Origin: Rhizophagus irregularis
Taxonomy: Eukaryota; Glomeromycota; Glomeromycetes; Glomerales; Glomeraceae
DNA length: 64,000 nucleotides
Direction of reading: 5' to 3'
Assembly: GCF_026210795.1 (NCBI RefSeq)
Contig: NC_089448.1
Coordinates: forward strand, 3,756,001-3,820,000
In this document: one piece after another, positions 1 to 64,000 of the stretch
How the letters are laid out: the number at the start of each line of letters is the position of its first letter
How positions within the stretch are numbered: the first letter of the stretch is position 1
The notes under the pieces: generated by a model
What the model was told of the DNA's origin: nothing
Database searches by the model: none
What the model saw: the letters and a program-made list of their open reading frames with translations, nothing else
Made by a program: the position numbers and the translations under genes

Positions 1-1915
1 ACGCGTTTTGCAAATGAATTATTGTGCTCGAGACATAAATGATGGCTCTGCGTATTCTCATTTACTATATTATTGCAAGGTAAATTGCTGATATTTAATA
101 CGAATTTTCCAAGCGTCAGACCATTTTGCCGAAGATGTCTAAATTAAAAATAGCTTTATTAGAAAGTTGGTTAAAAAAAAGATCATCCCAACTGGCTTTC
201 TTACATTCGTGATAAAAGTTGTAGCAAAACGAATTCTGCCACTAAATCATCCCCACCAAATGCTGAAGCAATATAATGAATTAAGGCGCTTCTAATATGC
301 ATAGCGTCGTTTGGTGACACTTTCGTAACAAAATTTGATATATGAGTACTTATAACAATTAATATAAAAAAAAAACATCATAAAGAATTGGAAATAAAAT
401 ACCAAGTAAGTTTGTAGTAGAAGATATTAGTGGATTTCCTGTTGGATGAAGCTTTCTATAAAATATTACATGAACACTTGGAATACAGTATGATGCGGTA
501 TTTTCACAAGACACATTAAATTCTTTGCATTGCAATTCATTTGTATTTTTTGCTTCTTTCCTATAAAGAATTGGGATATTAATAATATAAGTATCGTGTA
601 ACGTTATGTGATTGAGAAATTGAAAAAAATGTTGATAATAGAACAAGCATTGTTTGTTTGTACCTTGGATGATTAAGTACTCCAATAAATTCAACAACAT
701 CCGTAACTTTCAACGAATCATCTTTTTCATAAATCTATTATAGTTATAAATAAAGATCAAAATAAACGATAACATTAAAAATATATATATATATTCGCCT
801 TACTTTAACAATAGCTGCCATATGACTTTCTTTCGGAAATGGATATTTTGACGCGACTTCCTTCAAATCAATATTGACTTTTTCATTATTCAAATTAATA
901 TTCGCAGTTGATATTACTATGTCTTAAAAAAAAATTTTTTATTATGTTGAAGTAATCAAAATTTTAAAAGTACTTTGATATAAACCTTCAATATCTGTTT
1001 CAGAGCTTGATTGAAACCGATTTTGTTGCCTATAAACGTATTTCGAAAGTCAAAGAAATATATTTACATTATAAAATAATTATAAATTATTAAGGATATT
1101 TGCTTGGCCCATGATGTTTCTCCGGGTACGGAGGTACAATAAAATAATTGTCTCTCGCTAAATTTGTTATTTATACATTCTAGCATATCGTTCAAATTCT
1201 CATCCTATAACAAATTTCAAATATTATTTAGGGTAATACGTAATTTTTTATTATCTATTAAAGTTAAAAATCAATAAAATGATCAAGAATTTTTTATATT
1301 ACCTTAAAGATAATCTCATCTGAATATTTATGAAATTTCCTTTGCTATTAAAAATTATGAAATATTAATTAATAACTTAGAATTTCCTGAATAAAGAATT
1401 AAATTATATAAGTATCAACCTTTACACCATCACGATTAATTATTTCATAAGAACTAACGAACACCTCATGCCCAAATCCAGTATTCTGAATCATAGAGCG
1501 AAACCGTATAAGAGTATTCTGCGGAATATCATATACATTTGAAACATCATTCAACGAAGGTATCTTTTTTTGAAATAAAGATTTGTTTAAATAATTAATT
1601 ATTTAGAGGCAACATAGTGACGAAAAAATAATAATATATATATTTTTTGAACCTGGTTGACACTTTCTTCAGACGCGAAAATAGTTTTAAAGTATGCAGG
1701 AATATCAACCGGCTCGTCAGCCTGATCAACAGCCATCTGGTTTCCGGAATTTGATTCAAGTTCTTATTATATCATATAACCTATTTAGATACGCGCTTTA
1801 CAAGTTAAACTACATATGGTTTCTTTATATAAATAAAATTTTTATTACCAAACAGATATTTAGCGATGTCGAGAGGCTTCTCAATGCATTCAAATCTTGA
1901 AAACGTGGAAGCCAT
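1..1915 (-). CDS. MCM-binding protein (MCMBP), 5' eleven exons, cut by window start
   Basis: MCMBP binds the MCM3-7 helicase subunits and helps unload or stabilise MCM complexes around DNA replication in the nucleus. Eleven exons can be traced: 1849-1915, 1653-1762, 1420-1563, 1303-1344, 1104-1204, 986-1029, 804-922, 664-734, 403-560, 205-319 and 1-138. All phases join without a stop, giving about 369 residues; the C-terminal part lies outside the window. Family landmarks seen: IPSLND followed by LIRFRSMIQ, ERQLFYC..VPGETSWAK, YPFPKESHMAAIVK, LKVTDVVEFIGVL, PSVHVIFYRKLHPTGNPL and LTLGKFVLNIS. The start ATG (1913-1915) opens MASTFSRFEC. The fifth intron needs a GC-AG pair (donor GC at 1102-1103). 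Recognition of the family is from memory of its conserved blocks; the exon structure is direct reading. Confidence 0.85.
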
Positions 1916-1930
1916 TTCTAATCATTAAAA

Positions 1931-2005
1931 GCGCGAACCAAAGATATACTCCTCTTATTAAAAACTAAATGATTTTATATAGACGCGAGCTAATTTCACG
2001 TGAAA
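1931..2005. promoter_or_regulatory. Possible cell-cycle promoter motifs upstream of MCMBP
   Basis: Within 100 bp upstream of the MCMBP start are GCGCGAA (1931-1937, E2F/MBF-like), ACGCG (1983-1987, MCB core) and the perfect 12 bp palindrome TTTCACGTGAAA (1994-2005, E-box centre). In fungi MCB-type boxes drive G1/S genes, which suits a replication gene. Function is inferred only from motif match and position. Confidence 0.3.
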
Positions 2006-2956
2006 CGGATGTGGTTGTTAAACAAACCTGAAATCATGTATGATTTCCATTACCGGAACTCTTTTATCCTAAATAAGCGGCAAATGAGTTTATTATAACT
2101 TATCTAAGTATATTCATATTTTTTTTTTTTTATTTATAGTATGGCTGGGCCGGGTTTTATTAAGTATATTCATATTAAAAATATCAGAGATATTTACATA
2201 ATAGTAATTTATTTATATCTTTTGGTGGTTAGAACTTAAAACATTTAACTTTTGCCCTTTGGAAACTTTTAGTATTTATAAAAATTTTAAACCTGGTTAA
2301 TAGATATTCTATGATAAAGAAATTGGTTAATTATTATAGAATGATAACAAGGAATTTATTGAAAGCCCTATTAGATTTTGGATTATTTATAGAAGCAGAT
2401 AAAGTCTATATAACTTATTTGTTTTGAAGCTTATATTTCTTTATATGCTTGGTCTTTGGATTCTATAATATATATATAAAAGTTGTTTTTTATTTGGCAT
2501 GCTTTTTCAGTCACATGACTTTAAAGGTTATACCAGAATACAATTTTATTAATTTTTATATATTAATCTGTTGGAATTAGCATTCCTAATAATGTAATGG
2601 CCTAAGGTATCTACACTTCCTATTAATTTGACCAATCAATAGGATGCATGTTCAATCTACATAGCTAATGGATTATTAGAATATTACTGCATGTGCAGCC
2701 ATTAACTGCATTAAAGATTCTATACTTATAAGAAGAACTGAAAAGATGCCTATTGATGGTGAGATGATAGATAAGATCATTGGTAAACTGGTATGATAAG
2801 TTCTAGAAATGGTCACTGACTCAAGTTGAACTATTACTCTAATCAGAGTGTTTAGAATGTGATAAAAGACTATTACCAAATAGTTCATAAGGTCTTATAG
2901 CATTTTAATACTCAAATTACTCAAATTGGTCTTTAGAGGTTATAATGGTATAGGTG
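2006..2956. other. AT-rich intergenic stretch
   Basis: No open frame with convincing content and no terminal repeats were found. A 70-codon minus-strand frame near 2676-2888 shows no family motif. Confidence 0.5.
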
Positions 2957-3136
2957 CCCAGTAAAAAGTTCTTGTATCAAATATAGGCCAATTATGAAAT
3001 AAGCCCATTTGGTATAAAATTTGGTCATATTTATTTAATTTTATCCCATTTATGGTCCAATTTTTCATACCAAATGGGTTCATGTATAAATTCAATACAA
3101 ACCTAATATGAATTCAATACAGGACTTTTTACTGGG
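2957..3136. mobile_element. 180 bp MITE with terminal inverted repeats
   Basis: The left end CCCAGTAAAAAGTTCTTGTA is matched inverted by the right end TACAGGACTTTTTACTGGG, about 19 bp with one or two mismatches. The interior holds further inverted pieces around CCCATTTGGTA. There is no coding capacity. No clear target duplication was seen, so superfamily is not assigned. Confidence 0.6.
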
Positions 3137-3624
3137 ATGGAAATACTAACTATCATAAGGTGGTCTACCAATTTTACAGAGCTATGAATATATTGTGATT
3201 AACTCTAATTTTGTGATAATGTGAAGATTATGATAGCATTTGGCAGACTAATACATTATTCTCAGAAATAGGAGAAGTTAAAGGGTAGATTTGAGATTCC
3301 TGAAACATTTTCAGAGGACTTTAGTTAGAGATCAGTCTTTCAATTTTTTTTTAAATTTAAATAAATAAAAATAAAAAATCAAATTTTATATAATTATAAA
3401 TTTTTGATTTTTTTAGCCTTTTTCTTATAATAAAAAAGTGTCTTCTTAATTATTAAATTAATTAGAGATAATGTTCTTATAAATATTAAGGGATACTACC
3501 TGTCTACTTTAAATAGAAAGCTAAGTAGAATATTAAAGCAAAAAGTAAATAGTTGATAGAAAACTAAATCAAATAATATTACTAAGTATTGAAATAAAAT
3601 TTACAATACAGTCGCAATCTATGA
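3137..3624. other. AT-rich flank left of the gypsy element
   Basis: Non-coding. A run of A/T with weak inverted structure lies near 3340-3420. The five to six bases next to the LTR (CTATGA) do not match those on the far side of the element. Confidence 0.4.
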
Positions 3625-4193
3625 TGTTATCCTGTCAATGATTAAAGCCGACTGAAAAACTTTAACGCTTTAACAGGTTAACTGGAGTTTAACTTAATAG
3701 GAGAGTCTTAAGTTGATCACAAATAATCACGTGAAATAATGTTGAATGTTCAGTTAAAGAAAATAGGTTTTTATTAAAATAATATAAGATTTTGAATACG
3801 ACAAAAATATAGATAATCTCTTGGTTACAAAATTAACTATTTTGAATTATACTACTGGGAATAATACTCTTTTCGTATAACTCAAAAACTACAATACAAT
3901 TCTTAACTAACTAACTGACCTCTCCTTCTACTTAGCAAAATCCTATCACTATTTATAATAAAGTAAAAATCAAGAATATTTGATAAAATAAATAAATCAA
4001 ATATAATAAATAAATAAAATAAATAAAATAAAATAAATAAATCGAATATATCAAATTTATCAGATTTATCAGATTTATCAAATAAATCAAGAAAATCAAG
4101 AAAATCAAGAAAATTGAAAAAATCAAGGGATCTATGAAATGATCTACAAAATTGATCTACATAAAATTACTGCGCCACATTTCTATTTTAACA
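3625..4193 (-). repeat. 3' LTR of gypsy element A
   Basis: 569 bp, TG...CA ended, closely similar to 16316-16934. The 50 bp length difference lies in an AAATAAAATA-type low-complexity tract (about 3950-4080). Several differences between the LTRs are C/T transitions, for example GCCGAC against GCTGAC and ACGCT against ATGCT. Confidence 0.9.
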
Positions 4194-4205
4194 CTTTCCC
4201 CCCTT
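4194..4205 (-). other. Polypurine tract of gypsy element A
   Basis: On the minus strand AAGGGGGGAAAG directly precedes the 3' LTR start TGTTAAAA, the place where plus-strand DNA synthesis is primed in LTR elements. Confidence 0.85.
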
Positions 4206-4228
4206 AAAGAACAAACTCCTGTGAGTCT

Positions 4229-4615
4229 TTAAATTTCCAATACCAATTGCTTAATTTCATTTTGTCTTAAAGATCTTATTAAATTAACAGTAGTATTAAC
4301 AGTACAATAAATTTGAATAGAATTTGTCTCAAAAATATAATAAACACGAACGGAAATCCAGTAATAATATTCTGAGACTATTTGCCTAACTTGCTTCTTT
4401 GTTAGTTCCTTTTGTTCAATAAGCTGTCCTAAGAAATATGCGAAAACTAAAACTGGAATTCTTTGTTTTAGTCATTGAGCTCTTAACAAACATCGGTATG
4501 TCACATGAATTTTTGTTTTATCATCCATTTCATCTGAATAAGGTTCATCTTGTAATTCGTGAAAACTATTTCCTTCAGTTAATAAGTCTTGTAACACAAT
4601 TTCGTAAGGCGTCAT
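4229..4615 (-). CDS. Gypsy accessory protein, sense strand, about 128 residues
   Basis: The frame from ATG 4613-4615 to TAA 4229-4231 reads through with one in-frame TGA after residues LLRAQ. The predicted protein starts MTPYEIVLQDLL, is helical and lysine/glutamine-rich near ELTKKQVRQIVSEYYYW, and ends just before the PPT. It has the same strand as gag-pol. A frame of similar size, position and helical character lies in the same place in the second gypsy element (22549-22962), with weak similarity such as YFLGQLIEQ against FYLEQLLDQ. No known domain recognised. Function unknown; an env-like or transposition-accessory role is only a guess. Confidence 0.6.
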
Positions 4616-5053
4616 GATGAGAAAAAGTGAATTATAACAAAATAAAATGCGTCTTTAAATAAGAATTTTATTGTCGCACTTAATTAATTAATATTATTAA
4701 TGATTGACTACTAATTTCAGTAGATCGTGACATTATTGTTTCACTAATTTAGTTTGATTGATCTTACCCTTAAATTAGTTAATCGTGTATTACTATTTTG
4801 AAACATTTCTTCTTGTTCTAAAAATAACTTTTTCTTCTCCTTAATTATTTCCACGTATAATTATTATCAGCTGTTACTGAATTTTTCGCGTTATTTTTGT
4901 TATTTCAACTAGAATGTATTTTTTTGCATCGTGTCTTTTTTTTATTTAAGAACCTAATTTTTCCTTTCCCCTTTTTTTCGCTTCTTCGCAAAATCTTTTG
5001 CTTATATTACTTTTGTCAAAACTTATATAATTCCCTGAACACCTTATATTAAA
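4616..5053. promoter_or_regulatory. Divergent spacer between the two gypsy accessory genes
   Basis: 438 bp separating the minus-strand accessory frame (start 4615) from the plus-strand one (start 5054). It contains a pyrimidine-rich stretch (about 4930-4990) and CTTATATAATT near 5022 as a TATA-like element for the plus gene. Promoter function is inferred from the arrangement. Confidence 0.35.
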
Positions 5054-5739
5054 ATGCCGTGCCGTCATTCAAAAACTTCCTCCAAAAAATTACAAGCTCA
5101 ATTTAAGGCTCTAAAGGCTGCTCATAAATCACAAGTTCATCAATTTAAGGGTGAGTATTGCACGCAAGGTTCTTAAAATGTTTCTTAAACGGGGATAGCC
5201 TACAGACGGGGTTTTGATCTTATATCCAGTTCTTGAATGGTTGATTTCTCTTTTTGGCTTGCAGACGGGATACTTGTACCTCTAGGATATTTAGTCTTGA
5301 ATGGATTCCCACTGTAGAACTTTTTTGGGCTATCGATTTATTCACTTAGTCTTTGACTAACTTGGTGTTTCTACTTTCCTATTTAATAACACAAAATCAA
5401 GTTCAATCCTTACAAAAAGAAGTTACAACTCTGACGGAGTTTGAAATTTTACAATCTGAGCAAATTCGCCAACAAGAAGAAGAAACGCAATTCCATAATG
5501 AACTGTGGGCTATCGTCCAAAAAGAATGTTGGGAAGCCCAGAAGAAGGTTATACAGCAAGATAAAGAAATCGTCGAACTAAAGAAAAAATTAGGTCAACT
5601 AAAAAAAGACTATGAAATAGCTACTCTTACTTGGCACGCTCCTGTTAGTCATTTTTTTCAAATACCAGAGCGTTTAATGGAATATAAGTCTGATGAAGAT
5701 TTGACTGATTCCTCCTTTTCTACTACTTCCTATGACTAG
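5054..5739 (+). CDS. Gypsy antisense accessory gene, spliced, coiled-coil, about 144 residues
   Basis: Exon 1 is 5054-5150 (MPCRHSKTSSKK...), exon 2 is 5402-5739; the intron starts GTGAGT and ends ATCAAG and the phases join. Most of exon 2 is a charged coiled coil (QEEETQFHNELWAIVQKE, then WEAQKKVIQQDKEIVELKKK) with an acidic serine-rich tail. It runs opposite to gag-pol and converges on the integrase end near 5846. A homologue with the same intron position and conserved intron sequence is found antisense at the same place in the second gypsy element (21402-22036). Function unknown; no nuclease, protease or membrane segment seen. The intact frame contrasts with the broken pol genes around it. 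Confidence 0.7.
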
Positions 5740-6863
5740 ATATTTGTTGCCGATGGTCTTGAATATGTTGATGATAATAATAATAATGAACAATTATAAT
5801 TTTCTATTTTAATAAAATTATTTTTAAACTTTGTATAATTTTTTAAATTATAATTATTGGTTCTAATCTTCGCTCATGATATTTCTTAAGTCTATTCCCA
5901 TGAATTACATGTTTAACTAATTTTCCGTCTAAATTTCTAAGTTTATAAACATTATCATTAAGTACTTCATGAATAAAATAAGGTCCTATCCACTTATTTT
6001 CTAATTTTGCTGAGAAATTATTTTTAAGCCACGTTTGTTATACTAAGACTTGATCTCCTATTTTTAATTTTTCTGAAATTCCTTGTTGATCATACACTTT
6101 TTTTGCTTTGCTTGTTCTCTTTCAATTCTTAACGAAACATCATTTCGGTCTTCTTCTAATTCAACTATTAATTGATAAATTCGTCCCTGCATTGGGTCCT
6201 TTTCATTTTGAGATATTTGTGATGGGATTTTTAAATCAATTGGTAAAGTTGCTTCTTGTCCATAAGTTAAATAGAATGGTGTTTTTTCCGTAGTGTTATG
6301 TTTTTTTGTTCAATATGCCAAAAGTACTGCATTGATTAATTGATCCTATTCCTTATTATTATCTTGAACTAATTTTGCAATACATTCACCAATTGTTCGA
6401 TTAAATCTTTCAACTATTCCATTCGTTTGAAGCCTATAAGCTAAGATAAGATGATGTTTAGTTTGATAATTTTTACATAATTCATCAATTAGTTCATTCA
6501 TAAATGATGTTCCTCTATCCGATAGTATTTCTTGTGGAACTCCATGTCTACAAATAATTTCTTCATAAATAAATTAGCTACTGTTTCTGCTTTAATATTG
6601 GATATCGCTCTTGCTTCTGGCCATTTTGTAAAATAATCCATAGCAATAATAAGATATCTATTTCCACTACTGGCAATTGGTAATGGTCCTTTAATGTCAA
6701 TTCCTATTCTGTGAAATGGTCCCTTAACTGGTATTGGTATCAGTTCTTCTCGCCAATTGGTAGGTCCTCTTCTTTGACAAATATCGCAAGTTCTTATATA
6801 TTCTTTTACATCTTCTCCTAATTGTGGCCAATAATATCAATCTTTGATTTTTCCAATTATAGC

Positions 6864-7714
6864 TAGAGCTCCGAATGGGTCAGGTCAGGTTAGGTTAATT
6901 GATAAACCTGACCTGAAATTTTTTTTCAGGTCAGGTCAGGTCAGGTTATATCAGGTTGTCTGTTTGACCTGACCTGACCTGAAACCTGAAAAATTTCAGG
7001 ACTATTTTTATTAAGTATTGAAAAAAAACGGTACAAAACTTTTTTTTTTTAATATAACATTATGAAAAAAATGTTTTCGCAACGTTATTATTGAAATATC
7101 AAAAAAAAAATGTTACGAAACATTTTTTTAATATAATATTATGAAAAAACGTTTTCGCAACGTTTTTTCTCGAAATATTGCGATTCAACATTTTTATATT
7201 AAAATCATAAAAAAGTGAATCCCAATACTGCAATTCACTTTTTTTATATAGAATTAATATAAAAAAAGTGAGTTGCGGTATTGCGATTCACTTTTTTATA
7301 TTGATTTTGTATAAAAAAAGTGAGTTGCGGTATTGCGATTCACTTTTTTATATTGATTTCATATAATAAAAGTGAGTTGCGGTATTGCGATTCACTTTTT
7401 TATATAGATTCTATATAAAAAAAGTGAGTTGCGGTATTGCGATTCACTTTTTTATATTGATTTCATATAATAAAAGTGAGTTGCGGTATTGCGATTCACT
7501 TTTTTATATAGATTCTATATAAAAAAGTGAATCGCAATACTGCAACTCACTTTTATTATATAGTAGAATCAATAGTTTCAGGTCAACAGGTCAATCAGGT
7601 CAGGTCAATCTTTATACCTAACCTGAATTTTTTTTAAAAATCTCATACCTGACCTGAATTTCAGGTCAGGTCAGGTCAGGTTACCTGAATTTGGCTGACC
7701 TGTTCAGAGCTCTA
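6864..7714. mobile_element. 851 bp hAT-type non-autonomous element (AGAGCTC family) carrying a satellite
   Basis: The ends TAGAGCTCCGAA and TTCAGAGCTCTA are inverted repeats, and the 8 bp ATTATAGC (6856-6863 and 7715-7722) is duplicated on both sides, the hAT signature. Subterminal sequence is rich in GACCTGACCTGA/TCAGGTCAGGTC repeats. The centre is a 52 bp tandem array. No transposase. It lies in the gypsy integrase, so it inserted after that element. Confidence 0.85.
7206..7565. repeat. 52 bp tandem repeat array inside the hAT element
   Basis: The unit containing GTGAGTTGCGGTATTGCG recurs at 7268, 7320, 7372, 7424 and 7476, an exact 52 bp step. Each unit is nearly self-complementary (GTGAGTTGCG... 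against ...CGATTCAC). The outermost units at both ends are in inverted orientation, so the array is itself bounded by inverted copies. Confidence 0.85.
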
Positions 7715-8163
7715 ATTATAGCGTCTATCCCTAAACGAGCACCGTTCATATCTGTATGAAAGTACAGTCTCCTCTCGATATAACGAACCCTGCGTTCTGG
7801 CCGATCAGGCCTTCGTTATAAGCAACTTCGTTAACACTATAACGAATTATTCAGTGTAACATAGCGAATTCTTCGTTGTAATGTATAACTATATGTTACA
7901 CTGATAGTTTTACAAATTTTGAAAATGCCGATATGCCGTAATTTTAACCTGTCAAATAATTACAGTTTCGGTCATATGATTTATACCGATTTACCACTGA
8001 TCGTTGTAGATAATCTTTTTTTTTTAAAAAAAATGTAAAAAAAAAAAATCGGTAAAACCGAATACAAATTCGGTTTAAAAAACTGAAAAAAAAATAGGTT
8101 TATTAATAAGATTTTTATTTAAATTATTTTAATCGATTTTTCAGTTTTTTCTTAAAAAAAATG

Positions 8164-8934
8164 GGATTTGTTTATTTATTGTAGGAAATGGACTTCTAGA
8201 TTTTAGGGAAAAATGAAAAATGGTAAAGTTCTAAAGAGGAGTTTGGGTAAAGAAACGTTCTAACGTTTCTTTTTTCTTTATTTTTGTAGGGAACGACTTG
8301 GGAACGGTCTTGAAGGACCTCGGGTAAGTTGAATGGAGGAAGTTTGGGGAATTAACTTAAAAGAAACGTTCTAACGTTTCTTTCTTAATTTATTTTTGCA
8401 GGAAACACCAGGAAAACCTCGGGTAAGTCGAATGGAGGGAGTTTTGGGAATTAATTTAAAAGAAACATTTTAACGTTTCTTTTTTTTCTTTATTTTTGTA
8501 GGAAAAGACTTGGGAACGGTTTTGGAGGACCTCGGGTAAGTTGAATGGAGGGAATTTTTGTGATTTGACTTAAAGAAACGTTCTAACGTTTCTTTTTTTT
8601 TCTTTATTTTAGTAGGAAACGACTTGGGAACGTCTTGGAGATCTCAGGTAAGTTGAAAGGAGGGAGTTTTTATAAAATAAATTTAAAAGAAACATTCTAA
8701 CGTTTCTTTTTTCTTTATTTTTGTAGGAAATGACTTGGGAACGGTTTTGGAGACCTCGGGTAAGTTGAATGGAGGGAGTTTTTGTAGATTGACTTAAAGA
8801 AATGTTCTAACGTTTCTTTTTTCTTTATTTTTATAGGGAATAGCCTTAGAAAAGCTATGGTTGATGCAGTGTTATTAATAAAGAATCAGTCAATGATGTT
8901 TTCATTAGCAAATGATTTATTAAAGCGGAAATAA
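8164..8934 (+). CDS. Mini-exon gene inside the pogo element (11-residue repeats)
   Basis: Five near-identical exon-like blocks (first 8290-8323, 34 nt; others 21-34 nt) each start after TTTTTGTAG or a variant and end in CTCGG before GTAAGT. Most encode variants of the 11-residue unit NDLGTVLETSG. A last exon beginning GGGAATAGCC reads NSLRKAMVDAVLLIKNQ and ends at TAA 8932-8934. Every intron has AAACGTTCTAACGTTT, an inverted repeat whose centre holds a CTAAC branch-site motif, about 20 nt before the acceptor. The 5' exon and start codon could not be fixed, and some block lengths break the frame, so whether one protein is made is uncertain. It runs opposite to the transposase. Confidence 0.5.
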
Positions 8935-9192
8935 ATATTTATTTCAAATGATTTTGCTGTAGCCGTTAATGAATACTTGAGTGGTATCAAAACTAGAACC
9001 GCATAATGCCATTTTGCTTGATCGGAAAATACTCTATATTTTTTGAAGAATTATTTTTTAAAATTTTATTAGCTTGTTGAATAATTACGTCTAAATATAA
9101 AATTAATTACGTCAATACAATTTAATACGTCATAATGCAAATTAATTACGTCAGTATAGAATCGATATAATTATAAATTTTTATTAATAGAA

Positions 9193-10885
9193 TTATTCGA
9201 TTACATTAACAAAATTATCAAGATTGATTTGCTTTGTAGAACAAAAGCGTTCTCTCAAAGCTTCTTTTTTTAATTTTTTTATAAACTTAATATCCTCATT
9301 ATTTGAACCATAATTTTTTTCCTGACGTTGTAAATATAAGATCACTTTATCGTAACATTCAATAACTTCGTTATGAGTTATTGTTGGTAAAGGTTCCTCC
9401 TCAATTTCTTCTTTTTCTTGATTGTTAGGTTGAACTGCTTTTAAAATTTCATCATCAGAAATCATTTCCATTGTTACCTCAGAATCGTCATAAAGAACAA
9501 ATTCTTCAGCTGTGAAAGAATTTTTGAAATCAAGTTTATTTATTAAGACTTGAACTTCTTCCAACTCCCTTAGGCGTTCAAGTTCAAGTTGTATATCAAC
9601 ATTGTTCTCGTAAGCTTCACGGTTGACACTTTCATCATCACTTGGCTCACCATATTCAGGTATAATACCTGCTTTTAGCCAACAATTTTTGATTGTATCA
9701 TTCGTAACATTATCCCACGCACGTGCAATATATTTGATACATTTTTTAATGTCAATTTCACCAAGTTCAGTGCCATGTTCATTGAAATTATCAAAAGCTT
9801 TAACCCGATTACGCAAATACAACTTTCTATATTGTGCCTAAAATAATTAAATTTGAAACAATTACAGTGAACAAATACATTAAATTTGAAACAATTACAG
9901 TGAACAAATAAAGTTTACTTCTTACTTTAAAACTATTGATGATTCCTTGATCGCAGGGTTGAAGGTGAGATGTGGTATTTGGAGGAAGGTATTCAATAAC
10001 AATATTTGTGAGAGTTGTATTTTCAGATAAAGCATGTGTTGGAGCATTGTCAACAAGTAGAAGTATGTGCCTATTTTGTGCTCTCATATAAGAATCTAAT
10101 TTTTTAAGATAATCATTCCAGATAGATACTTGCATCCAACTTTTTTTATTCCAATAATAATTGACCGGAAGGGAATTTTTGTTAATATTTTTAAGCACTC
10201 TGGGATTTTCATATTTATGTATAAATAGGAGGCGCAATTTTTCAGTTCCGGTTGAATTGCAGGTAAATAAAATAGTTACACGATCCTTAGATTGCTTAGT
10301 TCCGGTTACAGAACTATTAGATATTGTACGATTCGGTTTCATTTTCCAGAAGAGACCCGTCTCATCACAATTAAAAATATCTTTTGGATCATAATCTCTT
10401 AATGTTTGACGAAGTTTTTCTCTCATTGAATCAAGATCTTGAATTGGTGCACTACCCCCTTCTCCATGAATATTATACTGCTTAAGATTATGTCTCTTTT
10501 TAAAATTATCAAGCCACCCATTTGATGCTTTGAATTTTTCTTCATTACACAATAAGGCAAAATCTAATGCCTTTGTTGTTAGAATACTTTCAGTAAGAAT
10601 AAGTCCAGCTTGAAGTGCTTTATCTATCCAGACAGTAAGTGCTTCTTCAATAATAGGAAACTGAATTTTTTTTTCGCGTTTTAAATTGGCTTGATATGAA
10701 TCATTATCTATTGCAAGCCATCAGTCTTTCTCTTTCAAAATATCACTCACCATTCCTTCACTAACATCATATTCTTTTGCTAAATCCTTTTGTTTTAAAA
10801 AAGGAGTGGATATTTTTTTTAAGCAAATCTCCTTCTTTTGAGCTGACGTGAGTGATTTACATTTTCTAGGAGTTTCTTTTGGCAT
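9193..10885 (-). pseudogene. Tigger/CENP-B-like DDE transposase, two exons, one internal TGA
   Basis: Exon 1 is 9926-10885, exon 2 is 9193-9837; the intron (GTAAGA...TTTTAG) contains a small tandem duplication of TTTGAAACAATTACAGTGAA. The 534-codon frame begins MPKETPRKCKSLTSAQKK with a CENP-B N-terminal helix-turn-helix (EICLKK...LAKEYDVSEGMVSDIL), then a second HTH, then the DDE1 domain: FNCDETGLFWKM (first Asp), HILLLVDNAPTH (second Asp), YLPPNTTSHLQPCDQGII. The acidic C-terminus is EEIEEEP-rich. One TGA at 10721-10723 (KEKD*WLAID) breaks it. Otherwise intact, so the copy is fairly young. Confidence 0.85.
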
Positions 10886-11290
10886 ATTATTAATATCAAA
10901 GGAGGAATAAATGAAAGTAATGATAAGTATAGTGTAAAAATCCATTTTTATATAAATAATTACCATATTTAATAAAATAGCAAGGGGTAAATTATCTTAA
11001 TAGAAAATTACAAAAAATTTACCAGTATTACTAAAGAATGTTCAATTAAAAACCGCAAAAATTCTTCGTTATAATGAAAAAAAAATTCGTTGTAAAAAAA
11101 TCCGTTATACCAAATGGCATATTTATATAAGTAATTCACACACTTTACTTCGTACTATGTTATACAGTAAATAAATAGTAAACTTCGTTATACCAAAGTT
11201 TTTTTTATATTTAAAATTGGTACTACATTGAATGATCCGTTATATCATATTATTCGTTATATCGAAGTTCGTTGTAGAGAGAGGAGACTG
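10886..11290. other. Right end of the pogo element, non-coding
   Basis: Upstream region of the transposase, containing several TTCGTTATA/TATAACGAA motifs that also occur in the left end (7776-7880). These repeated subterminal motifs are likely transposase binding sites (inference). Confidence 0.45.
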
Positions 11291-11622
11291 TAGTATAAAA
11301 TTGGTTCTACTTGTTCACATAGAATTACTTTTCTTATACCATCCTTTGTTTTCCTAAATAAAATATTATTTTGATAAATATATTGGGTTGAGTTTTTTCG
11401 AATTTGGGTTTTCCATTTATCCGTTATACCATCCATAAAAGTGAGAGTTGTTAAAAATAAGATTAATTCGTTATATAGTTGTTCATCCATGATCGTTATG
11501 TGAGGTTGAAGGATTGGTGTGATTATTAGTTGAGGTTGAGTCAAGACGAGAGAATGCATCAGCATTCGCATGTTTAGTCCCTTTCTGATATATAATGTCA
11601 TATTTATATTCTGATAAAGCAA
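11291..11622 (-). pseudogene. Gypsy A RNase H to integrase linker
   Basis: The minus frame contains ITDKWKTQIRKNSTQYIYQNN followed by ILFRKTKDGIRKVILCEQVEPILY, the stretch that precedes the integrase zinc domain in Ty3/gypsy pol. It is cut at 11290 by the pogo element and continues beyond it at 7762. Confidence 0.7.
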
Positions 11623-13250
11623 TCTTCCATCTTTCTAATCTTTTATTATTATTTTCTGTTATTGAATTTAATAACCACTTGAGTGCTGCATGGTCGGTGG
11701 TGATAGTGAATTTACTTCCATAAAGATAATGTCAAAAATATTTAACTGCCCATACAATCGTAAGACATTCCAGTTTTATGATGGCATAATTCTTTTCCGC
11801 TGGTATTAAAGTTTGACTAGCATAGGTGATTACGTGCTCTTGATCATCATTTTTCTGTGCAAGTACTACGCCTAATCCTATAGTTGAAGCATCAGTATAT
11901 AAAAAGAAAGGTTTAAAAAATCTGGGTATTGTACGATCAGTGCTGTTGTTAATTTATCTCTTAAATTCTCAAATGCCTTCTGTTGTAAATTCGTCCATTC
12001 GTAGGGTGCATCTTTTTTTAACAACTTGTACATTGGATCAGCAACTTTAGCAAAATCTTTGATAAAGCGTCAATAATAAGAGAATAATCCTAGGATTCCA
12101 CGTAATTCTCTAATATTTTGAGGCTCTGGATAATTAACCATTTTATTGACTTTTTCTGGATCAGGTTTAACACCTTCTTTCCCCACAACATGTCCTAAAA
12201 ATTGAAGTTCCGCTGCTGTAAAATGACATTTTTCTGCTTTTAATCTTAGATTCGCCTTACGAATTCTATTTAGAACTTCTTCCAAATGTTGAATATAATC
12301 TTTAAAAGTTTTTGAATATATAATGACATCGTCAAGATAAACTAAAATGAACTTTTCCTTTATCCCATGTAAAACTTTGTCCATAGTTTGCTGAAATGTC
12401 ACAGGTGCGTTACAAAGTCCAAAAGGCATGACTTTGAATTCGTATGTTCCAAATTTTGTGATAAAGGCTGTTTTTTCCTGATCTTCTGTCCTTACTTTTA
12501 TTTGCCAATACCCTGATGCTAAATCTAAAGTGGTGAACCATTGTGCATCTTGTAGAGAATCTAATAATTCATCAATTCTTGGAAGCGGGTAATTATCCTT
12601 TTTTGTAATATCGTTAAGAGGTTTATAATTAACGCAAAACCTAAGTTTTCCATTCTTCTTTTTCACTATCACTACTGGAAATAACCAGGGACTAGTTGAA
12701 GGTTCCATTAGCCCTTGTTCTAACATGTCATTAATTTCACTCTCAATAAATTTATTTTCCTTTGGTGCTGTCCTATAAGCTCGCTTTTTGATAGGTGGCA
12801 CTTCTTCAGTGATAATAATATGTTCCCCTTCTGTAGTTTGTTTTAACTCTTGTAATGATTTAGTGAATAAGTCTTTATTTTTATCTAGTAATTGATGGAG
12901 TAATTGATATTGACTTTTCTCTAATTTTCCAATTGGTACAACTTTTTCTGGTTCTAGTTGAATATTAGATACATTTGGACTTTCTGATCCTTGCATCACG
13001 TGATAAATGTTCCAATCTTCTTGAACTATTTGACAATTATTACAAACTTCTTGATCTCCTGAGGTCTTACATAGGCATTTTCCTGGCCCTTTACTATTAA
13101 TTACGCCAGTACTATTGTGACTTATTTGTTGCTTAATATATTCCAAATACCCTGAGTGATATTCTCGATTATTGATTTGAAAAGTACTTTTAGTTATTTC
13201 TGCCTTATAAAATGGAACGGCTATGGTGTTTCTAACTCATCTTTTAATTC
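11623..13250 (-). pseudogene. Gypsy A reverse transcriptase and RNase H
   Basis: The RT frame 12070-13146 has the expected motifs in order: INDMLEQGLMEPSTSPW, KKKNGKLRFCVNYKPLND, LDLASGYWQIKV (first Asp), MPFGLCNAPVTFQ, LVYLDDVIIYS (catalytic YLDD), LGHVVGKEGV. It stops at TGA right after GLFSYY, where relatives have an Arg (CGA to TGA), and continues in frame with RFIKDFAKVADPMYKLL, the RNase H domain with LYTDASTIGLGVVLAQ, then KYF*HYLYG with another TGA, and DAFSRLDS. Enzyme activity is likely lost through these stops. Confidence 0.85.
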
Positions 13251-13325
13251 TAATTCGTCTACTGGATCAATGACTGTATATTTTGTTGGGTCCAATTTTT
13301 GTGAACATGTGACAGGAATTTGTTG

Positions 13326-14160
13326 TTAGATTCCTTCATATTTAATGGTGATGGTATTCTGTCCATAATCAATATTTGCATTAACCTTCTTCAACCATTC
13401 GTTACCAAGCAGAACATTATATTCGGCTGAGTTTGTGACTATCATATTGACATAGACTTTAATATCCCTCATTTGCACTGGGACTTGCTGAACCATTCTT
13501 AGTGGTGATGATTTTTGTCCTGTTACATCAATGATTTTAATATTTGTAGGTAATTTAATTCCTTTATTGACTTTATCTAGGAATCTTTTAGAAATAATAC
13601 AACCTACAGCTCCTGAATCTATTAAAACATTAACAGGTTGTCCATATACAATCGCTTCTCCATATAAGGCTTCTTCAGCTCTTTCTTTTTGATTAAGATA
13701 TGCTGATTCTTCTCTAATCAATTGGTTAAGAATATCAGCACAATAATTAACTAGTGTTGGGGTTAATTCATTATGTTTTGCCATAAATTGGAATTGTTCG
13801 AAAGAAGTAATTGTCCAAGCTCCTTGTTTTTCAGGTTCAGTTCGCTGTAACTCTTGATAATCAGGTACTTTCGTTAAATAAACATCACAATTAAAAGCTG
13901 GATCGTTAAATAGAAATAAACATTCATCTTTTTTAATATCTAGTGCTGTTTCTTCTTTTGTTTCTCTAAGCACAGCTTGAAGAAAAGATTCACGATTTTC
14001 TACTTTTCCTCCTGCTACTTGCCATAAATTATACATTATTTTATTTTTCTGTAGTCATTTCGACAAACAAATTCCAAAGTTATTATATAAAATATTGAGA
14101 ACATATGTAGGTCTTTTTAATAGTTGGGTTGGCTTTTCAATTGGCCTGATTTCTTCTAAT
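13326..14160 (-). CDS. Gypsy A pol N-terminus: Nudix domain fused to retropepsin
   Basis: Reading back from the stop at 13326, the frame holds a retropepsin (VNVLIDSGAVGCIISKRF with the DSGA active site; YNVLLGNEWL flap/ALGD-like end). Ahead of it is a Nudix hydrolase domain: YVLNILYNNFGICLSK, then YNLWQVAGGKVENRESFLQA, then VLRETKEETAL, which fits GX5EX7REUXEE with Thr/Ala in place of the usual Gly near the end. Then FLFNDPAFNCDVYLTKV. Nudix enzymes hydrolyse nucleoside diphosphate derivatives, including damaged dNTPs. The reading starts in a frame overlapping the end of gag (about 14240), with one TGA near 14058, so either frameshift expression or decay is possible. The ATG at 14034-14036 would begin inside the Nudix fold. 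Confidence 0.75.
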
Positions 14161-14242
14161 GGTTCCTTCCAATTCACTCTTTTTGCACTATTTTCATTAG
14201 AGGGTTTTCTAAAATTCGCACTCTCTCCCTCTAGAGAAGCGT

Positions 14243-16269
14243 TTAGTAGTTTAAACGACCGTTACTTTGAAAACCGTTATTGGTTCCATTATTACCATTA
14301 TTATTATTTGATGGTGGTGACCTGCAGTTCCTAGAGACATGTCCTTTTCTTCCACAATTGTAACAATCAACATTCCTTAAATCTCTTCCATTATTGTTGC
14401 AATTATTATTATTTTGTTGATTATTTCTTTGACGACAGTTTTTCGTGATATGTCCAGTTCTTCCACAGACATAGCATCCTGAATTATTTCTGTTTTGATT
14501 ATTATTATTGTTGTTATTTGGAGTAGAGTTGGTTGGTTTAGTTTCTGTACGCATTTGGCTTAATGCTGCAGTAATTCCTTCGCTGATTTTTTATTCAACC
14601 ATCTTTTCTACACTTTCTGGTTGTGAATAACTCATTGAATAGGCAGGTTGATACATGACTAGGTTAGTTCGAGCAGGAATCATTCCTCCATTCATATTTT
14701 GTAAATAACCTGGCATCATCAAATAAACTGATAAGTCCATTCCCATTGAAAAAGCAGTTTCTAATGCCTGTGCTTTTTCCATTGCTTCTTCTACTGTTTG
14801 AGGCATAGCGGATTGTACAGGTACAACAAATTCAGGTCTTAAACCTTCGATAAATTCATGAATTTTATCCAATTCCATTCGTCTATCTGTAAGATCCACT
14901 CTTTTCCATAATTCTGTAATTGCTGCGATATATTCTTCAATTGTTTCACCTTGCTTTTGTTTCCTATTTTGCAGTTGATGTTTCTACTGACTAATTCTAA
15001 AAGGATTACAGAAATGATCCTTAAATAAGTGCATAAATGATTGTTGAGGGTTATTATCATCCTCCCAAAAAGTAATATTTTGACAATTGTACTAAGTTAA
15101 TGCTGTCCCTTTAAGATAGGATGCTACTAAAACAATCGCTCATTTTTCGCTGACTCTATTAGCTATACAAGCTCTACTAAAAGCTTCAATCCATTCGACA
15201 GAATCCTGATTTCCTCCTTTAAAAACTGGAAAATCAACCAGTCTAGATTCTTTAGGTTCAACTCCTTTTGCATAAAATTTTTGTGCCTGCTGAAAAAACT
15301 GTAACATAATTTTATTTTGTTCATTTTCAGTAATAGGAGTTTGTTGTTCTTCTGGTTCTTCATCACCTTGTAAATTATTACTAGAAAAGTCAAGAAGGTT
15401 ATTCTGTCGAGAAGTTTTCAAGGTTGATATTCTAATACTAGAAGAACTAAATGAATCCTGGAACGGCTTTGTAGTTACAAATGATTTAGAATTGAATGAT
15501 AATCCAGTATCAGAATACGTTTATAAGTTGAAAATGGTTTCGTACTCCATTTATTTGAACTACCGCTAATTGTAGCTTTTTGCTTATCTTTCTCATTTTT
15601 TCTAGAATTGTAAATGTGATCATTTGTTGTATCAGCTATACCTAATTGATTAAAACTACTATTTCCATCATTTTTGAGTACTGTATCATGTGATATTATA
15701 CTTTCTGCTTCTTCTTTTTCTTCATTTCGTTGGTTTTGCCACGCTTTGTCTTGTATACTTGTTGTAGATTCAGTTCCTCCAAATTGTTGTTCACTACCTG
15801 AACTTTCATCATTTTTATCTGTCTTATTTTGGTTTCCTGACATCTTGCTTGTATTACTGGCTGTATCTGATAATTGTTCTGAATAATATGCTTTCCAATT
15901 ATTGAAGCGGTCTGTGACTTCCCAATAGAATTGTATCGTTTCAACTAATGTATCAAATGCTGGTATTACTATATACCTAATAGTTTGTACTAACTCCTGA
16001 ATTAATCTGTAAACTTCTTGGCTATCTCATTTTCGCTGTAATTTCCTAAAGATTCGTATAGTATTTTGTGTAAAAACACTATCTGGATATCTGGATGAAA
16101 TAACGAATTGCCAAAATTCTCTAAATCTAGGATTCTCCAATAATCCTAAATTCTGATCTTCTGGATAGCAATTTGCACACGATAAATCTTCAATTAAATC
16201 CTGTTTTCCTTGGTTATGATCTTCTATATGTTGAAAAATCTGTTGTAAATACTGAAATTCCTTATTCAT
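14243..16269 (-). pseudogene. Gypsy A Gag, two CCHC zinc knuckles, broken
   Basis: Starts MNKEFQYLQQIFQHIED (ATG 16267-16269) shortly after the PBS. Conserved retrotransposon Gag segment: FPVFKGGNQDSVEWIEAFSR, VASYLKGTALT, EEYIAAITELWKRVD, EFIEGLRPEFVVPV. The C-terminus has two zinc knuckles, CYVCGRTGHITKNC and CYNCGRKGHVSRNC, in an Asn-rich context. Damage: TGA at 16027, a frameshift near 15525, TGA at 15140, further stops near 15095 and 14990, and a TAA at 14591. Gag would package the RNA. Confidence 0.8.
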
Positions 16270-16294
16270 TCACAATTACTATTTTTCTTTAGTT

Positions 16295-16312
16295 TCCACT
16301 CAACTCGCACCA
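16295..16312 (-). other. Primer binding site of gypsy element A
   Basis: On the minus strand, four bases after the 5' LTR end, TGGTGCGAGTTGAGTGGA begins with TGG, the complement of a tRNA CCA end. The tRNA is not identified. Confidence 0.65.
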
Positions 16313-16315
16313 AAT

Positions 16316-16934
16316 TGTTATCCTGTTAATAATTAAAGCTGACTGAAAAACTTTAATGCTTTAACAGGTTAACTGGAGTTTAACTTAATAGGAGAGTCTT
16401 AAGTTGATCACAAATAATTACGTGAAATAACGTTAAATGTTCAGTTAAAGAAAATAGGTTTTTATTAAAATAATGTAAGATTTTGGATACGACGAAAATA
16501 TAGATAATCTCTTGGTTGCGAAATTAACTATCTTGAATTATACTACTGAGAATAATACTCTTTTTGTATAACTCGAAAACTACAATACAATTCTTAACTA
16601 ACTAACTGACCTCCCACTTGGTAAAATCCTATCACTATTTATAATAAAATAAAAATCAAGAATATTTGATAAAATAAATAAAACAAATATAATAAATAAA
16701 TAAAATAAAATAAAATAAATAAGATAAAATAAATATATCAAATAAATAAAATATAACAAATAAAATAAATAAAATTAATAAAATAAATAAATCAAATATA
16801 TCAAATTTATCAGATTTATCAGATTTATCAAATAAATTAAGAAAATCAAGAAAATCGAAAAAATCAAGGAATCTACAAAATGATTTACAAAATTGATCTA
16901 CATAAAATTACTGCGCCACATTTCTATTTTAACA
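16316..16934 (-). repeat. 5' LTR of gypsy element A
   Basis: 619 bp, TG...CA ended, matching 3625-4193. Its outer flank GTACG does not match the outer flank of the other LTR. Confidence 0.9.
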
Positions 16935-16938
16935 GTAC

Positions 16939-16994
16939 GCTAGTTTATAACTGGCGGAAAAAATCCTAAATACCAATTAGTAGCCAGGTGATAA
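16939..16994 (+). repeat. 56 bp repeat shared with 25231-25286
   Basis: The two copies differ at two positions. At the second copy the block is preceded by ACTAATTGGT, which pairs with ACCAATTAGT inside it; here that left arm is missing because the gypsy LTR abuts. Confidence 0.75.
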
Positions 16995-17059
16995 TTTATG
17001 TTTAAAGTTAAAATTAATATTTTTTAAATAAAATTAACCTATTTTTAATTAAAGAATAC

Positions 17060-19262
17060 TCCAGGAAAGATAAACTTCACTTTGGACGCATGGACTTCAC
17101 CAAATGCCATTGGATTTCTTGGCATAACGGGTCATTATATTGACGCTGATTGGAATATTAAAGATATTCTTGTCAATTTTGTAAATCTTTCAGGTTCTCA
17201 TTCAGGTAAAAATATGGCAAATATGTTCGTAACATGCCTTAAGGAAAAAAAAATATTAACTAAGGTTTATACTTTGTAAACAAATTAATTTTTAATTTTT
17301 TATATATTAATAAAAGTCAGTAAACATAATAAATCTATTTATCATTAAATTCTTGCAATTGTAGCAGATAACGTGGCCAATAATAATACTTTTTTAAAAT
17401 TACTTGAACAAACTTGTGTTGAAAATCATATTGCTTTTCATCATAAAGAAAATCACGTTAAGTGTATTGCACATATCTTGAACCTTACAGTTTAGGAGAT
17501 ATTAAAACACATTAGAGCTGGAGAAGCACAAAATGAGAATATAATTTTAGAAGAACTTTTAGAAAAAAATAACAAAACAAATGACATAATCCCTAAGGTA
17601 AATTAAATTATGATTAAAAATAATTTATATAAAAAATCTAACTAATATAAAATAATTATTAGTTGAGAAAATTTATAGTCAAAATTCAGGCTTTACCACA
17701 GCATCGAGACAGATTTTCACGCTAATGTGATCTTTATCCAACTGTTAAAGATTTAAATCTTATATTGGATGTCAAGACTCACTGGAATTCTACATATTTA
17801 ATGATAGAACATGCTCTTCAATTTCAAAAAGTAAGTAAAATTTTTAATCATTAATAAATACTAATAAAATTGTAATAAATTATTGAATTTTATTTAATTT
17901 TATAGCCTTTTGACGAAACAATTAGAATTGAACCCGAATTGAAAGGATTTTCAATTTTCTCAAATAAATGGCAAACATTAAAAGAATTATGTTGTGTATT
18001 TGCGGTAATGGTTTTTTATTAAATTTTATTGCAATTGGTTCTTTTTATTTATTTTTAATTTAAAATTTAGGTTTTTTATAAAGCAACTGAAGAAATGTCA
18101 AAGTCAAAATTTATTACACTTTCATCTTCCATTCCAATATATAATGTTTTACTTGATCATTTAGAAAATCTTCTTGAAAAAAATAATAAAGACCATTATT
18201 GCCCAATTCCAGAATTAAGATCTGCTATAAAAAAAGAATACAAAAAACTTCAAATATATTATTTTAAGATGGATGAATCAATTGTATACCCAATTGCAAC
18301 AAGTAAAAATTAAGTTTTAAATCTTATATTTATATTTTTAATGATAATTCAGATTATTACTTATTTATATGTATTTTATCATTTTTTAGTTCTGGATCCA
18401 AGAATAAAACTAAAATATTATAAACAACAAGAATGGGAAGAAGAGTATATTAATGAAGCAATAAAAATTATTAAGAAGCAGTATAATGAAAATTATCAAG
18501 ATGATTCATTTAATAATAATCTTAGAGCTCAGAAAACTGATTCAAATAATTTTTTTAGTCTTTTTGAAATAGGTGATGATAATGATTCTTCTAATGAAGT
18601 CATGAAGATGAATTAGAAGAGTATCTTCGTAAACCTGCAGTTAATTTTAAGACAGATTCACTACAATGGTGGAAAGTAAGTAAATTTTCTATAATTAATT
18701 TATTAGCATCTAATACTTTAAATTAATCTAAATGTAACTATATTATTATAGGTACACAAAGCTACCTATCCTAAGGTTGCTTGCCGAAACTTAGGGGTTT
18801 AGGCAAGATGGCGTTTTGCCGAAAAGCGAAATTCTGCCGAAACTATATTAAAGTTATATTAAAAAACTGGCGAAACTTTGGAGAAAGGCGAAACTGCCGA
18901 AACTTATTATAAATGTCGAAACTGCCGAAACTCTGCCAAAACTATAATAAATCTATAGTAAAATTTTAACGAAACTAATCATAGGATTTTGAAGAGGTTT
19001 AGACAAGCAACCTTAACCTATCCGCATCTGGCAAAGATGGCACAAGACTATTTAACGATCCCAGGTAAGTATTTATTTGAATTTTTTATTTAACTTTTTC
19101 TAAGTTATAACTTTTATAATTTTTAATAATAGGGACTAGTATACCAGTTGAACGAATATTTTCTGGTAGATCTGATTTAATAATAAAAAGACGCTCTAAC
19201 TTGAAACTAGAAACTATTCAGATGTACATGTGCTTAAAAAATTGGATAAAATATCTTTGATA
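17060..19262 (+). pseudogene. hAT transposase remnant A
   Basis: Exon-like segments separated by short AT-rich introns read KITFTLDAWTSPNAIGFLGI, ILAIVADNVANNNTFLKLL (catalytic Asp region), HIAHILNLTV-type text, DVKTHWNSTYLMIEHALQF, VLDPRIKLKYYKQQEW, and the C-terminal dimerisation end VERIFSGRSDLIIKRRSNL. That order is the hAT family order. In-frame stops are present and the end is split by a 244 bp MITE (18772-19015). DNA-binding BED finger not found; the 5' end is missing next to the gypsy LTR. Confidence 0.8.
18772..19015 (+). mobile_element. 244 bp hAT-type MITE (AAGGTTGC family), copy 1
   Basis: Ends TAAGGTTGCTTGCC and GACAAGCAACCTTA are inverted, and the 8 bp ACCTATCC is duplicated at 18764-18771 and 19016-19023. 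It interrupts the hAT pseudogene. The second family member is at 53387-53602. Confidence 0.85.
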
Positions 19263-19493
19263 AATTAACAAATGGAGATAACTGAGCTGATCACTTTTTA
19301 AAATTTTATTAATTATTATAATTATAATCTTTCAGAAAATTTTCTATTCATATTTTTTCTTTTATAACATTAATTTAAATTAGTAATTTCTTTCTATTTT
19401 TTTAAATTTATTAATTATTATGTAATAGCCAATACAAGACAAATAAAATCAAACTGTGAATTTTAATTCTTAAATTTATTATAAATTTATATA

Positions 19494-20061
19494 CACTACC
19501 CTCCCAAAAGTATCTGGCCAAGCTCAACTTGATTTTCTCAAGATTGAATATATAAAGTATTATTTTTTTTTAAAAAAAACAATTCCCCTGGTTCTAACGA
19601 TTAAAATGAATGTATTTTTATTGTGTTATGATGCTTGTACCAGATTTAGAAATAAAACAAATAATAACACCTCAATTTTGCCAACGCCGATCTTTGCTTT
19701 TTTTTGTTACTGTGCCATTCGGTTACTTTTAAAATGTGAAAAACTCGTGAATTGAGTGAGCGTGAGAAAATTATTAGCCTTTGGAAAGGATGAGAACTTA
19801 TGAAGCTATCAGTCGTGTCCTAAAATTTCCAAAAAGTACCGTTACAGACATGATTGTTCGATACAAAAATTTTAATACTGGATTAACGGCTAAAAGAAGA
19901 GTGAGAAAGAATTCCATCCAAAACTTACATTAATTTAATTGAGAGCATGCCACGCCGAATTGAAGCATGCATTATAAACAATGGATGGTCAACTAAATAT
20001 TAATTATTATTAATAAAATATGATCTTTATTGGTTGACCGGATACTTTTGGGAGGGTAGTG
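19494..20061 (+). mobile_element. Tc1/mariner-type element, 568 bp, with HTH remnant
   Basis: TIRs CACTACCCTCCCAAAAGTAT and its complement ending GGGAGGGTAGTG are flanked by TA. Inside, plus-strand pieces LSEREKIISLWKG and AISRVLKFPKSTVTDMI resemble the N-terminal helix-turn-helix of Tc1 transposases; the DDE catalytic domain is absent. Confidence 0.8.
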
Positions 20062-20145
20062 TATGTTATTTGATGTGTAAATTATAAAATCAATTAAAAA
20101 AATATAAATATATTATAATTTTTAACTTACAGATTGGCTGTAGTG

Positions 20146-20293
20146 TATCTGACCTGATCTAAAATATTAACCCATGGGTTGGGTCAGGTTAAAACTTTTT
20201 ATAATCAGGTTGACATTTGACCTGACCCAAAAAAATGAAATGGGTCAGGTCAGGTCAATTACCTGACCCAACCTGACCCATTCAGAGCTCTAA
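20146..20293. mobile_element. Truncated AGAGCTC-family hAT element
   Basis: Dense TGACCTGACCCA/TGGGTCAGGTCA repeats end in CCATTCAGAGCTCTAA, the right terminus of the family seen at 6864-7714. The left TIR is missing. It abuts the truncated gypsy integrase. Confidence 0.6.
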
Positions 20294-20314
20294 CCTTTAC
20301 TATAAATATAAATA

Positions 20315-21103
20315 GAAACAAATATATAATTACAGCAATAGATTATTTAACGAAATGGCCAGAAGCACAATCTGTCAAAAAAGCTACTGCAGAACAAGCT
20401 GCACTTTTTATTTATGAAGATATAATTTGTTGACATAGATGTTCAACAAAAATATTATCAGACCAAGGAACTCATTTTAGAAATCAAATAATTGAAAAAT
20501 TGATAAAAAAATTTCAAATAAAACATTTATGTTCAACGTCCTACCATTCTCAAACAAATGGACTTATAGAAAGATTTAATCGTATTTTATCAAAATCTTT
20601 AGCAAAATTATTAACAGATCATATTGATAATTGGGATAATTATATTGCACCAATTTTATTTGCCTATTGTACTACAAAATATTCAACTACAAAATTGCAC
20701 CTTTCTTTTATTATATGGACGAAATGCTAAACTACTAACTGATTCATTAGAAAATAATAAAACTCCAACTTTAATAAATCATATAGAAAATTTAGTGGAC
20801 CAACTACCTCAAGAAATTGAAATAGCTAAGACAAATATTGAAATATCCTAACAAAAACAAAAGGAATGACATGATAGAAAATTATGTCATCAAATAAAAT
20901 TTTCTATTAGAAAAAAAGTCTTATATTATGATGCAGCAAAAGAAAAGCAATGGACTGGAAAATTAAATCCAAAATGGAAAGGACTATACTATATTCATTA
21001 AGTTAAAAAAAAAGGAGCGTACAAATTATGAACTATAGATAGAAAAGTCTTACGAACTCCTGTAAATAGAAGTTTATTAAAATTGTATCATGATCGATAA
21101 AAT
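20315..21103 (+). pseudogene. Gypsy B integrase remnant
   Basis: Reads KYIITAIDYLTKWPEAQSV (first catalytic Asp), a TGA in IIC*HRCSTK, LSDQGTHFRNQ (second Asp), SYHSQTNGLIERFNRIL (catalytic Glu), then after a frameshift near 20720 LLYGRNAKLLTDSLENN, WTGKLNPKWKGLYYIH and LKLYHDR. Several TGA/TAA stops. The start is cut by the adjacent hAT fragment. Confidence 0.85.
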
Positions 21104-21401
21104 TAAAAACTAATAATTGTAGTATAATTAGTTATGATTAAGATCTACAACTCATGGCAAAAAGTTAATTTTACTTAGTACAATTTACAAGTGTTACAGA
21201 TGATCAAAATGAATTTGCAACTCAATGCCCTAGAAAAATTTATTAAAAAGATGAAAAATTTTAAAAATTTTATTGCGAAAAACTTAATGAAAATTTGTTA
21301 TAAAATACATTAAAAAATTTTTAGAGAAAATCAAAAAGAGGAAAATTTTATTTAATCAAGTTCTTCAAAACTAGAACAAAAAATAGAAATGTTCGTCAAA
21401 A

Positions 21402-22036
21402 TTATATTACATTGTTCAAAAAGCCAAGCACTTCCTTCGCCTCTTTATAAACTGCTTTAGCATGACCTTTACTACTTTTCAAGTTCATATTATATTCAAG
21501 CAAACTACATATTTCCTCTTCAAGACCTTCTATTGTTTGTTGCTGATCGATGATTAATTTTTGGGCCTCCCATAATTTTCATTGCTTTTCGGCTCAGATT
21601 TTATTATGAAACTTAGTAACAAGATTTTTGTGGATCCCAAGTTCTAGCAAACTTTCAAATTTTTTTTAAAGATCTTCATTTTCTTTCTTAACTTTTGTAA
21701 GGTTCTCTATTAAAAATAAAAATAGAGATTTATGGTCACTCCAAATTAGTTAAAAATTAAGTAGATAAGGTCAATAGCACAAAAGAATTTCACAGGTAGA
21801 GGCCTTTCAAGACTTAGATATCCTAAAAGTACAAGTACCCTGTTTACAAGCTGTGCAAAATCAACCTTTCAAGAACTGGATATAAAGTCGAAACCCTATT
21901 TACAGGCAATTATACCATTTAAGAAACATTTTAAAAACCTTGTGTACGATACCTACCTTTAAGTTGATAAACTTTTATCTTGTACACTTCTTTGAGTTTT
22001 TGAAATCTTGCTCAAGATTTCTGACATGAGATGTTA
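21402..22036 (-). pseudogene. Gypsy B antisense coiled-coil accessory gene (homologue of 5054-5739)
   Basis: Exon 2 is 21402-21706, exon 1 ends at 21957, with the intron in the same place and phase as in element A. Shared text: F.KLKEVYKIKVYQLK against FKALKAAHKSQVHQFK, and HNKI*AEKQ*KLWEAQKLII against HNELWAIVQKECWEAQKKVI. Intron text is also conserved (TATATCCAGTTCTTGAA and TTTCTTAAA). Broken: the start codon is lost, TGA occurs in exon 1, and three stops occur in exon 2, one of them at a Trp kept in element A. Confidence 0.75.
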
Positions 22037-22548
22037 GAATAACAATAGGTCAGATAAATTGATAAATAGATAGATAGGTTGATGAAAAAAATTTTTGAAA
22101 AAATTTGAAGATTTTATGTGAAGATAAGAAAAAGAGAAAAGGAAAATTTAGATTTTATATAAGAAATAGGCATGACGCAAAAACATGTTAAGATCAGGCA
22201 CAACAAAAATATTATGAAAAATCACGATGCAAAAAATCACAAAAAAGTAGAAATTACATGAAAAATTTGGACATGTAAGATGTGTAAAATTTCTTATGGA
22301 AATATTTCTTTCTAGAGGAAAATGTAAAGATATTTTTAGAACAAGGAAAAATAATCTTAAATTAGAAAAATACGGTTAAATAATTTAAGCGCTAAAAATA
22401 ACTGATAGATGTGGTAAAATATGACAAGTAATACATAAATCTCATCTAAAATAAATAAAAATCTAATCAGTAAAATGATCTACAAAAATTTAAAATATAT
22501 ATATAGATGTAAATAAGTTGACAAAAGAGTTTAACCGTTTGAAGAAAA
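22037..22548. promoter_or_regulatory. Divergent spacer between gypsy B accessory genes
   Basis: About 510 bp of AT-rich sequence in the same relative place as 4616-5053. No shared motif is obvious by eye. Promoter function inferred from position only. Confidence 0.25.
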
Positions 22549-22962
22549 ATGGATTTTTCAGAAATATTAAAAGATATTCAACAAACTACTTCAGAAGAAA
22601 TTAATTTTTCACCACCACCCTATTTGGAAGAAGAAGATTTCCAAATTAAATTTTCTGCAACGTTAAAAAGTATAACAAAGTCAATCTGTTTAAAAAACAC
22701 ACAATTGGCAATGATTAACTCTTTTTATTTGGAACAACTTCTAGACCAACTATCAACTTCTAGTGAACAATTAAGATACAAGCATAAAATGTCATTACAT
22801 TATGCAACAATTATAAAAAAGACTTTTAATATTTTTGAGTTTTTTTCAGAACAAATCTTAAGAATGAAGAAACTAGATATCCAGACTATTAGAAAAATTA
22901 CCAGATCTCAGATAAGAAGACTTAGAAATAATTTATTGATTTTTGCAGAAGCTGCAAATTAA
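22549..22962 (+). CDS. Gypsy B sense accessory protein, 137 residues
   Basis: Open frame from ATG to TAA, beginning MDFSEILKDIQQTTSEEINF, with predicted helices (FYLEQLLDQLSTSSEQLRY; RKITRSQIRRLRNNLLIF) and a basic C-terminus. It is followed within a few bases by AAAGGAGGAA, a possible polypurine tract. Position, size and helical nature match 4229-4615 of element A; sequence similarity is weak. It is undamaged although the neighbouring integrase and antisense gene are broken. No domain recognised. Confidence 0.6.
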   Translation: MDFSEILKDIQQTTSEEINFSPPPYLEEEDFQIKFSATLKSITKSICLKNTQLAMINSFYLEQLLDQLSTSSEQLRYKHKMSLHYATIIKKTFNIFEFFSEQILRMKKLDIQTIRKITRSQIRRLRNNLLIFAEAAN

Positions 22963-22974
22963 AGGAGGAATCTA

Positions 22975-23450
22975 TTACCCTTAGTCGCCAAAAAATCATG
23001 TAGAAAATTAGAATCTATTATGCCCAAATGTGTCAAGTCGACCTAGCCACAGGCCACAGCCTATTTAGCTTATTATATTTATTATATTAATTATATTTAA
23101 TATAAATGATATAATTATTTTATTTATTATATTATTTAATTTATTTATTATATTTATTATATTAGTTATATTTCTTATATTAGTTATATTTATTATATTT
23201 ATTATATCTTTATATGTAGTAACTTTTATATAAATAACGTTGGTATTTTTCTTCGTTATAAGTTTAGTTCTTTAGTTATGATTAGTTCATATTAAGTTCT
23301 TATAATTATAAAGTTCTATAACCTTTTACACAATAAACGAACTTACTATTTTAAGCGTGTTTTATTTAATTGGATTTCAGTTATAGTTAAACGAACTTAA
23401 TCTTTCTGACTGCAAATCATAGTTAATCTATTCAACGTACTGAATCGGTT
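22975..23450 (+). repeat. Probable 3' LTR region of gypsy element B
   Basis: Non-coding, with a long TTATATTA-type tract (23070-23220), an AATAAA signal near 23332 and TG/CA candidates at about 23029 and 23448. No second copy to confirm. Confidence 0.35.
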
Positions 23451-23559
23451 AACAGCATAAACTTTTGTAATATTACGTTTTTAGTGTAATATTTCAAAAT
23501 TTTACACTACCTCCAAAATATTACATTAAATTACGCCTAAACAAATTTTCTGATGAGGT

Positions 23560-24420
23560 GAACTGTGCAAATCGTCCATAATAATTTTGATGATTTTTTT
23601 GGTAATGATTAGCCAAATTTAAACCAACTTTCGTCCAACATTTGTCAATTTAAAATTTGAATGAAATGGAATATTCTAACCAGTATGATACTACTAGTCA
23701 AATTTGGATAAATAATAGTTTCAGTTAAAAATCACATAATTGACTATTAATACAAATTTGCAATTATGATTCAAAACATAGTCCATATCATGAAGAATTT
23801 AATAGCGATCTTAAAACACTAATAAGTTAGTAGCTTTCAATTAAGAATAAATATAAATATTTTTATGAATTAGCTATTATGATATTTCTATTACTTCATA
23901 TAACGCAAGTTGTGAGAAAATATTTTCTACACTTGATTGGGTATATGGTAAATAAGGCCAATGTTTAGAACTTTCAAAAGTTGAAGTTATAGCAAAAATT
24001 CATTTATTTTATGTATCTAATATTAACAATAAACTTACTTATATTAGTTAATGATATACAGAAAAAGAGTTATATGAAATGATTAATAATTCAATACTTT
24101 TACAATTTGAAAAAAAGGATAACAAAATTATTAATGAAACACAATAAAAAATGTAGCTGTTTCAGATATTCCTAACATAATTCAGGTTTTAATTATTAAA
24201 AAGATAATTGATCTAAAAGATGTGGTGAAAGGTTTAAAAAATAATAATACTGATAATAAAATTGATAGCAATGATAATAATATTAATAATGAAAGTTCAA
24301 ATAATAATACTAGTAACGATAATAGTAAAAATGATAATGATAATGACAATATTGATGAATTAACTTAACAACATTTACTAGATAATGATTTAGATAAATT
24401 TGAAATTTAAGAACACTTTG
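23560..24420 (+). pseudogene. hAT transposase remnant B (C-terminal dimerisation end)
   Basis: Plus-strand text SCEKIFSTLDWVYGK then LELSKVEVIAKIHLFYVSN is the C-terminal hAT signature, with stops. It is followed by an Asn/Asp-rich low-complexity tail (24240-24420). Upstream parts are unreadable. Confidence 0.6.
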
Positions 24421-24764
24421 ACATTTCAAATAAAAAATAATATAATATGATTATAAAGTGCAATAAAATAAAAATATAAAATTGTTAATTTATTATTAAT
24501 GTTACGTCTATTACAAATATTTGCATATTTTGTTCATTTTGTGTAATTACTGTAATATATTATTTATAAAATCTAATTAATTTTGGTTAATTTAAATGCA
24601 TAATTTATTTTGAATATAAGTTTAGATTTCAAATATAAATTTAAGTTTTGGAAAAGATTTCAATTATAAAATGAAATTAGTTTTTTAAAAAAAAATCTAA
24701 AATGTTTTAGATTACAAAAAATAATTTCACTTGTATCACTATTCATGAATATTTTTTTATTCTG

Positions 24765-25140
24765 GTAGAAATAAATAATGTTTTTGTGATAATTTATGTA
24801 TTCTTATAGTTGCATTAGTACCAATAATTATTTTATTTATGATTGGATGTAAAATTTGAAAATACTACAGAATAAAAAAAAGAAATAAAGCTGATAAAAT
24901 AAAAAATAAAATTAAAGCTGATGAAAATGATACCAAAAATTATAATTCAAATTCTATTACTTCATTATATTATTCTTCTCCTATTATAACACCATATAAT
25001 TTATCATATTATAATTTTCCAATATATTATTTTACTTCTAAAAATGATTTTAATTATACCCAAAATTATTTGAATAGTATTTATACAAATTACATATCTG
25101 GTTATATATTAGTTATTTACTAATCTAATAGTATATAAAT
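24765..25140 (+). pseudogene. Possible small membrane protein remnant, Tyr-rich tail
   Basis: One frame reads a hydrophobic segment LCILIVALVPIIILFMIG, then CKI, an in-frame TGA, a basic stretch KKRNKADKIKNKIKADEND and a Tyr/Ser/Asn-rich tail to a stop near 25123. No clear ATG before the membrane segment and no family recognised. It may be chance in AT-rich DNA. Confidence 0.25.
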
Positions 25141-25199
25141 GGATTATCATCTAAAGAATAATGATCCATTTATATACTAAACTAAATCAATAAATAACT
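25111..25199. repeat. 89 bp inverted repeat (long hairpin)
   Basis: AGTTATTTA at the left pairs with TAAATAACT at the right, and AGTATATAAATGGAT pairs with ATCCATTTATATACT around a short loop. It may be a MITE or terminator-like structure; no target duplication found. Confidence 0.6.
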
Positions 25200-25230
25200 T
25201 TTTTATCATCCTAGATATACTAATTGGTTC

Positions 25231-25286
25231 GCCAGTTTATAACTGGCAGAAAAAATCCTAAATACCAATTAGTAGCCAGGTGATAA
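25231..25286 (+). repeat. 56 bp repeat shared with 16939-16994
   Basis: Complete copy with its paired arm: ACTAATTGGT just upstream pairs with ACCAATTAGT inside. Contains CCAGTTTATAACTGG, another inverted repeat. From 25287 to 25579 the sequence is AT-rich with nothing recognisable beyond the 3' flank of the next gene. Confidence 0.7.
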
Positions 25287-25579
25287 AATAGGTTATCATA
25301 AAAAAATAAGAAATAATGAAAAAAAAAAGAAATCAGTAAATCAGATTTTTTTATTTTTTTAATCAATAAAATTTAAAATAAAACAAAAAAAATTAAGAAA
25401 AATTCATATGTTAATATTTATTATAAATATACAATATAAATATTATAAATGTAACTTTATTTAATAAAAATTGTAATATACTGCAAATACATATAAAATA
25501 ATAATATAAAAATAAAGTAATTTTATTAAATTATCAAACTTTGAAAAAAATGTCACATGATCTATTACTGATTTTCTAT

Positions 25580-28500
25580 TTATGTTTTGCTTTCACTAGA
25601 TGAACCTTTAATATTATTACGACTTTTTAAACTTCTTCTTTTACTTAATAGAATAGATCCACCAGGACCATAACCTATGGCTTCTTTATATTTAAATTCA
25701 TTATCAGGATTATCTCCAAAATTAATTTCAATTGTACAAGGACTATTAGCACCAATTGTAGGAAACCAAATATGCTTTATATTGGTAAAAGCGCAACCCA
25801 AAAATTTTCCATTTTTAGTGAAGAAAACATCTCCACTATCAGAATAATACCCACAACCAATAGTGTCCTCAACTTTTGTCCAATCAGGTCCGTATTCAAT
25901 ACCAATACTATCATTATTAAATTTTTGACCATTTATAGAATGATAACCAACAGAATATAAATTTAAACCAGGTAATCTAAAATGAGGGTAAGGTTTAGTG
26001 GCTAAACCAATAGCAATATTAGTATTGTAAGGATCCATATATTTTATTACTGTTATTTCATAATAATGTAATTTTCTATGTGGTGTTTTTTGAGGTTGTA
26101 CAAACATCGTTTCAGAATATCTAATTTGTTCACCTTCTACAATAACTCCTTCACCTTTTTCAAAAATAGGTATAAAACAAGGATAATTGGTTTGTATACT
26201 AATATCCATATTATCTAAAAATTCAATAATTTCTCCTTCTCCTTGAATTGAAACTAATTGATCTGATTCATCATTAATCCATTGCCATGCTTTTACTCCT
26301 CCAATATTTTGTATCTCAGCAATATGTTCTGGAGGTGGTAATTCTTCTATAGGTGGATTATTTTTTGTAAAATTTTCAGCTTTTTCTTTAATATAAAAAA
26401 AATCAGTTAGTTTAAATTTATATAAATATTATAACAATAAGTAATAATAAAACATAATTAAATAAATAAATTATAACTTACGATCTATTAAATAAAAAAA
26501 TTAGTTAGTTTAAATTATATGTAAATATTATAACAATAAATAATAATAAAATTAAATAAATAACTTACCAACTAAAAAAAATTACAAAATAATTTTTAAA
26601 TAAAGAAATTAATTAGTTTAAATTATATGTAAATATTATAACAATAGTAAAATTTTCTTTACCTTTTTTATATAAATAATCAATGTTATTTTGTGCTTCA
26701 GTATGTCCATTTTTTACTGCTTTTTTATACCAATCAAGGGCTTTCTTTAAATTTATTTCTATCCCTTTACCATTTTGATAGCATATAGCTAAATTATACA
26801 TTGCATTTTTATGTTCATTTTCTGCTGCTTTTTGATACCAGTAAAAGGCTTTTTTTAAATTTTTTTCTGTTCCTTCACCTTTTTCATATAAACAACCAAT
26901 ATTATTTTGTGCTTCAATATGTCCATTTTCTACTGCTTTTTGATACCAGTAAAAGGCTTTTTTTAAATTTTTTTCTGTTCCTTCACCTTTTTCATATAAA
27001 CAACCAATATTATTTTGTGCTTCAATATGTCCATTTTCTGCTACTTTTTGATACCAGTAAAAGGCTTTTTCTAAATTCTTTTCTATTCCTTCACCATTTT
27101 TATAACATTCAGCTAAATTATACATTGCATTAATATTATTATTTTCTGCTGTTTTTTGATACCAATTAAAAGCTTTTTCTAAATTTTTTTCTATTCCTTT
27201 ACCATTTTTATAACATTCAGCTAAATTATACATTGCATTAATATTATTATTTTCTGCTGCTTTTTGATACCAATTAAAAGCTTTTTCTAAATTTTTTTCT
27301 GTTCCTTCACCATTTTTATAACATTCAGCTAAATTATACATTGCATTAATATTATTATTTTCTGCTATTTTTTGATACCAATTAAAAGCTTTTTCTAAAT
27401 TTTTTTCTGTTCCTTCACCATTTTTATAACATTCAGCTAAATTATACATTGCATTAATATTATTATTTTCTACTGCTTTTTGATACCAATTAAAAGCTTT
27501 TTCTAAATTTTTTTCTGTTCCTTCACCATTTTTATAACATTCAGCTAAATTATACATTGCATTAATATTATTGTTTTCTATTGCTTTTTGATACCAATTA
27601 AAGGCTTTTTGTAAATTTTTTTCTGTTCCTTCACCATTTTTATAACATTCAGCTAAATTATACATTGCATTAGTATTATTATTTTTTACTGCTTTTTGAT
27701 ACCAATTAAAAGCTTTTTCTAAATTTTTTTCTGTTCCTTCACCATTTTTATAACATTCAGCTAAATTATACATTGCATTAATATTATTGTTTTCTACTGC
27801 TTTTTGATACCAATTAAAAGCTTTTATTAAATTTTTTTCTATTCCTTCACCATTTTTATAACATTCAGCTAAATTATACATTGCATTAATATTATTATTT
27901 TCTACTGCTTTTTGATACCAATTAAAAGCTTCTTTTAAATTTTTTTCTATTCCTATTCCATTTGAATAATATGTTGCAACTTTAAATATTGCAAGTAAAT
28001 GATTATTTTTAGCTGCTTTTTTATAAAATTTAAATGCTTTACTTTCATTTAATTCAATTCCTATTTTATTTTCATAACATCTACCTACATTATAATATGC
28101 AAGATTATATTTATTATCAGCAGATTTTTTATACCAATAAAAGGCTTTTACATTTTTTTCTGTTTTTTTACTATTTTCATATAGCATTCCAAGATTATTT
28201 TGTGCAATTCTATGTCCTTTTATTGCAGCTTCTTTATAAAATCCAAATGCTTCTTTATTATTAACTGTAACTTCTATTCCTTTTGAATAAAAATATCCAA
28301 GTTTAAATAATGCATCTAAATGTTCATATTCTGCTGCCTTTTTATAAAATTCAAATGCAAATTTCTTATTATTTTCTTTAAATTCAAAATATAAACCTAA
28401 ATTATAATATCCATCTTTATATTCATTTTTTGCTGATTTTTTATACCAATCAATAGCTTTTTCTAAATTTTTTTCTATACCATCACCATTTTCATATAAT

Positions 28501-31500
28501 ATTCCAAGATTATTTTGTGCAATTTTATGTTTTTTATTTGCAGCTTCATTATAATATTTAAATGCTTCTTTTTTATTAACAGTAATTCCTATTTCATTAT
28601 AATAACAATTTCCAACCTTAAATATTGCTTCTAAATACTTTTTCTTAGCAGCTTGTTTATAATATTCAAATGCTTTATATTTATTTACTTTACAACCTAT
28701 TCCATATTCATAATATTTACCCAAATTATAAATTTCTTTTTCATTTCCATTTTTTGCTGCTTTTTCAACTTGATGAAATAAATCTTTTATATTACTTTTT
28801 ACATTTATGTTATATACATGCAATGTATTAAGCATATTCTTTCCTTCAGTACTTTTTTCTGCTAATTTTTCAATCCAAAATATTGCCTTATCTGAGTTTT
28901 TTTCTATTCCAATTCCACTTTTATATAATAATCCAAGTTTATTTTGTGCATAAATATTTTCCTTATTAGCAGCTTTTTCATAAAATTCAAATGCTTTTTT
29001 CTTATTAACTTTAGTTCCTATTCCATTCATATAACAGTATCCTAATATTACTACTTCATTATTATAATTTTTATTATTTTTAAATAATTGTTTAAAATAT
29101 TTAAATGCTTTAACATCATTTTTTTCTATTCCTTTTCCATTTAAATAACAAATTCCAGTATAATACTTTGCTAAATAACTTGCATTTTCATAAAAAGTTA
29201 TATGTTTACTATTAATCACATTATAAAATAAATTAAATGCTTTTTTATAAACTTCATTTGTTTTAATAATAAAATAATAAAAATAACCAAGTAAAAACAA
29301 ATTATTTAAATTATCTTGATTGCTTAATAACCAGTTAAGCATTTTCTTTAAATCTATATCATTGGTAAAAAACTTTTCAATTATTACTTGAATTCGTTTG
29401 CTTTCATCAAAAGTAAAATATTTTTCATTTATAAGAAAATCTATTATTTGATTAACAATATTGTTTAAATTATCATAATTAATATTATTTTCATTAATAT
29501 TACTTTCATTAATATTAAATTCATTAGCATCATTATATTTATCAATAATAAAATTTTCTTTTGTTAAAATATTTCCAATCAAATTCAAAGAAAATTCATT
29601 TTCTTCATTATCAATCTTTAATTTCTTAAAATCAGTAAAGATACAAATATGTAATTCTATGGAAAAATTCTCTACTAAAACATCAACTTCATAATCAATA
29701 TAATTATTTTCATTCACATTTAAAGCTCTTAAAATTGGATTGGAATGGAAAATAATAGAATTATGTGACCATTTAACAAATTTAATTAAATCTGCAGGTT
29801 CATTATTTATTGGTGGATGATATGTATTAATGGAAATTACACATCCTTGAGATAATTGAAAAGGAGTTTTAATTTCATAATAAGATTTATCTGGTTGTAA
29901 TAAAATTGATTCATTAATACAATCAATTTGACATATTCGATTTTTTGGACTAAATACTGATAATTTTGAAGGTTTTCCAACAATTACCCATAAAATATAA
30001 CATTTTGTAATTTTAAGATGTCGATTTTTTAAATCTTCTAGGTTTTTTATAATTGCAGTAAATCCTTTAAAATCATAAAATTTAAATTTTACAGAAAATT
30101 CTCCTGATTTTTCTAATATATCATCTGATACTATTGAACCAAAAACTTCATAATCTTGATCCTTTAATGATAAATTAATACTTATATATTTATAATTTTC
30201 AGTATTATCATCATTTAAATCTTTTAAATCATTTCTTCCAACCATTATAACTTTGTAACCTTCATCAAAAATGATGTCAATTTGCTTTTGTTGTTCATAT
30301 TGAAGCATATCATACAAATTAATGATATTATCATATTCAATAATTTCCAAATCATCTTTATTCTCTCGAATAAAATCTGGCAATTCATCAATTTCAATCT
30401 TTTCTTCTTTAGTTAATAAATATGGAATTTCAATTTCGATCTTTTCTTTTTGAGTTAAATCCGGCATTTCAAGATGTTTCAAATAAGATTTTAACGACTC
30501 AATTGTTGATATTTTTGAAGATACTCGATCAAATTTTGGAGAAAATCTTGTTGAAATATAATTAAAAGATTTCCCTAAAACGATTTTCTGTGGAAATAGA
30601 TAACCGTATTTATTAAATACATCTTGTAAAGCTTCACGTGGCCTCATATCTTTAATTGCATTTCCTATATCTTGTCTAAACCCTTTTGAAAGTGTAATAT
30701 TATCCCGAGGTAAAAAAATCTCATATTGCTCATAATTGATTATAAAACAAATATTATTTTCATAATTTTTCAATTTTTCACCATTCACATCATCAAATAC
30801 ACTATTAAAAATATGTGACTTTATTTTTTTAACTGAAGAAATCTCTAACTTATTTGAGGAAATTTCTAATTCATTTGTTGGCTTTTTGAATTTCAAATGA
30901 AAATTATCTTTTGACTCCAAATAAGGATATTTTTTAATTAAATCAATAAAAGCTTTGTGGGCAATCTCTACTTCAGAATTTTTATTGATGATTAAGCCTT
31001 GAAAAAGATTGAAGCTATCGATCCATTCAGGTAGATTGACATATATTGAATCTTTTACCCATTCGCCAAAATTCAATCTATCTTTATAATTAGCAACTTT
31101 GATTATTTTTTCATCAAAACCTTGAATATTATCTACAAGTTGAGGATCATCTTTTAATTTAAGAATAGGAATAGGATTAATATAAGAAATTACATCAATC
31201 ATATTCTCTTGATACAAATTTTTCATCCAATTAACCAACTCTTCGGTAGTTGTTATTTCTTTTCCATCCAAAGTTTCTATTGTAGGTTCAAGTTGCACGT
31301 TAATATTGTATAATTGATTTTGATCTTCGCGTTTAACCAAATTATATGCCCAGTTTAAATGCATCTTTAAAAGATGAATTTGTGTTGTAGTAGCTGTATT
31401 CAAATCTTTAATAAATAATTGACCGCCAACTAAAACTTTTTTTGAAAAAAAATGACCATAATAATCATTCAATTTTCCATCCGTATTCTCATAATTCAAA

Positions 31501-32928
31501 AAGGTACCTAATAAATCCCCATTAAAAGAGACTTTAGCAAATGGAAAATTGATACAAGCATCATAAGGTTGAAAGGAAGTTTCGAAATTATTATCAAAAT
31601 TATCATCAAAAGATAAATTGATGTCCGTATATACTAAAGGTTCATCATATAAATCTACATCTAATTCACCATTATCATCATAAATAGCTTGTTCGCTAGG
31701 TTGCACAGTGTAATCATTCAAGAATAATCCATGGTTTAACTTCAATTTTTGAATTATTTCCTGATCAGTTGACTCATCTTCTACATCGTCTACATTTTCT
31801 ACAATGGCCTCACCTGCAAATGGACATATTTTTTAAAGTTAACAAATGTAAAAAATAAATAATTAATTAATTAATGAATAAATTAGTTTACATACCTATA
31901 TTCTCAAACTTTAATTGACTTAAAACTTCAAAAACTTCAAAAATATTTGATCTTTGGTTAAGACTTTCTTTCCAACACTTTTGATAAAGCTGTTGATACT
32001 TTATGGGTGTATTTTCAACAGGTATTTCTCTCAGGCCGTTAAGAATATCGTGTCTTAATTTGTTATGAGATTTTTGAACTTTCGAGTACGGAGGACGTCC
32101 ACTTGATAATTCCCACAAAAGAATACTTAAGCTATAAATATCGGATTTCATACTAAGTTTATAATTCACGGGATCAAAAAGATATTTTGGATCAGCGTAT
32201 TCTACCATCACATGCACTTTTGATAATGTTAAATCTTCAAACTGTTGTGCAGAATGTGCAAGGTCAGAGATCTTTAATTTACCATCATTAACTAATACAT
32301 TTTCTGCGTGCTTTTTAAAAAATAACAGTATAATTAATAAGGTACTAAATGGCGCAATAATACGATTAATTGTAGTATTACTTACCAAGCTCCTATGAAT
32401 TATATTCTCGGAGTGTAAACACATCAACCCTCGAGTAACGTCTAACGCCATTTCAATCTTTTGACTCCAATTTAGTGTAGAAAATTGATTCTTTAAATAA
32501 TCTCTCAAGCTTCCTTCATTTGCATATTCTAATACCATAATATCATTTCCAAATGTATCTATTTTTAAATCAAAAAAATCAATACTTTAGCGTAACTAAT
32601 CTTTTTCAAAGTAGTTAAATATATAAATGAAACCTTTTGTCGTTCCAAGAAGATGATTGATATTTGGATGATAATTCACTTTACAAAGTTGTTTAATCTA
32701 ATATAAATAAATGTATTATTACTAATAAATTCAGAATATTTAGCATAAAGTATTTACTTTTACCTCTTGAATAAACTCCTCTTTAGAATTTAAATTTTTC
32801 AACGCGATTCTATTATTATGTTTAGTCCAATCTGCTCTACGAATGACGCTATTCTTCCCTTTACCAATTTCGATTATATTCTGAAATTCATCATAATCGA
32901 GATCACTTATATAGCTTGAATTTGCCAT
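25580..32928 (-). CDS. Giant TKL pseudokinase - MACPF-like domain - Sel1 repeats - SPRY protein
   Basis: Six main exons: 32764-32928, 32634-32697, 32386-32558, 31896-32310, 26663-31813 and 25580-26385. Phases join to about 2,257 residues. Residues 1-270: kinase fold with IALKNL (VAIK Lys kept) and MVLEYANEGSLRDYL. However, HRDL is HRSL, so the catalytic Asp is lost; DFG is DLA; and the Gly loop is weak. Activity is therefore unlikely. About 300-1170: a domain shared with the gene at 33669-35597 (NKYGYLFPQKIVLG; LEIIEYDNIINLYDML), resembling fungal MACPF-like/DUF proteins. About 1180-1990: some 22 Sel1 repeats of 36 residues, a protein-interaction solenoid. About 2050-2215: SPRY (FFTKNGKFLGCAF). 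Likely an intracellular signalling scaffold (inference). Two 3-nt microexons may sit in intron 5. Confidence 0.8.
26483..26571 (-). other. Two candidate 3-nt microexons in a triplicated intron
   Basis: The last intron of the giant gene consists of three similar intron units (each with TATTGTTATAATATTTA and TTTAAACTAA). At the joints are TTTTTTTTAG-TTG-GTAAGT (26569-26571) and TTTAATAG-ATC-GTAAGT (26483-26485). Including both adds six bases and keeps the frame. They may be real microexons, recursive splice points, or just scars of intron duplication. Confidence 0.45.
26690..27960 (-). repeat. Homogenised 108 bp coding repeats (Sel1)
   Basis: Within the giant gene, eight consecutive units encode AMYNLAECYKNGEG... 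with only one to four changes each, followed by three similar AQNNIGCLYEKGEG-type units. The upstream eleven Sel1 repeats are strongly diverged. The pattern indicates recent tandem expansion or gene conversion. Confidence 0.85.
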
Positions 32929-33668
32929 TTTAAAATATTTCGAAGCAGACGGTATCTTTTTAATCTTATAACTGATAACATATTTATAATTATGTAGAGA
33001 TGGTGTGACGAGAACGTTTGTGTGATGAATCAGAATTCCTTAATTAAGGAGGATCGACTCATGCATTCTGGCTGAAATCAACAACCTTATCTCGTATATC
33101 TTAGAAAATCGAAAAATTCTAAGTATACAAAATAGGCGATAGAAACGACGGCAAAATTTATCCGGCTACCACATTTGTGAAGACAATAGTACTTAGGGTC
33201 AGAGAACAATGTCGGGTCCAAATTTAGAATCAGTTCAAGAGTCGCATCAGCGTGAATTTAAAATTATTCAAAATTTAATTTATATATATATCGAAGTAAT
33301 ATATAAATTTTGAATTGTGCTATGTTACATTGGCAATTTTGTGAATGATTTTCCGCAGAATTTGAGTTTAATAGTGCACGTGATATAGCAATAAAGATTT
33401 TTTTGTCTAATCCAATAGGAATGCTTAATTATCCGAAATATGATGGTTTTAAGAAACATAAAATGTCTTGCGAAACTCCTAAAAAAACATTTTTTTTAAT
33501 TGGGAAGGTTTGATTTTTTATTTCGAAAGATTATAAGACAAATATTTGGAATATTTTTGCGAGTTTTGGAATAAGAATCCAAATGTATTATTAGGAAATC
33601 TCTTTGTAACACGACTTTTTTTTAAATACATTTATTAAATCTTATAAAATAAAATAAAATATATTAAT
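32929..33668. other. Intergenic region
   Basis: About 740 bp between two minus-strand genes. Contains CCTTAATTAAGG (33038-33049) and an AT-rich inverted repeat near 33268-33318. No coding frame supported. It should include the promoter of the giant gene. Confidence 0.5.
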
Positions 33669-35597
33669 TTAAATTTTTTCATAGTTAGGCAAATAAAAAT
33701 ATTTAAAATCAAAATTTTCTTTAGAAAATTTTGAACTATCGTTGCAAACATTGCAATTATTACACTTGCAGCTAATTTTTTTTAATCCAATTTCGTTGAT
33801 CGCATATTTAAAAAAAATTGGACGAAAATTATTTTTTGAGTATAGGCTAAAATATTTTGGATGATCAATTTCCTTATAAATTTCAGATTTATACTTATAA
33901 TTAAATCCATTACTTGTACCATAAATGTTAGAAATTTTAAGAGTATAAAAGCTAAAAGTAGGTAAATCAACATACTTTTTTTGTCTCGGACAATAATTAA
34001 ATGTAAATACTCCAACGTTATCTTGTTCTGTATAAAAATAATGACCGACAATAGAACCTTGATTTAAACCTTTTAAACCTTTTGAATCTTTTAAAACAGG
34101 AGTTCCAATAAAGTGATCTGATGAATCCCCCGGTAATATACTTTTATTAAATTTTTGATTAATATCATTCTTTATGACTTTTAATTGAATATCGGAATCC
34201 AATTCGTCATAATCAATAGAATTAAAATTCGTATATTTTCCAACAATCATATATTTGATTTTTAAATCACATCCGCTTAATTCGGAATCTTTTTGATTAC
34301 AACATATAACATATTTTGGCTTTTGACCCTGATGACAAATGATTTGACAATTAAAAAAATCGTCATCTTTATCTTTTGAAAACGCCTTAAACTTAACGTT
34401 AAGAAAACTCTTTTTTTTATCTTTAGTATCAAAAACTACCGCAAAAATACTAATATCAGCTTCCTCACTTATCATATCTAAAATCTTTTTTGGTATAGTC
34501 TTAAATTCTTCAATGAATGAACCTCCTCCATTGAATGTACAAATGCACGTTTCAATACCTGAATGAAGTATTCTTTCCCCAATAATAGAAAATATTCTTT
34601 CGCGTAAATTTTTGCGTAAATCTTCGTCTAAAACTTTGCATATATCTTCGCGTAAATCTTCGCGTTTTAGATAGTCAACTAAAAGTTGAAAAATATTAAT
34701 ACAATTGTTATATTCTATGCATACCCAGTCTTGTTCTGATTCTTCTGTATGTAATGATGAACTTTTTTTTGAATCACTTGAAGAGATTCTCCCTTCAACA
34801 CACGGTATTTTAATATTTGCCATAAAACCTTGAGATTTATCTTTTGACGTTCCAAATTCCTTTTTATAATCTTTTCCACCCATAATGATCTCTGTTGGAA
34901 TAATTTGGCCATACCTTTCAACAATTTTTTTAAATTTTCTAGGATCAGGATCATTTAAATTCATGGCATTCTTCACTTCTGCAAGGAAGTTTTCAGTTGG
35001 CTCTAAATATTCTTTAAATTCTAAACGATTTTTATAATAATAAGTGGTCTCATCAGATGAATTTGTTCCAGTTACACTGCTCTTATTTCCTGATATTCCA
35101 AATGATAATGGTATACCAGCTGTATCAAGATCCGAGTTAAAAGATAATTCTTTTCCTGCCGTTTGATCATCATTACTTTCATTCTTAACAGTCAGTTGTC
35201 TTGTGGCAAGTGGAAAAACATTACAATCACTCATTGCAAATGCTCTCTCGCTCGCCTTCTTTAAAGTCATTTTAAATCCATAATCTAATTTAAATTTAAG
35301 TGTTTCGTTCAAATGTTTCCATAAGTTTACTTTTAATAATAACTCGTATGACTTCGTTTTTCTAACAATTCCTTTTAATTTGAAAGTATCTTCCATTTTG
35401 AATGGTATAATACCAATACCATTATCAAATAATTTTTCATTCATATTAATTTCACTTATTTTCACAAGTTCTTCACGAACTTTTGTTAAACTATCCTCAA
35501 GTCTCAGTGGAATAATATACTTCTCCGCCGATAGACAAACAGCTACGTCGACCTTCTCGGTTCCTTCTTTTTTTTTTTTAGTCAACTTAGCAGACAT
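33669..35597 (-). CDS. MACPF-like/DUF domain protein, 642 residues, single exon
   Basis: Intact frame from MSAKLTKKKKEGTEK to a TAA. N-terminal part is ubiquitin-like in flavour (VDVAVCLSAEKYIIPLRLED), followed by a Ser/Thr/Gly-rich stretch, then ERYGQIIPTEIIMGGKDYKK and WVCIEYNNCINIFQLLVDYL, which align with the central part of the giant gene next door. This is the pattern of a large fungal family annotated as MACPF-like or DUF in Glomeromycotina; I recall it only in outline. The C-terminus has a small Cys cluster (SCKCNNCNVC). No signal peptide. Divergent from the HATPase gene, with starts 197 bp apart. Function unknown. Confidence 0.75.
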   Translation of the reverse strand: MSAKLTKKKKEGTEKVDVAVCLSAEKYIIPLRLEDSLTKVREELVKISEINMNEKLFDNGIGIIPFKMEDTFKLKGIVRKTKSYELLLKVNLWKHLNETLKFKLDYGFKMTLKKASERAFAMSDCNVFPLATRQLTVKNESNDDQTAGKELSFNSDLDTAGIPLSFGISGNKSSVTGTNSSDETTYYYKNRLEFKEYLEPTENFLAEVKNAMNLNDPDPRKFKKIVERYGQIIPTEIIMGGKDYKKEFGTSKDKSQGFMANIKIPCVEGRISSSDSKKSSSLHTEESEQDWVCIEYNNCINIFQLLVDYLKREDLREDICKVLDEDLRKNLRERIFSIIGERILHSGIETCICTFNGGGSFIEEFKTIPKKILDMISEEADISIFAVVFDTKDKKKSFLNVKFKAFSKDKDDDFFNCQIICHQGQKPKYVICCNQKDSELSGCDLKIKYMIVGKYTNFNSIDYDELDSDIQLKVIKNDINQKFNKSILPGDSSDHFIGTPVLKDSKGLKGLNQGSIVGHYFYTEQDNVGVFTFNYCPRQKKYVDLPTFSFYTLKISNIYGTSNGFNYKYKSEIYKEIDHPKYFSLYSKNNFRPIFFKYAINEIGLKKISCKCNNCNVCNDSSKFSKENFDFKYFYLPNYEKI

Positions 35598-35794
35598 TTA
35601 AAATCGATTTTACAATTCGTATCATTCATTTTATTATTCTTTTTGTACTTTGTTATTATACACTGCATATTACATAAATTGCAAATCAATTCTTTTTTTA
35701 CGACGATGGATTTGCCGAATTGGACAAAAAGAAAATAACAAATAAATATGTAGACGGTGAATTTTTTTTAATTTTTATACTGTATCTTCCAAAA
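35598..35794. promoter_or_regulatory. Bidirectional promoter region
   Basis: 197 bp separate the start codons of two divergent intact genes, so both promoters must lie here or overlap the 5' ends. No core motif stands out beyond A/T tracts. Confidence 0.45.
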
Positions 35795-38700
35795 ATGTCT
35801 AAAAACGCTTTCAAAAAATCCATTTTTTTAAATCCAAGTAAGGGAAATATTATGGTCAATCAAAGATATTTGATTGATAAAATTTTGGCTCGGTAAGTTC
35901 TTAGCTGTTTAAAATAGAAAAGGATATGTGCACTTTTTAACATCATATTTTATAGATATTCTACTAAATTCGTAATATATCGAGAGCTAATGCAAAATTC
36001 TGGTAATAAATTTTTAATTAATAGTCTTTTTCAATTTATAATTTATTAGATAAATTAATTTTATATATATATATTTTTGTAAAGATGATGCTAATTCATC
36101 AAAGGTCAAGATTATATTTGAAACTAAGAATCCAAGCACAGATAAAAATATACTGAATGACAAAATTGAGACAATTATATACAAGAATAACGGACTCGCT
36201 TTTAAAAAAGAAGACTGGGATAGGATCCAAGAAATCGCAGTAGGAAATCCTGGGGAACAAAAAGTACGGTATTAAAATTAGCTTGCCTGTTTATTGTTTG
36301 TTTGTTTGTTAATTTATTCATTTTCCCGATTCTTCTTTATAGATAGGAGCTTTCGGCGTTGGTTTTTATTCATTGTTTTCAATTTGTGAAGAACCATTGT
36401 AAGAGCGGTTTAAATCTTGTCTAATTAATAAATCGTTTGAATTTAATAAAATTTTGTTATTATTAGCGTAATATCTAACGGAAAAGGGATGAATTTCATT
36501 TGGGACCACGACCAGTTACTTACGGTGTATGGTGAAATTGATGGCGGAGATCAAGAAGATCGAAATTGGACAACGTTCGCTATGCGTCTAAGAGAACCTG
36601 ATAAAGTAGCTACCAAAATGATATGCCGTATATATTATTTGTACGTATTTATTTATTAATTAATACTTGAATTTTATATCAATCAGTTTCCAGATGTCGA
36701 AGAATTTACACTATTCTTGTCTGATTCATTAGTAAGTTTTTATGAAATTTTGAAAATGATATTTTTATTAGCATTTTTTATAATATCTTACATATAAATA
36801 GGCATTTACGAGCAAAATTCAAGAAATAACTGTATATTTTAATAATACACAAATAATAAAATTGTCAAAGGAGGAGGTACAGCAAGCGACAAAATCGATA
36901 GATATTAAATCAGAATTTAATACCTATTCTCCGGATAAGATTTTTCAGCTTCAGCTTACCTCACTAAATATTAAATATATTCAAATGAACGTCAAAAGAT
37001 TACTGGTTCTAAAAAATGGCTCCGAACGACAATCACTAATCACTGATTATCAAGAAGAAGAAATTTCTATAGTTTTTAAAGTAGCCGATGGAATTTTGAA
37101 AATTACAGCTAAAAAGGAGTTCTCTAATGAGATGAAGCGAATTACTAAAAAAGACCTACCAGAAGATACAAAAATACACATGATATTCCCTGAATTTAAA
37201 GACCTTAGTAAACAAGTTCCATCAATTTTTAGAAAATTACTCCCGTATCCGGAACAAGGAAGAATGTATGTTGGTTTTCCAACTCAACAAACGATAGGAT
37301 GTTGCTTGAATTTGTCAGCTCATGTAATTCCTAGTGTAGAGCGTGAATCAGTCGATTTGGTAAACAATACTTTGAAAGATTTTAATAAAGAAATATTAAA
37401 TTCAGCGGGGATATTGTGCAGTATTTTATATGAGAACGAGATGAACAAAATAGACGAAGGCTTTAATGTCGAAAATATGGACCAGTTTGAAAAACGTGCT
37501 GCATATGTTCTAAGGCATTTCACGTTTAATAAAAGTACTCCGAATGATTTTGTTGGTAAAATCATCGAACAACAATTTTTTGAACGCTTAGACCAAAAAT
37601 TGCCGATTCTCTCAACGCAGGGGGTTCTTCCAATAACTGATGTTCGAATTCCTAATCCAAAAATGGAACCATTCATAAAAAAAGTTCCAATTGTTCCAAA
37701 AATGGTATTAGAAGACTGTAAATCTTTTTTTAAGAAAGCAAATGAAATGGGACTTATAAAAGAGCTATCTTTTCAAGATGTTTTGCTTGAATTAAGTAAA
37801 CGGTCATTGTCTGAAGAAATTGAAATAATTGCACTCTTAGAATGGTGGATATCTGTGGAGGATAACACTAATTTGGACAAATTCACGCAATTTATGCAAT
37901 CGGCTACTATTCGCTTCATAAATGAGCTCAAAGCTTTGGATACGATTCATTACATTCTAGACGCGAGTTTTGTTACATCGGAAACAGAAACCTTGGTTCC
38001 TGATGACGTTTTGCCATATAAAATTTCCAAAAATTTTAAAAATTCCGATATGAAAAAATACTTTAAGTGGAATAAGTTACCTTTGGTTAATTGGGCAAGA
38101 TTTATTGTTAAGCAATTTGATTCAGAAGTTACTCCTACTTTTGCTGAAAGTGTTCATAAAATTTTAGCAAAAAATATGAATGATACTTCTCAAAATGACA
38201 AGAATGAAATACATGATCTATTTATTTGTAAGGAATGTATTCCAACGACACGTGGCATGAAGAAGCCCGATGAAACTTATTTCCAAGATGTCAATTTATT
38301 TCCTAACCTACCGGTGATTCAATTTCAAGAATTCTTTGATTTCCAGAATTTAATGAAAATTCTTGGTGTTAACGAAGTAAGAATTTTTTAGTAATATTTA
38401 TAAGTTGATTATTCTAAGTGATTTGATTATTAAACTAAATTATAATTAATTTTAATTTATAACTTATTGACAGGTTATTAAAATAGATCTTATTTTGGAG
38501 TGTGCTTCAGGTGAGAATTTCGATTATATGCAGCTTGCAAGATATCTTGGCTCAATGTCGGATAATCTCCAAGACGATGAATGGGAAATATTAAAAAAAG
38601 CAAAAATCTGGTCTAAAGAAAAGCCGGTAACTTCGAGGGATGATAAAATTGATGATATTAGGCAAAAATTTGCGGCGAGAGAATTATTTGTACCATTAGG

Positions 38701-41363
38701 TTCATATCGTGAATTTTGTTTACCCGTTATCGAATGGGCAGAAAAATGGGATCATGATACTAAAGAGGGTATTTTTATTGTTCATTAATTTATACAAATT
38801 TATACAAATTTACTATTAATATTTATTTTAAATATACTTATAAATTTGAATTTTTTAGCCAAGTTGTTGTTTGAATTGGGCTTACTAAAATATCCGACCC
38901 TTTCAAAAATTCTAGAGTTATCTGCACCACCAACTGAAAAGGGAATTCGTAATAATGCTTTAGAATATTTTATTAAGAATTTTGAGGATAAATATTCTGA
39001 TAAGTATTATGCAGCTACAATAGAGATTGAATTCCTGCCTTGTTCCAAATCAGGTGTATATGCTAAACCATCAGAATGTTTTATAAATCCTGATTGCGAA
39101 ATAATGGGATTTAATGTTATAGACAAAGATTATAGAGATAAAGTTGAAAAACTTGGTGTGCATCATCATCCTAACAGTGAAAAGCTTTTTGAACGTTTAA
39201 TTGAGAATAAACTAAAGACTGAAAATGAGGCAAGAGTCACTTTTGAATATTTAGAAACACGAGATGCATTTATTGAGTCACAATGGAATTCCCTAAGTAA
39301 ATCCGAGTTTATCCCTATTTATAACAAAGAGCACAATATCATTCAAAAGAACCCGCATGAATGTTTCTTTAAAAATTCACAAGGAAAAACGGAAGAAGTG
39401 TATGAATTTATAATTATTTTATTCAAAAAAGTTGCGCTTATTTAAAATACATCCCAAATTAATGCTTTTTCTTTTTGATTCAGTTTTGGTGAATTCTTTT
39501 CATTTATAGATTTTGGAGAGGCAGCCAATAGATTTTTACGAAAGTGTGGTGTCAAAAACGAACCACCAGCCATAAAAATCGCTGAATTACTAGTGGAATC
39601 GTCATATAAAGTTTGGGATTCGTTCAAAAATGATGAAAAAAAATATGAAAATTATAGATTTATTTTACAAAAAATTGCTGAGGATTTTAATACCGTAAAA
39701 CATAAAGATCCAAACTTATTTATAAGGATGACAAAAGAACCTATTTTATTGGGCGTATCCGAAGGAAATAAAAAAACTTTGGATTCTGCTAAAAATATTT
39801 ACATAAATGATAATGCAACGTATATGAAAATATTTTCTGATCTATTGATAGTTCCAGAGGATTATCCCAAATTTCTATATGAAGTATGTTATTATAATTG
39901 TCATTTTTATTTTATTATATATTTTTTTTTTTAAAAAAAAGAAAGTATTAATCATAATAATTTTTAAATTCAGTGTTTGGAATGTAAACGATTAAGTGAT
40001 TCCATCGAAGAAGAGGCAAAATTATTGGGGAATACTCGAGAATCAAAAAATTTTCCAGATTTACAAAAAAATATCAATGAAAAAGCTCATTTATTCTACC
40101 GTGATTATCCTAAACATGTCATTAAAAGAAGTGAAGAATGGCTTAAAAAACTCATAGTAAAAGAGACAGGCAAAATTGAAGTAAAATATTCTTTGAAAAC
40201 CAAAAATAGAAACAAAACAAATTCTGTAACCGCATATATTCTTGAAGATGACGGAGAAGTTACTCTCTATATCAACATGACAAAACTAAATTATCTTGAA
40301 ATTTCAAATTGTTTAGTCAAGTATATTTACAAATCACATAAACCTATGGACATTAATCATCTAACTATGATTTTACAAACGAATTCAGGTTATTCTAAAA
40401 ATGACTCTAAACAAGTAAATTTACAACATGAAATTGATAAAATCAGGATAAATCAATATCAAACGCAAAATTATCCTAATTTAGAACATTTATTTAATCC
40501 ATTACACGCAATGTTTCCAGATTGTAAACATGATTATATCTATCAATGTCTGGAGCAAGCAGAAGAGGATAAATTAATCAATGTTGAAAATCATCTGATG
40601 GAAGGAAATTACCCAAAGATTAAAACTCCTGTTAATCCGTATGATCCACCGGTTACTGCAGAAATTGGAAAAACTTTTATGAATATAATTCAAATATTTC
40701 GGCCCAATCTAGGAAGTTATTTGAAAAACCAAACAATTTACTGTGAAAATATTGACGTCAATGGTAATGATAGCGATTATATTGTAACTTAAGAATATTA
40801 TCATACATATATTAACTCTAATATATTTGAATTATTTTATTATTATTCAGGTTATTCATTACAATTTGAGAAACTTATAGATGGTATGGAATTTCATATT
40901 CCAGAAAATATCAATAAATCTGAGATATTTCCAAAACATCAAGATTCATTAGACCGTTTTGTCAATATATTAAAATATCTAACTGAAGTTTTTGAATGTG
41001 CACCAAAAATTATTTGTGTCTTTTATGATAATTCTAATTTAATGGCATTCAATAAGGATCGTGTACTATTCTTTAATTTCAAAATTTATCTTGACTTGTA
41101 CAAAAATGAATCCACAATCGACGCCATAACATATTGGTACATGATGATCTGTCATGAATTAGCACATAAATTTGTCGACGATCACAATTCTGAACATGAA
41201 GTAAGTAAATCTTTAAAAAGCGTTGCGTGTCATAAATATCAATGTAATAACTTTCCTTTCTTCATTTCTCTAGTACCATCTTTCATCTCTTGCAACAAAA
41301 TATATGAAAAATTTATTAAAGATGATGAACAAAAATAAAATAGATTTAGATCAGAATAATTAA
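35795..41363 (+). CDS. Sacsin-like HATPase protein (DUF3684 type), 1,534 residues, 13 exons
   Basis: Exons 35795-35892, 35956-36002, 36085-36263, 36343-36398, 36467-36605, 36687-36731, 36802-38376, 38474-38768, 38859-39399, 39484-39883, 39974-40763, 40851-41200 and 41274-41363 join in phase to one uninterrupted frame. The N-terminus is a Bergerat/HSP90-type ATPase: RELMQNSDDANSS (N box) and GAFGVGFYSLFSICEEPF (glycine box). The long middle (KRLLVLKNG..., TQQTIGCCLNLSAHVIPSVE) and the C-terminal MMICHELAHKFVDDHNSEHE match the layout of fungal DUF3684 proteins. HELAH resembles a zinc metalloprotease HExxH site. Predicted nucleocytoplasmic, chaperone-like by analogy with sacsin; activity untested. 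Intron 9 donor and the exon 11 end were chosen by phase. Confidence 0.85.
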
Positions 41364-41935
41364 TACTGGTAATCATGGAACAACATGTACTATTATAAAT
41401 TATGTGAAAAATTATAATATCTCTTCAAGTTTTGCTAGAATTTTTGAAAAGTCATATGTTACAATTGCTTATTTTTTGAGTAAATTTGGTATTATCTAAT
41501 AATGCATTATATAACATCTAATATAATATACTAATATACAAAAGTTAATAGGGGATGAAAAAAATTACTAAGATGGATATTTTAGCTAAGATGATATTAC
41601 TATTTAAAAAAGTGAAATTGTAAATCATAAATGCAAGAAAATTTGATCAAATAATTTGAACGTGTACTGGGGAAATTACGATCAGCAGATACACGAATTT
41701 AACCATTGGATTAGGATAAATTTTACTATAGTGTTATAGTATTTGTATTAACATTAATTTTGTAAAACAATTAAAAATTAATTGAAAATCAATTGAAAAT
41801 ATATTAAAATTGTATTATAAATTCACTATAAATTCATTATAATAAATTATAAGCTATTTTAAAACTATTGCAAAATAATTAAAAATAATTGCAGAACTAT
41901 TTCACGTTATTTTGCAATGAAATTATAAGTCTAGA
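41364..41935. other. AT-rich 3' flank
   Basis: No gene. Short direct repeats of AAAATTAATTGAAAAT occur near 41770-41900. Confidence 0.5.
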
Positions 41936-42118
41936 TACCGTAAAATCGCAAAAATAAGCACCCCTTTTTTGCAAGGGTTCTGGATAAAAAGTTTGGGGAG
42001 GTGCTTATTTTTGTGATATTTTTTTATATATATTCTTATGTTTTATTGCTGCATGAGATCGTGCAAAATAAAGAGGTGCTTATTTTCGAGGGGTGCTTAT
42101 TTTTGCGATTTTATGGTA
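41936..42118. mobile_element. 183 bp MITE with 28 bp inverted ends
   Basis: TACCGTAAAATCGCAAAAAT and its near-exact complement ending GCGATTTTATGGTA bound the element; GGTGCTTATTTT recurs inside. The outer TA on each side may be the target duplication, which would suit a Tc1/mariner/pogo-driven MITE. Confidence 0.75.
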
Positions 42119-42755
42119 ATATACTTTTATGGTTGATGAAATGCACATGAAATGCATTAAAATTTAAAACTATATAAAAATAATATTATAGCTAGATCAA
42201 AAGTATTTCAAAAAAAATAGCTATTTTTAGCAAAGAAAGGAGTAAAAAAGAGTAATAAGAAGTAATAGGAAACAAAAAGGAGAAATAAAGAGATGAAAAG
42301 GAGTGATGGAAGACAAAAAGGAGTGATTAAAAATGGTCATCAGTCCTAAAAGATCACGGTCTCACAGTTCTACACCTTAAAAAGATAGACTGGTCCATCT
42401 TAGTATAGGACCACAGTCTTTCAGCCCTGTAATACATACAATAAAATTAATAGTTTTTTTTAAGGACTGCAATCTTTTTAAGACTGATCAGTCTTTTTTT
42501 TTTTCTGTAAATAAAAAATTTTTTCTATTATTTTACTAAATGAACACTAATTGTATAAATTTATAGGAACCATTCTAAACATATATTATAAGTAAATATT
42601 ATATATAAAAATGGATTTATTATACTTTATTAATGTTAATTTTTTTTTTTCTTGGAGATAATCTTTTCTAGAAATAAGGTAAAGTTTTAATATGCATGTA
42701 ATAACTTATATATAAAGACTGATATAAAGATCAAATTAGTTTCAAGATCAGTCTT
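42119..42755. other. Low-complexity flank of the first CACTG element
   Basis: Contains a degenerate array of AGGAGTAATAAGAG-type units (42230-42330), a second version of which lies at 45400-45570 beyond the element. No gene. Confidence 0.45.
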
Positions 42756-45307
42756 CACTGGTCAAAATAGTCCAAATCGGCCAAAATTCAGCCAGCCGAT
42801 TTTAGGCTGATTTATGGTCTAATGCTGGTCGAACTTTAGCAGATTTTTTGGCTGCAATTCACTGCCACTCGCCTAAAGTTCGGCTTGAAATTTTGGCCAA
42901 AATTCAGTTAACATTCGGAACAATTTCAGATAGCAAATTTTGGTGAATAGTTTTCCAAATGTTACTTAATTTATATTGCAAATTTGTACTAAATTTATTT
43001 ACTAATATTCAGCCACAACTCATTTTATTTGATATTCGCAATAAAATCACAACTTTATTTATAAATGCATATTACAAATAAGTATTGCTAATCTACAATT
43101 CCACAATCACATTATTCATGTATTCGTATATACTTACGAATCTTGATCTTTTGGAAATCCACCAAAACTATAAAAAAGAAAAGAACGGTTAGTAACCATT
43201 CCATAATATTAAAAAAAAGCAAAAAAACCCAAGATTCTACTTACGAATCTTTGGTTTTTTCTGTTTATCGGAATCCACTTGAGACACCAAACCTATAAAA
43301 AGAAAAAAAGAGCGGTTATTAATAACCGTTCATAATAATATTAAAAAAATAAAAAATAAACCAAGATTCGTACTCGTATTTACGAATCTTGGTCCCACTT
43401 TTTCTAAAGATCCCGAAACCTACAAAGAAAAGAACGGTTATTAGTAAACCGTTCGTAGTAATAAAAAATAAAAATAAAAAATAAAAAAAAGAACCAAGAT
43501 TCGTACTTACTTACGAATCTTGGTTTTCTGTTGTTCTTCAGAAGCCCACTGAACTAAAAAAATAAAATAAGAACAGTTATCAGTAACCGTTCGTTAATAT
43601 TATAAAAAAAAAATAAAAATAAAACCAAGATTCATACTTACGAATCTTGGTTTTTTCCATTCTTCAGAAGACACTGACCTAAAAAAAAAGAAAAAGAACG
43701 GTTAGAAACCGTTCGTAATAATAAACAAAAATAAAAAAATAGATTCATATTGAATCTTTAGTTTTTTCCGTTCCTTGGAAAGACGGAAATCCACCCGAAC
43801 CTATAAAAAAAATCAAAGGAACGGTTAATGTTTCGTTCATAACGATAAAAAAGATTCGTAAGTATATTACTTACGAATCTTAAAGATCTCCTTCTTCCGT
43901 TCTTCGAAGTTCACCCAAATATAAAAAAGAAAAGAACGGTTATTAGTAACAGTTTATTAATAAAATTAAAAAAAAATTATAAAGTAAAGATTCGTACTTA
44001 TGAATCTTTACCTTTGGGTTTTCATTCTTCGGAAGCCCACCTGAATCTAAAAATAAAGAAAAAAACGGTTATTAGTAACCATTCGTAATAAAGAAAAAAC
44101 AAAAAAAAAATTATAAAGTAAAGATTCGTACTTACGAATCTTTACCTTTGGGTTTTCGTTCTTCGGAAGCCTACCCGAACCTAAAAAATAAAGAAAAAAA
44201 CGGTTTTAGTAACCGTTCGTAATAAAGAAAAACAAAAAAAAATTATAAAGTAAAGATTCGTACTAATCTTTACCTTTGGGTTCGTTTTTCGGAAGTCCAC
44301 TAGAACCACAAAAATAAAAGAAAAGAACGGTTATTATGCTTAGTTCGTAATAAAGAAAAAAACAAAAAAAAAAATTATAAAAAAAAGATTTGTACTTGCG
44401 AATCTTTATCTTTGGGTTTTTGTTCTTTGAAAGCCCACCCGAACCTAAAAAATAAAGAAAGGAACAGTTATTAGTAACCGTTCATTAATAAAATTAAAAA
44501 AAACAAAAAAATTAAAACTAAGATTACTTACGAATCTTGGTTTTTTTCATTCTTCGGAACTCGGAAGCCCTACCTGAGACGCTGAACCTATAAAAAATAA
44601 AAGAAAAAGAACGGTTAATAACCGTTCATAATATTAAAAAAAAATAAACCAAGTTTTAATTTACGAAACTTGGTTTTTTCCATTCTTCGGAAGTCACCCG
44701 AATGGCCGAACCTAAAAAAAAGAAAAAAGAAAGAATGGTTAGTAACTGTTCATATTAAAAAAAAAATAAAATAAACTCCAAGGTATTCGTACTTATGAAT
44801 CTTTGGAGTTTCTGTATTTCGGAAGCCCACCCGAACGGCCGAACTTAAAAAAAAAGAAAGAAAAAAGAACGGTTAGTAACCGTTCGTATTAAAAAAAATA
44901 AAATAAACTCCAAAGTATTCGTACTTACGAATCTTTGGAGTTTTTGTACTTCGGAAGTCCACCTGAAAGCCGAACCTATAAAAAAAAAAGTGAAAGAGGG
45001 AAGGGGAAGGAAGAAAAAAGGAAGGAATGGAAAGGGAAAGAAGGGGAAATAGGGAAGGGGAACGAAGGAAAGGAAAGGGTAGGGGAAGAAAAAAATTAAA
45101 AAAAAGTTTAAAAAAGGATGATCCTTTTTAAACTTTTAATACGCGTAATGCATAATGCGTAACGTTTGATTAAATAATTCAATAAATCGACCATAAATCA
45201 TATATGTCGAAATTTGGCTGATTTTTAATAATTTCCGAAATTTGGCCGAAATGTGTGACAGATCAGCCGATTTGTCACATGACCGAAAGTTTTTATTTCG
45301 ACCATTG
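42756..45307 (-). mobile_element. CACTG-ended DNA transposon with mini-exon array, 2.55 kb
   Basis: Left end CACTGGTCAAAATAGTCCAA, right end ATTTCGACCATTG (one base off the perfect complement), flanked by the 3 bp CTT on both sides (42753-42755, 45308-45310). This is the CACTA/EnSpm pattern. The left end closely matches the right end of the element at 48316-54006. No transposase; the interior is the array at 43130-44990, pyrimidine/purine-skewed DNA and an inverted repeat near 45105-45145. Confidence 0.75.
43130..44990 (-). repeat. Array of about 15 mini-exon cassettes with splice-site hairpins
   Basis: On the minus strand, about every 125 bp: a pyrimidine tract ending TTTTAG/TAG, a 25-50 nt exon-like block, GTAAGT, then a GAACGG...CCGTTC inverted repeat with TTACTAAC at its centre about 25 nt before the next acceptor. 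Example block 44136-44180 (45 nt) can read SGRLPKNENPKVKI; others give GGLPKYRNSKDS. The donor lies in the centre of AAGATTCGTA-AG-TACGAATCTT (44121-44142), repeated in most units. Block lengths vary and a few acceptors or donors are mutated. The start and end of any transcript are not defined. Confidence 0.7.
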
Positions 45308-45310
45308 CTT

Positions 45311-45956
45311 ACTGTGCCAAAAAAAAATAATTTGGTCCTACAAGTCCTGGAACTGACTGGTCTAAAACTGAGTAGAACTGATAGAACTAATAATCATCTT
45401 TAGGAGTAAAAAGGAGTAATAAGAGATGAAAAGGAGTAATAAAAGATGAAGAAAAGTAATAGAAAACAAAAAGGAGTAATAGAAGACAAAAGGAAGTGAT
45501 AAGAGATAAAAAAAAGTAATGAAAGACAAAAGAAGTAATGGAAATGAAGAAGAGTGATAGGAGTGAGTCAGATCAGATTAGGTTATATCAGGATCGATTC
45601 CATTTACTTATAAGATAGATCATTAGAAACCTAAAGTAAAATTTATAATTGAGAATTTTTAAAGATCCTACTATATATAAATAAATTACACCTAAAAAAA
45701 GAAATATTACACTAAGTTATTCTGATTTTTTTCCTTTTTAGATCAATTAACTAATAAGATTGCTGGTAAAATTACTAGTAAATTTGAAATTTTTCCTAGA
45801 GATCTCTATTAGGAATAAGTGAAATCCTATTATATCAGATTATTTATTTGACCTGACTTAAACTGAAATCTGAAAATTTTCAAAATTTTATTAAAATATT
45901 AAAAAAAAAAATGTTGCAAAACATTTTTTTTAAAGGATAAATCTAATTGTAACAGT
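45311..45956. other. Decayed repeats
   Basis: AGGAGTAATAAGAG-type repeats (45400-45570), then TCAGATCAGATTAGGTTATA and GACCTGACTTAAACTGAAATC (45560-45930), a degraded copy of the AGAGCTC-family hAT interior (compare 6940-7140). Ends not recognisable. Confidence 0.45.
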
Positions 45957-46252
45957 CTGTTACGCATCTTATTTGTAACAACTCCCAATTTTATCCAATT
46001 AAAATTTAAGATCAGGCATAATGTAAATAAAAACAAAAGATCAGTCATGTAACTAAGACAAAAGAATTTTTTAAAAAATTTCAAGAAACTGCTTATAACT
46101 TAAAATTTTGTCTATGAAACTGTCTTAAATACATTAAGTAAAAGTTTTTCAAATTAAATTTTGAATATAAAAATTTTATTTGTGAAATACATATTAAATT
46201 TATTATTAAAAAAAAATAAAAAAAAGGATGTTACAAATAAGATATGTAACAG
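45957..46252. mobile_element. 296 bp MITE with 24 bp inverted ends
   Basis: CTGTTACGCATCTTATTTGT at the left matches, inverted and with two differences, the right end ACAAATAAGATATGTAACAG. Target duplication unclear. Confidence 0.6.
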
Positions 46253-46598
46253 TAGTATGAAAACCCCAATTCTGGCTCACTTACTTATCTCATAATCTAA
46301 ATCGTTTATTAATATTTTCACCTACTTATATCCTACTTTTTTTATAACCTAAATCATCAATTTATATTTTTACTTACTTATATTCTACTTATCTCATAAT
46401 CTAATTCACTTATATCCTACTTATTTCATAATTTAAATCACCTATTTATATTTTCACCTACTTACTACTAACCGAACAAGAAATAGGATTTCAAAGCCAA
46501 CAGAGCCAAAAAAGGTAAGAAAGTATTAACCCATCCAGAAAACCAGCCATGGAGTCAATAGAGCGGAAATAGCAAGGCAAGCAATTACCCTTATACCA
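46253..46598. other. Leader region of the Polinton-like remnant
   Basis: Non-coding; ACTTATATCCTACTT-type short repeats (46290-46460) followed by GC-richer sequence that may belong to the DNA element. Confidence 0.35.
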
Positions 46599-46622
46599 AG
46601 AAAAAATGTAATTGAATAAAAG
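46599..46622 (+). promoter_or_regulatory. Conserved 24 bp upstream motif, copy 1
   Basis: A 24 bp block containing AATGTAATTGAATAAAAG, 39 bp before the ATG at 46662, identical to 48145-48168. Likely a shared promoter of the DNA element genes (inference). Confidence 0.5.
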
Positions 46623-46661
46623 GTAGGTACCAAGTAACTATATAGATAAACAGTACATAAC

Positions 46662-48070
46662 ATGGCATATACCGCTAAAAAGCTGGTAACAATCTTTGGC
46701 TGCACAGTTTCCGATCTTATAGCTATCAATAGAAAGATCCTAAAAAGCCACCAAATTCCGCACGCAGTATCAGTAATCCCTGAACTTGTAGGCCATATCC
46801 TGGAATGCATTCCAAGTAGCAATTTCAGACTGCATCTTCTAGAAGTCAGCCCAATCTGGAAAGCCGAAGCTGAATGAGTACTCTAGAAGCGGCATAAAGA
46901 AGCTGAGGAGACATACAACAGGGCAGTAGAAAAGAAGAAAAAAGCAAATGATGCTCTTGGTTGATCATTGGAGGAGGAGGGTAATAGAAATCGTGACCTC
47001 CGTGAACTTGAATGGAAGGCGTATCAAAAGGCTTGTAAAGAGAGAACAAATGCCGCAATAGAGCATATTATGATAAGGGAAGCTATTCTCTGTTGTGGCT
47101 TACAACTAAAGCTCCGAATGGGTCAGTTTGGTCCAGATTATAGACGGTTCGGATTAGAGCCGAAATCCGTAAGAACCGAACCGAAAAACCGGCGGTTCGG
47201 TTCGGTTTAATCCGATTTTTATAAAAATGCGAAAAATCGAATAGCCGGCCATCTAATGATCGTATAAAGTCGAGCCATATATCATTGGATTCGTCTCGAC
47301 GAGACGCGTCGAATGGTGGTAAGATCATGTCTCTAGCATCGATAGATCACACGTTAACCCACGCTAAATAATTTATCAATAATTGGAATTAGCAAGCTAT
47401 CTATCGGTGCTAGAGACATGATCTTAGCACCATTCGATGCGTCTCAGTGAGACGAATCCAATGAATATAAATTCGTTCGTGTACGACCACTAGATGGCGA
47501 ATAATATCAAGTTTCGCATTTTTTTAAAATTTTCGAGCGTTAAAAATTAAAAATTCCGATACATGAATTTATTCGTCGTCCAATGGTCATACAAATATGA
47601 ATTAGGACTCATTAGATTCGTCTCGATAAGACGAGTCGAATGGTGGTGAGATCATGTCTCTAGCATCGATAGATCACACGTTAACCCACGCTAAATAATT
47701 TATCAATAATTGGAATTAGCAAGCTATCTATCGGTGCTAGAGACATGATCTTAGCACCATTCGACGCGTCTCGTCGAGACGAATCCAATGATATATGGCT
47801 CGACTTTATACGATTACTAGATGGCCGGCTATTTGATTTTTTGCATTTTTATAAAAAATCAGATTAAACTGAACCGAACCGCTGGTTTTTCGGTTCTAAT
47901 ACCCGAACTGAACCGAACCGAATTTTGAGCCGGTTTCGGATCAGTTCCCCGGTTTAGCCTGAACCGTTCGGAGCTTTACTTACAACTATAAGTTACTTAG
48001 GGATAGAGATACTTCTGGTGAGTTCAGTGACGCAGATGACGACCCTGGTGACTCAGATGGTGAGGAATAG
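46662..48070 (+). pseudogene. Polinton-like element gene 1, interrupted
   Basis: Starts MAYTAKKLVTIFGCTVSDLI, continues through TGA/TAG stops (46875-46889) into a charged coiled coil (KRHKEAEETYNRAVEKKKKA, ELEWKAYQKACKERTNAAIE), is split by an 872 bp hAT-type element, and ends in an acidic tail (EFSDADDDPGDSDGEE) with TAG near 48070. Function not recognised; its place beside a protein-primed polymerase suggests a structural or accessory gene of that element. Higher GC than its surroundings. Confidence 0.5.
47107..47978. mobile_element. 872 bp hAT-type element (AAAGCTC variant) with long palindromes
   Basis: Ends TAAAGCTCCGAATGGGTC and CGTTCGGAGCTTTA are inverted, with 8 bp CTTACAAC duplicated (47099-47106, 47979-47986). 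Inside are two copies of a roughly 180 bp segment (about 47290-47450 and 47635-47785) containing GATCATGTCTCTAGCATCGA and its inverted partner, so each copy is itself a hairpin. No transposase. Related to 6864-7714 by its termini but not its interior. Confidence 0.85.
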
Positions 48071-48144
48071 TTTAGGAAGACAGTACTAATCTGTCTCCCT
48101 CTTTTTTACTCTCATAGGGTAGGCGGACAATTAATTTTTATTTC

Positions 48145-48168
48145 AGAAAAAATGTAATTGAATAAAAG
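48145..48168 (+). promoter_or_regulatory. Conserved 24 bp upstream motif, copy 2
   Basis: Identical to 46599-46622; lies 22 bp before the ATG at 48191. Confidence 0.5.
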
Positions 48169-48399
48169 AGGAACCTAAAAAGTTTACAAGATGTCAACAT
48201 ATCAAGCAAGAAGTGCTCAACACAGACAAGTCATCCGATCAGTTCTAGCTGAACTCAAGCAGGTACCTGTCAAGTCCATCCCATATTCCCGCTCAAATGC
48301 AAAATTGCAGGAATACACTGGTCGAAATCAAAAAAATCGGACATATGGAAAATCAGCTAAAAATCAGACCAAAATCGACTGACATTACAAATCGGCACA

Positions 48400-48960
48400 T
48401 CTGATTGATGCCAATCAGACAATTTAATGAAAATCCAGAAAAAAATCATCATATTTGATTGACGGCTGATTGATGCTAGTTGAAATCAAAAAAAAATCAG
48501 ACAAATGGCAAATCAACCTAAAATTTACCCGATATTCAAATATGATACTTCAGATTTATGGAAAATTAACAATTCAATAAAAATTCAATAAAAATTTGAT
48601 AAAAATTTGGCAAAAAAATCATCATATTTGATTGACGGCTGATTGATGCTGGTTGAAATCAAAAAAAAAAATCGGACAAAATGGCAAATCAACCTAAAAT
48701 TTACCCAATATTCAAATATGATACTTCAGATTTATGGAAAATTGACAATTCAATAAAAATTTGATAAAAATTTGATAAAAATTCGGCAAAAAAATTATCA
48801 TATTTGATTGACGGCTGATTGATGCTAGTTAAAAATCAAAAAAATCAGACAAATGGCAAATCAGCCTAAAATTTGCCCCAATATTGGTTAAAATTACAAA
48901 TTGGCACTTCTGATTTGTGGCATACTGGTTAATGATTTATGGTTGAATCTTTTCATATTA
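48400..48960 (+). repeat. Left subterminal tandem repeats of the CACTG element
   Basis: About four degenerate units, each with TTGATTGACGGCTGATTGAT followed by a CTGGTTGAAATCAAAAAA-type piece and GGCAAATCAACCTAAAATTT. Subterminal repeats of CACTA elements are usually transposase binding sites. Confidence 0.7.
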
Positions 48961-49204
48961 TTGATATATGTAATTTATAATAAATAATAAATATTCGGTT
49001 ATCCTTATTAAAAATTGCATGAACGGTCCCTAATATTATTGTTGGATGATTTAAACTATATAATAGTCTAAATCATAATCTGCCACCTGATTTATTTAAT
49101 AGTTAGAAATTTGCTCATTTTTCAATTGGATATCAATCAAAATTAAACTATTATAACATTTACTATTTGCTGATCAATTATAATAAGACGCGACGCATAT
49201 TATA

Positions 49205-49485
49205 TTAATAAAAGTACATCGGGAAAGTTTTTGAGGTACAAAACTGCGGAGATCTGCAAAATTAGCTTTTTTTTGTCATTTTTTGTGTATTTCTGCGAAG
49301 TTCTGCAACTTCGCAGATAATTGAATATTTTTATCTATAAAATCAGCGAAATTCTGCAATTTTGCAGAATTTCATTCAACAGAAAATTTAAAACAAGCCA
49401 GACTTGCGAAGTTCTGCAAAATAGCAATATTGCGAAATTTTTTATGGAGCAGTTCTTCGCAATTCGGTAATTCCAGTGTACATTA
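49205..49485 (+). repeat. CTGCAAAAT-rich segment shared with 56154-56460
   Basis: Begins CGGGAAAGTTTTTGAGG..., then AACTGCGGAGATCTGCAAAA, with several TTCTGCAA/TTGCAGAA inverted pieces. TACAT occurs on both sides (49215-49219, 49479-49483), but the ends are not inverted, so the element type is open. Confidence 0.5.
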
Positions 49486-49679
49486 GAAAAAGAATTGCAC
49501 TGATTGGTCATATGGGATGATCAGTTACTAGCCGAATTTAGACTTTGACATTTATTTAAACTTTAAACTTGATAAAGTTTTGAAACTTAATCTTTTTCCT
49601 TTTGAAAAGTTTTGAAACTAAAAGAAAAAACTTGATCTTTTTTCTTTTAAAAAGTATCGAAGCTAAAATTCGAAATTTT

Positions 49680-52600
49680 TTTTAAAAAAAATTAATTTTC
49701 GTAGGACACCAGCCCTACGAAGTTTCTGAAAGTTTCGAAGTACAGGATGAACGAAATTAGTAATTTCGTCCAACTTTGAAGTTTTTTTAAAATTTCGAAG
49801 GTAAGTTCAAAATTTTACTTTTTTTTCATTTACTTCTAAACGAAACGTTTCTAAACATTTTGAAATATATTGTTTTTAATTTAATTACTTTTATCGAAAC
49901 GTTTGTTAACGTTTCAATAATTTTATTATTTTTATTTTTAACGAAACGATTTTAACATTTCGAAATTTTATTTTAAAAAATTTTATCGGAACGTTAAAAA
50001 ATGTTCCGATTTTTGATTTTTTTATCAAAATGTATTTTAATGTTTTGAAATTTTATTTTTCTTTATATCGAAACGTTAAAAATGGTTCGATTCATTTTTT
50101 ATTTTAATTTTTAAATGAAACGTTTTTAACGTTTCGATTTTATTCTTAATTTTCAAACAAAACATTTTTAATGTTTCAATTTTATTCTTAATTTTCAAAC
50201 GAAACGTTTTTAACGTTTTGATTTTATTCTTAATTTTCAAACGAAATGTTAAAAACGTTTTGATTTTATTCTTAATTTTCAAACAAAACGTTAAAAATGT
50301 TTCAATTATTTTTTTTAATTTTCTTAATTTTCTTTATATCGAAACGTTAAAAAATGTTTCAATTTTTAGTTTAATTTTTAAACGAAACGTTTTTAACGTT
50401 CTGAAATTTTTTTTTAAATTTTTCTTTATATCGAACTGTTTTTAACGTTTTGATTTTTTTAAAATTCTTTTATCGGAACATTTATTAACGTTCTGATTTT
50501 TTTTTTCGAATTTTTTTGTAGGGTTCCGGTGCTTTCTAGACGAATTTCGAAGGTAAAACTTTGAAATTGTTTCTTTTTTTTCGTTTATTTAATGAAACGT
50601 TTATTAACGTTTCACTTTTTTTTTAGATTTTTGTCTTTCTGGCAGTTTCCTGGGTGGAACTTCAAAGGTATTTACCTTCGAAAAATTAATTTTCCGGATG
50701 CTGTTTTTACCTTGCCACTTTTGAATTGTGTAAAAAAGTTGGCCATTCATAGAAGACTGGACGGAATTTCGAAGGTAAAAAAAAAACTTTGAAATTATTA
50801 ATTTTATTTTCTTTTATTTTTTTTTTGTTTAATGAACGTTTGCTAACGTTCTTTATCTTTTTAGGTACAGAAAGCCGATTGGAATCCCAATTCGAAGGTA
50901 AACTTCGAATTTTATTTTATTTCTTCTTAAACGAAATGTTTGCTAACATTTTTGTTTTTTTCTTTTTTGTAGACCTATGGCCTTCCAGATGGGTTCCTGA
51001 GCAAAAATTTAAAGGTATTTACTACCTTGTATTTTTTTTTGTTATTGTTAACGAAATGTTCTTATTAACATTTTGATTTTTTACTTTTGTGGGTCCATGA
51101 CTTCTGAAAACTTTTTCGAAGGTAAAACTTTGAAATTCTTTGGTTTTAATTTAATAAAACGTTTATTAGTAACAGTTTGTTTTTTTTGTAGGGTTTTGGT
51201 TCTCCGGATCTTGGACAAAAGAATTTGAAGGTAAACCTTCAAAAATCTTTATATTTTTGTGGTTTTTTTCTTTAACGAACGTTCTACTAACGTTCGCTAT
51301 TCTTTTATTTTTAGGTCCTGGCTCCCATTTGAAAGAACTTCGAAGGTAATAACACTTCGAAGTTCTTTATTTTTAGTTTTAATGAACGTTCTACTAATGT
51401 TCATTTTTTATTATTTTTAGGTTCCGGACTTCCATTTGGAGAACTTGGAAGAACTTCGAAGATAATAGCACTTCAAAGTTCTTTATTTTTAATTTTCTTT
51501 AATGAACGTTCTACTAACGTTTCGTTATTTTATTTTTTTTAGGTCCAGAACGCCGAAGGTATGTTCCGGACCCATTTGAAGGTAAAACCTTCGAAATTAT
51601 TTTTTTTTTTAATTAATTTATTAACGAACGTTAACTAACGTTCGTATTTCATTTTTTTTTAGGTAAAGAAAGCCGGAAACTAGTTCCGGACTTCCATATC
51701 GAAGGTAAAACCTTCGAAAATTTTATTTTTTAATAATAATTTGGTGAACGTTAATTAACATTCGTACTTCTTTTTATTTTTAGGTGAAGGAAGCCGAAAG
51801 ACTTCGAATTTTTTTTTTCTTGGATACTAAGAGAGGGTAAGTTTCGTAACGAATTTTCATTATGAAACTTTAATTTTTTTTTCGTTTTTTTAAGAAACAT
51901 TGACTAATGTTTCTTATTTATTTTTGTAGATTCTGATACTCGAATCCAAAACTAAATGGTAAGTTTCGTAACGAATTTTTTCGTTATGAAGCTTAGTTTT
52001 TTTTTTATTTTATAAAAGAACGTTTCTAATGTTCTTTATTCTTTTTTGTAGTTTCGGTACTCCAAAGATTCCCGAAACGAAAATAGTAAGTTTCGCAACG
52101 TCTCGTTGCGAAACTTTATATATATATTTTTTAATTTTATAAAGGTTAAAGAACGTTTTTTTAACGTTCTTTTATTCTTTTTTTTTAGATTTTCGGCTCG
52201 TCTGGATTTCAACATGGTAAGTTTCGTAACGAACTTTTCGTTACGAAACTAATATTTTTTTTTATTTTATTTAAATGAAACGTTACTAACGTTTCGGTTT
52301 TCTTTTTTTTTTAGGTTTTCTGCTTCCTGGGCGGCATTTTGAAGGTGAAACTTCAAAAAAAAATTTTTTTTTATTTTATTTTAATGAACGTTAACTAACG
52401 TTCGTTCTTAATTTTGTAGGTCCAAAACACCAAAGTGCAGGGCTCCAATTTGGCCAATCCTATAGGTAAAGTTTTGAAGTTTCTTCCTTCGAAACTTTCA
52501 TAAAAAACGTTTATTTTTAACGTTTTTTATATTTTTTATAGGAAATCGGCTCTGATTTGGCCAATCTTATAGGTAAAGTTTCGAATTTTTGAAACTTAAT

Positions 52601-52960
52601 AAAAAAACGTTTATTTTAACGTTTTTTAATTATTTTTTATTTTTTTTTTGCAGGGAAATCAGCTCCAATTTGGATACTGGAATCCCGCAAGTAAAGTTTC
52701 AATTTTTAAAACTTTTTGACGAAACTTAATAAAAACATTAACGTTTTTTATTATATTTTATTGATTTTTTTTTGCAGGGAAATCGGCTCCAATTTGGATA
52801 CCGGAATCCCGCAAGTAAAGTTTCTATTTTTGAAACTTTTTGACGAAACTTAATAAAAAACATTTAATTTAACGTTTTTTTATTATTTTTATTATTTTTT
52901 TTGTAGGAAAATCAGCTCCGATTTGCCATCCTACAGGTAACGTTTTGATTTTCTGGGAAT
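49680..52960 (+). repeat. Array of more than 20 mini-exon cassettes with branch-site hairpins
   Basis: On the plus strand, every 100-170 bp: TTTTTTAG or TTTTGTAG, an exon-like block of about 22-46 nt, GTAAAA/GTAAGT, then an inverted repeat such as AACGTTCTACTAACGTT with TACTAAC at its centre roughly 25 nt before the next acceptor. Examples: 50865-50897 (33 nt, VQKADWNPNSK), 50973-51014 (42 nt), 51192-51230 (39 nt, GFGSPDLGQKNLK). Donors often sit in TTCGAAGGTAAAACCTTCGAA or GTAAGTTTCGTAACGAA inverted repeats. The first part (49850-50480) has only hairpins, as if the exon blocks were lost. A few sites are mutated (GATAAT donor at 51462; GTGG acceptor near 51085). First and last exons are not defined. 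Confidence 0.7.
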
Positions 52961-53189
52961 TAAGGAATTTAACATATACCGGATTCCCAGGTTAGTTTCG
53001 AAACAAAAAATTTGAAACTTTTATAAAAAAGTATTTTATTATTTACGCAATTAAACATTTTTAACATTATTCTGGGTCTTTTAGACGCATGGAAATTCAG
53101 TAAGGTGATTTTAAACAGCTACTTCACCTTTCAAGTTTTCAGGCAACTGGAATATTGATTTTTGGGCGAAATTGTTTTATATGTATATG

Positions 53190-53850
53190 TAATATTTTAA
53201 ATTTCAGAATAAAATTTACTGTAATTTGCGATACAATTCAGAATAAAATTTACTGCAATTCAAATGCAATTCAGAATAAAATTAACTGCAATTCAGAATA
53301 AAATTTACCACAATTTAGAATAAATTTACCGCAATTCAGAATAGAAATTTACCACAATTCAGATTAAATTTACCGCAATTCAGAATTAAGGTTGCTTGTC
53401 TAAACTTCTTCAAAATCCTACAATTGGTTTCGTCAAAATTTTACTATAGATTTATTATAGTTTCGGCAAAGTTTCAGCAGTTTCGCCTTTCTCCAAAGTT
53501 TTGCCAGTTTTTTAATATAACTTTAATATAGTTTCGGCAGAATTTCACTTTTCGGCGAAACATCATCTTGCCTAAACCCCTAGGTTTCGGCAAGCAACCT
53601 TATTCAGAATAGAAAATTTACTGCAATTCAGATTAAAATTTACCGCAATTCAGAATAAATTTACCACAATTCAGAATAGAAAATTTACCGCAATTCAGAT
53701 TAAAATTTACTGCAATTCAGATTAAAATTTACTGCAATTCAGATTAAAATTTATCGCAATTTATCAAAATTTATCATAATTTAGAATAAATTCACTGCAA
53801 TTCAGTAAATTTATGAATATATTTTTTTAAACAATTCGGATTAAAAATAC
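53190..53850. repeat. Right subterminal tandem repeats of the CACTG element
   Basis: Short degenerate units AATTCAGAATAAAATTTACT / GCAATTCAGATTAAAATTTA repeated about twenty times, interrupted by the MITE at 53387-53602. Confidence 0.7.
53387..53602 (-). mobile_element. 216 bp hAT-type MITE (AAGGTTGC family), copy 2
   Basis: Ends TAAGGTTGCTTG and CAAGCAACCTTA with the 8 bp TTCAGAAT duplicated (53379-53386, 53603-53610). Same family as 18772-19015, in inverted orientation. Confidence 0.85.
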
Positions 53851-54299
53851 TAAGCAATTCAGATACAATTTGGATATTCTGATCAGCATCGATCGGCCTG
53901 CCAATCGGAACTTTGCCTAAATTAATAAATCGGCCATCTTTATCACCAAATTCAGCCTAAAATTGGACATCCGATTTTTAGCCGATTTGGACTATTTCGA
54001 CCAGTGATATGAGGATGAGATTCGCCAAATCCGTGAAGCACAAGCGGTGGTAACCAATAAAGAAATAACCCGCATGATGCAAATCGACTCAGACCCACAT
54101 TATGAGGTAGTCTTTGAACGTCGTGATCAAGTACGCATAGGAAAAGAGTTAACAGATTCAAACTTTATGGCGATATTGCTATAGGAACACCTGGAGAGCA
54201 TGACTATGCTTCATTTCTCACAGCACACAGTCAAACAATCCAGAATATTCTTTGGGATGAATGAAATCGATTGGGATCAATAAAGGTAAGAATTGGAAT

Positions 54300-56153
54300 A
54301 TTACTGACAATAAGACGTTTAGATTCTTACCTTGAGGATTATTCGGAGATAGTAACTTTAGTGAAGATGATAGAGTAGAGTATATCTACAGATATAATAT
54401 ACCATTTAAAACTCGCAATATGCCAATCCTACCATCAACAGATATTAATGGTACATTTAACTTTGCATTAGCAAGAATCATGCAGAAAGTAGAAGACTAT
54501 GTAAATTACGGATCAGGTTGGGAATTCTATCGTGTAGAAAAAATATTCATAGAAATCTCGCAATTCCAACCACCCACAGGAGCAGGACACATATCACTCC
54601 CAAAAGATCTTGCCATGAAAAAGGGAGTAGTAAATCCAGCTAATGATGATGACAAATGCTTCTAGTGAGCAATCCTAGTAGCATTACATCCAGTAGAAAA
54701 GAATGCAAAAAGAATTTTCAAGTATAAGGAGTATATAAACGAGTTAAACTTTGAAGGTATCAAGTTTCCAGTACAAGCTGATGAGGTAATTCTAAGAAGA
54801 TTTGAGTGACAGAATCCAACTATTGCCCTCTGCATCTGTGAATGGCGTGACCACCGCCTATGCCAATATATGTTACTAATAGGGATGAAGTAGAGAGACG
54901 TAAAATAATAGATTTAGTACTTATCAGTAACGGGAAAAAGCAGCACTATTGCTGGATTAAGAATATGAGCCGTTTAGTAAATAAACGTACAAAAGATGGA
55001 CATGCAACATTTGTCTGCTGATGGTGTATCTCCCACTTCACACATCAACAAGAAATCTATGATAAACATGTAGCAATATGTTGAGGATTAAAGAAAACTC
55101 CACAAGCAGACCGCATGCCATCAGTAAAGAAAGGAAATGATATATATGAATTCAAGAACTGGAAACGCCGCATGCAAGTCTCATATTACTTTGTTGCAGA
55201 CTTTGAAGCCCTAGTAATGAATATACCACCCACAGATGAAGACAAAGATAAGAAAACCAAGAAAGTACAAGAGCAAATCCCCTGCTCATACTCGTATATT
55301 AAGGTAAGATATGATGAGGCTGAAGCAATTCGTAATGAATTCAGAAATCCAATGGAAATGATGCTATTAACAACCCAAAAGCAAGTAAGTTATGATAATG
55401 CAATAAACTGCTGGATATGTCGTAACCCCTTAGATGGAAATAAAGTAAGAGACTACTGCCATATTACAGGGAGGTATCGAGATGCAGCACTAAAGGATGC
55501 AATACGACTTCATCCATAAAACCTCGCGAAATGCATATTACCAGCAATCTTTCGCAATTTATCAGGATATGATGGAGGGCACAATAATTATGCAAGAAAT
55601 TGGTGCAATAGAATGTGAGGATGATATTGATCCTATCCCATTATAACGTGGAAAAGTATATGGCATTCAAGTTAGGTTACTTCGATTTATAGACACCTAC
55701 AATTCATGAAATCAAGTCTTGACAAATTAGCATCATACAGGTGCAGAAAAAATGTAGACGCAAAGAATGTAGTAATCCATAACACTTATGGCGAATTGAT
55801 GCAGGTAGATGCTTTGCACATCCCGAAAACTTTAAGATAACACGAAGTCAAATACCACCTGAATTACTCGAGATTTATCTTAAGAAAGATGTCTACCTGT
55901 ATGAATATATGGATGACTGGAAAAAGTTCGAGAAAACTAGTTTACCACCTAAAGGAACATTCTATAGCAAACTTAATGAAACCCACATTAGTGATAAAGA
56001 ATACGAATATGCACAGTATGTATGAGAAAAAGCAGGATGTAAAACAATACAAGATTATCATAACATTTATCTCAAAACTGACGTCCTCCTACTAGCCGAT
56101 ATATTTCAGAATTTCCGAGAAATGGCCCTGAAAAAATATGGGTTAGATCCTCT
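54300..56153 (+). pseudogene. Protein-primed DNA polymerase B of a Maverick/Polinton-like element, broken
   Basis: Plus-strand pieces in several frames: LPKDLAMKKGVVNPANDDDKCF (a conserved stretch before the polymerase, starting near 54600), then WAILVALHPVEKNAKRI, SYYFVADFEA (exonuclease motif I, D-x-E), CWICRNPL...YCHITGRYRDAA (zinc-binding insert), FRNLSGYDGG (exonuclease II), and [21 protein letters not shown] (exonuclease III). The palm motifs are missing because the frame is cut at 56153 by other repeat DNA. Many stops and frameshifts (54661, 54808, 55519, and more). Such enzymes replicate linear DNA with terminal proteins, in Polintons, adintoviruses or linear plasmids; which source applies here is undecided. 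Confidence 0.7.
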
Positions 56154-57132
56154 CTATCGGGAAATTTTTTAAGATGCAGAACTGCGGAGATCTGTAAAAT
56201 TAGCAGATCTCCGCATTTTTTTTGTGAATTTATGCGGAAGTCTGCAATTTTGCAGATTTTCACTTTTTATTTTTTACAAAGTTATGCAATAATTTGCAAT
56301 TTTGCATGTTTCTGATTTTTTATGTATGCATTTCTACAGAAAGTCTGCGATTTTGCGAATTTCTGCTTTTTTTTATGTGAAATTTTTGCGGAAGTCTGCA
56401 ATTTTGCAGATATTTGCTTTTTTTTCATTAAAATATCAGTTCGATCTGCAATTTCATCATTTAAACTTTAATTAACTCTAATTTGATTTAATACCTAAAT
56501 GATTTTTTCTACAATACTCTTTAAAAAAAAAATTTTACAAGACTTTAAAAAATAATTTTTCTACAACACTTATTACTAAAGAAAAAACTTTGTGAAATAA
56601 TTTTTTTTACAACACCTTTTAGGAAATAATCTGTTAAAGATTTCAAAGAAAAAATATTTCTATTATAGTTTTTTAAGCTTTGAAACTTATCAGAGAAATT
56701 TTTTTTTTTAAAAAAAAAATTTATTTGCAAGGTTCGGAGTCTTTAAGGCAAATTCGTCCAACATTCGGCATATAATCTGCAACATGCAGGAGATTCGAAC
56801 TAAAAAGATGTCGGACTCCTTTATCTCCTTCAAAAAATACATTTTACAGAACGCCGAAGGTATTCTATTTCAAACTTTGATATTAATATTATTTAACGAA
56901 CATTAGAAAATGTTCATTTTATTAATCCAGAACACAAAAGGTACGTCCCTGACTTCCATTTTAAAAAAAAATTTAACGAAACATTAGCTAAAGTTCGTTT
57001 TATTTTTTTTTTTGTAAGTCCAGAGCGCCAAAGACCAGTTCTGGCTACTATTTCGAAGGTAAAACTTCGAAACTAATATTTTTTATATACTGGACGTTGT
57101 CCAACGTTCAGTTTATTATTTTCTTGTCCTGG
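56154..57132 (+). mobile_element. Fragment related to the 48316-54006 transposon
   Basis: Starts CGGGAAATTTTTTAAGATGC with CTGCAAAATTGCAGA-type repeats (as at 49220), then AT-rich DNA and two or three mini-exon-like blocks (about 56850-57065) with text AACGCCGAAGGTA and TCCAGAGCGCCAAAG resembling 51543-51560. Inserted in the polymerase pseudogene. Ends not defined. Confidence 0.5.
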
Positions 57133-59000
57133 TGTAACTGAAGATATGGGATAGATTACACAGAAATTAATGTTAGATAGTGATAATTAGTTAACTGAAA
57201 ATATAATACAGATAAATAATTAGCCGAAGGATAAATAATTAACCGATGAAATAATATTTATAGTTTAGTTTAGTTTAGTCACGAGATAGTCATATGATAA
57301 TACATCTTTATTTTCTTATTATTCTTAAATTTTTATTAGTAGAAAAGTTAGAAAAGTGTTAGAAATAGTAAAAATAATTTTCTTAAAAATGTATAAATAT
57401 AGGTGGGATTCGATAGGAATTCTGCAGTCAATTTTTGGTTCAAATAAAATAATGTTAAAATATTAATTATTAAAAGTTATTCAAATATGAATATGCTCAT
57501 TGTACGTTTGAGAATTAATTAATATTATATTATAGGTCCAGAGAAGTAAAGTAAGGGAAATTATCCCAGTTTGATGATTATATGAATTGTAATAAGAAGT
57601 TAAGAGAACTCTCGCAGTTTGTAAGAGAAATTATGAGAATGTAAGAGATATGAATGAAAGAGAGCGAGAAGTTAAGACAATTATAAAATCTAAACCAAGC
57701 ATAACATTGAACTGAGTATGAGTTTAGTCTACTGATATGTGGCAGGTATCGGTGACAATTTAATGCAATGCTTCCGAGAAAGGAAATGATTGACTGTGTG
57801 TCATCATTCTGGCTATCTTCATATAGTCGGGTACCTGTGTGGTATTCCTGAGAATCTGGACTCAAGTATATAAAAGAAAAGTTATTAAAAGTACAATGAG
57901 AAAATGAATGAAATATGGATCGAGTAGGGTTTATAGGAGAGATGTCTGTGTACTATAAACCAAGAAAACAAGTTATTAATTGAAATATGGTATAGGAAAG
58001 ATCCATAAGAAATAAAAGAGAACAGGGTTGAGTAAGGTTTATCAAAAGATGTGATAAGCGGTTCAATCGCCAGCGAATATGTCAATAAAACATTATCTTT
58101 AGACAAGAACCTTATACATGAAACTAATGTATAAGAAGTAGTTGATTATTTTAAAGATGCGTAGGTTATTTGCGAGTTACTAAAGAAATGAAAATGATAA
58201 ACAGATTTAGTATTGTTATGTAAAGACCCCTGAGAAAAATAAGAAATATGAAACTTATTATAAGAGAGAATTTCAACATATTATAATAAGTTATAAAAGA
58301 CTGTAAAGATTCCGCAGTTGGAATAAAGGAATCGGAAATAGAATAAAGAAGAAGCTGTTAATTCTTGGCCCTTACGAATAAAAAGAACAAATGAGATAAA
58401 AAGAGAAGATTAGCTGTTATCCGTCAGCTTCGAATAAAAAGAACAAAGGAAATATAAAAAGATTAGCTGTTATTTAATTCGGACGTGAATAAAAAGAATA
58501 AATGAAACAAAGGAGTTGTTAGTAGATAAACCCGTAAACTGCCGTACTTGATGAATGAAAGTAAAAAGGCAACCCGGTAGATATGGGTTACTGAAAGAAA
58601 AGAAAATTTAATGATATTAACAGTTACTGAAGAAATATAAGATTATTTATTATAATAAAGAAAATGATGTTAATAAGAGAATTGTAATTGATGTTACCAG
58701 AGAAAAGCATAAGTCACGTGATAAGGCGCAGTAAAATACATATATAGACCTAGGTCGAGGAGAGATTGTGGGACTTAGATTATTTTCGAGAAAAATAAAG
58801 TTATACACTGGCAAGGGGTGGAGGGGGACAACTTGTTTGTTACACAATAATGAATCTAATTAATAAAACTGTACATATATAAAATTCATATACGTTACGC
58901 AATAAAATATAATGATCAACGAAGACTGCAATTAAAAAATCTGCAATTTATCGAACACATCAATCACGGGTAATATTGAAATTATGAGTTCACGTTGAAT
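57133..59000. other. Unassigned region, possible LTR-like start
   Basis: 57133-57530 begins TGTAACTG, has TATAAATATAGG (57394) and then AATAAAATAATG (57444), an arrangement seen in LTRs. A purine tract GGGGTGGAGGGGGACAA lies at 58816-58832. No second LTR and no pol motifs were found in the 1.3 kb between. Open frames here are short and unconvincing. Confidence 0.25.
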
Positions 59001-62000
59001 TTTTTTATCAGCAACAAGTTTTTATTTGCGATTAACATTTCTGAAAAAAAATAAACTCCTTCCGGCCTAAGTTTATTTTCAGTAACTTATCGCACCGGCA
59101 AATGCTGTCCAACTGGCAATCGTGCCGATTGGAGTATATTTGTCAATCCGTAGTCGTTCGATGGTATAATATGATATAATATTAAGCGTAGCTAGTATTC
59201 ATCGCAATTAATTAGATGGAATCGGAAAAATTTCCTATTGATATTTATTGTCAAAATCTAAATAACGATTGGTATTTATTTGTACTAAGATTTTTCAAAC
59301 AATTGATTCGAAATTATTTGGCAATTAAAGTAAAATAAGTAGCGAACGGTTGCCTATTGATGTTTATTGCTTAAATAAAACAGTTGATTCGAGATTATTT
59401 GGCAATTTAAATTAAAATTAGCGACTGGATTTTGCTTGATTGATGTTTATTGCTAAATATTATGTTGGTCGTCAACTGTACAATCCAGATTTAATAAATT
59501 TTTAACAAAAATAACTAACGATTTTGTATAATTTACATTATAATAATATTAATAATATTATATGTTAAATTTTCTTCCTATAGGAAGAACAGACCATATA
59601 TAAACTACTTAGGATTTCTTTTTCCGATTTTATATACCCACGTATAAAATCGGCCAAGTATATTGTTGCTGCCGGAATTATTACGAGTGCTACATCGATT
59701 TCAAAAAAATTATTTGTCCAGATTTCTGCATTATAGGCTTCGATATCGTCAACTTGAAAATGAAATCTCGTTTGATGATTTGGAGCCGGTATGAACCATT
59801 TTACGAAAACCAATTTATGTATTACCTTTTTTTCCTTCCTATCTTGGCTCGTGTTCGAAAGTAATATCTGAAAGCTTGGCCGGTATATTTCTATTGAATC
59901 ATTTTGCGCACGAACTTTGCAAGAATAACAAATTTTTTAAGTAGGCGAGGGTGTATTCAAATCGATCCGAATATCTCTGCTCCGATTCGAATACGCCGAA
60001 CTGGATTTACTTGCTAAGGCCAGATAACAACTGGTTTAGATTGCTATAACCGTCAGATCCGGCTATAGTAATAAATTCTAATTCGCAATGGCGTTATTAT
60101 AGTAATCTACCAGAAGTTTATATATTTCGGTTTGGATAGAATTACTTGAAGTTATTTCTTGGAGTAATCATCAATTTCCAGGGAATTGTTCGACATACCG
60201 TTATAATATCTTCAACCGAAGATTATAAAGTAAGCATAAGCCGGTGCAATTTCAAATGCATTATTGAAAGTTTAATCAATCTTTGCCGCTTAAAAAACTT
60301 CCCGTTGATTGGCGAGGACTTGATCAATCCTATGTGATTCAAAGCATAGGGTTATGTAATGACAGGATATCAGTTCATTTAACCGCCAGTTTTGCATAAT
60401 AATGCATAACAATTCCGGTTCAATCAGCGACGGTCAAGGTTCGGAAGTGATCGATTAAATATAGTTAGAAAATTCTTAGAATTCGTACTTAAATTTATTA
60501 TTTGATAATAAATAAATTACCTAATATCTCATTCGTTCGTTCGAAAAAAAATAACACAGAACGAATATACTGGGACCTGTCATCTTAACGGACACTCAGA
60601 TAAGTGAAGAAGGACAAATGGATATTTGGTGTTACCTATTCCAGGTCCATAATTGTTTTCTATTAAGCGAGCAACTTTTAACAATTCGGAGTTATGGCTT
60701 CACTTTAATTTTCTTCATCGATAATTTGGAAGATCGACGAATAGTGGCAGCCTTATGCAGACGAAACCATAACGATCAAATTGTCCTTATACAAAAGATC
60801 CTACATGATCGGAAGTTGGGTATAATCGTAATAAATAATTTAACGCCTGATCGGTTAATGAATGCCAGAAAAAGCATTCCAGTACAAATTAAATTACATG
60901 GAATACTGACCTCAGGGTCGGCAGGTGGTTTGATTCATCGTCACAATTTCCATTGATTCAAAGTCAGATTAGAATGGCTTATCGATCATCTTTTTACGAT
61001 CCAATGAGAAAGACTGATCCAAATAAATTTGATAAGTCATGGTGGATCGACGCCCTAAGAATCTTATCGGATTAGTAGAACTAGGCACGTAATAATTCCG
61101 ACCAGAAGCGAATATGTGTTTTGCTAACGTGGTCAGTAAACCCAAGAACTTAACTTTCGTTTTGATGCTTGAAACGTGGACAATTATTGCAAATACTCAT
61201 TACCCAGATCTTTTCGATTACCCCAAAGCCAATTCTGCCATGATCGTCGAATTTTCCGAAGTTTTGTTTCTTTGGCATTATTATACGGCAACTTGCTCTT
61301 TTATATAACATCTATGCAATCCGCTAATGCAGGATATATCAATGATTTCATGCAGTTTTCATGGCTGATGCTCGCATGAGCTTGACAATATTACTGTTAG
61401 TTGAATTTTAACTACTGACTTGGATATTTATCAAGTTGGTGGCAAAAGTAAAACCATTACGCAGTTCTAATAATGTTCGTCTCTATACTATCGGCGCAAG
61501 ATAATGATTGATTTGATGCAATTTTAACTCGCGTGGCGGACATATGCCAGGCACCTAATGTTAATATATTTTCCTTTTAAACCTTGCTTCCACATTGGGG
61601 TAAGTTGCATATAACCCCATATATCGCTGCACAACTATATATCGATGAATCGAAGGTTGGAACCGGTTTAGGGTTAATCATAATTCCTAGATTTGATTCC
61701 GCGTTTCAGGATGTAAAGAATTTTGGAGGATCCGAATATCTCAATTCGTGATGGAAAATTCTTCCAAATTTCCATCAGTAAATATCCGAACAATTCACAT
61801 TATACCGATTAATCCATTTTTTTAAAAGTTCTCTCGAATCCTCGTCTTTGGGTACATCATTAGATAGTTGTGACTTAAGACATGATAATGGATACAACAT
61901 CTTTGGACGCCAAATGTATCCATTATTTACCGGGACCTTCATAAGTAATTCGGATCCACAGCATTCACGATATTTTTGCATTGGATGTTTTGGGAAGAAA

Positions 62001-63984
62001 TTCCCGACGTACAAATACATTTAAATGCCTGAATTTATTACTGCGTTTGAATTTACTGGAATTATTGATGCTACATTAATAAATAATTTAGCTTACAACA
62101 ATCCGGTACGAAATGGCAAAGGTTTTGATTTTTCTTGATATATAATAGCGCCGTCATGCAACAGTTGGAGGAAATTTTTTAAACCGATGTGAATTAGGCA
62201 TCTTTTAAAACAAGCAAAGCCAATCGACGTATCGATTGCTGAGGCAATCAGATTATACTGGAACACTTTCTTGGAATTTAAAGATCCGAAGAAGAATCCA
62301 TAAATCATCCACGCATCATCCGTACTTGTTGCCCGGATTTGAATCCGCAATCATAATTAGAAGCGAGGATACTTGCAAATAAACTAATTCCAATCAATAA
62401 TCGTAAACAAAAACAGTTAAGTTAAATGTCTTGTTTACGCTAAATTCAGCTTAAATCAAATTAAATTCAGCTTAAAATCTGCCGGGAACACTTAGCCGTC
62501 GCCAGATGAATCGAAACTTGTTGATTACTGGTTGCTTCGTCGAAGGAATGAAATCGCATCGATTTCCACGAAATTGAAATCGATTATATCTTACTTTCGC
62601 TTTTTTAATAATCTAACCGGCATTTTCGCCATGTTGATTCTTTGATCGAATTATTGTTGCATCTTGTCATTACCAGTGAAGATCTTGAGGAAAGTTCGAC
62701 ATACGTCGGGGATACGTTCGATCGAATTTTAAGCTGAAGCAGATTCAGGATGATTCTTTGGGTTTGATGACGAATTTTTTCCTCCATTGCTTAATTTCTT
62801 TCCGCACCATTATTTTAGTAATTGAAGTCTTGAAGGGATTTTCTGCCAATTTATATAAGCCTTACCAGTTTTAGGGACTCCCATTGAATTTTTAGCCATT
62901 ACGTAATTTGCAAAGAACTAGTACTGGGCAAATGAAGCTGTACGTCTTTTAACTTTCTAGATTTTCGTTGATTAGATATTTTTTAAAAAAATATACTTCA
63001 ATTGTAGATACTTAGCAAATTCAAATTAATTATAAAATTTATTGATATTTGGAATTGTGTTCCAATTTCAGTAATTATGGGCTATTGTTCCAATTATGAT
63101 TATATCGTTCGAATAATATTAACAATCATTTTCACAATTAAGATCGCGCGTGACGTTAGAAATAGATCGAATTGATATAGTTAATAAAAAATTAAATTTA
63201 TCATCGGAAGATAGGATAATACATTGATACGTCGACATCGCGCCGGGCGAGAGCATTTACGTTGTGTTACTGCGCGCTAGAAGTATATATAGTCCATTGG
63301 ACTTTAATAAGAAATTTTTTTTTTAATGATTTTTTAATATTTTTTATTTAAATGTATATACGTAAAGAGCTTATTTTGTAGCTTATTAAATTTAAATTTA
63401 ATGCAAGCAGAAGATACTCACGCCAAAAAGTATCTTTTTCTGATTATGCTTTTTCGAGAAAGTTATAAAGACCGACTTTTAGGCACCGAAAAAAGTTAGT
63501 TACTAAATACCTTATAACTTTAATCAACTTATTATAAGCTCGTAAATACAATAACTCTTACCCGATTACTGAACGTGATCAAAGAAACGAAGGTTATCGG
63601 TCGAAGGTCGGAGAAACTTATCGAAAGAAGCGAGTCATGAGAAAATATAGTAGAGATAGAAATAGACGGTCGAGATCGAAGTGAGTTAGTTGACAATAGT
63701 AAAAGTAGAAGCAGGACAGGCCAAGAAGATCTAACCGCAATCGGCAAGGTAAAAGTCGTAATAATATTTTTATTCGATTACTTATTATATAATTAAGCTC
63801 AATTAAATACATACGTCGTCAAGTGCGTCTGATTTATGAAGCCATCCGATAATGAATTGGCTAGGAAATATTATAAAAAAAAAAAAGAGAAACGAAATGA
63901 AGGTAAATTTAACTTTTTGATTACATAATATTCATTATTGTATTTTTATACATTACCATTTATTTCCAGATCAAGCTCGCTTCT
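59001..63984. other. Unassigned region of higher GC
   Basis: Noticeably less AT-rich than the rest. Frames of 60-112 codons occur on both strands (for example 59565-59813 minus, with FHFQVDDIEAYNAEIW; 60618-60956 plus, with QIVLIQKILHDRKLGIIV; 62093-62350 minus), none with a domain I know and none linked by convincing introns. Short repeats such as TGATGTTTATTGC and GATTATTTGGCAATT occur at 59235-59460. Could be an old decayed element or unannotated host sequence. Confidence 0.35.
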
Positions 63985-64000
63985 GACTTTTACAGGATGG

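Follow-up and report, generated by a model that had tools for sequence, protein, structure and literature searches.

Within a 64,000-nucleotide stretch of the genome of the arbuscular mycorrhizal fungus Rhizophagus irregularis (the window), a tandem array of short exon-like blocks and compact intron-like intervals occupies the interior of a CACTG-ended transposon. We judge, with a probability of roughly one half, that this array is splice-competent, mostly non-coding cargo of a non-autonomous CACTA/EnSpm-type transposon. This reading is favored over a chance satellite because hairpins are tied in position to splice signals, because arrays unlike one another in sequence share the grammar, and because its orientation is fixed at two types of transposon end.

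Between 50522 and 52936, the + strand follows a repeated grammar consisting of a T-tract ending in AG, a short block, a GTRA donor, a hairpin bearing a branch-like motif, and the next AG (Table 1). Hand curation of the block and intron boundaries across 49801-52936 yielded 19 blocks and 19 intron-like intervals, 18 of them short and the first much longer. Two weaker blocks, one at 50753-50774 (22 nt, used in the protein placement described below) and one ending at 51121 (where the acceptor AG is lost), were kept out of the curated set; with both included there are 21 candidates, close to the more than 20 units of 22-46 nt reported in the first-pass annotation of this DNA. Donors read GTAAGT, GTAAA-N or close to these, with one broken donor (ATAATA at 51462), and the donor, branch motif, polypyrimidine tract and acceptor stand in the spacing usual for U2-type introns. 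The distance from the branch A to the AG is 18-26 nt in 15/19 introns (full range 18-45), the first-pass value having been about 25 nt; the exact TACTAAC given there is found in only 3/19 (three occurrences within 49680-52960), the remaining branch motifs being relatives such as AACTAAC, TGCTAAC, GACTAAT, TATTAAC and TTTTAAC. Likewise, the claim that branch sites are held in inverted repeats applies to the 12/19 introns with a perfect branch-site stem of 6-12 bp anchored on AAC, the other seven lacking a strict 6-bp stem. The array is real, and its first-pass description is confirmed in part. Within the span given there, 49840-50500 contains similar hairpins, mostly with one mismatch, that are unaccompanied by exons and have loops without TACT.

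A second hairpin, absent from the first-pass annotation, is present at many donors (e.g. TTCGAAGGtaaaACCTTCGAA) and often takes in the splice site. In the typical intron listed in Table 1, the hairpin CGAACGTT-ctact-AACGTTCG carries TACTAAC in its loop; the intron with both hairpins pairs AAGTTTCGTAACGA with TCATTATGAAACTT on the donor side and has TAAGAAACATT-gact-AATGTTTCTTA on the branch side; and the intron with the 14-bp donor-side hairpin has GAAACGTT-act-AACGTTTC (TACTAAC) on the branch side. Folding of 11 segments gave z-scores of -3.8 or lower in five and between -2.1 and +0.8 in the other six, two of which were above 0; the z-score of +0.7 for segment 44010-44120 says little because this segment was not cut at intron boundaries. 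No Rfam model matched at gathering score in the window or in loci L037, L034 and L017.

Table 1. Positions of the array, its carrier and related features in the window (position 1 is the first nucleotide of the window).
Feature	Position	Strand	Remarks
CACTG-ended (CACTA/EnSpm-type) transposon, non-autonomous, array-bearing	48316..54006	+	ATA flanking each end
Left subterminal repeats	48421..48885	.	176-bp period; common to L029-L036
Putative first exon region	49680..49800	+	Inverted-repeat-rich; ends at donor GTAAGT (49801)
Long first intron-like interval, 721 nt	49801..50521	+	AACGTT-type hairpins without exons; tandem-repeat period 42
NCBI protein P0012 (OCT59_013424, 244 aa)	50030..53158	+	Mismatch-free in our own GT-AG placement
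Mini-exon/mini-intron array	50522..52936	+	19 curated blocks, 28-53 nt; introns 70-103 nt
Typical intron	51231..51314	+	Donor GTAAAC; AG 24 nt past branch A; fold z -5.4
Intron with both hairpins	51837..51929	+	Fold z -3.8
Intron with donor-side 14-bp hairpin	52217..52314	+	Fold z -5.3
Right subterminal repeats	53203..53805	.	Periods ~21-44 bp; common to autonomous-type L036
Second CACTG-type element with dissimilar array	42756..45307	-	3-bp flank CTT each side
Third array, 112-nt unit	8249..8837	+	Branch hairpin AAAGAAACGT-tcta-ACGTTTCTTT

Hairpin position was measured in 181 introns from 18 array segments, parsed on splice signals with no hairpin criterion and passed through a branch-motif score and a length filter, by which weak branch motifs and unusual lengths were dropped. 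Perfect stems of at least 7 bp centered 3 nt before the branch A were found in 31% of these introns, a figure raised by L001, L004, L037 and L038, which were located with a hairpin pattern, the other loci having come from transposon ends, the window or a random sample. At other offsets from the branch A (-60 to +44), such stems were present in 0-5%. Relative to the donor, they peaked at +3 (13%), with a second peak of up to 7% near +19. The median branch stem ranged from 2 to 9.5 bp across arrays. For comparison, 6-bp stems were found in 2/382 and 8-bp stems in 0/382 ordinary candidate introns, which are parsed candidates rather than known introns, drawn from 19 random loci (leaving out L017) with the same scoring as the arrays and wider exon limits.

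The two arms of the branch stem covary. Among 165 unique arm pairs, 43 form stems of at least 8 bp, compared to a mean of 11.3 (maximum 23) when right arms were permuted 200 times over all arrays and a mean of 23.1 (maximum 35) when they were permuted 200 times within arrays; stems of at least 6 bp are formed by 63/165 pairs, compared to 45.3 (maximum 54) and 50.9 (maximum 59), respectively. Stem-arm covariation thus exceeds what relatedness within arrays provides. The first-pass observation that the grammar is kept while the block sequence drifts is supported, and the stems, for which compensatory changes had been proposed as a check, covary. Selection on donors and T-tracts was also considered, from the zero substitutions that separate the 48316-54006 element and its sister copy L034 at these positions, and was rejected: between 49901 and 53300 the two copies differ at 6/2369 AT sites and at 69/337 CpG sites, so CpG and AT composition explain the identity and this comparison shows no selection.

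Hairpins are also found where exons are not. In addition to the row at 49840-50500, L041 contains 14 perfect stems of at least 8 bp, most of them in an exonless row. Such rows show that the link of hairpins to splicing is not exclusive and argue that they do more than present branch sites. They may guide splicing, DNA rearrangement or small RNA production, as proposed at first pass; as palindromes are made or kept without acceptors too, a mutational or DNA-level cause is possible. One alternative, which we regard as unlikely, is that the array is an unspliced satellite, a captured exon-intron fragment having been tandemly amplified with its grammar inherited unused, and its palindromes maintained through mutation (template switching or conversion between arms in AT-rich DNA) and not by selection. 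The hairpin rows of L041 and of the first long interval, which lack splice signals, fit such a history, as do the hairpin-bearing tandem units of L035, a large CACTG element without an array, and the zero matches to the two junction patterns with which spliced retrocopies were searched. What it does not readily accommodate is that hairpins center on the branch motif and the donor rather than lying anywhere, that loop type predicts a downstream acceptor, and that the same grammar recurs in dissimilar arrays and, in a single arrangement, beside a second end type, as detailed below.

Hairpins of the AACGTT type recur across the 146.7-Mb genome (32 contigs, the window lying on C20). The pattern AACGTTN{1,3}CTAACGTT gave 1,121 matches (573 + 548), compared to 16 (8 + 8) for the reversed pattern, placing the repeats beyond chance. 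When TTTNYAG was required 5-30 nt further on, 650 matches (329 + 321), with some hairpins counted more than once, were obtained, compared to 5 (1 + 4) for the reversed pattern and 49 (26 + 23), many of them also with a YAG earlier, for the scrambled acceptor TTTNYGA. Of the 82 listed hairpins of contig C1, those with ACTAAC, TCTAAC or CCTAAC loops were followed by an acceptor in 48/65 cases and those with GCTAAC loops in 1/17. Hairpins thus fall into two classes, of which a single one is coupled to acceptors. A random sample (20 of 60 drawn 10-kb stretches), too small for a genome-wide estimate, contained 11 hairpin matches, 10 of them in L017, with 8 for the reversed control.

The carrier of the array has the termini CACTGGTCGAAATCAAAAAAAT... 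and, on the reverse strand, CACTGGTCGAAATAGTCC..., and CACTGGTCGAAAT is present at 48316 (+) and 54006 (-) as the terminal inverted repeat characteristic of CACTA/EnSpm (CMC) elements. This 13-mer has 247 exact copies genome-wide, compared to 3 for the reversed control, and the CACTG transposon proposed at first pass is confirmed, with ATA on both sides. Twelve CACTG elements, chosen non-randomly by the spacing of their ends, were compared. Identical 3-bp flanks, consistent with a 3-bp target-site duplication, border 9/12: the two window elements (ATA, CTT), L029 (ACT), L030 (ATA), L032 (TTC), L033 (AAA), L034 (TTT), L035 (AAA) and L040 (GAT); the flanks differ between sides in L031, L036 and L039. 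L034 is 95-96% identical, approximately, to the 48316-54006 element in the five largest aligned blocks. L036 shares the end regions of that element (94% in the largest blocks) and not its array, and contains a 789-aa ORF matching Transposase_21 (PF02992, E 2.7e-11), the tnp2-type transposase to be expected in a complete element sharing these ends. A transposase ORF was looked for in L036 and the 48316-54006 element; no Transposase_21-type ORF was found in the latter of the two elements searched, which is therefore non-autonomous.

Arrays are present in all six fetched CACTG pairs spaced 4.6-6.1 kb apart, as well as in L039 and L040, whose CACTG pairs lie about 3.0 and 3.5 kb apart. The same scan found none in L035 and L036, with pairs 8.4-9.2 kb apart; these are the two largest of the 12, and L036 is the one encoding Transposase_21. 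In total, 10/12 elements, including both window elements, contain arrays, and the array has one orientation in 10/10. In the second window element, with ends CACTGGTCAAAAT / CAATGGTCGAAAT, the array lies at about 43160-45000 (-), uses the stem GAACGGTT-act-AACCGTTC, and is oriented with respect to the ends as in the 48316-54006 element. CACTG ends (up to two mismatches) were found in the window only at these two elements, and none accompany the third array at 8249..8837. The first-pass annotation included neither this array nor that at about 43160-45000.

A second type of end also flanks arrays. L037 and L038 contain long arrays and no CACTG ends in the fetched part, and their 3' regions are 97.5% identical over 404 bp, stopping at CCCGATG; no tRNA was found at this recurrent 3' motif in L037 or L038. 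The sequence CATCGGGAAATTTTTTGGGRAGCAGATCTGCGCAG has 61 genomic copies (up to two mismatches), compared to 0 for the control. Out of 98 AACGTTTACTAACGTT sites, 21 (beside 17 different ends) have a facing CATCGGGAAATTTTTTGGGRAGCAGATCTGCGCAG-type end within 4 kb downstream, 0/98 have one within 4 kb in any other arrangement, and for the remaining 77 no end among the 61 lies within range. CATCGGG, known here from one end, is thus a second end type flanking arrays, in one arrangement only. The possibility that a nested transposon with CATCGGG ends brought the array into the CACTG element was unsupported, the site at 49217 looking like a separate small insertion.

At first pass, it had been suggested that the blocks perhaps encode variable repeat proteins like the short-repeat secreted effectors, for example SP7. 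As genes of this kind, the mini-exons would encode OCT59_013424 and its relatives, a possibility that we consider improbable and that the tests of frame and substitution led us to reject. An idealised translation of the joined blocks does match 40 R. irregularis proteins (E up to 1), of which 30 sequences were read. Protein P0012 can be placed without mismatch on 18 exons and 17 introns, ending in the stop TGA at 53156-53158 (this placement is ours and not the coordinates of the model); P0005, P0012, P0015 and P0019 have a C-terminal block in common; and P0019 as query returned 8 proteins, all from R. irregularis. If the gene models are those of PMC10234402 (BRAKER2, RNA-seq, Nanopore update), some junctions may have read support. 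Against coding, no Pfam domain is listed for any of the 40 proteins, and the P0012 path skips four blocks (50522-50552, 51663-51704, 51784-51836 and 52542-52572). Block lengths are mixed modulo three, with 7/19 divisible by it, and the frame of the joined blocks beats chance in 0/8 arrays, its length being reached by 69 to 300 of 300 shuffled orders.

The frames of the models also disagree: two different frames are used across models for blocks E3, E4, E9, E15, E17 and E21, and three for E19 and E20, although these last two are 37-nt tandem copies, whose frames would be expected to cycle within a single protein. In the P0012 frame, L034 has lost the ATG and gained a stop. Among non-stop codon differences between the window and L034, 17/38 are synonymous in this frame, above the 10/39 and 7/32 of the other frames, an excess that is not significant against the CpG-aware expectation of 0.34 (p 0.10). 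No frame is conserved between these copies, L034 being the one sister copy compared. SP7-like genes, moreover, are described as having a conserved intron preceding the first repeat (PMC11333574), whereas here an intron follows nearly every block.

Another reading, which we find more improbable still, is that the repeats function at the level of DNA or of RNA that stays unspliced, whether as transposase-binding or cruciform sites or as hairpin sources of small RNAs for silencing. The palindromes are dense, tandem repeats are found inside array-bearing elements and L036 alike, and small RNA loci are annotated in the R. irregularis genome (PMC10234402). Such roles would leave unexplained why donors, T-tracts and acceptors are strand-specific and fixed in their spacing; the strict branch stems of the window measure no more than 6-12 bp; and subterminal repeats are already present at both ends of the element.

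If the array is indeed splice-competent cargo, the 48316-54006 element would carry, in place of a transposase, a tandemly amplified cassette made up of a block of about 20-55 nt and a compact mini-intron of the U2 type, some 80 nt long, with near-consensus donor, branch and acceptor and, in many cases, a donor hairpin and a branch motif presented at a hairpin loop. Transcription of the element probably runs in a single fixed direction, and the host spliceosome probably removes the mini-introns, which would leave a short RNA encoding no conserved protein. Most likely, local hairpins would make every intron fold back and so become shorter, and would stop the repeats, which number in the dozens and are near-identical and self-complementary, from pairing among themselves. 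Arrays may grow and shrink by unequal exchange, with copies then decaying through CpG mutation and master copies presumably under selection. In keeping with this reading, gene models made up of many tiny exons are annotated on this array and its relatives. There is precedent in a soybean CACTA element, whose carried gene fragments are spliced as exons (PMC1947982), and CMC-EnSpm transcripts have been reported from R. irregularis spores (PMC8647823). As a point against this reading, splicing in an engineered system was inhibited when a ligand-bound structure sequestered a branch site (PMC2275289).

A bolder proposal, unlikely in our estimation and put forward tentatively, is that transposons throughout the R. 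irregularis genome carry a class of non-coding genes dense in self-presenting mini-introns, in which a covarying hairpin loop displays the branch site while another hairpin brackets the 5' splice site, such that RNA structure, and not consensus alone, would define the introns. At least two transposon end types would have taken up the cassette since splice-competence would aid transcripts in escaping silencing or in export.

A fungal genome in which DNA transposons carry many tandem mini-intron arrays in a fixed orientation, with covarying hairpins at the splice signals, would be a natural laboratory for the effects of intron structure on splicing and for why transposons acquire introns. The arrays also caution that part of the R. 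irregularis 'uncharacterized proteins' in the annotation, those made of many tiny exons in a row, may be RNA of transposons and not proteins.

Spliceable transposon cargo and intron proliferation are already known, each on its own; in a limited search of the open-access literature, no paper on mini-exon arrays in Glomeromycotina transposons was found. Plavaka/CMC-EnSpm families described in the same species belong to the same CACTA/CMC/EnSpm superfamily (PMC11075540), and the terms splic-, intron, non-autonomous and satellite are absent from the main text of that paper. SP7-like effectors come from the same fungus and also combine repeats with an intron, but theirs is a conserved intron before the first repeat together with a family protein signature (PMC11333574), whereas here there is one block per exon and no conserved frame. 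Similar to our element, Tgm-Express1 of soybean (5.7 kb) is a CACTA element of comparable size with internal blocks used as exons by the host spliceosome (PMC1947982); it differs in carrying five unrelated host gene fragments instead of about twenty tandem hairpin mini-cassettes, and splicing is demonstrated there, while here the splice signals are known from sequence. Introners and introner-like elements likewise link transposons to the multiplication of spliceosomal introns (PMC9860276); in the arrays, which alone were examined here, intron and exon instead multiply together, in tandem, within one element. Finally, the internally symmetrical stwintrons of Hypoxylaceae are also proliferated fungal introns with pronounced inverted symmetry (PMC8469720). 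They are described as having terminal inverted repeats of 45-55 nt and an ancestral nested intron, without the short tandem duplications, an absence that the authors took to exclude DNA transposition, whereas the introns reported here have short donor and branch hairpins and lie in CACTG elements, most of which are flanked by 3-bp duplications.

Between the CACTG element of the window, a non-autonomous CACTA/EnSpm-type transposon carrying the main mini-exon array, and L034, its sister copy elsewhere in the genome, CpG decay is strong: across window positions 49901-53300, the two copies differ at 69 of 337 CpG sites, compared with 48 of 605 other G/C sites and 6 of 2369 AT sites. The element splits an open frame beginning MSTYQARSAQ, the flanking parts of which lie at 48191-48315 and from 54007 onward. 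Downstream of it, the ORF at 55115-55519 presumably resembles a Maverick-type polymerase region; a search of this region against Pfam gave no match. Separately, a possible small nested insertion at 49217-49490 starts with CATCGGGAAAG and is flanked on both sides by GTACAT-like sequence (judged by eye), and a similar start occurs at 56155.

Tandem arrays are also present in two large CACTG-ended elements, L035, where perfect hairpins recur at a spacing of about 89 bp (~4620-5430), and the Transposase_21-encoding L036 (4687-5091, 89 bp); AG/GT motifs are visible by eye in both. A single random 10-kb genome stretch (L017) contains three different mini-exon arrays, with both strands represented. 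At L037 and L038, two loci with long arrays and a common 3' region, the motif TTTGTTGGAATCGAACCAACTGGAACAATGTTC recurs (L037:3554 and L038:3240), with 125 copies at ≤3 mismatches and 0 in the control. Its complement includes GGTTCGATTCC, which we take to match the Pol III B box, and ARAGORN identified no tRNA at the motif in these loci.

Further repeats in the window
Feature	Positions	Strand	Unit or period	Remarks
Dense 52-bp repeats	7176-7563		52 bp	direct and inverted; upstream of third array
Third mini-exon array	8249-8837	+	112 nt	stem AAAGAAACGT-tcta-ACGTTTCTTT
Tandem array	26709-28673		108 bp	

Judging from its period alone, the 108-bp array might encode, on the minus strand, Sel1-like repeats of 36 aa. 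No CACTG-type end adjoins the third mini-exon array at ≤2 mismatches. Among the inverted copies of the 52-bp repeats, the longest arms measure 64 nt (89% complementary) and 62 nt (97% complementary).
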